The position numbers and the translations under genes are program-made. A stretch of 64,000 bases of DNA from Rhodobacteraceae bacterium KLH11. GTDB taxonomy: Bacteria; Pseudomonadota; Alphaproteobacteria; Rhodobacterales; Rhodobacteraceae. Location: assembly GCA_000158135.1 (NCBI GenBank), contig DS999531.1, positions 2,784,008-2,848,007 of the forward strand, given 5' to 3'. The notes beneath the pieces were generated by a model. That model was not told where the DNA came from. It did no database searches and saw only the letters and a program-made list of their open reading frames with translations. Below, in pieces: positions 1 through 64,000 of this stretch; within the stretch, counting starts at the first letter, position 1, and each line of letters starts with the position of its first letter.

Positions 1-370
1 CGCAGCTTGCCCGATCACACAGGCCGACGCCATCGGTGATCGCTGCATCGCCGATGGATGCGAAATACGGCACGCTAACAGATCGCAAATCGGCCTTTGA
101 AATCTGCAGGCCCGCGCCGAGGCCGCCGCCAGAGCCGCAGAAGACGCAGAAGCCGAGGATACGCTTGAACAACAAACCCCGATGGAACGCGAATATGCCT
201 CGGCCCGTCGTTATTCGGGCAGTCGTGTGGGGCGTTCATCCGCGCGGATCACGCGCAAGAAAGATACGTTTGCCACCGCGATGAGTGAGGCCGTGATCAA
301 AGAACTGAAGGGAACAACCGGGCGCCGTATCGTGCGTGGTATTCTGGGCGGATTGTTTCGCAACCGCTGA
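1..370 (+). CDS. HerA-like ATPase/helicase (YjgR, DUF853 family), C-terminal fragment with apparent frameshifts
   Basis: This is the 3' end of a gene that begins before the window. The closing residues (ELKGTTGRRIVRGILGGLF) match the typical tail of the DUF853/YjgR family of HerA-FtsK type ATPases, whose cellular role is poorly known. The family-like sequence is split across frames: ITQA near 14-30 in frame 2, SVIAASPMDAKYG and DRKSAFEI at about 33-103 in frame 3, then LQARAE onward in frame 2 from 104 to the stop at 368-370. The jumps are best explained by several single missing bases within the first 105 nucleotides. All lie at the extreme window edge, so sequencing or contig-end error is as likely as a true pseudogene. 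Only the 182-370 part reads as a clean frame. Family assignment is from memory of the conserved tail. Confidence 0.6.
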
Positions 371-381
371 AGGGCGGTACG

Positions 382-405
382 TGGCGCGCAATCAGATGCG
401 CGCCA
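382..405. terminator. Hairpin between convergent genes
   Basis: An 8-bp perfect inverted repeat (TGGCGCGC / GCGCGCCA, 8-base loop) sits between the convergent ends of the HerA-like gene and the lipoprotein gene. Neither side has a T-run, so termination function is inferred from its position only. Confidence 0.35.
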
Positions 406-412
406 TCCCCGA

Positions 413-667
413 TCATCGGTTCAGACGGCGCAGACCTTCCTGCCGGCAGTAGGTATCCGCCTCGGGCACCGACATCTTGGTTGCCGGGAAATCAATGGCC
501 CGATCCCAGTCAACGCGGCTCTGACTGTAAAGCTGACAGGTCACAACACCCTTGGGCGTCTGAACTTTGACCGGGGTGGTCTCCAACTGTTGGGGCGATG
601 GAACGCAGGCGGATAGTGCCGTCAACAAAGGCACTGCGATGGCGAATGATCTGAGTGGTTTTTTCAT
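413..667 (-). CDS. Small predicted lipoprotein of unknown function
   Basis: An 84-residue protein with a lipoprotein signal: two lysines, a hydrophobic stretch (residues 5-18) and a lipobox LSAC with the acylated cysteine at position 21. The mature part is about 64 residues, with two further cysteines (VTCQLY and TYCRQ) that could form a disulfide in the periplasm. I chose the ATG at 667 because it starts exactly at the signal peptide; the frame stays open 19 codons further upstream. The gene is on its own, convergent with the HerA-like gene and downstream of livM in the same direction, separated from livM by a terminator-like hairpin. I do not recognise a domain. Confidence 0.6.
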   Translation of the reverse strand: MKKPLRSFAIAVPLLTALSACVPSPQQLETTPVKVQTPKGVVTCQLYSQSRVDWDRAIDFPATKMSVPEADTYCRQEGLRRLNR

Positions 668-805
668 TGCGAGTACGATGCTCTCATCCTGGTAAACTGT
701 TAGATCGTTAACGGTCCGCGCCAAAACAAGCGGAGCGGGGCACAGCCACGATGTGGTAGATCGCGGTGCACTGGTTTACGCTTTTTTGATCTTCCGCACA
801 ATAAA

Positions 806-826
806 CCGCGCCGAATGACGGCGCGG
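806..826 (-). terminator. Terminator of the first liv operon
   Basis: A 7-bp GC-rich stem (CCGCGCC / GGCGCGG, 7-base loop) lies 27 bases beyond the livM stop. Read on the minus strand it is followed by TTTATTG, a short T-rich tract, consistent with an intrinsic terminator for the livKGFHM transcript. Confidence 0.55.
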
Positions 827-852
827 CAGGGGAATTTCTTGCGATTTGTTGC

Positions 853-2166
853 TTATTTCTCGGGTATCAGCCCGCGTGGGCTGAATCTGAGGACAATCAG
901 CAGAATCAGGCCCATGGTAAACAGCCGCATATGGGCTGCGCTGTCGATCAGATGTTCCCTGAGCGCGCTGCCATCGGGCATGCCTGCCGTGATCAGATTC
1001 ATCAGCCACAGGCCAATGGGTTCGACCTGTACCCATAGAAACCAGATCAGAAAGGCCCCCAGAACCGCACCGAAATTATTGCCTGACCCACCCACGATCA
1101 CCATCACCCAGACAAGGAAGGTAAAGCGCAGCGGTTGGTAGGCGCTTGGTGTCAACTGACCATCCAGCGTGGTCATCATCGCACCTGCAATCCCGCAGAT
1201 GGCCGACCCCAGAACAAAAATCTGCAAATGGCGGCGGGTGACATCCTTGCCCATGGCCTCGGCCGCGACCTCGTTGTCACGGATCGCCCGCATCATGCGG
1301 CCCCATGGGCTTCTGAGCGCCATCTGCGCCATCCACAGCAACATCAGCAGAACAATCGCAAACAGCAGCGAATAGCCCAGCTTGACCGACAGGGTCGACG
1401 CAGTAACCGGATCCAGGCCCAGCCACTCGGCACGCGCAACAAAGCCCGGATCCTGCTGCAGCTCGACCTCATAACCAACGACCGGGGCAGGGCGCGGAAT
1501 GCCGTAGACATTCTTGACCCCACGGGCCAGCCAGTCTTCGTTCTTGAGAACTGCGATAATGATCTCTGCAATCCCCAGCGTGGCGATCGCCAGATAGTCA
1601 GACCGCAGCCCCAACGCCGTTTTCCCGATCAGCCAGGCAGCCCCGGCAGCCAGCAGGCCACCCGCAGGCCAGGCCAGCAGAACCGGCAGGTTCAGCCCCC
1701 CCAGATGACCGGCAATTGCCGGGTCAATAGCTTCGACAGCTGCGACATTGGGATCAAAGACCGCGCGGTAAACAAAGAAACCCACGATCAGAATTCCGAT
1801 GATCGTCAGCGTCCTCAGCCGCCCCCTGGGCATCTTCTGCGCTACCAGAACGGTGGCCACAACGGTCGCGGCCCCCAGCAACAGGGCGAGGATGATCCCA
1901 AAGCCGCCCGCGGACCAGGCTCCGGGCGTTGTAGGGGTTGAAAACAGCACCACGGCCAGCCCGCCCAGCGCAACAAAGCCCATCACACCGACGTTAAAGA
2001 GACCTGCAAACCCCCATTGCAGGTTCACCCCGATCGCCATAACGGCCGAGATCAGCCCCATATTCAGGATCAGAATCGCCGCATTCCAGCTTTGCGTGAA
2101 CCCGGTCAGCAGGATCAAGGCGCCAACAACAGCAAACAGCAGGGTGTTTTTGACCGGCTCGCTCAT
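853..2166 (-). CDS. livM: Branched-chain amino acid-type ABC transporter permease LivM
   Basis: A 437-residue inner-membrane permease of the LivM family, one half of the channel of a HAAT-family ABC importer. It is strongly hydrophobic with about ten predicted membrane segments. The conserved cytoplasmic coupling segment is clear (SPWGRMMRAIRDNEVAAEAMG), where the ABC subunits dock. It is longer than E. coli-type LivM of roughly 425 or fewer residues, because of an extended loop near residues 200-260. Its ATG overlaps the livH stop by four bases (ATGA), implying translational coupling. It is the last gene of the operon and is followed by a hairpin terminator. The actual substrate cannot be read from sequence; polar amino acids, amides or urea are also carried by this family. 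Confidence 0.9.
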   Translation of the reverse strand: MSEPVKNTLLFAVVGALILLTGFTQSWNAAILILNMGLISAVMAIGVNLQWGFAGLFNVGVMGFVALGGLAVVLFSTPTTPGAWSAGGFGIILALLLGAATVVATVLVAQKMPRGRLRTLTIIGILIVGFFVYRAVFDPNVAAVEAIDPAIAGHLGGLNLPVLLAWPAGGLLAAGAAWLIGKTALGLRSDYLAIATLGIAEIIIAVLKNEDWLARGVKNVYGIPRPAPVVGYEVELQQDPGFVARAEWLGLDPVTASTLSVKLGYSLLFAIVLLMLLWMAQMALRSPWGRMMRAIRDNEVAAEAMGKDVTRRHLQIFVLGSAICGIAGAMMTTLDGQLTPSAYQPLRFTFLVWVMVIVGGSGNNFGAVLGAFLIWFLWVQVEPIGLWLMNLITAGMPDGSALREHLIDSAAHMRLFTMGLILLIVLRFSPRGLIPEK

Positions 2167-3173
2167 ACCGCTTTCCCCTTGAACAGACCTGTAGGTTTAA
2201 ACAGTAGAACAATCAGCAGGATGACAAAGCTGACGGCGAATTTGTAATCGGTGGACAGCAGTTGCACCAATCCCGAAGGTGCCAACTGTTCCGGGGCCAG
2301 ATAGGTCAGCACCTTTTTCCATGCATAGGTGATGGTCACCTCGGAAAAGGCAATGATAAACCCACCCGCGATAGCCCCCAGCGGGTTGCCCAGCCCACCC
2401 ACGATGGCCGAGGCGAAAATCGGCAGCAGCAGCTGAAAATAGACGAATGGCTTAAAGCTTTTGTCGAGCCCATAGAGCACCCCCGCCGTGGTCGCCAGCG
2501 CAGCAACGATAACCCAGGTGATCATCACCACACGTTCGGGATTGATACCGGACAGCAGAGCCAGATCCTCGTTGTCGGAATAGGCGCGCATCGACTTGCC
2601 GGTACGGGTTTTGTTCAGAAACCAGAACAGCAGTGCGACGGCAACAACGGCCACAATCACGGTGATACCCTGAGAAGTCTTGATCGCCAGCCCCTCACGC
2701 AACCCGGTCATCTCCTTGAAATCCCGCGCCGAGACGATGAACCGTGCCCCGTCCGAGAACCTCTGATCATCCGGCCCGATGATGAAACGAACAAGGCCGT
2801 TCATGATGAACATCACACCCATCGACACGATCACCAAAATGACCGGCTTGGCCTTTTGTTCGCGGTAGAACCTGTAAACCAGCCGGTCCGTGATCAGCAC
2901 CAGAACGATGCAACCCAAAATCGCAAAAGGCAGGGCCAGCAGAGCGGTCGGCAGCGGGCCGAAGCTGATCCCGGCGGCTTGTAGACCCCACGTGACCAGC
3001 ACGGCGATCATCGCGCCAAAGGCCATCGTGTCGCCATGCGCAAAGTTCGAGAACCGCAGAATGCCATAGATCAGCGTCACCCCGAGCGCGCCCAGCGCCA
3101 ACTGGCTGCCATAGGCGATTGCGGGAACAAGGACGAAGTTGGAGAGCGCCACAAGGGCGTTGAGGAAGTCCAT
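2163..3173 (-). CDS. livH: Branched-chain amino acid-type ABC transporter permease LivH
   Basis: A 336-residue integral membrane permease of the LivH family that pairs with LivM. The family signature near the N-terminus is visible (LGVTLIYGILRFSNFAHGD, residues 29-47), as is the coupling motif TGKSMRAYSDNEDLALLSGI. The C-terminal half contains the glycine-rich GGLGNPLGAIAGG motif typical of the channel subunit. Its start overlaps the stop of the unknown secreted-protein gene by one base (TAATG) and its stop overlaps livM, so all three are probably translated in series from one mRNA. Substrate specificity is not determinable here. Confidence 0.9.
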   Translation of the reverse strand: MDFLNALVALSNFVLVPAIAYGSQLALGALGVTLIYGILRFSNFAHGDTMAFGAMIAVLVTWGLQAAGISFGPLPTALLALPFAILGCIVLVLITDRLVYRFYREQKAKPVILVIVSMGVMFIMNGLVRFIIGPDDQRFSDGARFIVSARDFKEMTGLREGLAIKTSQGITVIVAVVAVALLFWFLNKTRTGKSMRAYSDNEDLALLSGINPERVVMITWVIVAALATTAGVLYGLDKSFKPFVYFQLLLPIFASAIVGGLGNPLGAIAGGFIIAFSEVTITYAWKKVLTYLAPEQLAPSGLVQLLSTDYKFAVSFVILLIVLLFKPTGLFKGKAV

Positions 3174-3562
3174 TAGCCATTTACCTCGCAGCGGCCAAGG
3201 CCGGTCAGACTTATACCTTTGCCTACAAAGACGTGGGTCGTGTACGCAACAATCCCATCAGCAAACAAGCTGAAGGTGTAAGAGGCTGATCGTGTCGAAT
3301 CCCAGCCATGCGCCGTCATCAAGTCGTCCGTTACGTGTTGGACTTTAAGTAACGGTAGTCCACCATCTCCCAGACCAAGGCGGAGCTCATTGTCGGGCAA
3401 TATCTCAAACTCGAAATCAACACCTTGGCCCGTCTTGGTTGATTGGCAGGTATCGATATTGGCACACGTGTATTCCAGCTTACACTTTGTGACTTCTTGT
3501 GCGGCGACCGCACTGGTAACGGCAGACAGAACTACTGTGAGGAATAGCACTTTCACCCTCAC
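3173..3562 (-). CDS. Unknown secreted protein embedded in the liv operon
   Basis: A 129-residue protein beginning with GTG (GTGA overlap with the livF stop) and a clear Sec signal peptide (hydrophobic residues 5-19, cleavage near AVAA-QE). The mature protein of about 108 residues has cysteines at 27, 33, 39 and 125, suggesting periplasmic disulfides, and looks mostly beta-rich. I recognise no family. It sits between livF and livH with overlaps on both sides, so it is almost certainly co-translated with the transporter. Codon choice and base composition look less GC-rich than the flanking liv genes, which could mean late insertion into the operon. A role as an accessory periplasmic subunit is possible but only inferred from position. 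Confidence 0.7.
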   Translation of the reverse strand: MRVKVLFLTVVLSAVTSAVAAQEVTKCKLEYTCANIDTCQSTKTGQGVDFEFEILPDNELRLGLGDGGLPLLKVQHVTDDLMTAHGWDSTRSASYTFSLFADGIVAYTTHVFVGKGISLTGLGRCEVNG

Positions 3563-4272
3563 CCCCCCAAGAAACTCTTGCGCACTTCGGGATCCCCCAG
3601 CAGTTCCTTGCCCGTGCCGGTATAGGCATTCCGCCCCTGAACCAGCACATAGCCCTTATCCGCAATCTCCAGCGCCTGCCGGGCGTTCTGTTCGACCATC
3701 AGGATCGGCAACCCGGTGCGCGAGACTTCAATGATCCGGTCGAACAGCTCATCCATCACAATAGGTGAGACACCGGCGGTGGGCTCATCCAGCATCAGCA
3801 CCTTTGGCTGCGTCATCAGCGCGCGACCTACGGCAACTTGCTGGCGCTGCCCGCCAGACAATTCTCCGGCCGCCTGATGGCGCTTGTCACGCAGGATCGG
3901 AAACAGATCATAGACCTGCTCCATCGTGTCCGAAAAATCATCGCGCCGGATAAACGCACCCATCTCCAGATTCTCCTCAACTGTCATCGAGGTGAAGATA
4001 TTCGAGGTCTGCGGCACAAACCCCATCCCCTTCATCACCCGGCCCTGAGGCGACAGCCGCGTGATATCCTCCCCATCCAACCGCACCGCGCCAGAACGCA
4101 CATCCAGCATCCCGAACAGCGCCTTCATCCCCGTCGATTTTCCGGCACCATTCGGACCAACGATGACAGCAATCTCGCCCCGATCCACTGCGATCGAGCA
4201 TTCATGCAAAATGTCGGGCCCCCTGCCATACCCACCGGTCATGGTGTCGCCAATCAAAAAAGGCTCAGCCAT
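3559..4272 (-). CDS. livF: ABC transporter ATP-binding protein LivF
   Basis: A 237-residue ABC ATPase of the LivF type. Walker A (GPNGAGKS, about residues 38-45), the Q-loop (FVPQTSNIF), the ABC signature (LSGGQRQQ), Walker B (VLMLDEPTAG) and the H-loop position are visible; the switch residue is replaced by Gln-Asn in MVEQNARQ, which is usual for LivF proteins. It energises the LivHM channel together with LivG. It lies downstream of livG across a 108-base spacer holding a palindromic repeat, and upstream of the secreted-protein gene with GTGA overlap. Confidence 0.9.
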   Translation of the reverse strand: MAEPFLIGDTMTGGYGRGPDILHECSIAVDRGEIAVIVGPNGAGKSTGMKALFGMLDVRSGAVRLDGEDITRLSPQGRVMKGMGFVPQTSNIFTSMTVEENLEMGAFIRRDDFSDTMEQVYDLFPILRDKRHQAAGELSGGQRQQVAVGRALMTQPKVLMLDEPTAGVSPIVMDELFDRIIEVSRTGLPILMVEQNARQALEIADKGYVLVQGRNAYTGTGKELLGDPEVRKSFLGG

Positions 4273-4286
4273 CTGCGGGATCCTTC

Positions 4287-4353
4287 TTCATCTGGCTAAA
4301 AATATCCCGGGGGTCATGGGGGCAGAGCCCCCAACACATTTTACCAAGCGCGC
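4287..4353. repeat. REP-like intergenic palindrome typical of Rhodobacterales
   Basis: The livG-livF spacer contains AAATATCCCGGGGGT followed by a perfect palindrome TGGGGGC-AGA-GCCCCCA (4317-4333) and a second short stem AGCGC..GCGCT (4337-4353). From memory, this layout (AT-rich ATATCCCGGGGGT, then a G/C-run hairpin) recurs in intergenic spaces of roseobacter genomes. No second copy was noticed in this window. It may act as an mRNA-stabilising element between livG and livF. Confidence 0.5.
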
Positions 4354-4380
4354 CGAAGGCGCTCATCTGGATCACAGAAC

Positions 4381-5169
4381 TCACGCCCCGGCCTCCAATT
4401 TATCTTTGTTCTTCAATCCGGTGCCCAGATAAGCTTCGATCACCTGCTCGTTGGCCTTGATCTCGTCCAATGTCCCTTCGGCCAGTACCTTGCCCTCGGC
4501 CATGCAGATCACAGGATCGCAAATTTTGCCGATGAAATCCATGTCGTGCTCGATCACCACGAAGGTGTATCCGCGCTCTTTATTCAGGCGCAGGATCGTG
4601 TCGGCGATGGTCATCAGCAAGGTGCGGTTCACGCCCGCGCCCACCTCGTCCAGAAACACGATCTTGGCGTCAACCATCATGGTACGGCCAAGCTCCAGCA
4701 GCTTCTTCTGCCCGCCCGAGACCTGACCCGCCTTGTGATCCGCCAGATGTTCGATGGTCAGAAACTCCAGCACCTCGTCGGCCTTGGCCTTCAGCGCACG
4801 TTCCTCATCGGCGATGCGCTTGCGTCCAAACCATGTGTTCCAAAGCGATTCACCCGATTGCGCACCAGGCACCATCATCAGGTTTTCGCGGCACGACATC
4901 GATGAAAACTCATGCGCAATCTGGAAGGTCCGCAGCAAACCCTTGTGAAACAGCTCATGCGGGGGCAGGCCGGTGATATCTTCACCATCCATGAAAACCT
5001 TGCCGCTGGTCGGTGGCAGAACGCCTGCGATCACGTTGAACAGAGTGGTTTTTCCCGCCCCGTTCGGCCCGATCAGACCGGTGATCGAGCCCTTCCGGAT
5101 TTCCAGCGATGCCCCATCCACCGCATGAAACCCGCCGAAATGCTTGTGCACGTCATCGACGACGATCAT
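4381..5169 (-). CDS. livG: ABC transporter ATP-binding protein LivG
   Basis: A 262-residue ABC ATPase of the LivG type. Walker A (GPNGAGKT, about residues 34-41), signature (VSGGQKKLLELGRTMM), Walker B (IVFLDEVGAGV) and the H-loop (VVIEHDMDF) are all present. The Walker B context reads DEVGAGVN rather than the more usual DEPAAGLN, a mild variation that keeps the catalytic glutamate. LivG pairs with LivF to power the LivHM permease. It is the first gene after livK, separated from it by an intrinsic terminator-like hairpin that probably lowers its expression relative to the binding protein. Confidence 0.9.
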   Translation of the reverse strand: MIVVDDVHKHFGGFHAVDGASLEIRKGSITGLIGPNGAGKTTLFNVIAGVLPPTSGKVFMDGEDITGLPPHELFHKGLLRTFQIAHEFSSMSCRENLMMVPGAQSGESLWNTWFGRKRIADEERALKAKADEVLEFLTIEHLADHKAGQVSGGQKKLLELGRTMMVDAKIVFLDEVGAGVNRTLLMTIADTILRLNKERGYTFVVIEHDMDFIGKICDPVICMAEGKVLAEGTLDEIKANEQVIEAYLGTGLKNKDKLEAGA

Positions 5170-5243
5170 CTTTTCCCCCAGCTGCCGCTTTCAGCACTCT
5201 TGTTCCACCCCGTTTGCCGAGGTGCGGCCTTTTTCCATTGAAA

Positions 5244-5268
5244 CAGCCCGGACACAAGGTCCGGGCTG
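5244..5268 (-). terminator. Hairpin between livK and livG
   Basis: A 10-bp stem (5244-5253 with 5259-5268, five-base loop) follows the livK stop by 28 bases. On the minus strand it is followed by a short TTTC tract. It is best read as a leaky terminator that lets livK be made in excess over the membrane components. Confidence 0.6.
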
Positions 5269-5295
5269 CTTGTTTTCATAACCGTTAACGCAGGA

Positions 5296-6477
5296 TCAAC
5301 GGAAGTTGACGGTCTTCATTTCCCCGTCGATCACTTCGATTTCACGGTACGAACCCGCGCTCTCACCGGGGCCGATCAACTCGACGCTTGAGGCACCGAC
5401 ATAATCGATGTCCTCACCCGCCGCCAGCAACTCCAGACCCTTGGCCAGTTCACCCGGATAGATCTTCTCACCCGGAGCGTTCGCAACATCCATGATTTTC
5501 GCGCCATACTCCGCCGGGCTGGAGGACCCGGCCGCTTGCATGGCCAGCAACAGAAGAGCAGCCGCATCATAGGATTCGGGCACAAAGATGGACGAGCCAT
5601 CAAAACCTTCGGTCTCGGCCATGGCGTAGAAGCTGTCTGCCGCTTCGCTGGTCGAACCGGGCGCCTGACCAAATGAGCCATCCAGATCAGGACCAACATT
5701 TTCGGGCAACGAGTCGCCAATCATGCCGCCGGGCAGGCCAAAGGTATCAAATGCGCCGCTGTCCAGCGACGACTGGATGATCCCCAGACCGCCCTGATCC
5801 AGATAACCGGCGACAACCAGCAGATCGCCGCCCGCTGAGGCCAGCGCACCAACTTCGGCGGAATAATCCGCTTTGCCATCTTCATGGGCGGCAACAATGG
5901 TGACCTCACCGCCGACGGCCTCAAACGAGCTTTTGATCGCCTCCGAGATGCCTTTGCCATAGTCATTGTTGGTATAGGTCAGCGCGATCGAGTCGATGCC
6001 GCGGTCTTTCAGAATCTGTGCCATGATCTCGCCTTCGCGGGCGTCCGATGGCGAGGTTCTGAAGAACAGATCATTGTCTTCCATGGTCGACAGGCCCGGC
6101 GATGTGGCCGAGGGTGAAATCATGACCAGGCCATTGGGCACGGCGACGTTTTGCAAAATCGCGCCGGTGACGCCCGAACAATCGCCCCCAACAAGGCCGT
6201 TGATCCCTTCGGCGATAAGGCGTTCTGCATTCGACGTTGCCAGCGCGTTATCCGCACATCCGGTATCCGCGCGGATGGGGGTCACTGATGCGCCATCAAG
6301 CAATTTGCCCGAATCTGTCACTTCTTTCATCGCCAGCTCGGCCCCCTGAGCCATTGCCGGTGACAGAGATTCAATCGGGCCGGTGAATCCGAACATAATG
6401 CCCAGCTTGACATCTTCGGCCATTGCGGTGCCCGCAAGCAGAGCGGTTGCTGCAGTTGCGGTAAGCAGCTTTTTCAT
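5296..6477 (-). CDS. livK: Branched-chain amino acid-type ABC transporter substrate-binding protein
   Basis: A 393-residue periplasmic binding protein of the type 1 periplasmic fold (Leu/Ile/Val-binding class). It has a signal peptide ending at AMA-ED (about residue 20) and the family opening KLGIMFGFTGPIESLSPAMA with the typical acidic and serine ligand-contact regions (ISPSATSPG, TYTNNDYGKG). I place the start at the ATG at 6477 rather than the TTG one codon earlier because GGGAG lies eight bases before it. It is the first gene of the liv operon and its promoter must lie in 6478-6650. The ligand is unknown. Confidence 0.9.
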   Translation of the reverse strand: MKKLLTATAATALLAGTAMAEDVKLGIMFGFTGPIESLSPAMAQGAELAMKEVTDSGKLLDGASVTPIRADTGCADNALATSNAERLIAEGINGLVGGDCSGVTGAILQNVAVPNGLVMISPSATSPGLSTMEDNDLFFRTSPSDAREGEIMAQILKDRGIDSIALTYTNNDYGKGISEAIKSSFEAVGGEVTIVAAHEDGKADYSAEVGALASAGGDLLVVAGYLDQGGLGIIQSSLDSGAFDTFGLPGGMIGDSLPENVGPDLDGSFGQAPGSTSEAADSFYAMAETEGFDGSSIFVPESYDAAALLLLAMQAAGSSSPAEYGAKIMDVANAPGEKIYPGELAKGLELLAAGEDIDYVGASSVELIGPGESAGSYREIEVIDGEMKTVNFR

Positions 6478-6650
6478 CAAGGTTACTCCCTCATTATTGT
6501 ATGAACGTCTTCGTTCCGGCCATGAGCCTAGGCAAGCTGTTCAGAAAAGAAAAGTCCTAACGAAAAAGTGCTTTTGCGCGATGCGGTGCTATCTGTTCTG
6601 ATGGGTTTGGCCTTGTCCCGGGTGCGTTCTGAGGCGGTTGGAGAATAAAC

Positions 6651-7748
6651 ATGCTGCGAGCTATCGTGATTTTCGCTCTGTTCATCTGGTCGCTGCCGGG
6701 TTGGGCGGATCAGCTGGATACCTCTGCAGGGCCGGTTCAGATCACCCCGATGATAGAGGGGCTGGATACACCCTGGGCCGTGGGCATCCTTCCCGATGGC
6801 AATTTCGTTGTCACCGAGCGCGAAGGTAAGCTGCTGTTTGTTGACGGGGCGACAGCAAAACCGGTTAAGGGATTGCCGAAAGTGGCCGTGAACGGGCAGG
6901 GCGGTTTGCTGGATGTCACCATCGCACAGGATTTCAGCCGGACCCGCGAGTTGTTTCTGACCTTTTCCAAACCCCAACGCGGCGGCGCGGGAACGGCGGT
7001 TGCAGTTGCCCGGCTATCCGAGCGTGGCGATCGCCTGACCAACCTGCGTGTGATTTTCGAGGCCATGCCGGGGGGCTCGACCGGGCGCCATTTCGGCTCA
7101 CGCGTGGTTGAGGGCAATGACGGTACCTTGTTTGTCACAATCGGGGATCGCGGGGACCGGCCCGCGGCTCAGGATCGCTCGAACCATATGGGCACGGTGA
7201 TCCGGATCAACCGGGACGGATCGGTACCCGGTGACAATCCTTTTGTGGGGCAGCCTGATATACGGCCGGAAATCTGGTCATTCGGGCATCGTAACCCGCA
7301 AGGGGCCGGTCTGGATTTGCAGGGGCGGCTTTGGGTTTCGGAACATGGGGCCAAGGGCGGGGATGAGGTCAACCTGATCCGGCCCGGTGCCAATTACGGC
7401 TGGCCGGTGATTTCTTACGGCGTGCATTATTCGGGCCAGAAAATCGGCGAGGGGACCTCGAAACCCGGGATGGAGCAGCCGCAACATTATTGGGACCCGT
7501 CCATCGCCCCTTCGGGCTTGCTGGTCTATTCCGGCAAGCTGTGGCCAGAATGGAAGGGGGATGTGTTCGTTGGGTCGCTGAAGTTCGACTATATCGCGCG
7601 GCTGTCGGGGAATCCTGTGCGTGAAGTCGAGCAGATCAAAGGCCCCGAGACCGAGCGGGTTCGGGATATCGTCGAAGCCCCGGATGGGTCGATCTGGTTT
7701 ATCTCGGTTGGGCAGGGGGCTGTCTTTCGCATGACGCCCCAGGGTTAA
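6651..7748 (+). CDS. PQQ-dependent sugar dehydrogenase (YliI/Asd family), periplasmic
   Basis: A 365-residue soluble glucose/sorbosone dehydrogenase-type beta-propeller with a signal peptide (residues 1-19, cleaved near GWA-DQ). Family motifs visible are LDTPWAVGILPDGNFVVTER at the start, FSFGHRNPQG-like WSFGHRNPQGAGLD, and GDEVNLIRPGANYGWPVISYG, which carries PQQ- and calcium-site residues. Members oxidise aldose sugars with PQQ as cofactor, although true substrates are often unknown. The ATG follows GGAG by seven bases. It diverges from livK and converges on the GlxA-type regulator gene, with which it shares four bases at the 3' end. Confidence 0.85.
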   Translation: MLRAIVIFALFIWSLPGWADQLDTSAGPVQITPMIEGLDTPWAVGILPDGNFVVTEREGKLLFVDGATAKPVKGLPKVAVNGQGGLLDVTIAQDFSRTRELFLTFSKPQRGGAGTAVAVARLSERGDRLTNLRVIFEAMPGGSTGRHFGSRVVEGNDGTLFVTIGDRGDRPAAQDRSNHMGTVIRINRDGSVPGDNPFVGQPDIRPEIWSFGHRNPQGAGLDLQGRLWVSEHGAKGGDEVNLIRPGANYGWPVISYGVHYSGQKIGEGTSKPGMEQPQHYWDPSIAPSGLLVYSGKLWPEWKGDVFVGSLKFDYIARLSGNPVREVEQIKGPETERVRDIVEAPDGSIWFISVGQGAVFRMTPQG

Positions 7749-8749
7749 CCCGACAACCGCCCACTTTGTGCACCACGCTCGCGATAGGGCGTGGTGTTAT
7801 AATGTGCCCGGTAGCATTTCGAGAAATGCGAGGGGCTGGCAAAGCCGCAGGCCAGCGCCACGTTAATGACACTCATATCCGTCTGCATCAGAAGATTGCG
7901 CGCCTTGTGCAGGCGCAACTCCATATAATAGCGCTTGGGTGAGCGGCTGAGATAGCGGCGGAACAGGCGTTCAAGCTGGCGGGTCGACATGCCGACATCC
8001 TTGGCCAGAATAGAAGGCGAGATCGGCTCTTCTATGTTTTTCTCCATCATCAGGATGACCTGGCTCAGCTTTGGATGGCGCACTCCGATCCGGGTGGGCG
8101 TGGACAGGCGCTGTGTGTCCTGATCGGTGCGGATCGAGGAATAGATCATCTGATCTGCCACCGCGTTGGCAAGGTCTTCGCCATAATCCTCGGCGATGAT
8201 CTTGAGCATCAGATCAATCGACGAGGTGCCGCCCGCCGTGGTCATCCGGTTGCCGTCGATCTGAAACACCGATTTAGTCAGGTCGATATTGTCAAACTCT
8301 TCGACGAAACTGTCCGAGTTTTCCCAGTGAATCGTCGCGCGCTTGCCGTCCAGCAGCCCGGCCTTGGCCAGCGTATAGGTGGCAGTGCACAGCCCGCCAA
8401 TCTTCAGACCCTTGCGGGCTTCGCGTCGCAGCCAGTTCAGCACGCGTTTTGTGGTCGCCGCCTGAACATCGACACCGCCGCAGATCAGGATCACGTCGTC
8501 GCGCTGCAACTCGCCCAGATCGGACTCCAGTTCGAAAGTCGTCCCGGCAGAGCAGCTGACGCTTTCCCCGCCTTCACCGGTCAAAGTCCAGGTATAAAGC
8601 TCTCGACCGGCCATGCGGTTGGCGATGCGCAGGCTGTCGAGCGCTGATGCAAAGGACAGCAGGGAAAACCGGTTCAGCAGCACAAATACGAAGTTATGCG
8701 GCTTGCCCGCGCGGCGATCCACAGTGACAACTTGGCGTTGCTCTTGCAT
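7745..8749 (-). CDS. GlxA-type transcriptional regulator (DJ-1/PfpI plus AraC HTH)
   Basis: A protein of 334 residues with an N-terminal DJ-1/PfpI-like amidotransferase domain (about 15-180, including GGVDVQ and a CTATYTLAKAGLLDG nucleophile-elbow-like segment) and a C-terminal AraC-type double helix-turn-helix (about 220-320, with STRQLERLFRRYL and ACGFASPSHFSKCYRAHY). This architecture is that of GlxA/CdhR/GbdR-like regulators that control catabolism of quaternary amines, arginine or similar compounds. I chose the ATG at 8749 because AAGGA precedes it at good distance; an in-frame GTG at 8773 is the alternative. It is divergent from the DAHP synthase gene and the target genes are not evident. 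Confidence 0.85.
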   Translation of the reverse strand: MQEQRQVVTVDRRAGKPHNFVFVLLNRFSLLSFASALDSLRIANRMAGRELYTWTLTGEGGESVSCSAGTTFELESDLGELQRDDVILICGGVDVQAATTKRVLNWLRREARKGLKIGGLCTATYTLAKAGLLDGKRATIHWENSDSFVEEFDNIDLTKSVFQIDGNRMTTAGGTSSIDLMLKIIAEDYGEDLANAVADQMIYSSIRTDQDTQRLSTPTRIGVRHPKLSQVILMMEKNIEEPISPSILAKDVGMSTRQLERLFRRYLSRSPKRYYMELRLHKARNLLMQTDMSVINVALACGFASPSHFSKCYRAHYNTTPYRERGAQSGRLSG

Positions 8750-8917
8750 GGCGAACTGTCCTTGATTCGGCACGTGCCGGGTTTTCTACGGCAGCGGTAT
8801 TCAAGCCACCATGCTCAAACCCGCTTTGCGGCGTCAAGAGGTGCAAATCGCATATGGCCTCTCTTCAATGCATTTTGTATAGAGACCACCTGAAATACCT
8901 CAGCGGAGATCAAAGCT

Positions 8918-10288
8918 ATGACCGAGTGGCAAAAAACGAACTGGCGCAACAAGCCCCGGGTTCAGATGCCCGAGTATACCGACGCGGCCGCATTGGCCAA
9001 AGTCGAGGCGCAGCTTTCGCAGTATCCCCCGCTGGTTTTTGCCGGCGAGGCGCGGCGGCTCAAGCAGCATCTGGGTGCGGCTGGCCGGGGCGAGGCCTTC
9101 CTGCTGCAAGGCGGTGATTGCGCCGAAAGCTTTGAACAGTTCAGCGCCGATGCGATCCGTGACACGTTCAAGGTGATGCTGCAGATGGCGATGGTTCTGA
9201 CCTATGGGGCCAAGGTTCCGGTGGTCAAGGTGGGCCGTATGGCGGGGCAGTTTGCCAAACCGCGCAGTGCCCCCACCGAAGTGGTGGATGGCGTGGAACT
9301 GCCCAGCTACCGCGGTGACATCATCAACGAGCTGGAATTCACCCCCGAAGCCCGCATTCCGAACCCTGCCAAAATGCTGCAGGGTTATACGCAGGCGGCG
9401 GCGACGTTGAACCTGTTGCGGGCTTTCTCGACCGGTGGTTTCGCCGATATGAGCCACGTACACGCGTGGACACTCGGCTTTACTGATGAGCAGGACGTTC
9501 AGAAATATTCGGAAATCGCCGACCACATTCAGGATTCGATCGATTTCATGACTGCGGCGGGCATTACTGCGGATACCACGCATGAATTCTCGTCGGTTGA
9601 ATTCTACACCAGCCATGAAAGCCTGCTGCTGGAATACGAAGAGGCGCTGACCCGTCTCGATTCCACATCGGGCAACTGGCTGGCCGGATCGGGCCATATG
9701 ATCTGGATCGGTGACCGCACCCGTCAGCCAGACGGGGCGCATGTGGAATTCTGCCGGGGCGTTCTGAACCCGATTGGTCTGAAATGCGGCCCGACAACAA
9801 CCGCAGAAGACCTCAAGGTTCTGATGTCCAAACTGAACCCGGAAAACGAAGAGGGTCGCCTGACCCTGATCGCGCGCTTCGGTGCCGGCAAGGCAGGTGA
9901 ACATCTGCCGCGTCTGGTCAAGGCCGTGAAAGAAGAGGGTGCCAAGGTAACCTGGGTCTGCGACCCGATGCATGGCAACACGATCAAATCGGCGACCGGT
10001 TACAAAACCCGGCCCTTTGACTCAGTGCTGCGCGAGGTGCGGGATTTCTTTGGTGTACATCAGGCCGAAGGCACAATCCCCGGCGGCGTGCATTTCGAGA
10101 TGACGGGTCTGGACGTGACCGAATGCACCGGCGGTGTGCGCGCGGTGACCGAAGAGGATCTTTCAGATCGCTACCACACCGCGTGTGATCCGCGTCTGAA
10201 CGCCTCACAGTCGCTGGAACTGGCCTTCCTTGTGGCCGAAGAACTGACCAACCTGCGCCGCGACCGCAAGAAACGCGCCGCAAGCTAA
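8918..10288 (+). CDS. 3-deoxy-7-phosphoheptulonate synthase, class II (DAHP synthase)
   Basis: A 456-residue class II (plant/Mycobacterium-like) DAHP synthase, the first committed step of the shikimate pathway: phosphoenolpyruvate plus erythrose 4-phosphate to DAHP. Recognisable blocks are [12 protein letters not shown] near the start, [11 protein letters not shown] (metal-binding cysteine), [49 protein letters not shown] and [11 protein letters not shown]. Length agrees with the class II family (about 450-470). GGAG stands eight bases before the ATG. The gene is monocistronic, ended by a strong hairpin terminator, and divergent from the GlxA-type regulator. A second shikimate gene, aroQ, lies elsewhere in the window. 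Confidence 0.93.
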
Positions 10289-10310
10289 GCCGGGGCGTTT
10301 TCAGGTTAAC

Positions 10311-10340
10311 AACGGCGGGCCGTGCTGCCCGCCGTTTTTC
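10311..10340 (+). terminator. Intrinsic terminator after DAHP synthase
   Basis: A perfect 10-bp stem (AACGGCGGGC / GCCCGCCGTT) with a six-base loop is followed by TTTTT. It ends the DAHP synthase transcript and sits just beyond the convergent PAS gene's stop at 10351. Confidence 0.85.
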
Positions 10341-10350
10341 ATTCGCCTTT

Positions 10351-11022
10351 TTATTCGTCGCGGGAAGAGACAAGCCGCAGGTGCGGTGCGCCCTTGAAGG
10401 TGCCTTGATTTTCGGCAAAACCCACCGCCTGCTGCGGGTCAGCTTGCTGAGGGCGCTGCAGTTTGGAAACCATATGTTCGCGATGGTCAGAGACGATGAA
10501 CCGGCGCGGCGTGGCCCCGATTGCGCCATCGCTGACCATGACCCCCAGCACCCGGCTGATATCCCCAAGGTCGCTTCGAAGCGGCAGCAGGATCATCCGC
10601 GCCTGCAGGTTGGCCCGCCCCATCTTGCCTTTCGAGATCAAACCCAGTTCGACAACTGCCGGGGCCGAAAACACCCGGTCCAGACGGGTTTTGATGTCGT
10701 CGCGGGCAGCAGGCTCGAAAAACGCGGTCAAGGGCATGCCGCGTATTTCCATTCCAGCCAGTTTGTTCAGATGACTTCCTGCCAGTCGAAACCGCGCCAG
10801 CCCCGGCGCGATCCGTTCCAGAATAAACGTATATTCAAGGATATTCTCAAGCCCGCGTGGATCAATCTGCGCGCGCATGGGAACGCTGTCACCTGTCAGC
10901 AACGCGGTCCAATACGCTTCGGCCTGCCGGATCGGGGACAGGCTGCGCCCACTGTCAAATCGGTCCATTGCGACGATCTTTCCAAATTCTGAGCCGGAAC
11001 CAATCCCGAAAAAGGTTTTCAT
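10351..11022 (-). CDS. PAS domain protein (PAS_5 family)
   Basis: A 223-residue protein matching the alphaproteobacterial PAS_5 type: an N-terminal region (SPIRQAEAYWTAL) followed by a PAS-like fold (RAQIDPRGLENILEYTFILERIAPGLARFRLAGSHL, about 50-85) and a beta-strand half with LPLRSDLG and VLGVMVSDG. There is no output domain, so it probably senses or binds a partner. Function is not known for the family. The start ATG follows GGGTGA. Its upstream region holds a consensus CtrA box at 11147-11162, about 125 bases from the start codon, making cell-cycle control plausible. Confidence 0.75.
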   Translation of the reverse strand: MKTFFGIGSGSEFGKIVAMDRFDSGRSLSPIRQAEAYWTALLTGDSVPMRAQIDPRGLENILEYTFILERIAPGLARFRLAGSHLNKLAGMEIRGMPLTAFFEPAARDDIKTRLDRVFSAPAVVELGLISKGKMGRANLQARMILLPLRSDLGDISRVLGVMVSDGAIGATPRRFIVSDHREHMVSKLQRPQQADPQQAVGFAENQGTFKGAPHLRLVSSRDE

Positions 11023-11146
11023 TTCATCACCCTATCGTCAATCCATCGCGATTTTCGTAAAATGCCATCTATTGGGCAAAGCTGCGATCTGCCAGCTTTT
11101 CTGATTGTCAGATTGACACGGGTTAATACAATTTTGGAGCAATTAT

Positions 11147-11162
11147 TTAACGAATGGTTAAC
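11147..11162. promoter_or_regulatory. CtrA-type binding site TTAA-N7-TTAAC
   Basis: TTAA (11147-11150), seven bases, then TTAAC (11158-11162) matches the published CtrA consensus exactly. It lies in the divergent region between the PAS gene (minus) and yicC (plus). ChpT, the phosphotransferase that feeds CtrA, is encoded at 30618-31214, so the pathway is present. Which of the two genes it controls is not decidable from sequence. Confidence 0.6.
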
Positions 11163-11254
11163 CTCTGGGCATTGTCGCGCAGATGAGCGGGGTCTTGCCC
11201 CCTGACCGCCAATGGCATTAGGTGCAGCGAGCGAGTTTGACGGAAAGGGCAGGC

Positions 11255-12145
11255 ATGATCAAATCCATGACTGGTTTCGCCTCGGGCAAAGGGGCGTTTG
11301 GCCCTCATAGCTGGAGCTGGGAACTGCGCAGCGTCAATGGCAAGGGGCTGGATATGCGCCTGCGTCTGCCCGACTGGCTGACCGGGCTTGAGGCCGCGCT
11401 GCGGGGGGATCTGTCGAAACAGGTAAACCGGGGCAATGTGTCCCTGTCGCTGCGGCTGAACCGGGAAGAGACCGCCACAGACGTTCAACTGAATACCCGC
11501 ACGATGGAGGCCGCGCTGGATGCGCTGGCCCAGACCGAGGCACTTGCAGAGGCGCGGGGCATTGCGCTGGCGCCCTCGAAAGCCAGCGATCTGCTGTCCC
11601 TGAAAGGCATGATGGAGGCCGGAGGCGACTCGGACGATCCCGCGCCGCTGGTTGAGCAGCTCAGATCGGAATTTTCCAGCCTGCTCTCGTCTTTTCTGGA
11701 TATGCGGCAGACTGAGGGGGCCGCCCTTGGCAATATCCTGAATGGACAGTTGGACCAGATCGCAGAACTGACTGGTCAGGCCGCCAAACTGGCCGAACAG
11801 CGCCGGGACGAGATGGCGCAGGCCTTGCGGGACAATCTGGCCCGTGTTCTCGACAACGCGCAAGGGGTCGAACCCGAACGCATCGCGCAAGAACTTGCGC
11901 TGATTGCGGTCAAGGCGGATATCACCGAAGAAATTGACCGGCTGGCCGCCCATGTCAGCGCCGCACGCGCGCTTCTGGCGCAGGATGGTCCGGTCGGACG
12001 CAAGCTGGATTTCCTGATGCAGGAGTTCAACCGCGAGACCAATACGCTTTGCTCTAAATCGCAGAATGCGGAATTGACGGCGGTCGGGTTGGAGTTGAAA
12101 ACCGTCATCGACCAGATGCGCGAGCAAGTACAGAACGTTGAATAA
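11255..12145 (+). CDS. YicC family protein (putative endoribonuclease)
   Basis: A 296-residue YicC/YloC family protein. The N-terminal signature is [11 protein letters not shown] and [18 protein letters not shown]; the C-terminal DUF1732 part ends with [21 protein letters not shown]. coli YicC is reported as an RNase acting on RNA; that role is inferred here by family. I start at the ATG giving the family N-terminus (11255) although the frame is open further upstream. It is followed 16 bases later by gmk, a conserved pairing in many bacteria, so both are probably co-transcribed. Confidence 0.88.
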
Positions 12146-12161
12146 GGACGGGAACAATCGC

Positions 12162-12803
12162 ATGGCGGATCGCCGAGGCCTTTTGATCATACTGTCCTCG
12201 CCTTCGGGCGCGGGCAAATCCACTCTGGCCCGGCGATTGATGCGCTGGGACAGCGACCTGGAATTTTCAGTGTCAGCCACAACCCGCGCCCCACGCCCGG
12301 GCGAAGAACATGGGCGCGAATATTACTTTCTGTCAGAAGAGCTGTTCAAACAGCAGGTCGCCGACGGCCAGATGCTTGAGCACGCCCATGTGTTCGGCAA
12401 CTTCTATGGCTCACCCGCAGGGCCGGTGCGCGATTCGATCACACAGGGGCGCGATGTGCTGTTTGATGTGGACTGGCAGGGCGAGGTGCAGATCCGCAAT
12501 TCGGATCTGGGCAAACACGCGCTGTCGATCTTCATTCTGCCGCCCTCGATCCGCGAACTTCGCCGCAGGCTGGAAGGGCGCGGACAGGACAGTGCGGATG
12601 TGATCGCCAAACGCATGCTCAAAAGCTGGGACGAGATCAGCCATTGGGGCTATTATGATTACGTTCTGATCAACGATGATCTGGATGCCACCGAAGAGCG
12701 GTTGAAAACCATCGTCAGCGCCGAGCGCATGCGCCGTATCCAGCAACCCAGCCTGCAGAACCATATCCGCGCGTTGCAAACCGAGTTCGAGAGCCTGTCA
12801 TGA
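12162..12803 (+). CDS. gmk: Guanylate kinase
   Basis: A 213-residue guanylate kinase that phosphorylates GMP to GDP. The P-loop [10 protein letters not shown] is at residues 12-21, the GMP-binding region [17 protein letters not shown] follows, and the lid region [11 protein letters not shown] is intact. The ATG at 12162 gives the usual family length; an in-frame TTG eight codons upstream is less likely because AAGGAC fits the ATG. It follows yicC and overlaps the gamma carbonic anhydrase gene by four bases (ATGA). Confidence 0.93.
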
Positions 12804-13321
12804 CGATCTATGCATTGGGCGAACACACACCGCAGATACATCAAGACAGCTGGGTGGCCCCCGATGCCAACCTGATCGGAAAGGTGGTGCTGGAACAGGG
12901 GGCCTCGGTCTGGTTCGGGTGCACCATTCGGGCCGATAACGAGGAAATCCGTGTCGGTACGGGCAGCAACGTGCAGGAGGATTGCGTGTTGCATGTCGAT
13001 CCGGGGTATCCGCTGACCATCGGTACGAATTGTTCGATGGGTCACAAGGTCATGCTGCATGGCTGTACGATCGGGGATAACTCGCTGATCGGTATGGGGG
13101 CCATCGTGCTGAACGGTGCAAAGATCGGCAGGAACTGCCTGATCGGGGCGGGGGCGCTGATCACTGAAGGCAAAGAGATACCGGATAATTCGCTGGTCAT
13201 GGGGGCGCCGGGCAAGGTCGTGCGGCAGCTTGATGAGGCCGCGGTGCAGAAACTCACGCTGACCGCGCTGCATTATCAGCAGACCATGCGCAAGTACCGA
13301 GACACCCTGACACCGGTTTGA
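12800..13321 (+). CDS. Gamma-class carbonic anhydrase family protein (YrdA/CaiE-like)
   Basis: A 173-residue left-handed beta-helix protein with hexapeptide repeats through residues 20-150. Three histidines expected to bind the metal are at 65 (VLHVDPGY), 82 (GHKV) and 87 (LHGC). Members are gamma carbonic anhydrases or related acyl-carrier-like proteins with unproved activity. It is coupled to gmk by an ATGA overlap and is followed six bases later by phoR, so it may share a transcript with both. Confidence 0.88.
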
Positions 13322-13327
13322 ACCTGA

Positions 13328-14359
13328 ATGACAGATAACCTTCTTTCTGAACTTGTGGCGGCAATCCCGTTGCCCGCCCTGCTGGTCGACCGGGCCGAGC
13401 GGATCGTGGCCGCAAATACCGAGGCGCGCACCCTGCTGGGTCATGTGATTGAGGGCCGGCATTTTGCCACCATCCTGCGCCAGCCACAGGTGATCGATCT
13501 GGTGGAGCAATGTCTGCGTTCGCAACAGCCGGGAAAGGCGCGGCACCTGTCAAATGACGGGGCGCAGGATACCACATTCGAGGTGGAGTGCCGTTATATG
13601 AACGGTACCGATAAGGTGCTGGCGGTCTTTCAGGATGTCACCCATCTGGAGCAGGCTGGCCAGATGCGGCGGGATTTCGTGGCCAATGTCAGCCATGAAC
13701 TGCGCACGCCGCTTACGGCGCTTATGGGGTTTATCGAAACGCTGCGCGGCCCCGCGCGTGATGATACTGCGGCCCGGGACCGGTTCCTGCAGATCATGAC
13801 GGACGAGGCCAACCGGATGAACCGGCTGGTGGGCGATCTGCTCTCGCTCAATCGTGTCGAAAGCGAGGAACGGGTCAGGCCCAAAGAGCCGCTGAAGCTG
13901 ACCGGGCTGATCCGCTCCACCCTCAATACGCTCAAACCGCTGGCAGATGATGCCAGCGTCAGGCTGTCACTGGATGCGCCGGATGAACCGGTTGAGATGG
14001 TCGGGGACAGCGATCAGCTGCGTCAGGTGTTCACCAACCTCGTCGAGAATGCGATCAAATACGGCGGCAGCGGCGGTGTGGTCGATGTCATTGTCACTCT
14101 GTCCGAGCGCGATACCGCCATGCGCGGGCCAGCCGTGCGGATCAAGATCGTGGATCAGGGGCCCGGGATCGACGCCAAGCATCTGCCCAGACTGACTGAA
14201 CGTTTCTATCGCGCAGACAGTCACCGCTCGCGCGAGTTGGGCGGGACCGGGCTGGGTCTTGCCATCGTCAAACATATCCTCAACCGCCACCGGGGCCGGT
14301 TGCGGGTGGAAAGCGAGCTGGGGCAAGGGGCGGTTTTCACCGTTATTCTGCCGCGCTGA
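13328..14359 (+). CDS. phoR: Phosphate regulon sensor histidine kinase PhoR
   Basis: A 343-residue histidine kinase. Residues 1-105 form a PAS-like sensor, 110-175 the HisKA dimerisation domain with the phosphorylated His123 in FVANVSHELRTPLTAL, and 215-343 the HATPase domain (NLVENAIKYG, DQGPGID, GGTGLGLAIVKHIL). No transmembrane segment is present, unlike E. coli PhoR, so the kinase is probably cytosolic and may sense through PhoU and PstB. Assignment rests on the adjacent Pho box-pstSCAB-phoU-phoB cluster. It is transcribed with the gmk-carbonic anhydrase genes or from a promoter within them. Confidence 0.88.
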   Translation: MTDNLLSELVAAIPLPALLVDRAERIVAANTEARTLLGHVIEGRHFATILRQPQVIDLVEQCLRSQQPGKARHLSNDGAQDTTFEVECRYMNGTDKVLAVFQDVTHLEQAGQMRRDFVANVSHELRTPLTALMGFIETLRGPARDDTAARDRFLQIMTDEANRMNRLVGDLLSLNRVESEERVRPKEPLKLTGLIRSTLNTLKPLADDASVRLSLDAPDEPVEMVGDSDQLRQVFTNLVENAIKYGGSGGVVDVIVTLSERDTAMRGPAVRIKIVDQGPGIDAKHLPRLTERFYRADSHRSRELGGTGLGLAIVKHILNRHRGRLRVESELGQGAVFTVILPR

Positions 14360-14418
14360 TGACCTCTGTTCCCGGCGAAAATTCCCGTCAAGTTAAAATC
14401 TTTTGAGAATTTCGTGAG

Positions 14419-14451
14419 TTGTCATGAATCTGTTACATACCTGTCACAAAA
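14419..14451 (+). promoter_or_regulatory. Pho box of three 11-bp direct repeats upstream of pstS
   Basis: Three contiguous 11-bp units, TTGTCATGAAT, CTGTTACATAC and CTGTCACAAAA, match the PhoB half-site consensus CTGTCATA/TAA/T. They lie 79 bases before the pstS start. A -10-like CATAAT begins 15 bases after the last repeat (14467-14472), the arrangement of PhoB-activated sigma-70 promoters, where the box replaces the -35 element. Confidence 0.85.
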
Positions 14452-14529
14452 GGCTTACGCGCAGATCATAATGCTTCGCGCAGATCATCATGGGGGTGAT
14501 CAAAACCCATCCTTCTCAAGGAGACCGAA

Positions 14530-15570
14530 ATGTCCTTTGTTAAACTGTCGGCTTCTGCGCTGGCAATCGCTGCCGTCTCGGCAACCGCTGCAGTTGCGCG
14601 TGACAATGTTCAGGTTGCCGGTTCGTCAACCGTTCTGCCTTATGCTTCGATCGTTGCGGAGCTGTTCGGTGAAAACACCGACTTCCCCACTCCAGTTGTT
14701 GAATCCGGCGGCTCATCGGCCGGTCTGAAGCGTTTCTGCGAAGGTGTTGGTGAAAACACGATCGACGTTGCCAACGCGTCGCGCGCAATTCGCGAAAAAG
14801 AAATCAAAGCCTGTGCCGAAAATGGCGTGACCGATATCATGGAAGTGCGCATCGGTTATGATGGCATCGTGTTCGCAAGCCAGCAGGCTGGCCCTGCCTT
14901 CACCGCGTTCCAGCCGGCAGACATCTACAACGCCATCGGCTCGAAGGTCATGAAAGACGGTGCTCTGGTTGATAACAGCTACAACAGCTGGGCCGAGTTC
15001 AACGGCGACCTGCCTGATGTTGAGATCGCCATGTTCATCCCCGGCACCAAGCACGGTACCCGTGAAGTGTTCGAAGACAAAGTTCTGCTGGCGGGTTGTG
15101 AATCGACCGGCGCCATGGAAGCCATGATTGCAGGCGGCATGAGCGAAGATGACGCCGAAGACGCATGCCTTGACGTGCGCGCAGACGGCAAGTCGGTCGA
15201 CATCGACGGTGACTACACCGAGACTCTGGCCCGCATCGACACCAACCCCAATGGCATCGGCGTGTTCGGCTTGGCGTTCTACGAGAACAACACCGACAAG
15301 CTGAAGGTCGCGACCATGGGTGATATCGCCCCGTCGACCGAGACCATCGCTTCGGGTGAGTACCCCGTGTCGCGCCCACTGTTCTTCTACGTCAAGAAAG
15401 CGCATATCGGCGTGATCCCGGGCCTGAAAGAATACGCTCAGTTCTTCACTCATGATGAGATCGCAGGCGGGTCGGGTCCTCTGGCCAACTATGGTCTGGT
15501 GGCCGATCCTGAACTGGCAAAAACGCAGGATGCCATCGCCAACGAAGTGACCCTGGGTTCGGGCAGCTAA
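14530..15570 (+). CDS. pstS: Phosphate ABC transporter substrate-binding protein PstS
   Basis: A 346-residue periplasmic phosphate-binding protein. A signal peptide ends near VAR-DN (residue 23), followed by the phosphate-contact loop VAGSSTVLPYA and, later, ESGGSSAGLKRFCEG and SRAIREKE. The sequence IPGTKHGTREVF supplies the expected Thr/His/Gly/Thr/Arg contacts. It is the first gene of the pst operon, placed behind the Pho box, and separated from pstC by a hairpin that should keep PstS in excess. Confidence 0.95.
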   Translation: MSFVKLSASALAIAAVSATAAVARDNVQVAGSSTVLPYASIVAELFGENTDFPTPVVESGGSSAGLKRFCEGVGENTIDVANASRAIREKEIKACAENGVTDIMEVRIGYDGIVFASQQAGPAFTAFQPADIYNAIGSKVMKDGALVDNSYNSWAEFNGDLPDVEIAMFIPGTKHGTREVFEDKVLLAGCESTGAMEAMIAGGMSEDDAEDACLDVRADGKSVDIDGDYTETLARIDTNPNGIGVFGLAFYENNTDKLKVATMGDIAPSTETIASGEYPVSRPLFFYVKKAHIGVIPGLKEYAQFFTHDEIAGGSGPLANYGLVADPELAKTQDAIANEVTLGSGS

Positions 15571-15592
15571 TCCGGACACTGGTTCGACGATT

Positions 15593-15615
15593 GGGGCGGC
15601 CATCGGTGTCGCCCC
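15593..15615 (+). terminator. Hairpin in the pstS-pstC spacer
   Basis: A six-bp GC stem (GGGGCG / CGCCCC, 11-base loop) lies 23 bases after the pstS stop. A T-rich stretch (ATCTTTTAAA) begins only several bases later. It is likely an attenuator or 3'-end stabiliser rather than a full terminator. Confidence 0.45.
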
Positions 15616-15657
15616 TAAGCATCTTTTAAATTCCCAATCGAGACCCGTGGGGGTGTT

Positions 15658-17130
15658 ATGCCGATAATTTGGCTTTTCCTGATTGTGATCGCGATCTCTG
15701 CAATCGGATATTTGCTTGGGCGCTCACGTGCCTTGCAAAGCGCAGGCGGTGACAGCCGAAACCTGCATTCGCTTCCAACTTTTTACGGTGCGAACGTTGC
15801 CCTGAAGACCGTGATCCCGGCGTTTGGTCTCTTGATTGTCTGGTTGCTGGTGCAACCACTTTATGTGAACTCTCAGGTGTCGGAAATGATCCCCGATACC
15901 GCGGTCAAAGAAGGGTCGTCGCGCAGTCTTGTTATGGCTGAAGTCCGCCGTACTGCTGACGGGCTGAACAATGCGGTGGCACGGGGGCTGCTCTCTGAAA
16001 CCGAAGCCGCCAACCCGAATGCTGATAGTGCTGAAGTTACCCAGCTTCTCAAGGAAGCAGGGCAGGTCGTGACTTCAGATATCAGCAAGCCGGTTTTGCT
16101 CGCTGCCCAGAAACACCGTGTTATGAACGCGACCGGATACTCCGTCATGACGGTCGCTATAATTCTTGTGGCATTGGCCGGTGCCGTCTTCAGCTGGTTT
16201 CAGACCCATTCCGAATACCGCGCGCGCAATGTGGTAGAGCAGGGCGTGCGCGTTCTGCTGCTTGCCGCGGCCTCCATCGCGATCCTGACGACAATTGGGA
16301 TTGTGCTCTCGCTTGTCTTCAACACGTGGGAGTTCTTCAAGCTCTACCCGGCGTCAGAATTCTTCTTCGGCACGACCTGGGCCCCCAGTTTCTCGGGTCG
16401 GGGCGGTGCATCTGATCTGGGGATCATCCCGTTGCTGTGGGGTACGTTCTACATCTCGCTGGTCGCGCTGCTGGTGGCCGTGCCCATCGGGCTGTTCGCG
16501 GCGATCTACCTGAGTGAATATGCATCCCCGCGTGTTCGCGCCTTTGCCAAGCCGCTCCTTGAGGTGCTGGCCGGTATCCCGACAATCGTTTACGGCCTTT
16601 TTGCCCTGCTGACCGTGGGCCCGCTTTTGCTGGGTATTTTCGGCGATAACGGGCTGGGCTGGATGAAGGCTGGCACCGCCGTTATGACCGCCGGACTGGT
16701 CATGGGCATCATGCTGATCCCGTTTGTCTCATCATTGTCGGACGACATCATCAACGCGGTGCCCCAAGCCATGCGCGACGGGTCTTACGGGCTGGGTGCG
16801 ACCCAATCGGAAACCATCCGTCAGGTCGTTCTGCCTGCTGCCTTGCCGGGGATCGTCGGTGCGATCCTGCTGGCCGCCTCGCGCGCCATTGGTGAAACCA
16901 TGATCGTGGTTCTGGGGGCAGGAGCCGCCGCACGGCTCGACCTCAACCCGTTTGAAGCCATGACAACCGTCACCGCCAAGATCGTCAGCCAGTTGACCGG
17001 CGACGCCGATTTCGCCTCGCCCGAGGCGCTGGTTGCCTTCGCCCTTGGCATGACCCTGTTCGTCCTGACGCTGGGTCTGAACATCTTTGCCCTCTACATC
17101 GTGCGCAAATATCGGGAGCAGTACGAATGA
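15658..17130 (+). CDS. pstC: Phosphate ABC transporter permease PstC
   Basis: A 490-residue permease. The C-terminal half is a standard PstC binding-protein-dependent transport domain with the coupling motif MRDGSYGLGATQSETIRQVVLPAALPGIVGA. The N-terminal ~200 residues add two or more membrane spans and a periplasmic region (SEMIPDTAVKEGSSRSLVMAE) characteristic of the long PstC form with a DUF3708-like extension. That makes it much longer than E. coli PstC (319 residues). The stop overlaps pstA by four bases. Confidence 0.93.
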   Translation: MPIIWLFLIVIAISAIGYLLGRSRALQSAGGDSRNLHSLPTFYGANVALKTVIPAFGLLIVWLLVQPLYVNSQVSEMIPDTAVKEGSSRSLVMAEVRRTADGLNNAVARGLLSETEAANPNADSAEVTQLLKEAGQVVTSDISKPVLLAAQKHRVMNATGYSVMTVAIILVALAGAVFSWFQTHSEYRARNVVEQGVRVLLLAAASIAILTTIGIVLSLVFNTWEFFKLYPASEFFFGTTWAPSFSGRGGASDLGIIPLLWGTFYISLVALLVAVPIGLFAAIYLSEYASPRVRAFAKPLLEVLAGIPTIVYGLFALLTVGPLLLGIFGDNGLGWMKAGTAVMTAGLVMGIMLIPFVSSLSDDIINAVPQAMRDGSYGLGATQSETIRQVVLPAALPGIVGAILLAASRAIGETMIVVLGAGAAARLDLNPFEAMTTVTAKIVSQLTGDADFASPEALVAFALGMTLFVLTLGLNIFALYIVRKYREQYE

Positions 17131-18458
17131 CCGACGCCAGCATGCAAAGCCCGGAAACAGGTCGCCACGCGGTTTCACTTACCGCAGCTGACCCGCGAAC
17201 CATAAAACGCGCCAATGCGGAAAAGCGCTTTCGCGCCTACGGTATCATCGCGATTGCGACGGGCCTGTTCTTTCTGATCGTGCTTTTTGCTTCGATCCTG
17301 TCGCAGGGCATACCCGCCTTTCAACGCACTGTTGTCAGCGTTGATTTCACGCTGACACCGCAGCAGCAGGAAGAGGCCGAAGGCACGCTGTTCAAGACCA
17401 AAGCGTACTCGGACCTGTTCATTGCGGAACTGAACGCGGAACTGGCCGAACGTGGGATCACCGTTGACTTTGATGAGGCCGCGATCGAGCGTCTTCTGGG
17501 TAAAGTTGGCGGTACAATTCGGACCTTCTATGCCGACAATCCCGACAAGCTGGGCGAACCGATTGGATTTGACCTGACCGCATCCAGCCGTGTGGACGGT
17601 TACTTCAAGGGCCGTGTCTCTCGTGATACCTTGCAAGACAGCCGTTTTCTGCAGCTTAGCGATCTTGATCTTGTAGACGCACTGGAAGAAGCGGGCATCA
17701 TCAAGCAGGTGTTCAACTGGCCGTTCATAACCGGGGCTGACTCGGGCGTGGACAACCCCGGCGGTGCAGGCATCGGGGCCTCGGTCGTAGGCTCGTTCTT
17801 CATGATGCTTGTGGTACTTGGCCTTTCACTGCCCATCGGTGTGGCCGCGTCGATCTATCTGGAAGAGTTCGCGCCTCAGAACAAGTTTACCGATCTGATC
17901 GAGGTAAATATCTCGAACCTTGCGGCGGTTCCGTCGATTGTGTTCGGTATTCTGGGTCTGGCCGTGTTCATCCAGTTCATGCACCTGCCACAATCAGCGC
18001 CGCTGGTTGGTGGTCTGGTGCTGACCCTGATGACACTGCCGACGATCATCATCTCGACCCGCGCCTCGTTGAAGGCCGTGCCGCCATCGATCCGCGACGC
18101 GGCGCTTGGGGTCGGGGCCTCAAAAATGCAGGCCGTGTTCCACCATGTGCTGCCGCTGGCGGCGCCGGGCATCCTGACCGGGACCATCATCGGACTGGCG
18201 CAGGCGCTGGGTGAAACAGCACCCTTGCTGTTGATCGGCATGGTAGGTTTTGTGGCGCGCGGATATCCCGACGGGTTCCTGGCGGGCTTTACCGAGCCGA
18301 ACTCGGCCATGCCGGCACAGATCTACACCTGGGCCGCGCGTGCCGATGTCGGGTTTTACGAGAAAGCCTGGGGTGGCATCATCATCCTTTTGATGTTCCT
18401 GCTGACCATGAATATCATCGCAATCATCCTGCGCCGCCGCTTTGAACGCCGCTGGTAA
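17127..18458 (+). CDS. pstA: Phosphate ABC transporter permease PstA
   Basis: A 443-residue permease, long relative to the E. coli form (296). Residues 30-55 form the first membrane span, residues 60-210 a large periplasmic DUF3333-like domain (PQQQEEAEGTLFKTKAYSDL onward), and the C-terminal part is the transport domain with the coupling motif IRDAALGVGASKMQAVFHHVLP. It starts in the ATGA overlap with pstC and is followed almost immediately by pstB. The extended periplasmic parts of PstA and PstC may interact with each other or with PstS. Confidence 0.93.
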   Translation: MTDASMQSPETGRHAVSLTAADPRTIKRANAEKRFRAYGIIAIATGLFFLIVLFASILSQGIPAFQRTVVSVDFTLTPQQQEEAEGTLFKTKAYSDLFIAELNAELAERGITVDFDEAAIERLLGKVGGTIRTFYADNPDKLGEPIGFDLTASSRVDGYFKGRVSRDTLQDSRFLQLSDLDLVDALEEAGIIKQVFNWPFITGADSGVDNPGGAGIGASVVGSFFMMLVVLGLSLPIGVAASIYLEEFAPQNKFTDLIEVNISNLAAVPSIVFGILGLAVFIQFMHLPQSAPLVGGLVLTLMTLPTIIISTRASLKAVPPSIRDAALGVGASKMQAVFHHVLPLAAPGILTGTIIGLAQALGETAPLLLIGMVGFVARGYPDGFLAGFTEPNSAMPAQIYTWAARADVGFYEKAWGGIIILLMFLLTMNIIAIILRRRFERRW

Positions 18459-18470
18459 ATGGGGGCTATA

Positions 18471-19268
18471 ATGAACGACATGACACGAGTGGAGAGAGCC
18501 GTGGACTCCAAAGACATCAAGATCGCCGCAAACAATGTTCAGGTCTATTACGGCGACACGCACGCCATCAAGGATGTGGATGTCAAGATCGAGGACAAGA
18601 CCGTCACGGCGTTCATCGGCCCGTCGGGCTGCGGCAAATCCACCTTTTTGCGGTGCCTGAACCGGATGAATGACACCATTGATATCTGCCGGGTGCAGGG
18701 CGATATCCTGCTGGATGGCGAGGATATCTATGACAAGCGCGTCGACCCGGTGCAGTTGCGCGCCAAGGTCGGTATGGTGTTCCAGAAACCCAATCCGTTC
18801 CCCAAATCGATCTATGACAACGTGGCTTATGGCCCGCGCATCCATGGCCTTGCCAAGAACAAGGCGGAACTGGATGAGATTGTTGAGAAATCCCTGCGCC
18901 GGGGTGCGATCTGGGATGAGGTCAAGGATCGTCTGGATGCCCCCGGCACGGGCTTGTCAGGTGGTCAGCAACAACGCCTGTGTATCGCGCGTGCCGTCGC
19001 GACCGAGCCGGAAGTTCTGTTGATGGATGAACCCTGCTCGGCGCTTGACCCAATCGCCACAGCACAGGTCGAAGAACTGATTGATGAGCTGCGCTCGCGC
19101 TACTCGGTGGTGATCGTGACCCACTCGATGCAGCAGGCGGCGCGGGTCAGCCAGAAGACTGCGTTTTTTCACTTAGGTAATTTGGTTGAATTTGGTGAAA
19201 CCGGGCAGATCTTCACCAACCCCGAGGATTCCCGGACGGAAAGCTATATCACCGGCCGCATCGGCTGA
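18471..19268 (+). CDS. pstB: Phosphate ABC transporter ATP-binding protein PstB
   Basis: A 265-residue ABC ATPase. Walker A GPSGCGKS, the Q-loop [10 protein letters not shown] that is diagnostic of PstB, signature LSGGQQQR, Walker [14 protein letters not shown] and the H-loop VTHSMQQA are all present. I place the start at ATG 18471 because GGGGG precedes it by seven bases; an ATG at 18459, directly after the pstA stop, is the alternative and adds four residues. It energises PstCA and takes part in Pho signalling together with PhoU. Confidence 0.95.
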
Positions 19269-19284
19269 GCACAGGATTATTGCA

Positions 19285-19986
19285 ATGAGCGAACAACATA
19301 TCGCATCGGTTTTCGACCGGGATCTCGAAGCCATTCAGGCTCATATCATGAAAATGGGCGGTCTGGTCGAGGCCGCCATCATGGGGGCGGCACGGTCGTT
19401 GGAAACCCGTGATGAAGAGCTTGCGAAAGAGGTGCGACAGGGCGACAAGGCCATCGATGCGCTGGAAGAGTTGATTGACGAAGAAACCGCACGTCTGATT
19501 GCGCTGCGTGCTCCGACCGCAAGCGATCTGCGGCTGGTGCTGTCGGTGCTGAAAGTATCAACCAATCTTGAGCGGATCGGCGATTATTCAAAGAACATTG
19601 CCAAGCGGACAACTGTTCTGGTCAGCGCAAGCGAAATCAACGGCAGCGCCGCAGCCCTGCGCCGCATGGCGCGCGAGGTCGAGCTGATGCTGCGCGACGC
19701 GCTGGACGCCTATATCCAGCGCGATGCCGAACTGGCCGCCGACGTGATCGAGCGTGATCTGGAAGTTGACCAGATGTATAACGGCCTGTTCCGCGAGTTT
19801 CTGACCTTTATGGCCGAAGACCCGCGCAACATCTCATCCTGCATGCATCTGCATTTCATCGCCAAGAATATCGAACGTATGGGCGACCATGTGACCGCCA
19901 TCGCCGAACAGGTGGTGTATCTGGTCACCGGCGAGCGGCCAGCCGAAGCCCGGCCCAAAGCCGACAACACCTCGCAAACGATCTAG
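19285..19986 (+). CDS. phoU: Phosphate signalling complex protein PhoU
   Basis: A 233-residue all-helical protein made of two PhoU three-helix repeats, each with the metal-binding E/DxxxD pattern (LERIGDYSKNIAKR around residue 95 and NIERMGDHVTAIAEQ around 195). PhoU links PstB transport status to PhoR and represses the regulon when phosphate is plentiful. The chosen ATG gives the family N-terminus MSEQHI; the frame is open upstream within pstB. It lies 16 bases after pstB and 13 bases before phoB. Confidence 0.94.
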   Translation: MSEQHIASVFDRDLEAIQAHIMKMGGLVEAAIMGAARSLETRDEELAKEVRQGDKAIDALEELIDEETARLIALRAPTASDLRLVLSVLKVSTNLERIGDYSKNIAKRTTVLVSASEINGSAAALRRMAREVELMLRDALDAYIQRDAELAADVIERDLEVDQMYNGLFREFLTFMAEDPRNISSCMHLHFIAKNIERMGDHVTAIAEQVVYLVTGERPAEARPKADNTSQTI

Positions 19987-19999
19987 GAGATCAACTGTC

Positions 20000-20689
20000 A
20001 TGTCTGCTGATCAACCGACAGTTCTGGTGGTTGAAGACGAATTGGCCCAGCGTGAAGTTCTGGCCTATAATCTGGACGCCGAAGGGTTTCGCGTTTCCCG
20101 CGCGGCCAGTGGTGACGAAGCGTTGTTGCTGGTCGAGGAAGACCGCCCTGACATCATCGTGCTGGACTGGATGATGCCCAACCTCAGCGGGATCGAGGTT
20201 TGTCGCCGTCTGAAAACCCGGCCCGATACCCGCTCGATCCCGATCATCATGCTGTCGGCGCGATCGGAAGAGGTCGACAAGGTGCGCGGGCTGGAAACCG
20301 GGGCAGATGACTATGTGGTCAAGCCTTATTCAGTGGTTGAACTGATGGCACGCGTGCGCACCCAGCTGCGACGGGTCAGGCCCGCCACGGTTGGGATCCG
20401 GTTGGAGTTCGATGATATCATTCTGGACTCGGAAACCCACAAGGTCAGCCGTGATGACAAGCCGTTGAAACTGGGGCCAACCGAATTCCGGCTGCTCAGC
20501 ACGTTCATGGAAAAACCCGGCAGGGTCTGGAGCCGTGAGCAATTGCTGGATCGGGTCTGGGGCCGCGATATCTATGTCGATACACGGACGGTCGATGTTC
20601 ATATCGGACGGCTGCGCAAGGCGCTGACCCAGCATGGCGGTGAAGATCCGGTGCGCACGGTGCGCGGGGCGGGATACGCGTTGGGCTGA
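20000..20689 (+). CDS. phoB: Phosphate regulon response regulator PhoB
   Basis: A 229-residue OmpR-class response regulator. The receiver domain has acidic residues E12-D13, phosphoacceptor D56 (VLDWMMP) and the conserved lysine in VVKPYS near 106. The C-terminal winged helix (about 130-229) contains LGPTEFRLLSTFMEKPGRVWSREQLLDRVWG and RTVDVHIGRLRKAL. It follows phoU with AGGAGA before the ATG and is the last gene of the pst operon. It should bind the Pho box at 14419. Confidence 0.95.
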   Translation: MSADQPTVLVVEDELAQREVLAYNLDAEGFRVSRAASGDEALLLVEEDRPDIIVLDWMMPNLSGIEVCRRLKTRPDTRSIPIIMLSARSEEVDKVRGLETGADDYVVKPYSVVELMARVRTQLRRVRPATVGIRLEFDDIILDSETHKVSRDDKPLKLGPTEFRLLSTFMEKPGRVWSREQLLDRVWGRDIYVDTRTVDVHIGRLRKALTQHGGEDPVRTVRGAGYALG

Positions 20690-20692
20690 TGT

Positions 20693-21604
20693 TCAGCGGG
20701 GCAGCGCGTCATCGGGCTGCGCCTGAGAGGCCAGCCAATGCCTGAACTGCCGTAACGACTCGTCGCGCGATTTTTCGCGCGGCCAGACAAGGTAATAGGC
20801 CCCCAGCGTCTCAACCGCATCCGGGAAGGCAGCGATCAGCCTGCCGGTGGCAAGGTCTTGTTCAACCAGATAGTTCGGCATCAGGGCCACACCCAACCCG
20901 TGCAGCGCGGCCTGACTGATGGTCGTGAACTGGTCGTGAACCGTGCCGGGCAGGGGATGTGGATGCGCGACGCCCAACTGCTGAAACCAATCCTGCCAGG
21001 CGCGGGGCCGCGTCTGGATGTGGAGCAATGGCAGTTTCAGCAACGCCTCCGGAGAGGCTGGCACGCCCTTTGGCAGTAAACCGGGCGCACATACTGGCAA
21101 TACCCGTTCTTGACTTAGCAACAACCGGTCGGTTCCCGGCCAATCCGGTTCGCCGAAATGTAAGGCTGCGTCAAAGGGTTCCGAGGCAAAGTTGAACGGT
21201 CGCATCCGCGTCGTCATGTTAATCGTGATGTCAGGATGCAGCCGCGCGAAATCGGGCAGGCGCGGGACCAGCCAGCGCATTCCGAATGTCGGCAGGATCG
21301 CCAGATTCAACGTCCCGCCAACCGGGGCGACATGCAGTTTGAGTGCCGCCTGAGCGATCTGCGACAGCGCGGGTCGAATATCCTGAACATAGTCCTGCCC
21401 CGCTTTGGTCAGCGACAATCGCTTGCGGTCGCGGTCGATCAGCTGGGCACCCAGATGGGCCTCAAGCGTCTGGAATTGCCGACTGATCGCGCTTTGCGTC
21501 AGCGACATTTCATCTGCAACGGCTGAGGCCGAGCCGAGACGGTCCAGCGCCTCAAGCGCGCGCAACGCCGTGATGGGCGGCAAGGCAGGGCGATGTGTGC
21601 TCAT
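20693..21604 (-). CDS. LysR-family transcriptional regulator (GcvA-like), probable regulator of gcdH
   Basis: A 303-residue LysR protein. The winged helix-turn-helix spans residues 10-70 ([30 protein letters not shown]) and the effector domain residues 90-300. It converges on phoB, with three bases between the stops, and is transcribed away from gcdH with a spacer of about 98 bases between start codons. Divergent pairing with glutaryl-CoA dehydrogenase is common; GcdR-type LysR proteins activate gcdH in pseudomonads in response to glutarate. That role is inferred from position. Confidence 0.85.
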
Positions 21605-21702
21605 CTATGCGTTTTGATCATGAAACATTGAAAATGTCTCGCTGTTTTTTGACAAAAACTCAGGCTAAGGTGTTGCAAACTCATCCCAGCCGGAGAAAAC
21701 CG

Positions 21703-22932
21703 ATGAACGCTCCAGACACAAAACCCGTCCTGCGCGCCAAGGATGCGCCCGATCTTGGCAGTTTCAGCTGGGATGATCCGTTCCGTCTGAACGATCAGTT
21801 GGAAGAAGATGAACGCCTGATCGCCGACAGCGCACGTGCCTATGCGCAGGAAAAGCTGCAGCCGCGCGTCACGCAGGCCTTTCAGAATGAAGAGACAGAT
21901 CCGGGCATCTTTCGCGAAATGGGGGAGATGGGTCTGCTGGGTATCACGGTGCCGGAAGAATACGGCGGCATTGGCGCGGGCTACGTCTCTTACGGGCTTG
22001 TCGCGCGCGAGGTTGAGCGGGTTGATTCCGGCTATCGCTCGATGATGTCGGTGCAAAGCTCGTTGGTGATGTACCCGATCTATGCGTATGGCAGCGAGGA
22101 ACAGCGCCGGAAATACCTGCCGAAACTGGCCAGTGGCGAATGGATTGGCTGCTTTGGACTGACCGAGGCTGACGCGGGTTCCGACCCGGCGGCGATGAAA
22201 ACCCGGGCCGAAAAGATCGATGGCGGCTATCGCCTGACCGGCAGCAAGATGTGGATTTCAAACGCGCCGATTGCGGATGTCTTTGTTGTCTGGGCCAAAT
22301 CAGACGCGCATGACGGCAAGATCCGCGGCTTTGTCCTTGATAAAGGCACCAAGGGCCTGAGCGCACCGAAAATCGAGAACAAGCTGAGCCTGCGAACCTC
22401 GATCACCGGTGAGATTGTGCTGGATGGGGTTGAGGTGGATGAGGCAGCGTTGCTGCCGCATGTACAGGGGCTGAAGGGGCCATTCGGCTGCCTGAACCGC
22501 GCGCGCTACGGGATCAGCTGGGGCGTTATGGGCTCGGCCGAATGCTGCTGGCATGCGGCGCGTCAATACGGGCTGGATCGGAAGCAATTCAACCGTCCCC
22601 TGGCGCAAACCCAGCTGTTTCAACGCAAACTGGCCGACATGCAGACCGAAATCTCACTGGGCCTGCAGGCCAGCCTGCGTGTGGGCCGCTTGCTGGATCA
22701 GGCCGAAGCCGCACCCGAGATGATCTCGATCATCAAACGCAACAACTGCGGCAAGGCGCTGGATATCGCCCGGATGGCGCGTGATATGCACGGGGGCAAC
22801 GGTATCTCGCTTGAATTCCACGTGGTGCGCCACATGATCAATCTGGAAACCGTAAACACCTATGAGGGCACCCACGATGTGCACGCACTGGTGCTGGGGC
22901 GCGCGCAAACCGGACTTCAGGCGTTTTACTGA
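21703..22932 (+). CDS. gcdH: Glutaryl-CoA dehydrogenase
   Basis: A 409-residue acyl-CoA dehydrogenase of the glutaryl-CoA type, which oxidises and decarboxylates glutaryl-CoA to crotonyl-CoA in lysine and tryptophan degradation. Evidence is the family opening [18 protein letters not shown], the FAD-binding [29 protein letters not shown], and the catalytic glutamate in [13 protein letters not shown] at the C-terminus. The ATG at 21703 follows GGAGA; the frame is open upstream into the LysR promoter. It ends 24 bases before the tRNA-Ser gene on the other strand. Confidence 0.92.
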
Positions 22933-22956
22933 TACAAGCGCTGTTCGGAAAATTAG

Positions 22957-23046
22957 TGGCGGAGAGACAGGGATTCGAACCCTGGGTGGGCTTGCACCCA
23001 CAACGGTTTTCGAGACCGCCCCGTTCGACCACTCCGGCACCTCTCC
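22957..23046 (-). tRNA. tRNA-Ser (anticodon CGA)
   Basis: Read on the minus strand from 23046: acceptor GGAGAGG pairs with TCTCTCC; the anticodon stem GCGGT/ACCGT closes loop CTCGAAA, giving anticodon CGA. A long variable arm typical of a class II tRNA follows, then the T-arm CAGGG-TTCGAAT-CCCTG, discriminator G and an encoded CCA. It reads UCG serine codons. Length is 90 nt including CCA. Confidence 0.95.
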
Positions 23047-23169
23047 GCGGGGGTCTGTGAAGGGGGGATTTAGTGGTGAACGGGCAGGGGTGCAAGCAGA
23101 AAATTCCCGAATTTGGCGTTCACGGGATTTTCCATTGCCAGAAGGCGGAAAACACCTAGGCTGATAGCC

Positions 23170-24012
23170 ATGACCTACCATATCCGACAGTTTGCACTTT
23201 GCTTCATCCTTCCGATTCTTGCGCTTGGCGTCATGGCACCGCCTTCTCAGGCGGCCAGCCGGGACAGGATCGAGGCGTTTCTGACCACAACCGGGTTTGA
23301 CGTGGCGCTGGAAAGCATCGCGCAGGCGTCGGCGTCTGCGCCGCAGATGCTGGGCATTGATCCGGACGGTTTCGGAGCTGACTGGACAAGGCTGACCAAC
23401 GAAGTGTTCGATACCGAAGAGATGCACGAAACCGCTGTGTCGATTCTGGAACAGACGCTCAGCGACGATGCGCTGACCCATGCGGTGACCTTTTATGCGT
23501 CGGATCTGGGCCAGAGACTGGTCGTTGCCGAAAACGCAGCACATGTGGATGAGGATGACGATGCCAAGCAGCTTGCGGGGCAGGAAATCATTGCCGATCT
23601 GATCAAGAACGGATCGTCCCGTGTTGAAAGCCTGAAGCGGATGAACCGGGCCGTGGACGCCAGCGGGACCTCTCTGCGCGCCTTGCAGGAGATTCAGGTG
23701 CGGTTTTTGTTGGCGGCGAGCGCTTCGGGCATTATCGAACTGCAACTTGATGGCGATGAATTGCGGGCAATGATGCGCCGGAACGAAACGGATATGCGGC
23801 GGTCGCTGCAATTGTCGGCTTTGGCGAACGCGGCCTATACCTATCAGGATTTCCCGGACAGTGACGTGGACGCCTATGTCAACGCTCTGGAACAGCCTCT
23901 GATGCAAGAGGTTTACGAACTGCTCAATGCCATTCAATACGAGATCATGGCGATGCGGTTCGAAGTGCTGGCGGCGCGGATGGCCGAACTGCGCCCGGCG
24001 CAGGATATCTGA
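23170..24012 (+). CDS. Secreted DUF2059-like protein, first of a pair
   Basis: A 280-residue helical protein with a signal peptide (hydrophobic residues 8-22, cleavage near SQA-AS). The segment DALTHAVTFYASDLGQRLVVAEN resembles the DUF2059 core (a helical motif with F-Y/F-x-S-x-L-G-Q). The start was set at MTYHIRQ because it opens the signal peptide; upstream reading is only open frame. It overlaps the next gene (TGATG), whose product has the same motif, so the two are likely a tandem duplication acting together in the periplasm. Biochemical function is unknown. Confidence 0.75.
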   Translation: MTYHIRQFALCFILPILALGVMAPPSQAASRDRIEAFLTTTGFDVALESIAQASASAPQMLGIDPDGFGADWTRLTNEVFDTEEMHETAVSILEQTLSDDALTHAVTFYASDLGQRLVVAENAAHVDEDDDAKQLAGQEIIADLIKNGSSRVESLKRMNRAVDASGTSLRALQEIQVRFLLAASASGIIELQLDGDELRAMMRRNETDMRRSLQLSALANAAYTYQDFPDSDVDAYVNALEQPLMQEVYELLNAIQYEIMAMRFEVLAARMAELRPAQDI

Positions 24013-24737
24013 TGCGATTGCTGGCTGCCGCTGCCGCCCTGACGCTCTGGGCGCTGCCGCTTGCAGCAAGTGAATATGCTGAACGGTTGATGCGGGCGAT
24101 GCATCTGTCGGATTTCATGGAAACCCTCAGCGCCGAGGGCATCGCGCAGGGGCAGGCGATGGACGAGTCGATGCTGGCCGGGTCAGGCGGGGCCTATTTT
24201 CAGGCGCAGGTCGAGGATTTGTATGACCCTGAGGTAATGCATCAACAGCTCTCGCAGGCGGTTGCGCGCAAGATGACGCAGACACAGCTTGAGCAAGCCG
24301 CGATCTTTTTCGAAAGCGATCTGGGGCAGACCATCGTTTCGCTTGAAAATTCCGCAAGGCGGGCGATTGGAGATGAAGCGATTGAGCATATGGCGCGCGC
24401 GGCCTATGATCAGGCAGACCGGGATGAGGTCTTTTTCCGGCTGGTGGAGGAATACGTTCAGGTCAACGATCTGATCGCAAAAAACGTTCGGGGCACGTTG
24501 AGCGCCGATTACAGCTTTTACCGCGGGCTTGCCTCGGCTCCGGGCGGTGTGTTTGACGAAGCACTGGTGCTGGAGGAGTTGTTGGCCCAGCAAGAAAACA
24601 CCAAGGCAGAGACGACAGAGTGGATGTATTCTTTTCTGCTTTTGGCTTATCAGCCGCTGAATGAGGCGCAGATGCGCGAAAATATCGCCTTTTCGCGGAC
24701 CGAGGCAGGCCGGGCATTAAACACGGCACTTTTTTGA
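24012..24737 (+). CDS. Secreted DUF2059-like protein, second of a pair
   Basis: A 241-residue protein with a short signal peptide (residues 1-20, cleavage near LAA-SE). The motif LEQAAIFFESDLGQTIVSLENSARRA is the counterpart of the motif in the preceding protein. Both are helical and lack recognised catalytic residues. The start codon overlaps the previous stop (TGATG). The stop is followed by a 292-base spacer carrying the rplU promoter. Confidence 0.75.
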   Translation: MRLLAAAAALTLWALPLAASEYAERLMRAMHLSDFMETLSAEGIAQGQAMDESMLAGSGGAYFQAQVEDLYDPEVMHQQLSQAVARKMTQTQLEQAAIFFESDLGQTIVSLENSARRAIGDEAIEHMARAAYDQADRDEVFFRLVEEYVQVNDLIAKNVRGTLSADYSFYRGLASAPGGVFDEALVLEELLAQQENTKAETTEWMYSFLLLAYQPLNEAQMRENIAFSRTEAGRALNTALF

Positions 24738-24833
24738 AGGTTTTGACGAGATGCTTGATTCCATTTCGTTTCGTCTGGGACAGGCGGTTGCGCAGGCCAT
24801 GCGGGCATCGGATCTTTAAGCCCGGATTGTGGG

Positions 24834-24862
24834 TTGACTTTCCTGAGCAATATTTGGATAAG
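24834..24862 (+). promoter_or_regulatory. Putative sigma-70 promoter for rplU-rpmA
   Basis: TTGACT (24834-24839), 17-base spacer, GATAAG (24857-24862). It lies about 170 bases before the rplU start and is the best promoter match in the 24738-25029 gap. The rest of that gap is a GC-rich leader with no ORF that I would support. Confidence 0.5.
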
Positions 24863-25029
24863 CGCGCATCCCGGCCGGTCTTCCGCGCCGGGTATCGTTA
24901 TTATTTGGCCCTTTGGGACATGTCCCGGGCCATTCACTCGGCCCGAAAAGGGCGCGCTGTTCGAGGTGGCGAAAGCCGGCAAACTCCCATAAGGGGACCA
25001 CAGAACGCGGTTTGGAAAAGGAAAGACGC

Positions 25030-25644
25030 ATGTTTGCGGTCCTCAAGACTGGCGGCAAGCAGTACAAGGTTCAGGCGGGCGATATCCTCCGCGTTGAAAA
25101 ACTGGCTGCCGACGCAGGTGAAAAAGTTCAATTCAACGATGTTCTGATGCTGGGCGGTGACGCTCCGGTTGTTGGTGCACCTTTCGTTGAAGGCGCAGGC
25201 GTACAGGCCGAAGTGATCGAACAGATCAAAGGTGACAAGGTCATCAAGTTCGTCAAGCGCCGTCGTAAGCACAGCTCGAAGCGTACCGTTGGCCACCGTC
25301 AGAAACTGACACTGGTCAAGATCACCGACATCCTGTCGTCGGGCGCTGACAAGTCGGGCATCAAGGTTGCAACCGGTTCCGCCCCGGCTGGCGAAGCGGC
25401 CCCTGCTGCGAAGCCCGCCAAGAAAGCGGAAGCCAAGGCAGAGGCGCCCGCCGCTGCGGCTGCTGCGGACGATCTGACCGCGCTGACCGGTGTTGGTCCC
25501 GCCGCTGCCAAGAAGCTGGCAGAGGCCGGTATCGAGAGCTTTGCCGCTCTGGCCGCCTTGTCGGACGAGCAGATTGCTGCTATCGACACCATCAAAGTGA
25601 AACCCGAATGGGTTGAGCAAGCCAAAGAGCTGGCTCAAGGCTAA
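25030..25644 (+). CDS. rplU: Large ribosomal subunit protein bL21 with a helix-hairpin-helix-like C-terminal extension
   Basis: Residues 1-103 are a normal bL21 ([18 protein letters not shown], then [18 protein letters not shown] binding rRNA). Beyond this, residues 115-148 form an Ala/Lys/Pro-rich linker ([20 protein letters not shown]) and residues 150-204 form a compact helical module with [20 protein letters not shown], the pattern of HhH/DUF4332-like domains. Total length of 204 is about double the usual 103. GGAAAGACGC precedes the ATG. It is co-transcribed with rpmA and obgE lies further along, the usual L21-L27-Obg neighbourhood. Confidence 0.93.
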
Positions 25645-25655
25645 GGAGAGAGAGA

Positions 25656-25925
25656 ATGGCACATAAAAAAGCTGGCGGTTCCTCCCGTAACGGTCGCGAC
25701 TCAGCTGGTCGCCGCCTTGGCGTGAAACTGTATGGTGGTCAGGCCGCCATCGCAGGCAACATCATCGTGCGTCAGCGCGGCACCAAGTTCTGGCCGGGCG
25801 AAGGCGTGGGCATGGGCAAGGATCACACCATCTTTGCAACCACCGATGGCGCCGTAAAGTTCCACAAGGGACTGAAAAACCGCACCTTCATTTCGGTCCT
25901 GCCAGTGGCGGAGGCCGCAGAGTAA
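25656..25925 (+). CDS. rpmA: Large ribosomal subunit protein bL27
   Basis: An 89-residue bL27. The start [18 protein letters not shown] is the flexible N-terminal tail that reaches the peptidyl transferase centre, followed by GVKLYGGQ and [23 protein letters not shown]. It lies 11 bases after rplU with AGGAGAGAGA before the ATG, and is ended by a strong terminator. Confidence 0.96.
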
Positions 25926-25960
25926 GCCGAAACCCAGAAGGTTTAATAAAAAATTCATGG

Positions 25961-25991
25961 GGGACCGGCAGAAAATGCCGGTCCCTTTTTC
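25961..25991 (+). terminator. Intrinsic terminator after rpmA
   Basis: A perfect 10-bp stem (GGGACCGGCA / TGCCGGTCCC, loop GAAAA) is followed directly by TTTTT, 35 bases after the rpmA stop. Confidence 0.9.
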
Positions 25992-26021
25992 GTTTTAACA
26001 TAGTCGTGATCGCCAGAACCG

Positions 26022-26630
26022 ATGACCGTCGCAACCACCAGTTTCCTCATTTTTGCCGCCTCGCAGGTTGGCACGCCGGGGCCTGCCAATATGGTCCTGA
26101 TGGGAACAGGTGCGCGCTATGGGTTTCGGGCGGCGCTGCCTTTTGTGGGCGGGGTTGTTCTGGGCAAGCAATTGATCATCTGGCCTGTGGGTTTTGGCCT
26201 GTTGCATCTGGCCGAACAGGCACCGATGGTCTTTTCGGTCCTGAAATACCTCTCGGCGGCTTACATCATGTGGCTGGCCTGGAAAATTGCCAATACGCGG
26301 CTTTCGCGCCAATCCGCAGACGGCAGCGCGCCCGGCTTTTGGGCCGGGCTGATTGTGCATCCGCTAAACCCCAAGGCCTGGGCCATGATCATCGCCGGTT
26401 TCACCGGATTTGTGGCCGCAGGAACGCCCAGTTTCGAGGCGACGATCACAATTGCTCTCTGTTTGTTGTTGTGTCAGGTGGTTCTTCACCCAATCTGGAC
26501 ATTTGCCGGTGATAGAATTGCCCATGTGGTTGAAGGACAGCCTGCGGAAAAATATCTGATGTGGATGTTAGCGAGTCTTACTGTTGCGTCCGTATTATTC
26601 GTGTTGTTCGGAGGAGGAACGCACTCATGA
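26022..26630 (+). CDS. LysE/RhtB-family amino acid exporter
   Basis: A 202-residue membrane protein of the LysE translocator family with about six hydrophobic segments. The N-terminal signature is TPGPANMVLMGTGARYGFRAALPFVGG (the GPxxxxxxxxGxxxG pattern), and ALLVHPLNPKAW-like text occurs as GLIVHPLNPKAWAMI. Such proteins export amino acids or their derivatives; the substrate is not assignable. It overlaps the GNAT gene by four bases (ATGA), so the two are one unit between rpmA and obgE. Confidence 0.85.
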   Translation: MTVATTSFLIFAASQVGTPGPANMVLMGTGARYGFRAALPFVGGVVLGKQLIIWPVGFGLLHLAEQAPMVFSVLKYLSAAYIMWLAWKIANTRLSRQSADGSAPGFWAGLIVHPLNPKAWAMIIAGFTGFVAAGTPSFEATITIALCLLLCQVVLHPIWTFAGDRIAHVVEGQPAEKYLMWMLASLTVASVLFVLFGGGTHS

Positions 26631-27163
26631 AGCTTGAGGCAATAATAAACCAGCCGGTCATCGAAACCGAGCGGTTCGATCTGCGCCCGTTGCGCCGGTC
26701 GGATATGGGTCTCATTGAACATTATGCAGGTGATGAGCGTGTGGCGCGCATGACGGCCTCGATCCCGTACCCGTTGCCACCGGGCTCGACCGAAGCGTTC
26801 GTGACGCGGGCAATGGCCGAGGATCGCGATGAAGATGTCTGGGCAATGGACGCCACCAAGGATGGCGGGCCGGAACTGATCGGCTTGATTTCTTTGACCC
26901 GGCTGGATCGCAACCAAACCGAAGTCAGCTACTGGGTTGCGCCTGTGTATTGGAATACCGGGGTGGCTTCGCTGGCCGTTGAAACGCTGGTAAACACCAA
27001 CCCGTTGGAAAATGCGACGATGTTTGCCAGCGTATTTCAGGACAATCCAGCCTCGGCGCGGGTGCTGACCCATTGCGGGTTCCAGTATCTGGGTGATGCG
27101 GAAACCTATTCGGTGGCGCGCGATGCGAATGTGCCCACCTGGACATATACAAAGAAACTCTGA
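26627..27163 (+). CDS. GNAT-family N-acetyltransferase (RimJ/RimL-like)
   Basis: A 178-residue acetyltransferase of the Acetyltransf_3 type. It opens with ETERFDLRPLRRSDM and has the acetyl-CoA region VSYWVAPVYWNTGVASLAVETLV and the closing FQDNPASARVLTHCGF(Q)YLG. The usual R/Q-x-x-G-x-G/A loop is degenerate here (VYWNTGVAS), a mild deviation. Substrate unknown; relatives acetylate ribosomal protein N-termini or small molecules. The start ATG is in the overlap with the LysE gene. Confidence 0.85.
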   Translation: MKLEAIINQPVIETERFDLRPLRRSDMGLIEHYAGDERVARMTASIPYPLPPGSTEAFVTRAMAEDRDEDVWAMDATKDGGPELIGLISLTRLDRNQTEVSYWVAPVYWNTGVASLAVETLVNTNPLENATMFASVFQDNPASARVLTHCGFQYLGDAETYSVARDANVPTWTYTKKL

Positions 27164-27191
27164 CTTGTGGCCGATGGGGCCTTTGCAGTAG

Positions 27192-29329
<2,138 letters not shown>

Positions 29330-29358
29330 TAGAACAGACCATCTGAAAGGCATCTGAG

Positions 29359-30621
29359 ATGAAAGATTTCGACAGTATTCCCAGCCTGATGGACGATCTT
29401 GGCAAACGGGCCAAAGGGGCCGCACGTGTGCTGGCCTTCGCCAGTGCCGAACGCAAGCACGCAGCGCTGATTGCAGCGGCTGATGCGGTCTGGGCCAACC
29501 GGTCAAAGATCATCGAGGCCAACCGGAAGGATATGGAATTCGGGCGCGACAAAGGTCTGAGCCCGGCCATGATGGATCGCCTGATGCTGGACGAGGCGCG
29601 TATTCAGGGAATGGTGGACGGTTTGCGCTCGGTCGCGGATCAGGCCGATCCGGTGGGCGAGGTTCTGGCCGAATGGGACAGGCCCTCGGGCCTGAATATC
29701 CAGCGCGTGCGCACGCCGCTGGGTGTCATCGGCGTGATCTATGAAAGCCGCCCGAATGTGACAGCCGATGCCGGTGCGCTCTGCCTGAAATCGGGCAACG
29801 CCGTGATCTTGCGGGGCGGGTCCGAGAGCTTTCATTCGTCAACTGCAATCCACGCCTGTCTTGTCGAAGGGTTGAAAGCGGCCAACCTGCCCGAAGATGC
29901 CATCCAGCTTATCCCCACGCGCGACCGTGCCGCCGTGCAAGAGCTTCTGACCATGACCGACTATGTGGATGTGATCGTTCCACGCGGCGGCAAGGGGCTT
30001 GTCGGGCTGGTTCAGCGCGAGGCGCGGGTGCCGGTTTTTGCCCATCTCGAAGGCATCGTGCATATCTATATCGACAAATCCGCTGACCTGCAGAAAACGC
30101 TGGATGTGGTGTTGAACGCAAAAACACGACGTACCGGTATTTGCGGTGCTGCCGAATGCCTTCTGGTGCATCAGGACGTGGCTGACACCCTGGGTCGCGA
30201 TGTTGTGGCGGCCCTGCGCGCGGCGGGTGTTGAGGTGCATGCCGAAGGCGCTCTGGCCAGTGATGATACGATACCGGCCACCAACGAGGATTGGGGCAAG
30301 GAGTTTCTTGACAGCATCATCGCGGCCAAACCCGTTGCAGATATTGAGGCCGCGATTGACCATATCAGCACCTATGGCTCCAGCCATACCGATTGCATCA
30401 TGGCCGAGGATCCTGCTGCCGTCGCGATGTTCTTTGAACGGCTCGACAGCGCCATTCTGATGCACAATGCCTCAACCCAGTTTGCCGATGGTGGCGAATT
30501 TGGGATGGGGGCCGAGATCGGGATCGCCACAGGCAAGATGCATGCGCGCGGCCCGGTCGGGGCGGCACAGCTGACCAGCTTCAAGTATCTGGTACGCGGA
30601 GACGGTACGACGCGCGCCTAA
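29359..30621 (+). CDS. proA: Gamma-glutamyl phosphate reductase
   Basis: A 420-residue aldehyde-dehydrogenase-fold enzyme reducing glutamyl 5-phosphate to glutamate semialdehyde with NADPH, the second step of proline synthesis. Motifs visible are [35 protein letters not shown], the catalytic cysteine in [17 protein letters not shown], and the closing [19 protein letters not shown]. It follows proB by 29 bases. It ends in a four-base overlap with the convergent chpT stop. Confidence 0.95.
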
Positions 30622-31214
30622 AAGCGCAGCGTTACACGGGTTGCAGTCGTTTCAACTGCAACCCTGCGCCCCATCGGTGCCGCAGCTTCGGGCAAAAGCG
30701 CAAATTGCACCTGTGCCGGGCTGACCTTTTCGGCGAAGCATCCGTTTGCCACACCTTTCCAGAGGCCGCTATCAAGGCTCAGTTTGTCGGCCATTCCGGT
30801 TACCGTCCAGGCATCGCTCCGGACGGTGATCTCAACCTCGCCACCAAACGGCATCGCGCTTTCGCAGCACATCAAAGCCAGAAAGGCGAGCTTGACCTGA
30901 TTGCGCGGCACAGGCTCCGTCAGGGTCCAGACGATCCGGACACGCCCGGCGCGTTCGACATCCTTCAAAAGCTCAACCACCTCAGCCCGCCCCAGCGGCT
31001 GATCGCTTGCAGCCCCGAAGGCCACGCGAAAGAACCGTATCCGCGCCCCGGCGCTGCCGACACTGCCCGAGATCAGCTCCATCTCGGGGCCCTTGACCGC
31101 GCCAACCATCTCCAACAGCTCCAACCCGTTGGTGATTGCGCCGATCGGGCTGATCAGATCATGACAGATCCGGGAACCGATCAACTCGGCAAGGTTGACG
31201 TCTGATGCGCCCAT
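30618..31214 (-). CDS. chpT: Histidine phosphotransferase ChpT
   Basis: A 198-residue ChpT that relays phosphate from CckA to CtrA and CpdR in alphaproteobacterial cell-cycle control. The phosphorylated His18 is in [22 protein letters not shown], and residues 90-198 form the degenerate HATPase-like domain. I chose the ATG at 31214, preceded by GGAGG; the frame stays open much further upstream but only through the divergent gene. It is divergent from the DUF3553 gene, with only 43 bases between start codons. A CtrA box elsewhere in the window agrees with a functional pathway. Confidence 0.88.
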
Positions 31215-31257
31215 GCGTACCTCCTGCTGCATCTGCCGCAGGAGCCGGAGCCCCGAT

Positions 31258-31440
31258 ATGACAGATCTCAATGCCATTCTTGCACCGGGCATGTATGTCC
31301 GCCACCCCGATTTCCCCGATTGGGGCGTTGGACAGGTGCAGTCCAACATCGCAGGCAAGATCACCGTTAACTTTCGCGAGCAGGGGAAAGTGGTAATCGA
31401 CGGAACACGCATAGCCCTGATGCCGGTCTTTGATCCGTGA
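31258..31440 (+). CDS. DUF3553 domain protein
   Basis: A 60-residue protein, MTDLNAILAPGMYVRHPD through IALMPVFDP, of the DUF3553 family: a small beta-barrel-like fold with PDWGVGQVQS and VNFREQGKVVI, resembling the SH3-like domains found at the C-terminus of UvrD/PcrA helicases and CarD. It may bind protein or nucleic acid; function is unknown. It is divergent from chpT, with both ribosome binding sites inside a 43-base spacer, and GGAG precedes the ATG. Confidence 0.8.
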   Translation: MTDLNAILAPGMYVRHPDFPDWGVGQVQSNIAGKITVNFREQGKVVIDGTRIALMPVFDP

Positions 31441-31544
31441 AACTGGTTTAGGAAAGGTTAACAACCACGCCGAAACCTGCGCATATTGCCTTCGCATGGC
31501 CAACTGGGGTATCAGCGCGCAATGCACAAAACGGATCACCCCTG

Positions 31545-32300
31545 ATGGCAACTGCAGGCCCTTCTTTTACCGTCAAACTTGCCAGTACCGAGGCCGAGCT
31601 GGAAGCTGCACAACGGCTGCGATATGATGTGTTTGTGCGCGAACTGGGCGGCGGTGGCGCATTGGTGGATCATGAGGCAGGCCTCGAAAAAGACCGGTTC
31701 GATCCCTGTTTTGATCACATGCTCGCAATCGACGATTCGACGGGGGAAACCATAGGGGTTTACCGCCTGCTGCCCGGTGATCGTGCTGCCGAGCTGGGGC
31801 AATTTTATTCGGAAGATGAATATGACCTGACGGTTCTCAAGCAAAGCGGCCGTAAACTGCTGGAGCTTGGCCGATCCTGCCTGCACCCCGACTATCGCGG
31901 CGGCACGGCGATGTATCACCTGTGGAACGGGCTCGCCGCTTATGTGGCCGAGCGTCAGATCGATATTCTGTTCGGCGTTGCCAGTTTCCACGGCACGGAT
32001 GTGCAGGATCTGGCCCAGCCGCTGTCGATGCTGCATCATAATCACCTGGCACCGCCGGATCTGCGGGTACGGGCGCAGCCGGCTGTTTTTCAAGCGATGG
32101 ACCTTGTCAGCCCCGATGCGCTGGATCGGCGTGCGGCAATGGTGCAGGTGCCGTCGCTGATCAAAGCCTATCTGCGCCTTGGCGGTTTTGTGGGCGAGGG
32201 GGCCTATATCGACCATGCCTTCAACACAACCGATGTCTGCCTGATCCTCGATACCGCGCGGATGAACGAGCGCCAGCGCCGCATCTATGGCGGAGCATGA
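31545..32300 (+). CDS. olsB: L-ornithine N-acyltransferase OlsB
   Basis: A 251-residue acyltransferase that transfers a 3-hydroxyacyl chain from acyl carrier protein to ornithine, giving lyso-ornithine lipid. Features are the GNAT-like AEAQRLRYDVFVRELG-type opening (here LEAAQRLRYDVFVRELGGGG), FDHMLAIDDSTGETIGVYRLL, and the core LLELGRSCLHPDYRGGTAMYHLW. It overlaps olsA by 14 bases, giving the phosphorus-free lipid pathway in one unit. Spacer 31441-31544 holds a near-match to a CtrA box (TTTA-N7-TTAAC at 31447) and no Pho box that I can see. Confidence 0.92.
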   Translation: MATAGPSFTVKLASTEAELEAAQRLRYDVFVRELGGGGALVDHEAGLEKDRFDPCFDHMLAIDDSTGETIGVYRLLPGDRAAELGQFYSEDEYDLTVLKQSGRKLLELGRSCLHPDYRGGTAMYHLWNGLAAYVAERQIDILFGVASFHGTDVQDLAQPLSMLHHNHLAPPDLRVRAQPAVFQAMDLVSPDALDRRAAMVQVPSLIKAYLRLGGFVGEGAYIDHAFNTTDVCLILDTARMNERQRRIYGGA

Positions 32301-33138
32301 TCCGGTGAGCGACCCGTCATGGCAAAGCGAGGATGCGCCTGATCCGGTTCAGCTTGGCCTGTTTGGCTGGCTGCTTGTTCTCTTGCGCGGGCTGCCGCTT
32401 GCGATTCTCGTATTTGGCGGCTTGCTCATTCTGTTGATCATTCGGCTGTTCGAGCGCCCGCTTTACGGTGTGCGCCGTCCCATCACTCCGTTCATTTCCC
32501 AGTTCGTCTGCCGAAATGCCTTTCGCATATTGGGCGTTGGCCTTCGCAGTACCGGAGAGCTGATGCACGAACGCGGCGCGGTGGTTGCGAACCATACATC
32601 GTGGCTGGACATTTTCGCCCTGAACGCCCGCAAAAGGGTTTATTTCGTGTCCAAGGCGGAAGTTGCGAACTGGCCGGGCATCGGCTGGCTGGCCCGCGCG
32701 ACCGGCACGGTCTTTATCGACCGGGATCGCAGAAAGGCGCGCGAGCAGACACTGATATTCGAAGAACGCCTGAAAGCCGGTCATAAACTTTTGTTCTTCC
32801 CCGAAGGCACATCGACCGATGGGTTGCGCGTTTTGCCATTTAAAACAACACTTTTTGCGGCATTCTTCACCGAAGAACTGCGTGATTTCATGTATGTTCA
32901 GCCGGTTTCAGTGATCTTTCACGCCCCTGTCGGTCAGCCAGACCGCTTCTATGGATGGTGGGGCGATATGGATTTCGGGCCGCATCTGCTCAAGACCCTG
33001 GGCGCGCGCCGACAGGGATGGGTCGAGCTGATCTATCACGCGCCTGCCAAAGTCAGCGATTTTGAAAACCGCAAGGTGCTGGCGGCACATTGCGAGGATG
33101 CCGTGCGCCATGCGCACACGCTGGCGCGGGCATCGTAA
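32287..33138 (+). CDS. olsA: Lyso-ornithine lipid O-acyltransferase OlsA (PlsC family)
   Basis: A 283-residue membrane-associated 1-acyl-glycerol-3-phosphate acyltransferase-like enzyme. A hydrophobic segment (residues 25-53) anchors it. The catalytic HX4D motif is H103-TSWL-D108, and the glycerophosphate-site-like motif FPEGTSTDG follows at about 175. Its overlap with olsB assigns it as the second enzyme of ornithine lipid synthesis. Lipid A or phosphatidic acid acylation is the less likely alternative. Downstream a weak AT-rich hairpin (33152-33169) followed by TTTTTT may terminate the unit. Confidence 0.9.
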   Translation: MAEHDPVSDPSWQSEDAPDPVQLGLFGWLLVLLRGLPLAILVFGGLLILLIIRLFERPLYGVRRPITPFISQFVCRNAFRILGVGLRSTGELMHERGAVVANHTSWLDIFALNARKRVYFVSKAEVANWPGIGWLARATGTVFIDRDRRKAREQTLIFEERLKAGHKLLFFPEGTSTDGLRVLPFKTTLFAAFFTEELRDFMYVQPVSVIFHAPVGQPDRFYGWWGDMDFGPHLLKTLGARRQGWVELIYHAPAKVSDFENRKVLAAHCEDAVRHAHTLARAS

Positions 33139-33176
33139 AACATTACGCCTGATCATAAAGTTTTATGATTTTTTCC

Positions 33177-33205
33177 TTGTAGCGCGCGCCGCACTGCCTT
33201 ATACG
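33177..33205 (+). promoter_or_regulatory. Putative sigma-70 promoter for rpsB-tsf
   Basis: TTGTAG (33177-33182), 17-base spacer, TATACG (33200-33205), 125 bases before the rpsB start. A bulged hairpin with a following CTTTTT (33216-33243) lies just downstream in the leader and might allow attenuation. Confidence 0.5.
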
Positions 33206-33329
33206 CGCGCCATTCAAACCCGCAGGCGGGGTTTGGGCTTTTTGAGGGAGACATCCTTATCTGGCCCGCCGGTTGGAGCATCCGCTTCTTTCACCCCCGC
33301 CGAGGCGTAAACCGGAAAAGGAAAATTGC

Positions 33330-34133
33330 ATGGCTCTTCCCGAGTTCTCCATGCGTCAGCTGCTGGAAGCTGGCGTTCACTTTGGTCACCAGACACAGCG
33401 TTGGAATCCCCGCATGGGCCCGTTCATCTACGGCTCGCGCAATGGCATCCACATCATGGACCTGACCCAGACCGTTCCGATGCTGGATCAGGCGCTGCAG
33501 GCGGTTCGTGACACCGTTGCAAAAGGTGGCCGCGTTCTGTTCGTTGGCACCAAGCGTCAGGCAGCGCAGCCGATCGCAGATGCGGCTGAAAAGTCGGCTC
33601 AGTACTACATGAACCACCGCTGGCTGGGCGGCACGCTGACCAACTGGAAAACTGTTTCCCAGTCGATCAACCGTCTGAACCAGATTGATGAGGCGATGGA
33701 ATCGGGTGCCGAAGGCCTGACCAAGAAAGAGCGTCTGGGCATGGAGCGTGACCAGCAGAAGCTGCAGGCGTCGCTGGGCGGTATCCGCGAGATGGGCGGC
33801 GTACCTGATCTGCTGTTCGTCATCGACGTCAAGAAAGAAGCACTGGCCATCGCCGAAGCCAACAAGCTGGGCATCCCGGTTGTGGCTGTGGTTGACACCA
33901 ACTGCTCGCCCGATGGTGTGGATTACATCATCCCCGGCAACGACGACGCCGCGCGCGCAATCGCTCTGTACTGCGATCTGGCCGCGCGTGCTGCTCTGGA
34001 CGGTATGACCGCTCAGATGGGGGCCGCTGGCGTTGACCTGGGCGCTTTTGAGGAAGCTCCGGTAGAAGAAGTGGTTGCTGAAGAAGCGCCCACAGCAGAA
34101 GAAGCCGCGCCGGAAGCCAAAGCCGAAGCGTAA
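33330..34133 (+). CDS. rpsB: Small ribosomal subunit protein uS2
   Basis: A 267-residue uS2. [29 protein letters not shown] opens the protein; [12 protein letters not shown] and [19 protein letters not shown] follow. The C-terminus adds about 20 acidic Glu/Ala residues ([20 protein letters not shown]), as often seen in alphaproteobacteria. The ATG at 33330 follows GGAAAAGGAAAA. It is paired with tsf as usual, with a hairpin in the spacer. Confidence 0.96.
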
Positions 34134-34157
34134 GCTGCCCGTCACGTAAATGACATA

Positions 34158-34180
34158 TGGGGCAAGGTAGACCTGCCCCA
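34158..34180 (+). terminator. Hairpin in the rpsB-tsf spacer
   Basis: A seven-bp stem (TGGGGCA / TGCCCCA) lies 24 bases after the rpsB stop, followed by AATTCCG. T-run is poor, so it is probably an attenuator that sets the rpsB to tsf ratio. Confidence 0.4.
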
Positions 34181-34209
34181 ATTCCGTTTGAATTGAGGAG
34201 AGCCAAAAG

Positions 34210-35085
34210 ATGGCAATCACAGCAGCAATGGTTAAAGAACTGCGCGACTCGACCGGCGCAGGCATGATGGACGCAAAAAAAGCGCTGACCGAAACCGGCG
34301 GCAACATGGACGAAGCCGTTGACTGGCTGCGGACCAAAGGTCTGGCCAAAGCGGCCAAGAAATCCGGCCGCACCGCGGCCGAAGGTCTGGTTGCAGTGCA
34401 CGTAGACGGTGGCAACGGTGTTGCTGTCGAAGTGAACTCGGAAACCGACTTTGTCGCGAAAAACGGCGAGTTTCAGGAAATGGTCGGCAAAATTGCCTAC
34501 GCGGCTGAAGGTGTTGACGATGTTGACGCGCTGCTGGCTGCTGATCTGGGTGGCAAATCCGTTGCTGACACCCTGACCGACAAGATCGCCACCATTGGCG
34601 AAAACATGTCGGTGCGCCGTATGTCCAAACTGTCGGGCGACACTGTTGTATCTTATGTCCACAACGCAGCCACCAACGGTATGGGTAAAATCGGCGTTCT
34701 GGTTGCGCTGTCGGGTGGGGATGAGACCATCGGCAAGCAGGTTGCGATGCATATCGCGGCACAGAACCCGGCGGCCCTGTCCGAAGCGGACATGGACCCG
34801 GCTGTTGTCGAGAAGGAAAAGCAGGTGCAGATGGATATCGCCCGCGAATCCGGCAAGCCCGAGCAGGTGATCGAAAAAATGATCGTCGGCCGCATGAAGA
34901 AATTTGTTGCGGAATCGACCCTGCTGAACCAGCAGTTCGTTGTGAACCCCGATCTGACCGTCGAAGCCGCAGCCAAAGAGGCTGGCGCAACGATCACCGG
35001 TTTTGTCCGTATGGAAGTTGGCGAAGGCATCGTGGTGGAAAAAGAAGACTTTGCCGCCGAAGTTGCCAAGGCAGCCCAGGGCTAA
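34210..35085 (+). CDS. tsf: Elongation factor Ts
   Basis: A 291-residue nucleotide exchange factor for EF-Tu. The UBA-like N-terminus ([20 protein letters not shown]), the conserved [12 protein letters not shown] stretch that contacts EF-Tu, and the repeated dimerisation domain ([31 protein letters not shown]) are present. It follows rpsB with GAGGAGAG before the ATG, and is ended by a strong terminator. Confidence 0.96.
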
Positions 35086-35127
35086 GGCCAAACTATCGCA
35101 GCCTCAGAGGGGCTGCGGATACTTTAC

Positions 35128-35160
35128 AAACCCGGTTGCATCACGCAGCCGGGTTTTTCT
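35128..35160 (+). terminator. Intrinsic terminator after tsf
   Basis: A 12-bp stem (AAACCCGGTTGC with GCAGCCGGGTTT, one G-T pair, loop ATCAC) is followed by TTCTTTT. A smaller hairpin CGCAGCC/GGCTGCG precedes it. Beyond it, 35161-35465 has one more 10-bp palindrome (35217-35226 with 35247-35256, 20-base loop) and no supported gene. Confidence 0.88.
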
Positions 35161-35465
35161 TTTATGCGAAAACTGCTGATCGCCCGCGGAACAGTCTTGC
35201 AAGGAAGGTTGGGGATTGAGGGGCCCCGCTATGATGGGGATGGACAGGGCCCCTCAAAAATTCCGACAACAAGACGCGGACGAATAGACGCCTCAAAGTC
35301 AGAGCGATCAGAGAGCTTTGGTATCACAAAGATCAGATCAAAACGTTCCCTGGCTAAAGCCACCACTCACGGAACATGACCAATTTGCAATTTTAGAGAG
35401 AGATTCGGAAAGTCATGTATTCCTTACCTTAGGTCAATCTGACGCAGTATCGCGTCAAAACAGGA

Positions 35466-36218
35466 TCAGGCTTCCATTACGAACATCTGATTCTGCAGCG
35501 CTGCCTTCAAGACAGCCTGTGCCGTGGTTTCAACCGAAAGCGCCTCACGCGCCAGGCGCAGGTGTTTTTCGACCGTGGCTGCTGTCAGCCCCATCAGCAG
35601 GGCGATATCCTGCGTGGTCTTCCCGTCCCCCACCCATTGCAGAGCTTCGCGCTGGCGTTTTGTCAGGGCGCGGTTAGGCGCATGATAGGGCAGGGTCAGG
35701 ATTTTCAGATGGGCGACATTGTTCATCAGCAGGATATCGTCCCCATGCTTGTCCCAGACCCCATTCACCTCTTTCTGGCTGCTGTTGCGTGCCGCCAGCG
35801 ATATCGCGCCTTTGGTCCGCATCGAAACCGAGGTGAAGCTGACCGTATAACCCACTGTTGTATCGAAGGATTTGTTGAATTCGTATACTTTGCGTTCTTC
35901 CGGCGACATGACGCCGCTGGACATCATATCGTGGATCATGCTCCAGCTTGCAGCACCTTCGTTATCCAACGCCCATTTCAGCATCGGGGCATGAAAATAA
36001 AGCCCGGACCGCAAAAACCCATCCAGATAGTCTTTGCAATGGTTGCTCAAAATCACAAAATCTTCGGGATCACCCAACGAAGTTGCGGTCCGATACTGGG
36101 TATAGCCATAGAGTAAGCGGTCAAACCCGAATTTTGCCATCTGACGGCAATGCGCATCCCAAAGCTCTTCCAGCGTTTTGGTGTAACTGAGAAAGTTGAG
36201 ATACTCGTTGAGGGTCAT
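35466..36218 (-). CDS. LuxR-family transcriptional regulator with autoinducer-binding-like domain
   Basis: A 250-residue regulator. Residues 10-165 resemble the acyl-homoserine-lactone-binding domain, and residues 180-240 form the LuxR helix-turn-helix (ALTKRQREALQWVGDGKTTQDIALLMGLTAATVEKHL). The canonical Asp-Pro ligand pair seems replaced by Ala-Pro (YFHAPMLKW), and the Trp57-like position is not obvious, so binding of acyl-homoserine lactone is doubtful. No luxI is in the window, so this is a solo regulator. It overlaps the aroQ stop by four bases (ATGA) and is likely co-transcribed with it. Confidence 0.85.
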   Translation of the reverse strand: MTLNEYLNFLSYTKTLEELWDAHCRQMAKFGFDRLLYGYTQYRTATSLGDPEDFVILSNHCKDYLDGFLRSGLYFHAPMLKWALDNEGAASWSMIHDMMSSGVMSPEERKVYEFNKSFDTTVGYTVSFTSVSMRTKGAISLAARNSSQKEVNGVWDKHGDDILLMNNVAHLKILTLPYHAPNRALTKRQREALQWVGDGKTTQDIALLMGLTAATVEKHLRLAREALSVETTAQAVLKAALQNQMFVMEA

Positions 36219-36664
36219 CCTGCGCCTTTCTCGGCCAGATGAGCCGCAAGAGCGTCCAGCGCCATAACATAGCTTTGCGCCCCAAACCCGCAGATCTGGC
36301 CGAGAGCGACAGCCGCGATATAGGATTTGTGCCGAAACGGTTCCCGGGCGTGGATATTCGACAGGTGAACCTCGACCAACGGCACTTCGGCTGAGGCGAT
36401 CGCATCCATCAACGCAACCGATGTATGCGTATACGCGCCCGCGTTCAGAACGATACCATCCTGTGTGCCACGCGCCGCGTGGATCGCATCAATCAGCGCA
36501 CCTTCATGGTTTGACTGGAAATGCGTGACGGTCTGCCCCAGGGATTGACCATGTGAGATACACAGGTCTTCGACCATCTTCAAAGTCGTGGATCCATAGA
36601 CCTCGGGCTGCCGTGTGCCCAGCATGTTCAGGTTCGGGCCATTCAGAACCAGTATGTTATGCAT
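36215..36664 (-). CDS. aroQ: 3-dehydroquinate dehydratase, type II
   Basis: A 149-residue type II enzyme of the shikimate pathway converting 3-dehydroquinate to 3-dehydroshikimate. The opening LNGPNLNMLGTRQPEVYG carries the catalytic Tyr23, NAGAYTHTS is the substrate-binding loop, and His100 is in EVHLSNIHAREPFR. The ATG starts the family N-terminus. Its stop overlaps the LuxR-type gene, an unusual partner, since aroQ is often next to accB-accC. Confidence 0.94.
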   Translation of the reverse strand: MHNILVLNGPNLNMLGTRQPEVYGSTTLKMVEDLCISHGQSLGQTVTHFQSNHEGALIDAIHAARGTQDGIVLNAGAYTHTSVALMDAIASAEVPLVEVHLSNIHAREPFRHKSYIAAVALGQICGFGAQSYVMALDALAAHLAEKGAG

Positions 36665-36796
36665 CTTCTACCTGTCCCCATCTTCCTTTTTTGTCATAAA
36701 CCCGAAACTGTGATGCGTCCAGCGGCCATGACGCCTTTGGGGAGAACTGTTGTTTTATATGTGGGTTTAAGGCGCTGGTTCAGATTCTGCTGCCAT

Positions 36797-37798
36797 TTAC
36801 ATATCGCCCATCGTGACCACAACTTTTCCGCGAGCTTCCCGCCGGTCCAGCAGACCAATAGCCTCGGCAGCGCGCGTCAGCGGGAACCGGGCGCTGATCC
36901 GGGGGGCAAGCTTTCGCTGGCCATACAACCTGAACAGCTCTTGCATATTCCGGGCATGACCTGCCGGATCGCGAAACACGGATGCGCCCCAAAACACGCC
37001 GGTGATCTGGCAGCCTTTGAGCAAGGGCAGGTTCAATGGGATGCTGGGGATGCCGGCAGGAAACCCGACAACCAGATAGCGCCCGCCCCAGGCGATGCTC
37101 CGCAAGGCGGGTTCGGCATAATCTCCGCCAACCGCGTCATAGACCACATCGGCACCGTCCCCTCCGGCCAGCGCCTTGATCCGGGCCGACAGGGCCTTTT
37201 GCGCCGCACGGTCCAGTTCGCGCGGATAGATCAGGGTTTCATCGGCCCCGAGCTCCTGACAAAACGTGGCTTTGTGTTCGGATGACACCGCGGCAATCAC
37301 CCGCGCGCCCATGGCTTTGGCCAGTTCGATGGCGGCAGAGCCTACGCCCCCTGCGGCACCAAGGATCAGCACCGTCTCACCCGCTTGCAGGTTCGCGCGG
37401 TCCTTGAGGGCATGATAGGACGTGCCGTAGGTAAAGATAAAACACGCCGCATCCTCAAACGGCATGGCATCCGGGATTTTGACCGCCGTCGAAGATTTGA
37501 GCGTCAGATGCGTGGCAAAACCCCCATGCCCCGTAAGCGCCAGCACCCGGTCGCCGGGGGCGAAATCAGCAACACCTTCGCCGACCGAGAGGACCTCGCC
37601 CGCGATCTCACCGCCGGGCGCAAAGGGGCGGGGCGGTTTGATCTGATAGAGATCCCGGATCATCAGCGTATCGGGAAAATTCACGCCAGCGGCCCGGACA
37701 CGAACCAGAATTTCACCTCTTGCTGGTGTCGGATCGGGCAGGGTGGTCAGTTCCAGTGTTTCCGGACCACCCGGTGTGACGCTAAGTAATGCCTGCAT
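36797..37798 (-). CDS. Zinc-independent NADPH:quinone oxidoreductase-type MDR protein
   Basis: A 333-residue medium-chain dehydrogenase/reductase of the Qor class. The N-terminal GroES-like domain (VRAAGVNFPDTLMIRDLYQIK) lacks zinc ligands, and the NADPH site is VLILGAAGGVGSAAIELAKAMGA. It is close to human TP53I3/bacterial NADPH:quinone oxidoreductases acting on quinones or enones. The ATG at 37798 follows GAGGGGC; an upstream in-frame start would add 18 residues. Divergent from the SDR gene at 37919. Confidence 0.85.
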   Translation of the reverse strand: MQALLSVTPGGPETLELTTLPDPTPARGEILVRVRAAGVNFPDTLMIRDLYQIKPPRPFAPGGEIAGEVLSVGEGVADFAPGDRVLALTGHGGFATHLTLKSSTAVKIPDAMPFEDAACFIFTYGTSYHALKDRANLQAGETVLILGAAGGVGSAAIELAKAMGARVIAAVSSEHKATFCQELGADETLIYPRELDRAAQKALSARIKALAGGDGADVVYDAVGGDYAEPALRSIAWGGRYLVVGFPAGIPSIPLNLPLLKGCQITGVFWGASVFRDPAGHARNMQELFRLYGQRKLAPRISARFPLTRAAEAIGLLDRREARGKVVVTMGDM

Positions 37799-37918
37799 GT
37801 GCCCCTCTTGCCCCTTGCTTCGCCGAGGTTGAAATCGTTGGATTATAGGCAAGCATTGTCAAGAAGATGACCCGACACTTGCCGCAACGGTATGCTGTGG
37901 CCGCCTGAAGGAGAGCCC

Positions 37919-38737
37919 ATGACCCCCGAGACCCTGTTTTCACTTCGCGGCAAGACTGCTCTGGTAACCGGCGGCGCAACGGGGATCGGGCGCATGGCGG
38001 CCGAAGCGCTGGTGCAGGCCGGAGCGCATGTTCTGATCGCTTCGCGCAAGGGCGATGCCTGCGAAGAAGCTGCAGCCCGGCTTAACGCGATAGGGGCGCC
38101 GGGCTCAGCCGAAGGTTTCGCGGCAGATATCAGCAGCGAAGAGGGGATCAATGCGCTGGTGTCCGAGGTCAACAAGCGCACGCAATCGCTTGATATCCTG
38201 ATGAATAATTCTGGTGTTAGCTGGGGCGCGCCGATGGGGCAATTCCCCTATCACGCATGGGACAAGGTGATGTCGGTGAATGTGGCAGGTATCTTTGACC
38301 TGACCCAGAAACTGCTGCCGCTTTTGATAAAATCCGCCTCGGATGAAGATCCGGCGCGGGTGGTCAATGTGGGCTCGGTGATGGGCGAAGTGCCTATGGG
38401 GGACGGGGCTTACAGCTATTCGGCGTCGAAGGCCGCAGTGATTCATCTGTCGAAAATCATGGCCAAGGAACTGGCCCCGCACCGGGTCACGGTGAATGCG
38501 CTTGCTCCGGGGCCGTTCGTGTCCCGCATGACCGCCTTTGCGACCGAAGATGAAGACACGCGCGAACAGGTGGGTCAGGGGGTACCACTGGGCCGTGTGG
38601 GCCGGGCCGAGGACATTGCGGGCTGTCTTCTGTTCCTGTGTGGTCGTGGTGGCAGCTATGTCACCGGCGCGGTCTTACCGGTTTCCGGGGGGATCAACGT
38701 ACAAACGGCAGGCAATATCTTTGCGGCAGCTCTCTAG
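37919..38737 (+). CDS. SDR-family oxidoreductase
   Basis: A 272-residue classical short-chain dehydrogenase/reductase. NAD(P) site TGGATGIG (residues 17-24), NNSG (97-100), catalytic Ser154 and YxxxK at Tyr168-Lys172 (YSASK), and a C-terminal PVSGGINVQ are intact. It is most like 3-oxoacyl-ACP reductase-like or rhamnolipid RhlG-like enzymes; the substrate is unknown. GAAGGAGAG lies five bases before the ATG. It starts a run of plus-strand genes that includes a phosphotransferase, a hydrolase and a thioesterase. Confidence 0.85.
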   Translation: MTPETLFSLRGKTALVTGGATGIGRMAAEALVQAGAHVLIASRKGDACEEAAARLNAIGAPGSAEGFAADISSEEGINALVSEVNKRTQSLDILMNNSGVSWGAPMGQFPYHAWDKVMSVNVAGIFDLTQKLLPLLIKSASDEDPARVVNVGSVMGEVPMGDGAYSYSASKAAVIHLSKIMAKELAPHRVTVNALAPGPFVSRMTAFATEDEDTREQVGQGVPLGRVGRAEDIAGCLLFLCGRGGSYVTGAVLPVSGGINVQTAGNIFAAAL

Positions 38738-38763
38738 ATTTCCATTCAGGTGCAGGTGCCAAC

Positions 38764-39786
38764 ATGGACAATAGCTTTGATATTAAAGCAGTAGATGCCT
38801 ATCTTAAAGCGCATCTTCCTGGCTATCACGGCCCGCTTGAAGCCACGAAATTCGAGGTTGGACAATCCAATCCCACCTATCTGCTGCGCACAGCTGCGCA
38901 GACTTATGTGCTGCGGCGCAAACCTCCGGGGGTGCTGCTGAAATCTGCTCATGCGGTTGATCGGGAGTTCCGGGTGCAGCGCGCGCTGGCAAACAGCACT
39001 GTTCCGGTGCCGCAAATGTATTTGCTGTGTGAAGACGACGGCGTAATCGGCTCCGCCTTTTACGTGATGGAGCATCTGCAAGGCCGCATCTTCGTCGATC
39101 CGGTCATGGACGGCGAAGACAATGCCACCAGGGCAGGGGCGGTCGACGAAATGAACCGTGTTCTGGCCGAGTTGCATATGGTCGATATCGACGCTGCGGG
39201 CCTTGCCGATTATGGCCCGCCGGGGAATTACTTTGAGCGGCAGATCGCCCGCTGGACCAAGCAATACCGTGCCTCGGAAACCGATACGATCCCCGCAATG
39301 AACCAACTGATCGCGGCGCTGGAGCATCAGATCCCTCAAGAGGATAACCAGCGAACACTGGTGCACGGGGATTACCGCATCGACAATCTGATGTTCGACG
39401 CAAATGGTACCACCTGCATCGGCGTTCTGGATTGGGAATTGTCGACCATTGGCCACCCTTACGCCGATCTGGCGGCCGTTATCATGCAATGGCAGCTACC
39501 ACCTGGCAAAGAGGGGCGCGGGCTGGCAGGCGTGGATCGGGCGCGTCTCGGACTGCCTTCGGACGAAGCGTTCATTGCCGATTACTGCGCACGGCGCGGC
39601 CTGCCGGGGATCGACAATTTCGGCTTTTATCTCGCGTTCAACTTCTTCCGTATGGCGGGGATTCTTCAGGGGGTCTACAAACGTGCGCTGGATGGGAACG
39701 CCTCAGACCCGGCCCGGGCGCGTGCTTTTGGTGCCTATGTGCCGATCTTTGCCAAACATGGTCTGTCTGCAATAGAAAACGCGTAG
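38764..39786 (+). CDS. APH-family phosphotransferase (ACAD10/11 kinase-domain type)
   Basis: A 340-residue protein kinase-like phosphotransferase. Lys in YVLRRKPPG, the catalytic loop LVHGDYRIDNLMFD (Asp as base, Asn) and the metal-binding IGVLDWELSTIGHPYADLA are present. This subtype corresponds to the kinase domain of ACAD10/ACAD11, which phosphorylates 4-hydroxyacyl-CoAs for beta-oxidation. An acyl-CoA dehydrogenase partner is not directly adjacent here. Its neighbours are an SDR and a thioesterase, in agreement with acyl-CoA metabolism. It is not an antibiotic-resistance gene by this evidence. Confidence 0.85.
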   Translation: MDNSFDIKAVDAYLKAHLPGYHGPLEATKFEVGQSNPTYLLRTAAQTYVLRRKPPGVLLKSAHAVDREFRVQRALANSTVPVPQMYLLCEDDGVIGSAFYVMEHLQGRIFVDPVMDGEDNATRAGAVDEMNRVLAELHMVDIDAAGLADYGPPGNYFERQIARWTKQYRASETDTIPAMNQLIAALEHQIPQEDNQRTLVHGDYRIDNLMFDANGTTCIGVLDWELSTIGHPYADLAAVIMQWQLPPGKEGRGLAGVDRARLGLPSDEAFIADYCARRGLPGIDNFGFYLAFNFFRMAGILQGVYKRALDGNASDPARARAFGAYVPIFAKHGLSAIENA

Positions 39787-39903
39787 AACGGAAAATGCAG
39801 GAGCTTTTGTCATTTTCCCGGGATGCGGCATACACCCGCGATTTATGCTGTTGCTTTGGCCCCGAGAACGGCAAGATCGCGGCACCCAAAACGGAGCTTT
39901 CTC

Positions 39904-41121
39904 ATGGGGTTTGATCCCTCGGCCCTGACCCATATCCAAAACTGGATGCACAGATATGTGGACCAGAAGAAATACGCAGGCAGTGCCCTGTTGATCCATC
40001 AGAACGGGCAGGAGGCGTTCTTTCACGCCTGCGGCCGCCGCTGCATCGAAAACGATCTGGCCTTTCAGCGCGATAGCCTGGTTCGGATCTATTCGATGAC
40101 CAAACCCGTCACCTCGGTCGCGCTGATGATGCTGGTTGAACGCGGAGAATTTCATCTTGGCGCACCGGTATCGGATTTCCTGCCGGAATTCGCCGCGATG
40201 CAGGCACTGATTCCCGGTGCGACGCGTCTGGATCAGACCGAAGACGCACCAACCCCCAACCTGCATCAGTTGCTGACGCATACCAGCGGCCTCAGCTACC
40301 CGTTCAACCCCGGCCTGTTGCCGAAAGCGATGGACGAACATGGCCTGATCTTCTCGCCGCAACAGGGAACGCTGGCGGACCGGGTCAAGGTTCTTGCGCA
40401 ATTGCCGCTGGCGTTCCAGCCGGGCACACGCTGGGAATATTCAGTCGGCATTGATGTCATCGGGCGTGTCATCGAAGTTGCATCGGGTCAATCCCTGGAT
40501 ACGTTTTTCGCCGAACATATTTTTGAACCGCTTGGGATGCGCGAAACCGCCTTTACCGTGCCTGCCGGGGCAGGGGACAGGTTTGCCTCGCTCTATACCC
40601 CACTCGAAGGGGATGCCATGGCACTGAACGCGGCAAAGTCGGGTGGTGAGACGTTGCGTCTGGTCGATAACGCCGGAGACTCGCCTTTCGAGGCGACAAC
40701 AACATTCTCAGGTGGCGGAGGGTTGATCAGCACGATCGACGATTTCAGCCGCTTTGCCGAGATGCTGCGCAACAAAGGCAGCGGCCAAGGGGCCCGCCTG
40801 CTTGGACCAAAGACCATAGAATTCATGATGCGCAACCACTTACCCGGCGACATTGCATCAATGGGGCCGCAAAGTTTTGCCGAACAACCCATGGAGGGCA
40901 CAGGCTTTGGCATCGGTGGTGCCGTGGTGCTGAACCCGGCGCGGGCCGGAAGCCCGGGCTCGGCTGGTGATTTCGGTTGGGGCGGGATGGCCTCAACTTA
41001 TTTCTGGGTGGACCCGGCTAATGCGCTTTCGACCGTATTCTTCACCCAGCTCTCGCCCTCCAGCTCTTATCCGTCACGTGCCGAGCTGAAGGCACTGGTG
41101 CACGGGGCGCTTGTTGAATGA
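39904..41121 (+). CDS. Serine hydrolase of the beta-lactamase (class C/EstB) fold
   Basis: A 405-residue cytoplasmic (no signal peptide) protein with the SxxK catalytic pair at Ser64-Lys67 (IYSMTKPVTS) and the Tyr residue in WEYSVG (Tyr179). The third KTG motif is replaced by a GWGG-like region (FGWGGMAST). These features fit EstB-type esterases rather than true beta-lactamases. The start ATG follows GGAGC by eight bases. It lies between the phosphotransferase and the TesB thioesterase, in the same direction. Confidence 0.85.
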   Translation: MGFDPSALTHIQNWMHRYVDQKKYAGSALLIHQNGQEAFFHACGRRCIENDLAFQRDSLVRIYSMTKPVTSVALMMLVERGEFHLGAPVSDFLPEFAAMQALIPGATRLDQTEDAPTPNLHQLLTHTSGLSYPFNPGLLPKAMDEHGLIFSPQQGTLADRVKVLAQLPLAFQPGTRWEYSVGIDVIGRVIEVASGQSLDTFFAEHIFEPLGMRETAFTVPAGAGDRFASLYTPLEGDAMALNAAKSGGETLRLVDNAGDSPFEATTTFSGGGGLISTIDDFSRFAEMLRNKGSGQGARLLGPKTIEFMMRNHLPGDIASMGPQSFAEQPMEGTGFGIGGAVVLNPARAGSPGSAGDFGWGGMASTYFWVDPANALSTVFFTQLSPSSSYPSRAELKALVHGALVE

Positions 41122-41170
41122 CCCAGATGCGGATGATACCTGCAAGCCGGGGCAGGCTGGAGAACCGTAA

Positions 41171-42037
41171 ATGACTGAAGCCGAACGTATATTACTTGAT
41201 CTGCTGGATATAGAACGGCTGGAGGTTGATCTTTTTCGCGGTACCGGTTCGGGCGGTGAAACCCCGACACGGATTTTTGGCGGGCAGGTGATCGCGCAAG
41301 CGCTGGCTGCGGCCTATAGAACGGTCGAGGACCGCCTGTGTCATTCGCTGCATGCCTATTTCATCAGGCCCGGCGATCCATCCATTCCCGTTATATATCA
41401 AGTAGATCGCGCGCGGGATGGAGGTTCATTCACAACCCGGCGCGTGGTGGCGATCCAGCATGGTAAGCAGATTTTGAACATGTCAGCCTCGTTCCACACA
41501 CAGGATGAGGGGTGGGATCACCAACACCCCATTCCCCAGGTGGATGCCCCGGAATACCACCCGTCACGCGATGAGCTGCGCCAACGATACCTGTCCCGCG
41601 TGCCCGACAAGCTGAAACCCGAATTGCTGCGCGAGCGGCCCATCGAAGTACGCGAGGTCGGGCCGCTGGATATCTTCGCCCCCGAAAAAGCAGATGACCG
41701 GAACCATCTTTGGTTCCGCATGAACGCAGCCAATCATGTAGATACCATCACACAGCATCTGTTGCTGGCATATGCCTCGGACATGAGCTTGCTCAGCTCG
41801 GGCATGCGACCTCATGGGCTCAGCTGGTTTACCGGCGAAATCGACGGGGCCAGTCTGGATCACGCCTTATGGTTTCACGCGCCGGTCCGGTTTCAGAACT
41901 GGCACCTGTATTCAATGGAATCCCCCTGGACGGGGCAGGGGCGCAGCTTCAATCGCGGCTCAATCTATGCGCAGGATGGCCAGCTTGTCGCCTCGGTGGC
42001 GCAAGAAGGTTTGCTGCGCCGTCGAAGGCCACGTTAG
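41171..42037 (+). CDS. tesB: Acyl-CoA thioesterase II (TesB family)
   Basis: A 288-residue double-hotdog thioesterase hydrolysing acyl-CoA. Signature text includes TRIFGGQVIAQALAAAYRTVE and the catalytic triad region ASDMSLLSSGMRPHG and SLDHALWFHAP. GGAG stands nine bases before the ATG. It converges on the next SDR gene, with a four-base overlap of stop codons. It completes the probable acyl-CoA-metabolism run beginning at 37919. Confidence 0.9.
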   Translation: MTEAERILLDLLDIERLEVDLFRGTGSGGETPTRIFGGQVIAQALAAAYRTVEDRLCHSLHAYFIRPGDPSIPVIYQVDRARDGGSFTTRRVVAIQHGKQILNMSASFHTQDEGWDHQHPIPQVDAPEYHPSRDELRQRYLSRVPDKLKPELLRERPIEVREVGPLDIFAPEKADDRNHLWFRMNAANHVDTITQHLLLAYASDMSLLSSGMRPHGLSWFTGEIDGASLDHALWFHAPVRFQNWHLYSMESPWTGQGRSFNRGSIYAQDGQLVASVAQEGLLRRRRPR

Positions 42038-42801
42038 ACATCATCGGTAAACTGTTGATTTAACTTGTTCATACCGCTGATCCAGCGATCATAATCCGAT
42101 GTTTTGAGACGCATATAGTCAAGAACCTGCGGGTGCGGCAGGATCAGAAAACGCTGTTCCGCCAGTGCTTCAACACAGGCCTGTGCGACATCATCGGGTT
42201 CAAGAATACCATCGATTGCTGCGACCGATGTCTCGTGACCACGTATCATCTCTGACCGGACGGCCTGCGGGCAGAGAACAGAAACCCGGATGCCCTGATC
42301 GCCATATGTAAGCGCAACCCATTCGGCGAATCCAACAGCGGCGTGTTTAGACACACCATAAGGGGCAGCGCCGGGTTGGTTGAGCAAACCGGCTGCCGAC
42401 GCTGTTGTCATCAGGTAACCACCGCCACGGGCAACCATCCGCGGTATCAGATGCCGGGCGGTCCAGACATGTGACATCACGTTGATCTTCCAGATACGAT
42501 CCCAGTCGGCATCCGGCACGTCGAGCCCGCCCAACGTCAAAATCCCGGCATTTGCACAAAACAGATCAATCGGCGCGATCGTGTCCTCAACAGTCTCGAT
42601 CAGCTTTTGAATATCGTTTTCCGCAGAAACATCGCACCTGAAGGCATCACCGCCGATTTTCGCAGCAACATTCCGAGCGCCATCCAAATCGATATCCGCG
42701 CAGATCACATGGGCACCTTCGTCCGAGAACCGCTCAGCAAGACCACGGCCAATACCGCCGGCTGCACCAGTGATGACCACGGTCTTTTGGTTTAGCTGCA
42801 T
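42034..42801 (-). CDS. SDR-family oxidoreductase
   Basis: A 255-residue short-chain dehydrogenase. TGAAGGIG is the cofactor-binding motif (residues 11-18), CADID follows the second strand indicating NAD preference, NAG is present, and the catalytic set includes TASAAG and YGVSK. A CAAM-like YMRLKTSDYDRWI extension occurs at the C-terminus. Substrate is not known. It is convergent with tesB and divergent from the thiC leader region. Confidence 0.85.
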   Translation of the reverse strand: MQLNQKTVVITGAAGGIGRGLAERFSDEGAHVICADIDLDGARNVAAKIGGDAFRCDVSAENDIQKLIETVEDTIAPIDLFCANAGILTLGGLDVPDADWDRIWKINVMSHVWTARHLIPRMVARGGGYLMTTASAAGLLNQPGAAPYGVSKHAAVGFAEWVALTYGDQGIRVSVLCPQAVRSEMIRGHETSVAAIDGILEPDDVAQACVEALAEQRFLILPHPQVLDYMRLKTSDYDRWISGMNKLNQQFTDDV

Positions 42802-43069
42802 GAGGGTGCCTGTGTGTGCTCAGAATTCAAATTCAGCGTAGCATCTTGTAGAAATACCGCCAATGCATGTCGCACCTAAATATATAACATAATACCAATT
42901 ATACCTAAATCTTTTAAAGCAGCTTACTCACACTGCCCGGTCGATCAAACGCAGTATCTTATAGAACCGTCGCGTCGCCTCAACTTAAGATCAGGACTTT
43001 TCTGGGCAAACCCAAACGTGACTTCACAACGCTTTACAAGAGACGCTGCTGCTACTAACCAAGCATTAC

Positions 43070-43170
43070 GCAGGGGAGTCTCGCTTTGGAGACTGAGAGG
43101 CTGACAGGGCAAATGCCCGGTGATGCGACCCTTTGAACCTGACCCAGTTGACACTGGCGTAGGAAGCTAG
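43070..43170 (+). ncRNA. TPP riboswitch (THI element) upstream of thiC
   Basis: The conserved blocks are CTGAGAGG (43093-43100), the CGACCCTTTGAACCTGAC block (43126-43143) and GGCGTAGGAAGC (43156-43167), in the correct order and spacing. It lies 116 bases before thiC. Between it and the start codon, CTCCTC at 43229-43234 is complementary to the ribosome binding site GAGGAG at 43272-43277, which suggests translational control on TPP binding. The 42802-43069 stretch is AT-rich, with no gene I would support. Confidence 0.9.
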
Positions 43171-43273
43171 GGATGCATTGCCACATGCAGGCGGTGCCAC
43201 CTGAACAGAAGGCGTATCTCGCCCTTGCCTCCTCTCCACGTTCATCTGGTGTTTTTTTGAGACCCGAGCTTGA

Positions 43274-45085
<1,812 letters not shown>

Positions 45086-45099
45086 TAAACATGTGCGGG

Positions 45100-45143
45100 G
45101 GCCGGTTTTACCGGCCTCGCGCCACCCCCTCAGGGGTTGGCGC
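45100..45143 (+). terminator. Two hairpins after thiC
   Basis: GGCCGG-TTTTA-CCGGCC (45100-45116) and a longer stem GCGCCACCCC with GGGGTTGGCGC (45119-45143, one bulge) lie 14 bases after the thiC stop. Neither is followed by a T-run, so intrinsic termination is uncertain. The rest of 45144-45419 shows no gene I would support. Confidence 0.45.
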
Positions 45144-45419
45144 AATGCGATCCGTCAACGCGGATCTATCGGGCCAGAGCCAAGTGCCCGTTCCCTCTTT
45201 TCGATCTGGTCGCACGGCGCAGGCCAAACACAATAATACCGCTTTTTTGTATTTTTTTCATAACAGTGCGGTCCGATGGCATGATGTCGCCGTCGCCTGC
45301 GCTGTAATCAGCGCCGTGTGGCTCAAACGTGGAATGTGCCGCAAATTCACGGGTTTTCCCCTTTGCGATGTCGTAGATTCTGACCATCTCGGCGACACAT
45401 CATTTGAAGGAGACACTCA

Positions 45420-45938
45420 ATGTCGCGTCTATTGCTTATCGTAGCCATCGCCGTCATCGGCGCGGGCGCTTATTATTTTGCCACTAAACCAGAACCCACC
45501 CCGACAGAGCAGCTACAGTCAGCTGCCGAGCAGGCCTCTGACGCTGTTGGCGATGCAGTTACCGCCGCGCAGGATGCTGCCAGCGATGCAGCTGATGCGG
45601 TCACGGAACAGGCCTCTGAGGCTGCGTCTTCCCTGACCGATCAGGCTTCTGAGGCGGCATCGTCCGTTTCAGAACAGGTCAACGACGCTGCCTCTGAGGC
45701 CGGCGATCAGATTGCAGCCCTGACAAGCCAGGGGCAGGAACTGTTCAACTCGTGGGTTCAGGACGGCATGCTGACCGCGCAGAATTTTGACTATGATGCC
45801 ATCGTTGACTCAGTGCAAAACAGCACTTTGACACAGGATATCAAGACACAGGCCCTGAATATCCTTGATGAGATCAAAGCCTCACCTGAACTGGTAGTTG
45901 CCAAGATTCAGGAATTGCGGACATTGCTGACGCAGTAA
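45420..45938 (+). CDS. Membrane-anchored protein with 11-residue apolipoprotein-like repeats
   Basis: A 172-residue protein of unknown function. Residues 3-20 are a membrane anchor without an obvious cleavage site. Residues 29-62 are Ala/Glu/Asp-rich and helical; residues 62-105 hold four 11-residue units (TEQASEAASSL, TDQASEAASSV, SEQVNDAASEA, GDQIAALTSQG), a periodicity typical of LEA, apolipoprotein and phasin-like amphipathic helices. Residues 106-172 are another helical region. It is monocistronic, with AAGGAGAC before the ATG, and a hairpin CTGGCCC-ATCCC-GGGCCAG follows at 45954-45972. A role at a membrane or stress protection is speculation. Confidence 0.75.
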   Translation: MSRLLLIVAIAVIGAGAYYFATKPEPTPTEQLQSAAEQASDAVGDAVTAAQDAASDAADAVTEQASEAASSLTDQASEAASSVSEQVNDAASEAGDQIAALTSQGQELFNSWVQDGMLTAQNFDYDAIVDSVQNSTLTQDIKTQALNILDEIKASPELVVAKIQELRTLLTQ

Positions 45939-46145
45939 CACACCCGCACAGAGCTGGCCCATCCCGGGCCAGTTCGCCCTGCCCCTATGTGGCGTGATTT
46001 CCGCGACGCTGCGGCAGATTCAATGGATCTCATGCCTCTTGCGCGTTTGGCATGGCCAATCCGAAAAATTTGAAATATTCATCAGAGACTTACATTCCGT
46101 CATAAACGATATGGCGCTGGCGCCTTTCTGGACAAGGAGTTTTCG

Positions 46146-47174
46146 ATGACCACTCTGCCCGCCACCATGTTCGCCATTGTTCAAACCCATGATGGATATT
46201 CGGGCGCGGCAACCGGTCCGGCGCTAGCGGACGCGGCGGATTGGCTGGCCGAGGCGGAATTGCCAGTGCCTGCTCCCGGGCCGGGTCAGGTTCTGATCCG
46301 GTTACGCGCGGCCACGGTCAATCCATCCGATATCCATTTTGTCAAAGGTGAATACGGGCAGCCACGGGTCAAGGGCGCGGCGGCCGGGTTCGAAGGCTGC
46401 GGGGACGTTATAGCCACCGGAAGCGGTGCCGAAGCGCTGCAGGATCAGCGCGTGGCCTTTGTGGCTGCGGGCGCGGGTGCATGGGCCGAATATGTGGTGA
46501 CGCAGGCACAGATGTGCATCCCGTTGCGATCTGATATCTCGGATGAAGACGGGGCTGCGCAGATCGTTAACCCCCTGACAGCCATGGCAATGGTCGATAT
46601 CGCCCGCGAGGCTGGTGACGCTTTTGTCGTCTCGGCTGCCACCAGCCAACTGGGCAAGCTGATGTGCAGTCTGGGGCGTGATCTGGGTTTGAAGCCGATT
46701 GCCCTGGTGCGCCGGGCCGAGGCGGTTGAATCGCTGAAACAGGTGGGCGCGGCAGAGGTTTTGGTCACTGGCGATCCCAAGATCACACAACAGTTCGCAG
46801 CGATCAGCACCGCCCTGAAACCCCGTGTCTTTCTGGATGCCGTCGCTGATCAACTGTCAGAGCAGCTGTTCTGCGCCATGCCCAACGGCGCACGCTGGGT
46901 TTGTTACGGCAAGCTGAGCTCTGATTTACCCAGGCTGACGCAGATGGGGCAGTTGATTTTCATGCGCAAGCGGATCGAAGGTTTCTGGCTGACCCGCTGG
47001 ATGATGGATACGCCCCTTGCCGACCAGATGCGCGTTATAGCTGAAGTTCAGGCTCGTTTTGCTGATGGGCGCTGGAAAACCGATATATCCGAACGGCTTG
47101 CCTTGCGGGATGTCTTGCCGAATCTGGCCAGTGCGCTGAAAAAGAGTGACGGCAAGGTCATCATCACGCCATAG
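46146..47174 (+). CDS. Zinc-binding-type MDR dehydrogenase
   Basis: A 342-residue medium-chain dehydrogenase/reductase. The GroES-like N-terminal domain includes LRAATVNPSDIHFVKGEYGQPRVKGAAAGFEGCG and the cofactor domain contains VVSAATSQLGKLMCSLGRDLGL. The usual GxGxxG is changed to ATSQLG, and the sequence looks like quinone/enone reductases that do not bind catalytic zinc. Substrate unknown. It precedes the second liv operon by 42 bases and may be co-transcribed with it. Confidence 0.8.
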   Translation: MTTLPATMFAIVQTHDGYSGAATGPALADAADWLAEAELPVPAPGPGQVLIRLRAATVNPSDIHFVKGEYGQPRVKGAAAGFEGCGDVIATGSGAEALQDQRVAFVAAGAGAWAEYVVTQAQMCIPLRSDISDEDGAAQIVNPLTAMAMVDIAREAGDAFVVSAATSQLGKLMCSLGRDLGLKPIALVRRAEAVESLKQVGAAEVLVTGDPKITQQFAAISTALKPRVFLDAVADQLSEQLFCAMPNGARWVCYGKLSSDLPRLTQMGQLIFMRKRIEGFWLTRWMMDTPLADQMRVIAEVQARFADGRWKTDISERLALRDVLPNLASALKKSDGKVIITP

Positions 47175-47216
47175 TAGAACAAAGCGCCGGAGCAAACCGG
47201 TTTAGGGAGGGTGAGA

Positions 47217-48092
47217 TTGGATAACGCACAGCTGCTGATCAGCGGGCTGGCGAATGGCTGTGTCTACGGCCTGATCGCCCTTGGCTTTGTGTTAATCTAC
47301 AAAGCAACCGAAGCGGTGAATTTCGCGCAGGGCGATTTCATGATGCTGGGCGCCTTTGTCACCATTGGCCTGACAAACACCGAATATATAGGGTTGCCTT
47401 TCTTGCTGGCGCTACCGCTTTCGCTGGGGATTATGGCGGCCTTGGGCTATCTGGTCGACCGTCTCATCATCCGTCGCCTGTTCGGAGAAAGCCAAACCGC
47501 CGTCGTGATCCTGACCATTGCCCTTGGTTTCGTCATCCGCTTTGTTGCGGGGCTGATCTGGGGGCACGAACCGCAGACACTGCAGAACCCGCTTGCCGGC
47601 AAAGAGGTCCGTTTTGGCGGGCTTGTTCTGGGGATGGAGGACGTGGCCGTTATCGTCGTCACCGTGCTGCTGACCTGGGGGCTGTATGTGTTCTTCAGCA
47701 AAACCAGACTGGGCCTTGCAATGCAGGGCGCTTCGCAGAACCAGTTGGCGGCGTATTACATGGGTATTCCGGTGAAACGGGTACAGGGGCTTATCTGGGC
47801 TTTGGCCGGGATCGTGGCCGGGATCGCGGGTATTTTGTTCGCCGCAAAGGGCTCGGTTGATCCAACGACCGGCCTGCTGGGGATCAAGGCCTTTGCCGCA
47901 GCCGTGATCGGTGGCTTTGGCAGCCTGCCCGGAGCGTTGGCGGGCGGGCTGATCGTTGGCGTGATTGAACCCTTCGCCAGCCGGTACATCGCCGCCGGGT
48001 ACAGCCAGATCGCGCCTTATGCCCTGCTGCTGGCGGTGCTGATCTTCCGCCCGCACGGGTTGTTCAGTCAGGTCCGGGTCAAGAAGGTCTGA
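47217..48092 (+). CDS. Second ABC transporter permease, LivH type
   Basis: A 291-residue LivH-family permease. LANGCVYGLIALGFVLIYKATEAVNFAQGDFMMLGAF is the conserved N-terminal block, and GFGSLPGALAGGLIVGVIEP is near the C-terminus. I choose TTG at 47217 as start because GGGAGG ends six bases before it; the in-frame GTG at 47211 is directly against that site. It is the first channel gene of the second liv-type operon and is followed by livM, four bases on. Shorter than the paralogue at 2163. Confidence 0.88.
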   Translation: MDNAQLLISGLANGCVYGLIALGFVLIYKATEAVNFAQGDFMMLGAFVTIGLTNTEYIGLPFLLALPLSLGIMAALGYLVDRLIIRRLFGESQTAVVILTIALGFVIRFVAGLIWGHEPQTLQNPLAGKEVRFGGLVLGMEDVAVIVVTVLLTWGLYVFFSKTRLGLAMQGASQNQLAAYYMGIPVKRVQGLIWALAGIVAGIAGILFAAKGSVDPTTGLLGIKAFAAAVIGGFGSLPGALAGGLIVGVIEPFASRYIAAGYSQIAPYALLLAVLIFRPHGLFSQVRVKKV

Positions 48093-48096
48093 TTGC

Positions 48097-49194
48097 ATGA
48101 GGATCGTTTTCAAAACCAGCTACATGCAGGATATCCGGCCCTGGAAGGATGGCTATCAGCTTTGCCTCTATCTGATCCTGCTGGCGATGGTCGCGGCAGC
48201 GCCCTGGTGGCTGGATGATTTCTATCTGGGAGAGCTGACCAACGTGCTGGTCTGGGCGATCGCTGGTCTGGGCCTGATGATCCTGACCGGACACACCGGG
48301 CAGGCCAGCCTTGGCCACGCGGCATTTCTGGCTGTCGGATGCTATTCCAACGTCATCCTGATTGAGGCCGGGGTACCCTTTCTTCTCGCTTTCCCGCTTG
48401 CCGGGCTTCTGACGGGTATTGCAGGCGTGACAGTGGCAATCCCTGCCCTGCGCTTGCATGGTATCTATCTGGCGATCTTTACATTGGCGCTGTCAGTGCT
48501 GATGGACGACATCATCGTCTTGGCCGAGCCGATCACCGGAGGGGTCGCGGGTAAGTATTTGGGCGGGGTCGAGATTTTTGGCCATCTGGTCGACCGCTGG
48601 GGAACACCTGATCAGTTCTTCTGGCTGGTGCTGGGTGTCGCCGTCATCGTCACGCTGGGCTATATCAACCTGCTGCGTTCGCCGCTGGGGCGCAGTTTTA
48701 TCGCTGTGCGGGATTCCGAGGTCTCTGCGCAGGCGATGGGCGTGGACATTGCCCGCACCAAGATGATCTCATTCGCGCTGTCCTGCGCCGTCACCGGTCT
48801 GGCGGGCGCGCTGATGGGGCTTTATGCCGGGGCGTTCAACAATGAGACCTTCAGCGTCATCATCTCGATCCAGTTGCTGATGATGATCGTGATCGGGGGC
48901 CTCGGCTCGATCCATGGGGCATTCCTTGGGGCCATCGTGATCGGGTTTCTGCCGCAGTTCCTGTCGATCTCGAAGGAATATGTCGGGGCCATAATCGGCA
49001 GTAATACCGTGGCGATCCCGGGCCTTGAATTTGGCATATTCGGGGTCATCCTGATTGCTTTCATCCTGTTTGAACCCATGGGCATGTATGGCCGCTGGTT
49101 GAAAATCCGCACATGGTTCGAGCTGTTCCCCTTCTACCGCAAGGATATGTTCAAGCGTCAGAAATCCTACCTCAAGACGGAGCGCCTTAGATGA
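48097..49194 (+). CDS. Second ABC transporter permease, LivM type
   Basis: A 365-residue LivM-family permease with about nine membrane segments. The coupling motif is SPLGRSFIAVRDSEVSAQAMGVDIARTK, and GGLGSIHGAFLGAI is the C-terminal glycine-rich motif. It is separated from the LivH gene by four bases and overlaps the next ATPase gene by four. It is shorter than the LivM at 853 and lacks that protein's extra loop, suggesting a different substrate. Confidence 0.88.
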   Translation: MRIVFKTSYMQDIRPWKDGYQLCLYLILLAMVAAAPWWLDDFYLGELTNVLVWAIAGLGLMILTGHTGQASLGHAAFLAVGCYSNVILIEAGVPFLLAFPLAGLLTGIAGVTVAIPALRLHGIYLAIFTLALSVLMDDIIVLAEPITGGVAGKYLGGVEIFGHLVDRWGTPDQFFWLVLGVAVIVTLGYINLLRSPLGRSFIAVRDSEVSAQAMGVDIARTKMISFALSCAVTGLAGALMGLYAGAFNNETFSVIISIQLLMMIVIGGLGSIHGAFLGAIVIGFLPQFLSISKEYVGAIIGSNTVAIPGLEFGIFGVILIAFILFEPMGMYGRWLKIRTWFELFPFYRKDMFKRQKSYLKTERLR

Positions 49195-49955
49195 GCCTGC
49201 TTGAGTTTGAAAACGTCACCCTGACCTTTGGCGGATTGACCGCGGTGGATGATCTGTCATTTCAGGTCGAACACGGCGAGGTGTTTGCCATTGTCGGGCC
49301 AAACGGGGCCGGAAAATCCACGGTTTTCAACCTGATTTCCCGGTTTTACGATCCTGATGCAGGTGCGATCAGGTTTGACGGGCAGGATTTGCTGCAGGTG
49401 AAATCCTCGGGCGTTGCAGCTTTTGGTGTGGCGCGCACCTTCCAGAATATCGAGCTGTTCGAACATGCGACCGTCTTGCAGAACCTGCTGGTCGGGCGAC
49501 ACAGGCATCGCCGCACCAATCTGCTGTCCGAGATTCTGTTCACCCCGTCCGCCCGGCGACAGGAAATCGAGAACCGGGAAAAGGTGGAAGCGGTTATCGA
49601 CTTTCTCGACCTGCAGCCCTTTCGGGACAAGCTGATCTCGGGCCTGCCCTACGGCGTGCGCAAGGTGGTTGAGGTCGCGCGGGCTTTGGCAACCGAACCA
49701 AAGCTGCTGCTGCTGGACGAACCCGCCTCGGGCCTGTCGGTGGAAGAGACCACGGATATGCGTTGGTGGATCGATGATATCCGACGGCAGATGGGGATCA
49801 CGGTGCTGATGGTGGAACATGACATGGGGCTGGTCTCGGGCGTGTCTGACCGGGTTCTGGCCATGGCCGATGGTGCGAAACTGGCGCTTGGCACACCGGC
49901 GCAGGTGCAATCGCATCCAGCCGTGATCGAGGCCTATCTGGGAAAAGCTTCATGA
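49191..49955 (+). CDS. Second ABC transporter ATP-binding protein, LivG type
   Basis: A 254-residue ABC ATPase. Walker A GPNGAGKS, the signature, which reads LPYGVRKVVEVARAL (a degenerate LSGGQ typical of many LivG proteins), Walker B LLLLDEPASGLS and VEHDMGLVSG are present. The signature degeneration is a normal feature of this clade. It overlaps livM and livF by four bases on each side. Confidence 0.88.
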   Translation: MSLLEFENVTLTFGGLTAVDDLSFQVEHGEVFAIVGPNGAGKSTVFNLISRFYDPDAGAIRFDGQDLLQVKSSGVAAFGVARTFQNIELFEHATVLQNLLVGRHRHRRTNLLSEILFTPSARRQEIENREKVEAVIDFLDLQPFRDKLISGLPYGVRKVVEVARALATEPKLLLLDEPASGLSVEETTDMRWWIDDIRRQMGITVLMVEHDMGLVSGVSDRVLAMADGAKLALGTPAQVQSHPAVIEAYLGKAS

Positions 49956-50725
49956 GCCAACCGGTCCTCAGCATCCGCAACATCGAAAGCTTTTATGGCC
50001 CCATCATGGCCATTCGCGGTGTGTCGCTGGATGTGCATCCGGGCCAGATCGTCTCGATCCTTGGTGCGAATGGCGCAGGCAAGACGACCCTGATGAAAAC
50101 CATATCGGGTGTCATGGACCCCGAGAAAGGGACGATTTCTTTTGATGGTCAGCACATTCAGGGCCTTGAGCCGCACAAGATCGTGCAAAAAGGCATCGTA
50201 CACATACCTGAAGGGCGCGAGGTTTTCCCGCTGCTGACTGTCGATGAAAACCTCAGCCTCGGGGCCTATACCCTGACTGACAAAGGCCAGATCGATCACG
50301 ACCGCGATCTGGTGTTTTCATACTTCCCCATCCTCAGGGACCGCCGCGCGCAAGAGGCCGGAACGCTGTCGGGCGGGCAACAGCAGATGCTGGCCATCGG
50401 GCGCGGGTTGATGGCAAACCCGAAGATCATGCTGCTGGACGAGCCTTCACTGGGTCTGTCGCCGCTGCTGGTTCAGGAAATCTTTGATATCCTCAAACGT
50501 CTCAATGATGAGCAGAACATGACCATGATACTGGTCGAGCAAAACGCCACCGCCGCGCTTGAACTGGCCCATCATGGCTATGTGATGGAGATTGGCCGCA
50601 TCGTCATGGACGGCACCGCGGATGTGCTGATGCAATCCGAAGATATCCGAAACTTCTATCTGGGCGTTCAGGAAGAAGGCGCGCGCGAGAACCGCCGCTG
50701 GAAACGCAAAAAGACGTGGAGGTAG
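49952..50725 (+). CDS. Second ABC transporter ATP-binding protein, LivF type
   Basis: A 257-residue ABC ATPase. Walker A GANGAGKT, signature LSGGQQQMLAIGRGLM, Walker B IMLLDEPSLGLSP and ILVEQNATAALEL are all present. It ends with a basic tail (NRRWKRKKTWR) not seen in the LivF at 3559. Its last bases include the ribosome binding site of the acyl-CoA synthetase, five bases on. Confidence 0.88.
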   Translation: MSQPVLSIRNIESFYGPIMAIRGVSLDVHPGQIVSILGANGAGKTTLMKTISGVMDPEKGTISFDGQHIQGLEPHKIVQKGIVHIPEGREVFPLLTVDENLSLGAYTLTDKGQIDHDRDLVFSYFPILRDRRAQEAGTLSGGQQQMLAIGRGLMANPKIMLLDEPSLGLSPLLVQEIFDILKRLNDEQNMTMILVEQNATAALELAHHGYVMEIGRIVMDGTADVLMQSEDIRNFYLGVQEEGARENRRWKRKKTWR

Positions 50726-50730
50726 GCCGG

Positions 50731-52617
50731 ATGGATGCAAGCGCCCTGCCCCCTCAGGCCATGATCAACGGCGTGCGGTTCAATGCCACCCCCGGGCAGC
50801 GACCGCTGCGGGTCGATGGCTGTACCACGATCTGCGCGCTGTTCCAGAAACGTTGCGCAGAGCTTGGGCCGCGCACAGCGCATCGCGAGAAAGATTTCGG
50901 TATCTGGAAACCCTATTCCTGGGCCGACTATTGGCAGCATGCCAAATGGATCGGGCTGGCACTGCGCAAGCTGGGGCTGCAACGGGGCGAGGTGGTCGCG
51001 ATCCTGTCCGAAGACCGCAAGGAATGGGCCTGGTTCGATATGGGCATCCAGTGCGTCGGCGGGATCGCCTCGGGCGTCTACACCACGGATTCAGCCATCC
51101 AATTGAAATATCTGATCAACGACAGCAACAGCCGGTTTCTGATTGTCGAAGACGAAGAGCAACTGGACAAGTTCTTTGAGGTTGAAAACGACCTGCCCGA
51201 TCTGCTCAAGGTCATTATCCTTGAAGACGAAGGTTTGCATGAGCTCACCCACCCTCGCTGTATGATGATCGAGGATCTCTACGCATTGGGTCAGCAGGCT
51301 GAACGTGAAGCGCCGGGTGTTTTCGAGGCCGAGATCGCACTTGGCACGCCGCAGGATACGGCATTGCTTGTCTATACATCCGGCACCACCGGAAACCCCA
51401 AGGGTGCGATGCTGAGCCATGAAAACATCATGGCCGCGATCGAGGCCGGGGCCCATTCCCTGCCCTCGCTTGCGACGGATGAGCAGCTGTGTTTCCTGCC
51501 GCTCTGCCATATTCTGGAACGCGATGTGTCGATCTACTATCCGCTGGCAACAAAAAGCACCGTCAATTTCGCCGAAAGCCCCGAGACCGTGTTTGCCAAT
51601 CTGCAAGAGGTTTCGCCAGCCACCTTCACCGCCGTCCCGCGCGTGTGGGAGAAGATCTATGCCCATGTCCAGTTCATGGTGAAAGAGGCAACACCAACCG
51701 GTCGGTTTGTGTTCTCTCGGGCGCTGAAGGCGGGCATGGTGCGGGCCGAATACATCCTTGCAGGCAAGCCTGTCCCGGCCCTTGTCGCGATGCGGTTCGG
51801 GCTGTGGGATCGGCTGGTCTTCCGCAATCTGCGCCGGATGCTGGGGATGGACAGGATGCGCCGGGGCGGCTCGGGCGCGGCCCCGATCTCGCCCGATCTG
51901 CTCAGATGGTACTGGGCCATTGGCGTGCCGATGGTCGAAGGCTTCGGGATGACCGAGACCGCCGGTATCGCGGCGCTGAATACGCTTGAGGCCAACAAGA
52001 TCGGCACCATCGGCAAGCCGGTGCCGGGAAACGACATTCGTATTTCGGAGGACGGGGAAATACAGGTCAAAGGCCTGAATGTTTTTCAGGGCTACTGGCG
52101 CAACAACGCCAAAACCGCCGAAACCTTCACCGCAGATGGCTGGCTGCGCACCGGTGACATGGGTCATGTTGACGAGGATGGCTTTGTGACAATCACAGGT
52201 CGCCTGAAAGACATCATCATCACCGCTGGCGGCAAAAACATCACCCCCGCCGAGATCGAAAGCGCCCTGAAATTCAGCCAGTATATCTCGGACGCCGTCA
52301 TGATCGGGGATCGGCGCAAATATCTGACTGCACTGATTATGATCGATCAGGAAAACGTCGAGAAATTCGCACAGGAACGCAAGATTCCGTTCTCGAATTT
52401 CGCCTCTCTTTGCGCCGCACCTGAGGTCATCGCGTTGATCGAACGTGAGATTGCAGCCGTAAACAGCGGTTTCGCCCGCGTCGAACAGATCAAGGATTTC
52501 CGCCTGATCGATGTGTTGCTGAGCGCCGAGGATGAAGAACTGACCGCCACAATGAAACTGAAACGTGGATTGGTGGAAAAGAAACACGCACATCTCATTG
52601 AAGATATGTACACTTAA
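50731..52617 (+). CDS. AMP-forming acyl-CoA synthetase inside the second liv operon
   Basis: A 628-residue long-chain-type fatty acid--CoA ligase (ANL superfamily). The P-loop is VYTSGTTGNPKGAMLSHENI, followed by FLPLCHILERDVSIYYPL, GFGMTETAGIA, and the hinge and C-terminal lysine region with GRLKDIIITAGGKNITPAEIE. The ATG at 50731 follows GGAGG; a GTG five codons upstream is the alternative. It lies between livF and the binding-protein gene. It probably activates the imported carboxylic acid; chain-length preference is not predictable. Confidence 0.9.
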   Translation: MDASALPPQAMINGVRFNATPGQRPLRVDGCTTICALFQKRCAELGPRTAHREKDFGIWKPYSWADYWQHAKWIGLALRKLGLQRGEVVAILSEDRKEWAWFDMGIQCVGGIASGVYTTDSAIQLKYLINDSNSRFLIVEDEEQLDKFFEVENDLPDLLKVIILEDEGLHELTHPRCMMIEDLYALGQQAEREAPGVFEAEIALGTPQDTALLVYTSGTTGNPKGAMLSHENIMAAIEAGAHSLPSLATDEQLCFLPLCHILERDVSIYYPLATKSTVNFAESPETVFANLQEVSPATFTAVPRVWEKIYAHVQFMVKEATPTGRFVFSRALKAGMVRAEYILAGKPVPALVAMRFGLWDRLVFRNLRRMLGMDRMRRGGSGAAPISPDLLRWYWAIGVPMVEGFGMTETAGIAALNTLEANKIGTIGKPVPGNDIRISEDGEIQVKGLNVFQGYWRNNAKTAETFTADGWLRTGDMGHVDEDGFVTITGRLKDIIITAGGKNITPAEIESALKFSQYISDAVMIGDRRKYLTALIMIDQENVEKFAQERKIPFSNFASLCAAPEVIALIEREIAAVNSGFARVEQIKDFRLIDVLLSAEDEELTATMKLKRGLVEKKHAHLIEDMYT

Positions 52618-52646
52618 CCAAGGGGCGACCTACAGGGAGATAAATT

Positions 52647-53807
52647 ATGAAAAACCTGATTCAACGTCTGGCCGCAGCCACGGCCCTGACCGCATCCGCC
52701 ACACTTGGCGCAGCACAAACGCAGGGGGTCACCGATGATGAGATCGTGATCGGCTCGGTCAATGACCTGAGCGGTATTTTCGCGGCAGTCGGCGTACCGG
52801 CGACCAAAGGCGCAAACGTGGTTTTTGATCGCGTCAATGCTGCTGGTGGCGTGCATGGGCGTAAAATTCGGTATGTGATTGAAGATAACGGTTATCAGTT
52901 ACCGCGTGCGATGCAGGGCTATAACAAGCTGCTCAATCGCGACAAGGTATTTGCCATGCTGCAATCGCTGGGCACGCCGATGAATATGGCAGGATTCAAA
53001 CTGCTGGACCCGAAAGGCATTCCCAATGTCGCCCCCCTGACCGCTGCGCGGCAGATGCTGCAAGAGCCGGTGAGGAACAAGTTCACCTCGTTTTCCACCT
53101 ACTACGATCAGGCACGGATTGGGGTGAAATATCTGGCAGGTGAGTTCGGCTCACAAGCGGTTTGCTCGATGTATCTGCCCACCGACTTTGGCGAAGAAAT
53201 TCTGGACGGCAGCAAAGCCGGTGCCGAAGAAGCCGGAATTAGCTTTGCCGCGGAAACCACTCACAAACCAGACGAAACGGACTTTGTTGGTTCGCTGAGC
53301 AAGCTCAGGGAAGAGGGTTGCGATATCGTCACCATGGCGTTGGGTGTACGTCAGGCGATCACCGTTGTGGGCACGGCCAAGAAGATGGGGCTGGAGGATA
53401 TGAAATTCCTTGGAACCTCGGCCAGTTTTCTGACGGTGGTGGCACAGGTACCCGGTGGCGTGACCGATGGCTTCTATGCCGCGGCTTCCTGGCAAGACCT
53501 GTGGGCCCGCGCAGCAGAGCCTGCCCCGGCGGCGTTCATTGCCGAATACAAGGAAGCAACCGGTGAAGACCCCGTGGGCTTTGCAATGCTGGGTTATTCA
53601 GCCGCCGAAATGATGGTTCGCGCACTTGAGGTTGCTGGCCCTGATCTCACGCATGACAGTTTTATCGCCGCGATGGAGACGCTGGATTATCAGGATGATC
53701 TGGTCGGCAACCATATCACCTACGGCCCGGATGATCATCAGGGGGCCGATACGGTTTTTGTGAATGTCGTGGAAGATGGCGCCTGGAAGCTGGTTTACGA
53801 AGAATAA
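52647..53807 (+). CDS. Second liv-type substrate-binding protein
   Basis: A 386-residue periplasmic binding protein of the type 1 fold. The signal peptide ends near LGA-AQ (about residue 23). The mature protein starts QGVTDDEIVIGSVNDLSGIFAAVG and contains GVHGRKIRYVIEDNGYQLPRAMQGY and TYYDQARIGVKYLAG. The ligand-binding region differs clearly from the LivK at 5296, matching the DUF-like aromatic/fatty-acid-binding members of the class. The gene closes the operon; a bidirectional terminator follows. Confidence 0.9.
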   Translation: MKNLIQRLAAATALTASATLGAAQTQGVTDDEIVIGSVNDLSGIFAAVGVPATKGANVVFDRVNAAGGVHGRKIRYVIEDNGYQLPRAMQGYNKLLNRDKVFAMLQSLGTPMNMAGFKLLDPKGIPNVAPLTAARQMLQEPVRNKFTSFSTYYDQARIGVKYLAGEFGSQAVCSMYLPTDFGEEILDGSKAGAEEAGISFAAETTHKPDETDFVGSLSKLREEGCDIVTMALGVRQAITVVGTAKKMGLEDMKFLGTSASFLTVVAQVPGGVTDGFYAAASWQDLWARAAEPAPAAFIAEYKEATGEDPVGFAMLGYSAAEMMVRALEVAGPDLTHDSFIAAMETLDYQDDLVGNHITYGPDDHQGADTVFVNVVEDGAWKLVYEE

Positions 53808-53827
53808 ACCCAAGCTGATGGCCAACG

Positions 53828-53857
53828 AAAAAGGGCTCGCGGTTGCGAGCCCTTTCT
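53828..53857. terminator. Bidirectional terminator between the second liv operon and rpsI
   Basis: An 11-bp stem (AAAGGGCTCGC / GCGAGCCCTTT, loop GGTT; 53830-53840 with 53845-53855). AAAAA on the left gives TTTTT on the minus strand, and CCCTTTCTATTTC on the right gives a T-rich tail on the plus strand, so both the liv and rpsI transcripts can end here. Confidence 0.85.
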
Positions 53858-53876
53858 ATTTCGTAGTTCTTGGCGA

Positions 53877-54362
53877 TTAACGCTTCGAGAACTGGAACGA
53901 ACGACGCGCTTTGCGCTTACCGTATTTCTTACGTTCCACAACGCGGCTGTCACGGGTCAGGAAGCCAGCGGCTTTCAGGGCACCACGCAAGGACGGATCG
54001 TACAGTTGCAGCGCTTTCGAGATGCCGTGCTTGACCGCACCGGCTTGACCGGTCAGGCCACCGCCCTTGACGGTTGCAACAACGTCGAACTCACCTTCCA
54101 CACCGGCAACCTGGAACGGCTGGCGCAGGATCAGCTGCAGAACGGGACGTGCGAAGTAGGTGTCCTGATCCTTGCCGTTCACGGTGACCTTGCCGGAACC
54201 CGGCTTGATCCAGACGCGGGCAACAGCGTCTTTACGCTTGCCGGTGGCGTAGGAACGGCCCAGCTCGTCACGCACGGGTTCACGTGCGATGACTTCCTCA
54301 GTCACGGTTTCAACGCCTGCAACGGCGCTCAGCTCTTCGAGAGTATTGATCTGATCAGCCAT
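53877..54362 (-). CDS. rpsI: Small ribosomal subunit protein uS9
   Basis: A 161-residue uS9. The C-terminal 125 residues include [48 protein letters not shown] and the basic end [17 protein letters not shown] that reaches the P-site tRNA. About 35 extra N-terminal residues ([16 protein letters not shown]) are typical of alphaproteobacteria. It follows rplM by six bases in the same transcript. Confidence 0.96.
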
Positions 54363-54368
54363 CGGTCA

Positions 54369-54827
54369 TTAGCTCCGGGTGTTTTTCTTGTTCATGGATG
54401 CAACATCCAGAACTTCGGGCGCTTGCGCCTCATGAGGATGCTCGGCACCGGCGTAGACGCGCAGGTTGGTCATCTGCTGACGCGCCAGACGATTGCCCGG
54501 CAACATGCGCTTGACCGCCTGGGTCACGACGCGCTCGGGGTGTGCGCCTTCAAGGATCTGCTGCTTGGTGCGCGACTTGATGCCACCCGGGTGGCCGGTG
54601 TGCCAGTAGAAGTTCTCATCGCGCTTCTTGCCGGTCATCTGGATTTTGTCAGCGTTGATCACGATGACATTGTCGCCCATGTCCATGTTCGGGGTGAACG
54701 ACGCTTTGTGCTTGCCACGCAGGCGCATGGCGACGATCGAGGCAAGACGGCCCAGAACAACGCCCTCGGCGTCGATCAGGATCCATTTCTTGTCGATGTC
54801 TGCAGGTGTTGCAGAAAAGGTTTTCAT
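54369..54827 (-). CDS. rplM: Large ribosomal subunit protein uL13
   Basis: A 152-residue uL13: [50 protein letters not shown] and KMTGKKRDE-like text ([20 protein letters not shown]). The ATG at 54827 gives the family N-terminus; the frame stays open through the leader. It precedes rpsI as in most bacteria. A promoter is seen upstream at 54892-54920. Confidence 0.96.
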
Positions 54828-54891
54828 GGCAGGATAGTCCTGTTTGATGTGAAAGACCGCCCCAGCGGAGCGGCCCGAATTCGATGGAGGG

Positions 54892-54920
54892 GGTTTAGAC
54901 CTACCCGCCATGCAGGTCAA
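54892..54920 (-). promoter_or_regulatory. Putative sigma-70 promoter for rplM-rpsI
   Basis: Read on the minus strand: TTGACC (54920-54915), 17-base spacer, TAAACC (54897-54892), about 65 bases before the rplM start. The remaining 54921-55007 stretch is AT-rich and without a gene. Confidence 0.55.
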
Positions 54921-55007
54921 TACACGCAAAACAGATTTAACTATGCAATAACAATACGTTATAAAATAGGTATTATTTTACCCCACAAATCCGGGTGCCA
55001 TCAGACA

Positions 55008-56411
55008 TTAAACGCTGATCTGTTCGGGCGGATTGTCGAGCAATGCACGCAGGCGCAACATTGCATCCTCGAACTGCTCTAACGAGACATGCCCGTTTAC
55101 CGCGATGCGTACCGCATTGGGTGCGCGCCCGTCACGCAATGCAAATTCATCGGCTGAGCGTAGCTGAATCCCTTCACGCTCAGCTGCGCGGCTGAATGCT
55201 GCCGATCGCCAACCAGACGGCAAACTTAGCCAGACAAACGGAATTTCGGGATCCCAATTCAGCTCAAACCCACCCAGCGCATTTACGGCCACCCTCACAT
55301 ATTCCCCCATCTTGGTCCGAACGTCCCGAGCCAATTGGCGGGCATTCGGATGTCCCAACAATAATCGCGTCAGCTCTGCCAGTGGCTGTGCAAGGCCAAA
55401 ATACCCGTATTCTGCGGACCTGCGCAGATCGCCACCGCGCTCTTTCGGGGCGACCGCAAAACCAACGCGCAGCGCAGGTGTCAGGGTTTTTGAGATCGAA
55501 GAGACATGCCAGCCCCGTTCGGGCGCCAAAGCGCGATAGCTCGGGGCGCGGGCGTCACCCATGCGATAGCAGTCATCCTCGATAATCTGCAGGTCATATT
55601 TGCGGGCAACCTCCACAACTTCCTTACGTCGCTGCAACGGAGAATGCCCGCCTGTCGGGTTCTGGACCTCGGGTGAGACGCAAATCGCCTGCGCTTTGGT
55701 CTGCCGCAGGATATGGTCCAACGCGTCGGGGCTGATCCCCCATCTGTCCATCTTCACGCCGATCACTTCTGCACGCATCAGCTCACCTGCCCGCCGGAAC
55801 CCGGCATAGGACAGGTCTTCAACCAGAACCACAGGTTTGGGGCCACTCAGAACGGTTTGAAATACCACACAAAGCCCACTTTGGCCGCCATGGGTCAGCA
55901 CAATGTCATCTGCCGCAACCGCACCCATCGGCAGGTCGGCCAGCCAATCCGCCACAACCTGACGCACTGGTTGATAGGCATCCCGGGTGGGGTAGTTCAT
56001 GAACATGCGCGGATCGCCCTGCGCGACTTTGGCAAGACATTCACGGATCAGGGCCACCTGCCCCACATCCGGCAGGCGCGGGCTGAACAGGCTGACATTC
56101 GCGCCGGATTTGTCATCCTTCATGTGCAGCTGTCGCGACCAGACATCATCAAGGATGGGCGACCGTGGTGGGGCAACAAATGTACCCCGCCCGACCTCGG
56201 CCTGTAGCAACCCTTCGTCTGTCAGGATCGTATAGGCCCGCGCGACCGTACCCGGCGTGATATTCAATCGGTAGGCCAGCTCTCGTACCGGGGGCAGTTT
56301 TTTACCGACCTCCAGTGATTTGTTTTCTATTGCTTTTCGGATTGTATCAGCCACCAGAGTATATTTCGGGCCCTTCGATTTCGGGAGCGCGTCCGGCCAA
56401 ATTGTATCCAT
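55008..56411 (-). CDS. MocR-type regulator (GntR HTH fused to class I aminotransferase domain)
   Basis: A 467-residue MocR/PdxR-class regulator. Residues 15-85 form the GntR winged helix (YTLVADTIRKAIENKSLEVGKKLPPVRELAYRLNI), and residues 110-460 the fold-type I aminotransferase-like domain. The PLP lysine is in VSSISKTLTPALRVGF, with the arginine further down. Such proteins sense PLP or its derivatives or amines and usually activate a divergent gene. Here the divergent gene is a DUF1127 protein, with 99 bases between the two start codons. Palindromes occur in that spacer. The usual targets (gabT, pdxST) are not adjacent. Confidence 0.88.
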   Translation of the reverse strand: MDTIWPDALPKSKGPKYTLVADTIRKAIENKSLEVGKKLPPVRELAYRLNITPGTVARAYTILTDEGLLQAEVGRGTFVAPPRSPILDDVWSRQLHMKDDKSGANVSLFSPRLPDVGQVALIRECLAKVAQGDPRMFMNYPTRDAYQPVRQVVADWLADLPMGAVAADDIVLTHGGQSGLCVVFQTVLSGPKPVVLVEDLSYAGFRRAGELMRAEVIGVKMDRWGISPDALDHILRQTKAQAICVSPEVQNPTGGHSPLQRRKEVVEVARKYDLQIIEDDCYRMGDARAPSYRALAPERGWHVSSISKTLTPALRVGFAVAPKERGGDLRRSAEYGYFGLAQPLAELTRLLLGHPNARQLARDVRTKMGEYVRVAVNALGGFELNWDPEIPFVWLSLPSGWRSAAFSRAAEREGIQLRSADEFALRDGRAPNAVRIAVNGHVSLEQFEDAMLRLRALLDNPPEQISV

Positions 56412-56432
56412 TACAATTCTTTCTTTGATTTC

Positions 56433-56485
56433 GACACAATATTGAATGTACCAACTATTTGTACTGAATAAGTTGATATTGTGTC
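56433..56485. promoter_or_regulatory. Candidate operator in the MocR-DUF1127 divergent promoter
   Basis: A perfect inverted repeat, GACACAATAT (56433-56442) and ATATTGTGTC (56476-56485), spans the middle of the 99-base spacer. Related TTGTA/TACAA elements occur at 56400-56418 (AATTGTA-TCCAT-TACAATT, overlapping the MocR start codon) and at 56488-56494. They are good candidates for the MocR binding sites and for autorepression. Confidence 0.5.
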
Positions 56486-56510
56486 AATACAATTTGAAAG
56501 GATACCCAGG

Positions 56511-56735
56511 ATGACACGCGCAATGAACACCTCCGCCCTTATGCTGCTGAACGCCAGCCCCCGGCTGCCGCTGATCGCCGCGCTGGCCGTGCGGTTTGCA
56601 GCGATTGTCACGCAATGGGAACAGCGCCGCCGCAGCCGCATCAATTTGGGCAAGCTGGATGACAGATTGCTGCGTGATGTCGGGTTGACGCGGCATCACG
56701 CAGATCAGGAAGTCAGCCGCTTTTTCTGGATGTGA
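56511..56735 (+). CDS. DUF1127 small protein
   Basis: A 74-residue protein with a hydrophobic N-terminal half (LPLIAALAVRFAAIV) and the DUF1127 arginine-rich motif (LGKLDDRLLRDVGLTRHHADQE, about residues 46-67). Some alphaproteobacterial DUF1127 proteins, such as Rhodobacter CcaF1, take part in RNA turnover; whether this applies here is not known. The ATG at 56511 follows GAAAGGA by nine bases. It is divergent from MocR and is ended by a strong terminator. Confidence 0.85.
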   Translation: MTRAMNTSALMLLNASPRLPLIAALAVRFAAIVTQWEQRRRSRINLGKLDDRLLRDVGLTRHHADQEVSRFFWM

Positions 56736-56772
56736 TACGTAATCCCCAGTCCCGTTTACGGGACCTCTTCCT

Positions 56773-56799
56773 GGCCGGGGCTTGCCCCGGCCTTTTTTT
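56773..56799 (+). terminator. Intrinsic terminator after the DUF1127 gene
   Basis: GGCCGGGG-CTTG-CCCCGGCC followed by seven T residues. The T-run contains the stop codon of the convergent thioesterase gene. A weaker GTCCCG/CGGGAC hairpin precedes it at 56751-56766. Confidence 0.9.
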
Positions 56800-57241
56800 A
56801 TCCGAATGCCGATGCTGCTGATCCTTCGGGTGGAAGAGAATAAGTCATGCTTGCCCGCGCGACCGGTTTGTCGGACCCTTCCGAATACATCAGCACATCG
56901 CCAACCGCCAAAGTCCGGCCCAGCTTGAGCAACTTGCATTGGGCGATCATATCGGCCCCGCCCTCTGGTTTGCGCAGAAAATCGATCGAGCTGCTGGTGG
57001 TAACCGCCAGCGATTGCCGCCCCTTTCGCGCCAGGACCAGGGCGTAGACACAGACATCTGCAAGCCCGAACATCGAGGGGCCAGAGACCGTGCCACCGGG
57101 GCGCAGGTGCCGTTCCTCGACCCGCAGGCGCATGGTGATGGTTTCTTCGGTCAGCTCCACGACCTCAAAATCCCTGTGAACCTGTGGAAAGACCTGCGCC
57201 ATGTACTCGGCCAGTTCTTTTTTGTTCAACGCTAATGACAT
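56798..57241 (-). CDS. PaaI-type thioesterase (hotdog fold)
   Basis: A 147-residue hotdog protein. The conserved HLRPGGTVSGPSMFGLADVCVYA region holds the His-x3-Gly-Gly motif and the catalytic aspartate of PaaI-like thioesterases. Substrate is probably a CoA thioester. It is transcribed away from the enoyl-CoA hydratase gene, with a 58-base divergent spacer. Both are in accordance with fatty-acyl or aromatic CoA metabolism. Confidence 0.85.
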   Translation of the reverse strand: MSLALNKKELAEYMAQVFPQVHRDFEVVELTEETITMRLRVEERHLRPGGTVSGPSMFGLADVCVYALVLARKGRQSLAVTTSSSIDFLRKPEGGADMIAQCKLLKLGRTLAVGDVLMYSEGSDKPVARASMTYSLPPEGSAASAFG

Positions 57242-57299
57242 GCTTTCCCTCTTCCTTCTGCGCCCCTAGAGTTGGCCCAACAGCCAGCGGGAGGGCAAG

Positions 57300-58085
57300 A
57301 TGGCAATTCTGGAACGTAACGACACGGGCGCCATAGCGCGGCTGCAAATGAATACGCCCGAGCGTCTGAATGCGCTGAGTGACGAAATGCTGGCCGCCCT
57401 GCAGGATGAGCTGGACCGGCTGCGCGAGGACGGGTCGATTCGGGTTGTGATCCTCTCTGGCGCGGGCAAGGCCTTTTGCGCCGGGCATGACCTGAAACAG
57501 ATGACGCAAGGCCGGCAAGCCAGCGATGGCGGGCTGTCTTACTTTCAGGACCTGTTCGATCGCTGCGCCAAAATGATGATGTCGATACAGTCCCTGCCCC
57601 AGCCGGTCATCGCCCAGACCCACGGGATTGCAACCGCTGCCGGATGCCAATTGGTTGCAACCTGCGATCTTGCCATCGCCGCCGAGGGCACCCGGTTCGG
57701 GGTCAACGGTGTTAATATCGGCCTGTTCTGTTCAACACCGATGGTAGCGCTTAGCCGAAATATACCGCGAAAACAGGCGTTTGAGATGCTGACCACCGGG
57801 GATTTCATCAGCGCCGAGCGCGCCGCGCAGTTGGGCCTGATCAATCGCGTTGTACCGGGGTCTCTGCTGCAGGACGAAACAAATGCGCTGGCCGAGAAAC
57901 TGGCGACAAAGCTCAGCAGCGCCGTCAAAATCGGAAAACAGGCGTTTTATCAACAGCTTTCGATGCCTACTGAACAGGCCTATGCCCATACGGCCGAGGT
58001 AATGGCGCAGAATATGATGGATCGCGATACCGAGGAAGGAATCACCGCGTTTGTCGAGAAACGACCGCCTGATTGGCGGCAGTAA
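57300..58085 (+). CDS. Enoyl-CoA hydratase/isomerase family protein (ECHDC3-like)
   Basis: A 261-residue crotonase-fold protein. The oxyanion hole is in SGAGKAFCAGHDLKQM and HGIATAAGCQLVATCDLAIA. One expected catalytic glutamate is not obvious near NIGLFCSTPMVAL, where the sequence resembles ECHDC3-type proteins rather than the classical hydratase, so activity is uncertain. The gene is divergent from the PaaI thioesterase. The 250-base gap following it contains a structured segment. Confidence 0.82.
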   Translation: MAILERNDTGAIARLQMNTPERLNALSDEMLAALQDELDRLREDGSIRVVILSGAGKAFCAGHDLKQMTQGRQASDGGLSYFQDLFDRCAKMMMSIQSLPQPVIAQTHGIATAAGCQLVATCDLAIAAEGTRFGVNGVNIGLFCSTPMVALSRNIPRKQAFEMLTTGDFISAERAAQLGLINRVVPGSLLQDETNALAEKLATKLSSAVKIGKQAFYQQLSMPTEQAYAHTAEVMAQNMMDRDTEEGITAFVEKRPPDWRQ

Positions 58086-58138
58086 CGCGACTATTTTAGA
58101 CATTTTTACCGACTGTTCGCATTTTTTGGCTTTTCAAA

Positions 58139-58280
58139 AGGGCGACACTGTGGCAAAGCTGGGTCAAGGCTGAGGCCTCTAGATACTTTTGGGTCGCCGT
58201 GGGCGGAAGGTCCCTCCAAGCTGGTTTCTCTCACCGGCATCGACATTCCCGCAGCGGCGACCCCAAGAATCCTCCTTCCG
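58139..58280 (+). other. Candidate structured RNA segment upstream of trmFO
   Basis: This gap without a gene has mutually exclusive complementary blocks: GGCGAC (58141-58146) and GGCGAC (58256-58261) can each pair with GTCGCC (58193-58198). The second pairing extends to TTGGGTCGCCG with CGGCGACCCCAA (one bulged C). CGGAAGG (58204-58210) can also pair with CCTTCCG (58274-58280), crossing the first stem. Such alternatives are typical of cis-regulatory or small RNAs. No known family was recognised. Confidence 0.35.
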
Positions 58281-58335
58281 GTTTTAACGTGCTGATGCAT
58301 TGCGTATGGCTCTGCTCTGCCCTATTTGGCTGCGC

Positions 58336-59676
58336 ATGACAGATAGATTGCATATCGTGGGTGGCGGCATGGCCGGCTCCGAAGCCGCCTGGCAGGCGGC
58401 TGAGATGGGTGTGGATGTTGTGATCCACGAAATGCGGCCACAAACAGGCACCTTTGCGCACCAGACCGGCAATCTGGCCGAGATGGTGTGTTCAAACTCT
58501 TTCCGCTCGGATGACGACGAACAGAACGCCGTTGGCCAGCTGCATTGGGAGATGCGCGCGGCAAACGGGGTGATCATGACCACCGCTGACGCCCATCGCC
58601 TGCCCGCCGGGGGTGCGCTTGCGGTGGACCGCGAACCGTTTGCCGAATCCGTGACCGCCAGATTGAAAGCTCATCCGCGCATCTCGGTCACGGCGGAAGA
58701 AGTCACTGAACTGCCAGCAGAAGGGCACTGGATCTTTGCCACGGGGCCGCTGACCTCACCTGTTCTGGGGCAGGCTATCCGGACCAGAACAGGGACCGAG
58801 GCGCTGGCATTTTTCGACGCGATTGCCCCCATCGTCTATGCCGAAAGCATCGACATGGGCAAAGCCTGGATGCAATCGCGCTATGACAAAGGCGAGACCG
58901 AGGAAGAGCGTACCGCATATCTGAACTGCCCTATGGACCGGGACCAGTATGAGGCGTTCATTGATGCGTTGCTGGCCGCCGACAAGACCGAGTTCCATGA
59001 AGGCGAGACCGCCGGGTATTTCGATGGCTGTCTGCCGATTGAGGTCATGGCCGAACGTGGTCGCGAAACACTGCGTCACGGTCCGATGAAACCCGTGGGC
59101 CTGACCAACCCGCATCAGCCCGATGTCAAACCGCATGCCGTGGTTCAGCTGCGGCGCGACAATGCGCTGGGTACGCTGTTCAACATCGTCGGCTTTCAAA
59201 CCAAGATGAAGTACGGCGCGCAAACAGATGTTTTCCGTATGATTCCCGGTTTGGAAAATGCCAGCTTTGCGCGGCTTGGGGGTATCCACCGCAACACCTT
59301 TATCAATTCCCCCACCTTGCTGGATTCGCAGATGCGGCTGAAATCCCAACCCAATATCCGCTTTGCCGGACAGATCACCGGGGTTGAGGGCTATGTGGAA
59401 AGCGCGGCGATGGGGTTGCTGGCCGGACGGCTGGCCGCGGCCCAGCTGTTGGGGCGTACCCTGCCCGACGTGCCGCAGGACAGCGCCATGGGCGCGCTGA
59501 TCCACCACATCACCGGCGGGGCCGAGGCGAAGACATTTCAGCCGATGAACGTGAATTTCGGTCTGTTCCGGCCTGTTGAGGGGCTGAAAGGCGGTCGTCG
59601 CGGGCGCAAAGACCGCTACAAGGCCTACACGGACCGGGCAAAAATCGTTTGGCGCGACTGGCTGGGGCAGTGTTGA
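58336..59676 (+). CDS. trmFO: Methylenetetrahydrofolate--tRNA-(uracil-5-)-methyltransferase TrmFO
   Basis: A 446-residue FAD- and folate-dependent enzyme making m5U54 in the tRNA T-loop. The FAD-binding [19 protein letters not shown] (residues 6-24), HEMRP, the cysteine in [14 protein letters not shown] and the C-terminal [22 protein letters not shown] are characteristic. I choose the ATG that directly precedes the FAD motif; 12 further codons are open upstream. It starts a run of genes with methyltransferase and gluQ. Confidence 0.94.
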
Positions 59677-59714
59677 CTGGACGCCCCTCCCGACCTGCGC
59701 CTAACATGTAGGCC

Positions 59715-60329
59715 ATGAGCGACAAGTTTCTGAAAGATACGTATGATCTGAAGTCTGCGCAGGAAACGCAGGAGCACTATCAGAGATGGGCCGCGTCTTA
59801 CGACACCGAGGTCGGTTCGCATACCTATGTGACGCCAGATCGGGTGGCGGCGGCGCTCAGGCCTTATGTGCCTGATGCTGACACTCCGATACTGGATTAT
59901 GGATGCGGCACAGGCCTGTCGGGGCTGGCGCTTCACAAGGCTGGCTTTCGCGCGATCGATGGCATGGATCCAACGCCCGAAATGCTGGAAGGTGCCAGGA
60001 TCAAAGGTGTTTACCGTACCCTCATCCCGTTTGACATCGCCGATCCCGCACCTGTCGAGGCAGGCAAATACCCGGTCATCGCTGCGATCGGCGTCGTCGG
60101 AGCGGGTGCCGCACCACCAGAGACCTTCGATCTGCTCATGAATGCGCTGCCGCGTGGCGGGTATCTGGCCTTTTCATTCAATGATCACACGCTGGCTGAT
60201 CACGCCTATACCAGCCGCCTGAACGATTGGCTGGATATGGGGCACGCGCGATTGCTGTTCCGGGAATACGGGCCGCACCTTGTCGGGATGGATATGAAGT
60301 CTGACGTTTATGTTGTCGATAAATTGTGA
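59715..60329 (+). CDS. Class I SAM-dependent methyltransferase
   Basis: A 204-residue methyltransferase. The AdoMet-binding motif ILDYGCGTGLSGLALHKAGF (about residues 55-74) and the acidic motif GMDPTPEMLEGA are intact. The N-terminus (DTYDLKSAQETQEHYQRWAASYDTEVG) resembles Williams-Beuren syndrome WBSCR27-like methyltransferases. Substrate unknown. It overlaps the gluQ GTG start by four bases, so a tRNA-linked role may be imagined but is not shown. Confidence 0.85.
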   Translation: MSDKFLKDTYDLKSAQETQEHYQRWAASYDTEVGSHTYVTPDRVAAALRPYVPDADTPILDYGCGTGLSGLALHKAGFRAIDGMDPTPEMLEGARIKGVYRTLIPFDIADPAPVEAGKYPVIAAIGVVGAGAAPPETFDLLMNALPRGGYLAFSFNDHTLADHAYTSRLNDWLDMGHARLLFREYGPHLVGMDMKSDVYVVDKL

Positions 60330-61171
60330 ATTTTCTTACCCGTTTTGCCCCTTCACCAACCGGCCCTTTGCATTTGGGGCATGCTTATTCAGCGCTTCTG
60401 GCCCATGACATGGCTCTGGCAGAGGGCGGTGGTTTCCTGTTGCGGGTCGAGGATATTGACCAGAGCCGGTCCCGCCTTCAATGGGAAGAACAGATCTATC
60501 AGGATCTAACATGGCTGGGCCTGCAATGGCCGCAGCCAGTGATACGGCAATCAGACCGGCTGCCCCGGTATCGTCAGGCACTGGAGATGCTGGCGGCGAT
60601 GGGGTTGGTCTATCCTTGCCGGTGCAAACGTGCGGATATCGATGCCGCTGCCGGTGCACCTCAGGAGGGCGTGCCTCGGTTCGGGCCGGATGGGCGTATC
60701 TATCCCGGCACCTGCCGTGACCGCCCCCTTGGCGATGCCGGCCCCGATGATGCTCTGCGGCTGGATATGCAAAAGGCGATAGATACTGGTGCGCTGCGCA
60801 GTTTTCAGGAAACCGGTTCTACCCATGCAGGCCGGCATGCACTGGACGCAGAGGCGCTGCTGACCGGGGTCGGCGACATCATCCTTGTTCGTCGCAATAT
60901 GGGCAGTTCCTACCATTTATCGGTTGTTGTGGACGATGCCGATCAGAACATCACCCATGTAACGCGCGGAGAGGACCTGTTTGACGCCACACAGATACAT
61001 GTATTGCTGCAAGGTTTGCTGGGTCTGCCTACCCCGGTCTACCATCATCACCGGCTGATCCGGGACGCAGCCGGAAAGCGCCTTGCCAAACGGGACGATG
61101 CGCGCGCTATCACGCTGTACCGGCAACAAGGCGCCTCACCCGCTGATATACGCGCGATGGTCGGGATGTGA
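60326..61171 (+). CDS. gluQ: Glutamyl-Q tRNA(Asp) synthetase
   Basis: A 281-residue paralogue of the GluRS catalytic domain that attaches glutamate to queuosine 34 of tRNA-Asp. The HIGH-like motif is H16-L-G-H19 in FAPSPTGPLHLGHAYSAL, zinc ligands are in PCRCKRADID and IYPGTC, and the KMSKS-like motif is KRLAKRDDA. No anticodon-binding domain follows, which marks it as GluQRS rather than GluRS. It starts with GTG inside the methyltransferase stop overlap. Confidence 0.93.
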   Translation: MNFLTRFAPSPTGPLHLGHAYSALLAHDMALAEGGGFLLRVEDIDQSRSRLQWEEQIYQDLTWLGLQWPQPVIRQSDRLPRYRQALEMLAAMGLVYPCRCKRADIDAAAGAPQEGVPRFGPDGRIYPGTCRDRPLGDAGPDDALRLDMQKAIDTGALRSFQETGSTHAGRHALDAEALLTGVGDIILVRRNMGSSYHLSVVVDDADQNITHVTRGEDLFDATQIHVLLQGLLGLPTPVYHHHRLIRDAAGKRLAKRDDARAITLYRQQGASPADIRAMVGM

Positions 61172-61199
61172 TCACCGATGCTGCTGCGGCCTGCGGGTG

Positions 61200-61571
61200 T
61201 CAGACCATCGGTTTCATCAGCTCAACCTCGTTGCCATCCCGCACTGCGGTATAGAAACAGCTACGTCGGTTGGTATGGCAGGCAGGTCCGGTCTGGTTCA
61301 CCAGAACCAGCAGGCAGTCACGATCGCAATCGACGCGGAAATCCACCAGCTCCTGCACGTGGCCCGAGCTTTCGCCCTTGATCCAGAACGCCTGACGCGA
61401 GCGCGACCAATAGGTAACCCGCCCGGTCTCTAACGTGCGCGCGATGGATTGCGCGTTCATCCAGGCCATCATCAACACCTCGCCGGTGCTTTCGTCCTGG
61501 GCAATGGCGGGAACCAATCCCGCCTCGTTGAATTTCAGCGTCGATGTATCGAACGCGACAGTCTGTGACAT
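61200..61571 (-). CDS. hisI: Phosphoribosyl-AMP cyclohydrolase
   Basis: A 123-residue HisI catalysing the third step of histidine synthesis. Motifs are MMAWMNAQSIARTLETGRVTYWSRSR, the metal-binding VDCDRDCLLVLV and GPACHTNRRSCFY with its cysteine/histidine ligands. I place the start at ATG 61571, with AAGG upstream, in preference to 24 bases earlier. It is convergent with gluQ and divergent from the IscU-like gene. No other his genes are present here. Confidence 0.93.
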   Translation of the reverse strand: MSQTVAFDTSTLKFNEAGLVPAIAQDESTGEVLMMAWMNAQSIARTLETGRVTYWSRSRQAFWIKGESSGHVQELVDFRVDCDRDCLLVLVNQTGPACHTNRRSCFYTAVRDGNEVELMKPMV

Positions 61572-61639
61572 CGTAAAAACCTTTTGCATCCCCAAGACTG
61601 GCCACTATGTATGGGGAACAGTCAACGAGGGAAAGCGCC

Positions 61640-62092
61640 ATGAGCGGCGAAACCGATCTAATAAAGCTCTATTCCGGCCGTATTCTGGCTTTGGCGGCGG
61701 ATATCCCACATCTGGATCGTCTGGATGCGCCCGATGCGACCGTGAAGAAGCGCGCGCCGCTTTGCGGGTCAACCGTGACGGTTGATGTCAAAGTGGACGA
61801 TGGGCGGATTACCGAGTTTGGACAGGATGTGAAAGCCTGTGCGCTGGGTCAGGCCTCGGCCTCGATCGTTGGCAGCGCAGTGATCGGAGCAACCCGGGCA
61901 CAGGTCGAAACCGCACGTGACCAGCTTGTTGCGATGCTGAAAAAGGACGGCCCCGCCCCTGATGCCCCCTTTGACGGGCTTGAGGTCCTGATCCCCGCAC
62001 GTGAGTACAAGAACCGCCATGCCTCGATCCTGCTGGCGCTGGAAGCAACCGCAGAAGCGCTGGAGCAGGCCGAGCAGGCCCATTGCGCCTGA
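61640..62092 (+). CDS. IscU/NifU-like iron-sulfur scaffold protein
   Basis: A 150-residue protein of the NifU_N fold. Two cysteines typical of IscU are in the correct contexts (APLCGSTVTVDV and DVKACALGQASASIVG). The third ligand region near VLIPAREYKNRHASI lacks the cysteine of true IscU, so cluster transfer may be altered. Such short proteins are annotated in Rhodobacterales as scaffold proteins of unclear role. The ATG at 61640 is just downstream of the divergent hisI promoter. Confidence 0.8.
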   Translation: MSGETDLIKLYSGRILALAADIPHLDRLDAPDATVKKRAPLCGSTVTVDVKVDDGRITEFGQDVKACALGQASASIVGSAVIGATRAQVETARDQLVAMLKKDGPAPDAPFDGLEVLIPAREYKNRHASILLALEATAEALEQAEQAHCA

Positions 62093-62152
62093 ACATAGTA
62101 ATTTGCGGCAAATCTGTATAATGCTCCTCTTGTAAGAGTTGAGGGGTTGATC

Positions 62153-62791
62153 TTGAACAATTTGCTGGAACATTTCGTAACGCTTTGGGTTGTGATTGAC
62201 CCCATTGGCACGATCCCCGTCTTCATCGCTGTCACTGCCGGGATCGCGGCGGGGGCGCGCCGGAAAACTGCATTGCTGGCTGCGCTGGTCAGCGCTGGTA
62301 TTTTGCTGTTCTTCCTCATCTTCGGACAGTTGGTAATCGAAGCGCTGGATATCGGCCTGAACTCTTTTCAGGTGGCTGGCGGGATCATCCTGTTCCTCTT
62401 CGCGCTGACCATGATTTTTGGCGAAAGCAAACAGGCAGTTGAACAGCGTCAGGCTGAAGAAGATGCAGATGATCAGTTGCACAAGACCAACCCGGCCATA
62501 TTTCCGCTGGCAGTGCCGTCTCTGGCCTCGCCGGGGGCGATGCTGGCCATCGTGGTTCTAACCGACAACAACCGATACAGCATTGCCGATCAAAGCATCA
62601 CCGCGCTGGTGATGCTGGCGGTGATCGCTATTGCGTTTGTTCTGATGCTGTTGGCCGAACCTATCATACGTCTGATCGGGCATTCCGGCGCTGCAATCAT
62701 CAGCCGCGTGATGGGGATGATCCTGGCCTCGGTCGCGGTGAACTCGGTCCTGTCCGCGACGATCGCGATCATCAAAACCGGCGAGCTATAA
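62153..62791 (+). CDS. MarC-family integral membrane protein
   Basis: A 212-residue membrane protein with six hydrophobic segments. The family-typical ...VVIDPIGTIPVFIAVTAG motif (residues 13-30) and PLAVPSLASPGAMLAIVVLT are present. Function is unknown; the older antibiotic-resistance link is not supported. I select the TTG at 62153, six bases after GAGGGG, over a TTG at 62147. A -10-like TATAAT occurs at 62117-62122. Confidence 0.85.
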   Translation: MNNLLEHFVTLWVVIDPIGTIPVFIAVTAGIAAGARRKTALLAALVSAGILLFFLIFGQLVIEALDIGLNSFQVAGGIILFLFALTMIFGESKQAVEQRQAEEDADDQLHKTNPAIFPLAVPSLASPGAMLAIVVLTDNNRYSIADQSITALVMLAVIAIAFVLMLLAEPIIRLIGHSGAAIISRVMGMILASVAVNSVLSATIAIIKTGEL

Positions 62792-62828
62792 AAAAACCGC
62801 CGCACCTTCCGGGCGGAAAGGGCGGCGG
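62791..62828 (-). terminator. Intrinsic terminator on the minus strand, after the microprotein gene
   Basis: CCGCCGC (62797-62803) pairs with GCGGCGG (62822-62828), with a further internal stem. On the minus strand it is followed by seven T residues (from the A-run at 62790-62796). On the plus strand there is no T-run. It therefore belongs to transcription from the right, i.e. the gene at 62976-63098, not to MarC. Confidence 0.7.
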
Positions 62829-62975
62829 CAGGCTATGCGTGTCTCATGTAGGGTCCGGATAACCGCACAGGGCCGAGGCAGGCCCCTTCAAGGGAAATGG
62901 GACAGGCAGGTCACCCTTGACTATGACGGGGAGACAAGCGCGGTCGTATCGGCATGAGATCGCAGGCAGAAAGTC

Positions 62976-63098
62976 TTAAAACCCGGTCGGCAGATGAAGG
63001 GCAACCACCAGCATCACCACAAGTGAGACCACCCCGACAGCATCCTGCAAAATCGTCGATTGCGAACGGCTGAAAGCGGTCTTGATCTGGGTCAGCAT
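62976..63098 (-). CDS. 40-residue single-span membrane microprotein of unknown function
   Basis: An open frame of 40 codons starting at ATG 63098 and ending TAA at 62976-62978. The product begins MLTQIKTAFSRSQSTILQDA and continues with a single hydrophobic segment (residues 21-35, VGVVSLVVMLVVALH), ending LPTGF. GGAGGTGA stands five bases before the ATG, an excellent ribosome binding site. A LexA-type box (63168-63182) lies upstream and a terminator (62791-62828) downstream, so the gene appears to be an independent transcript between marC and recG. Design resembles small LexA-controlled division inhibitors such as Caulobacter SidA; this is analogy, not homology. Not recognised otherwise. Confidence 0.7.
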   Translation of the reverse strand: MLTQIKTAFSRSQSTILQDAVGVVSLVVMLVVALHLPTGF

Positions 63099-63167
63099 GG
63101 TCTCACCTCCGGTCTGGGCTTAATCCTTTGTTGACCTTTTGTTCTCATATTCCAGTGAGTCGGTAAA

Positions 63168-63182
63168 GAACTTTTTAAGAAC
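63168..63182 (-). promoter_or_regulatory. LexA-type SOS box GAAC-N7-GAAC
   Basis: GAAC (63168-63171), seven bases, GAAC (63179-63182): the reverse complement of GTTC-N7-GTTC, the LexA box described for alphaproteobacteria. A third GAAC follows at 63189-63192. The site is 70 bases before the microprotein start codon, where it would cover a -35/-10 region on the minus strand. Confidence 0.55.
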
Positions 63183-63209
63183 ATTTGTGAACTTTATGGG
63201 ATTTCCCAT

Positions 63210-64000
63210 CTAACCCACTGAAATCAAACGAATCGCCTGATCCTGTTTCATGAGCCACAGAAGAACACGCGCGGCCTGCCCCCGGTCCGAAGTGAGTTTC
63301 GGGTCAGCAGACAGCAGGGTACGCGCGTCCGATTGCGCCACGGCCATCAGCCCGGCCTGACGTTCCAGATCGGCAATCCGGAATTTTGGAAGGCCCGATT
63401 GCGCCGTGCCAATCAGATCCCCCGCCCCGCGCATCTGCAGATCGGTTTCGGCGATGCGGAATCCATCCTCGGTTTCACGCAACACCTCCAGCCGTTTCCG
63501 CCCGCCTTCGCTCAGCGGCGGTTGATACATCAACAAACAGGTCGAGGCATCTTCGCCACGCCCAACCCGCCCCCGCAGCTGGTGCAATTGCGCCAGCCCG
63601 AATATTTCGGCCCGTTCGATGACCATGATGGTGGCATTGGGTATGTTGACCCCGACCTCGATCACAGTGGTCGCAACCAGTACTTTGGTGCGTCCGGCCT
63701 GAAACGCGGCCATAGCGGCATCTTTGTCGACCGGGGGCATCTGGCCATGCACAAGGCCCACAACATCGTCGCCCAGCAGCGCGCGCAACCGCTTGAACCG
63801 TTCTTCCGCCGCGGTCAGGTCCGAAACCTCGGATTCGTCGACCAACGGACACACCCAGTAACATTGTTTGCCCGCATCAATCGCGTTGCGCAGATGGGTG
63901 ACAACCTCCTCCATCCGCTGCGTGCTGACAATCGCCGTCCTGATCGGTTTCCGGCCGGGCGGCTTTTCATCCAGCACCGAGACGTCCATGTCCCCGTACT
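63210..64000 (-). CDS. recG: ATP-dependent DNA helicase RecG, C-terminal part
   Basis: The C-terminal ~260 residues of RecG, which reverses stalled forks and drives Holliday junction branch migration; the gene continues past the window end. Helicase motifs visible are motif IV (QCYWVCPLVDES), motif V (VATTVIEVGVNIPNATIMVIE), motif VI (QLHQLRGRVGRG) and the family-typical DLQMRGAGDLIGTAQSGLPKFRIADL, followed by the C-terminal wedge-like closing LLWLMKQDQAIRLI. It reads on the minus strand. The start is outside the window. The LexA-type box lies downstream of its stop, so recG itself is not the target. Confidence 0.93.
   Translation of the reverse strand, partial: YGDMDVSVLDEKPPGRKPIRTAIVSTQRMEEVVTHLRNAIDAGKQCYWVCPLVDESEVSDLTAAEERFKRLRALLGDDVVGLVHGQMPPVDKDAAMAAFQAGRTKVLVATTVIEVGVNIPNATIMVIERAEIFGLAQLHQLRGRVGRGEDASTCLLMYQPPLSEGGRKRLEVLRETEDGFRIAETDLQMRGAGDLIGTAQSGLPKFRIADLERQAGLMAVAQSDARTLLSADPKLTSDRGQAARVLLWLMKQDQAIRLISVG

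Follow-up and report, generated by a model that had tools for sequence, protein, structure and literature searches.

In Caulobacter crescentus, SidA, a LexA-regulated protein of 29 aa, inhibits FtsW (PMC4211646, PMC12700426). DidA of Caulobacter is an inhibitor of 71 aa that acts on FtsN; it is SOS-independent and is controlled by DriD (PMC4211646). In Escherichia coli, LexA regulates two peptides of the inner membrane, TisB (29 aa) and DinQ (27 aa) (PMC8309996). The LexA motif of Caulobacter, which belongs to the same class as the bacterium studied here, is GTTC-N7-GTTC (PMC12700426). A paper on LexA of D. shibae predicts other targets of this repressor, and its main text does not contain the word recG (PMC6473078). 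We found no description of the gene reported here, or of its 3' RNA, in the open-access literature. Our searches of that literature, none of which was aimed at division alone, also gave no SOS division inhibitor named for Rhodobacteraceae. The main text of a paper on small RNAs of R. pomeroyi contains none of the words recG, marC, SOS and LexA, and its supplement could hold this RNA (PMC4809877).

We analyzed a stretch of 64,000 nucleotides from the marine Rhodobacteraceae bacterium KLH11, which is called the window here and whose positions are used below. An earlier note made from the letters of this DNA had proposed that a short open reading frame beside recG encodes an SOS-induced membrane microprotein of Rhodobacterales. 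The frame, MLTQIKTAFSRSQSTILQDAVGVVSLVVMLVVALHLPTGF, is present on the minus strand at 62976-63098 and consists of 40 codons and a stop codon. The ribosome binding site GGAGGTGA lies at 63103-63110 on the minus strand and is visible at most of the genus loci whose sequences were compared. The earlier note had called this site perfect and had placed it five bases before the ATG; the site itself is there, but the spacing to the ATG (63098) is four bases.

Upstream of the gene is the 3' part of recG (63210-63998, minus strand), identified by the Pfam families RecG_dom3_C and Helicase_C. The convergent downstream neighbour is marC (62147-62791, plus strand; Pfam MarC). The location beside recG holds across the family, and a recG match was found at 130 of 132 loci, that is, at 31/31, 26/28, 27/27 and 46/46 in four locus sets, which overlap because some places are in more than one set. 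The gene marC looks like a later neighbour of the locus, since it is frequent in the genus (30/31) and rarer in the other sets (4/28, 1/27 and 15/46; 50/132 in all), whereas a NifU-like gene is found at 120/132 loci.

The microprotein gene is real and is distributed throughout the Rhodobacteraceae. In a search of 61 genomes, the frame was found in all 37 genomes of the genus, the own genome included, and was absent from all 24 genomes of other families of the class. Among 31 genus sequences the dN/dS value was about 0.13, and the variable sites at codon positions 1, 2 and 3 numbered 20, 11 and 36, of 40 each. This dN/dS value indicates that the microprotein is under selection. The check suggested in the earlier note, conservation of both frame and box with synonymous substitutions, gave the frame in 37/37 genus genomes and the N7 box in 135 of 136 upstream regions. 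The named close relatives that carry the gene, taken from a second collection in which 80 of 216 loci were kept, are mostly Ruegeria.

In the wider family, a search with the single sequence gave a match in 203 of 295 genomes at E<=0.01, and a search with a profile (A2) built from 52 microprotein sequences gave one in 249 of 290 at E<=0.001. Counted by genus, 248 of 289 genera were positive, and when good-quality genomes alone were considered the value was 220/255. The figure of 249/290 is a lower bound, because one genome lacking a profile match (G105) keeps the upstream array, followed by a divergent small membrane protein that has the same pattern and ends in KDAIGAFAIIAMLYIGLFIPSL. A frame fitting the search pattern was missing at six loci (L165, L178, L188, L196, L278 and L302), and L278 does carry the gene although the pattern missed it. 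The locus counts should not be read as numbers of independent species, because some places were fetched repeatedly (for example, L053 and L194).

A profile search of 386 genomes of the class gave no credible relative outside the family. That is, 42 of the 386 had a match at E<=0.1; the strong matches were in six family genomes (E 7e-16 or better), and the other 36 were weak (best E 4.9e-4) and were mostly short pieces of long frames. A search for plasmid and phage sequences gave no match at E<=0.1, and a mobile origin was rejected. Short frames are common, and the frame and its box could in principle both have arisen by chance; this explanation is scarcely credible, being ruled out by the family-wide conservation together with the purifying selection.

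The microprotein is near 40 residues in length among the relatives. Among the 52 sequences D19, L26 and L34 never vary, and M1, T15, G22, L30 and P37 hardly do. The pattern of the protein can be written as TL.QDA.G..(S/A)LVVML...LHLP. The single hydrophobic segment described in the earlier note was borne out, with a maximum Kyte-Doolittle value of 2.69 in a 17-residue window. The N-terminus contains lysine or arginine, about 17 hydrophobic residues make up the helix, and the tail has three to four residues. By the positive-inside rule the microprotein is predicted to be a single-pass protein with its N-terminus inside and its C-terminus outside.

We also compared the microprotein with known protein families. 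Pfam has no family for it, and a search of the PDB gave no relative of solved structure. In NCBIfam there was a chance match alone (E 0.13), which scored 10.8 bits where the cut-off is 975. In PHROGs nothing was found for the protein of the window, and 12 relatives gave two single weak matches (0.16 and 0.24). Membership in a known protein family was rejected on these results, Pfam and PDB being empty and NCBIfam and PHROGs giving chance matches alone.

The region upstream of the gene contains two conserved elements. The earlier note had described a box GAAC-N7-GAAC, which is GTTC-N7-GTTC on the other strand, with a third GAAC. The box is present at 63168-63182, and the third GTTC lies ten bases further up. 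The reader's box is in fact the middle of a nearly invariant array, GTTC-N6-GTTC-N7-GTTC-TTTAC, and the whole array, GTTCACAAATGTTCTTAAAAAGTTC, occupies 63168-63192 on the minus strand (operator 1). The pattern GTTCN6GTTCN7GTTCTT was found in 199 of 290 family genomes, and the reversed control matched in 13/290, a figure obtained by counting rows by hand. In the own genome the pattern occurs once and the reversed control does not occur. The microprotein is downstream of the array at 27 of 30 array loci examined, the three others being L165, L178 and L188.

Among 136 distinct upstream regions, GTTC-N7-GTTC was present in 135, the triple array in 128, and GAAC-N7-CAAC in 127; up to 27 of the 136 regions come from loci that had been found by means of the array pattern itself, which biases these counts. 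An ungapped alignment of 128 regions showed that TTTAC is nearly invariant and that the distance between ATGAGAAC and the array does not vary. L020, a genus member, has four copies of GTTC, all spaced by N6, and has lost the N7 box. Judging from this locus, ten-base phasing may suffice.

The second element, GAACAAAAGGTCAACA (63129-63146), had been missed in the earlier note because one core base differs (CAAC). This operator 2, GAGAACAAAAGGTCAACA on the minus strand, is a LexA-type box with one core mismatch and is oriented like the boxes of lexA and recA. Its second half-site is CAAC in 127 of the 135 regions scored, TAAC in 5, GAAC in 2 and AAAC in 1, and the array is more invariant than operator 2 across the upstream regions. 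In one divergent lineage (L271), operator 2 is a full GAAC-N7-GAAC box (GAACACTTAAAGAACA, judged by eye), and this supports the reading of operator 2 as a LexA site. Between the operators is TTTACC (63162-63167, minus strand), a hexamer that possibly serves as the -35 element. In our interpretation, TTTAC would be the -35 element and the -10 region would lie under operator 2, and LexA might bind on both sides of the promoter. In other systems, such as the colicin genes, a pair of LexA operators keeps a toxic product in check.

In order to score such sites, we used a LexA matrix made from seven boxes of the own genome, which were picked for their repair-type neighbours. A box GAAC-N7-GAAC was present upstream of lexA and of recA in 11/11 genus genomes each, and such a box was near the gene start at 28 of 30 lexA loci of the wider family. 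In the own genome GAAC-N7-GAACA occurs at 61 sites, compared with 26 for the reversed control. Part of these 61 sites was covered by 20 stretches, from which the matrix boxes beside uvrA, uvrD, an imuB-type polymerase, an imuA-like gene and a radical SAM gene were taken; the boxes of lexA and recA completed the seven. Pfam backs the identities of uvrA, uvrD, the polymerase and the radical SAM gene; imuA was identified by eye and has no Pfam match. Boxes whose neighbours were glyoxalase, SnoaL-like, helix-turn-helix or unidentified genes did not enter the matrix. All 20-mers of the window were scored on both strands, and each of the seven boxes scored from 15.7 to 26.0 bits when it was itself left out.

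The best 20-mer in the window was GAGAACAAAAGGTCAACAAA (63127-63146; 23.9 bits), which ends 28 bases 5' of the start codon; the next best scored 15.3 bits. Operator 2 had a median score of 21.7 bits, based on 135 of the 136 regions. In contrast, the N7 box of the earlier note scored 11.5 bits with a softer matrix and ranked 9th of the 127,962 twenty-mers in the window. By the matrix this box alone is indistinguishable from chance, because several chance 20-mers score as high or higher. The claim that a LexA-type box controls the gene therefore has to be modified: the array is conserved, but the best LexA-like site is operator 2 and the box first pointed out is weak. Operator 2 appears to fit a LexA operator of the local consensus and is conserved, with one core base differing and a promoter placed around it by prediction. 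We regard LexA control of the microprotein gene as a well-supported prediction.

The distribution of LexA itself was also compared. Of the family genomes with a profile match to the microprotein, 20 of 20 have LexA, as do 17 of 20 that lack such a match; one of the latter is G105, with its divergent microprotein. The co-occurrence of LexA and the microprotein says little, because LexA is nearly equal in the two groups of genomes. Two other LexA-type sites of the own genome were observed. One is a triple half-site, GAAC-N7-GAAC-N7-GAAC (L144:1461-1486; C6 near 893260), which overlaps the start of a frame of up to 143 aa without a Pfam match and is possibly a further LexA target. The other is the box GAACATTATGGGAACA (L149:1523-1537; C6 near 2340621), which is just past the end of a helix-turn-helix gene.

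Between the stop codon and the terminator there is a conserved structured RNA in the 3' UTR (62829-62972, minus strand), which the earlier note had missed. The terminator attributed to the gene at 62791-62828 exists on the minus strand, but its stem bounds had to be corrected: folding gives a stem at 62797-62828 followed by a T-run (62790-62828 together). A simple terminator scan of the window did not list this stem, and the terminator pattern was unmatched at 14 of 168 loci, genus members included. The RNA is conserved in a particular style, that is, the unpaired C-rich motifs are kept and both strands of the stems vary. The fold of the window's own RNA has a long closing stem P1 and two inner hairpins, whose loops contain CUGCCUGUCC and UGCCUC. 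Three sequences stayed untrimmed, and for the comparison of relatives 123 were thinned by similarity to 83. Three hairpins were found in 47 of the 83, the first loop being CUGUCCC, two hairpins in 24 (the window included), and four or five in 12. The motifs CUGUCCC, CUGCCUGUCC, UGCCUC and a CCC run are in loops and bulges, and the CCC run is part of an internal loop, on the 3' side of P1.

The covariation demonstrates the fold of this RNA. RNAalifold applied to 30 sequences gave the closing stem P1 with 12 pairs, 7 of them with double changes. In this unfitted alignment of 30, 96.9% of cells were paired and there were 26 double-change cells against 6.3 in shuffled alignments, with 0/500 shuffles as high. 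In an alignment of 81 distinct sequences fitted to the model, which leans towards structure, 95.1% were paired, 12/12 pairs had double changes, and there were 131 double-change cells against 23.1 shuffled and at most 24 in slid controls. P1, counted as nine pairs or more, was in the minimum-energy fold of 77 of the 83 sequences, compared with 22% of shuffles; the median z was -2.9, and 66 of the 83 were below -2. With the terminator the fold had z -3.1 in the window and z -3.3 in a relative from another genus, and without it the window's own element had z -1.6.

A model of the RNA (R1) matched 83 of 92 loci at E<=1 and 80 at E<=0.01; of the 30 sequences on which it was trained, 25 are among those loci. 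R1 found nothing at the three array loci without the microprotein, nor at six loci with it (L056, L175, L184, L185, L187 and L297). In whole genomes under strict filters there was a match in 49 of 149, once each, and by-eye comparison placed 49/49 immediately 3' to the microprotein or the array, in the same orientation. The own genome was matched once, at 62829-62972. Operator and protein are kept in L175, L187, L270, L271 and L381, where R1 found no RNA. We therefore think that the protein is the core of the locus and the RNA a frequent companion. A search of both strands of 62600-63400 against Rfam 15, up to E 1, gave 0 matches, and the RNA is a candidate new family without an Rfam entry.

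We also looked for sequences complementary to the loops. The 11-mer complementary to the second loop has two sites in the own genome. One of them is the RNA gene itself in antisense. The other, common to 4 of 7 genus genomes searched, falls within open frames of both strands and was not counted as an RNA target because the region is coding whichever strand is read. Thus, the complementarity search of the own genome and the genus genomes gave no convincing target of the RNA loops.

Taken together, these results lead us to the reading, to which we give a probability of roughly 0.6, that the locus is a LexA-repressed, damage-inducible unit, old in the family, that makes an SOS brake of the inner membrane directed most likely at the divisome. 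We infer LexA binding, induction, the transcript ends, the topology, the target and the role of the RNA as follows. In undamaged cells LexA would occupy operator 2, which covers the expected -10 region, and probably the GTTC array as well, and the promoter between them would be shut. After RecA triggers the cleavage of LexA, a short mRNA of roughly 340 nt, ending at its own terminator, would be made and translated into the 40-residue protein. Its positively charged N-terminus would lie in the cytoplasm, a single helix would span the membrane, and the end in the periplasm would be very short. At the inner membrane the microprotein would then serve as an SOS brake. Its most likely target would be the late divisome (FtsW/FtsI/FtsN), which may be held inactive as by SidA; this SidA-like role, drawn by analogy, is our leading guess. 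A specific partner, and hence the divisome, is favoured in our judgement because the polar residue at the membrane edge and the helix end are strictly conserved. At most loci examined the same mRNA would end in the folded 3' RNA, which may either stabilize the mRNA or serve as a regulatory RNA.

The peptide might instead be an SOS membrane toxin of the TisB or DinQ type, which would lower the membrane potential and make damaged cells dormant, with no binding to the divisome. Its size class, single helix and LexA-type control agree with such a toxin as well, and we consider this somewhat unlikely rather than implausible. The structured RNA, however, is in the 3' UTR on the sense strand and not antisense, and no antitoxin RNA was seen at the locus in the Rfam search of both strands. 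Moreover, D19 is invariant and T15, G22 and P37 are nearly so, a conservation that suggests a protein partner over mere membrane insertion. The RNA, on the other hand, could be the main product and the frame secondary. It would then be a regulatory RNA under LexA control, and its loops (CUGUCCC, CUGCCUGUCC) would cover ribosome binding sites. The strong covariation, the repeated exposed C-rich motifs, the own terminator, and the constant position of the single copy in the 49 matched genomes speak for this idea. We nevertheless think it improbable: the protein and the operator persist in the lineages without an R1 match, the dN/dS of 0.13 shows a protein under selection, and no convincing complementary site was found.

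A further question is whether LexA is the regulator at all. The GTTC array might be the operator of another regulator, and the gene would then answer another stress. The half-site spacing of 10, 10 and 11 bases, the low score of the array by the LexA matrix (11.5 bits) and its greater invariance relative to operator 2 would be understandable on such an assumption. Operator 2, however, is the top LexA-like match and is oriented like the lexA and recA boxes, and GTTC-N7-GTTC is the LexA motif of Caulobacter in the same class, so that we judge a regulator other than LexA to be just as improbable as the RNA being the main product. The LexA-repressed unit making an inner-membrane SOS brake is the reading that we prefer.

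What is new here beyond the earlier note is the structured 3' RNA, operator 2 and the family-wide spread. The proposal of an SOS-induced membrane microprotein of Rhodobacterales stands as regards the small membrane protein, its recG neighbour and the conserved frame and box, but its scope is the whole family and the operator that best resembles a LexA site had escaped it. Found once per genome in most genera, the gene is a ready candidate for an SOS checkpoint effector of Rhodobacteraceae, and no part of the protein is more strongly conserved than the operator array. The RNA attached to the gene shows clear compensatory changes and may point to a dual-function SOS RNA. We tentatively suggest, as a possibility of some weight, that a division-halting microprotein and a released 3' RNA, whose C-rich loops would silence a second set of mRNAs, have been co-inherited through much of the Rhodobacteraceae.

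Finally, the locus can be compared with known systems. LhrC and the Rsa RNAs resemble the 3' RNA in having C-rich motifs of the UCCC type. In these RNAs the UCCC motifs are in loops, and RNAs with UCCC motifs in Gram-positive bacteria probably act by masking ribosome binding sites. LhrC and Rsa differ from our RNA in that they belong to another phylum, whereas the RNA described here is attached to an mRNA and is without a convincing target. YneA, SosA and other SOS division inhibitors are alike in being damage-induced inhibitors of division, but they come from Gram-positive bacteria; our similarity search for the microprotein in this respect was limited to Pfam and NCBIfam. DidA is likewise a small single-pass membrane protein induced by damage, but through DriD and independently of SOS (PMC4211646). 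TisB and DinQ are inner-membrane peptides of similar size under LexA (PMC8309996), but they are paired with antitoxin RNAs, whereas the conserved RNA at our locus is sense and downstream. SidA, too, is a very small inner-membrane protein of an alphaproteobacterium under LexA-type control (PMC4211646, PMC12700426). The microprotein differs from it in having 40 aa and in being known here only from another family, and the two are likened here by description. The microprotein locus further differs from that of SidA in possessing a second operator and a structured 3' RNA.
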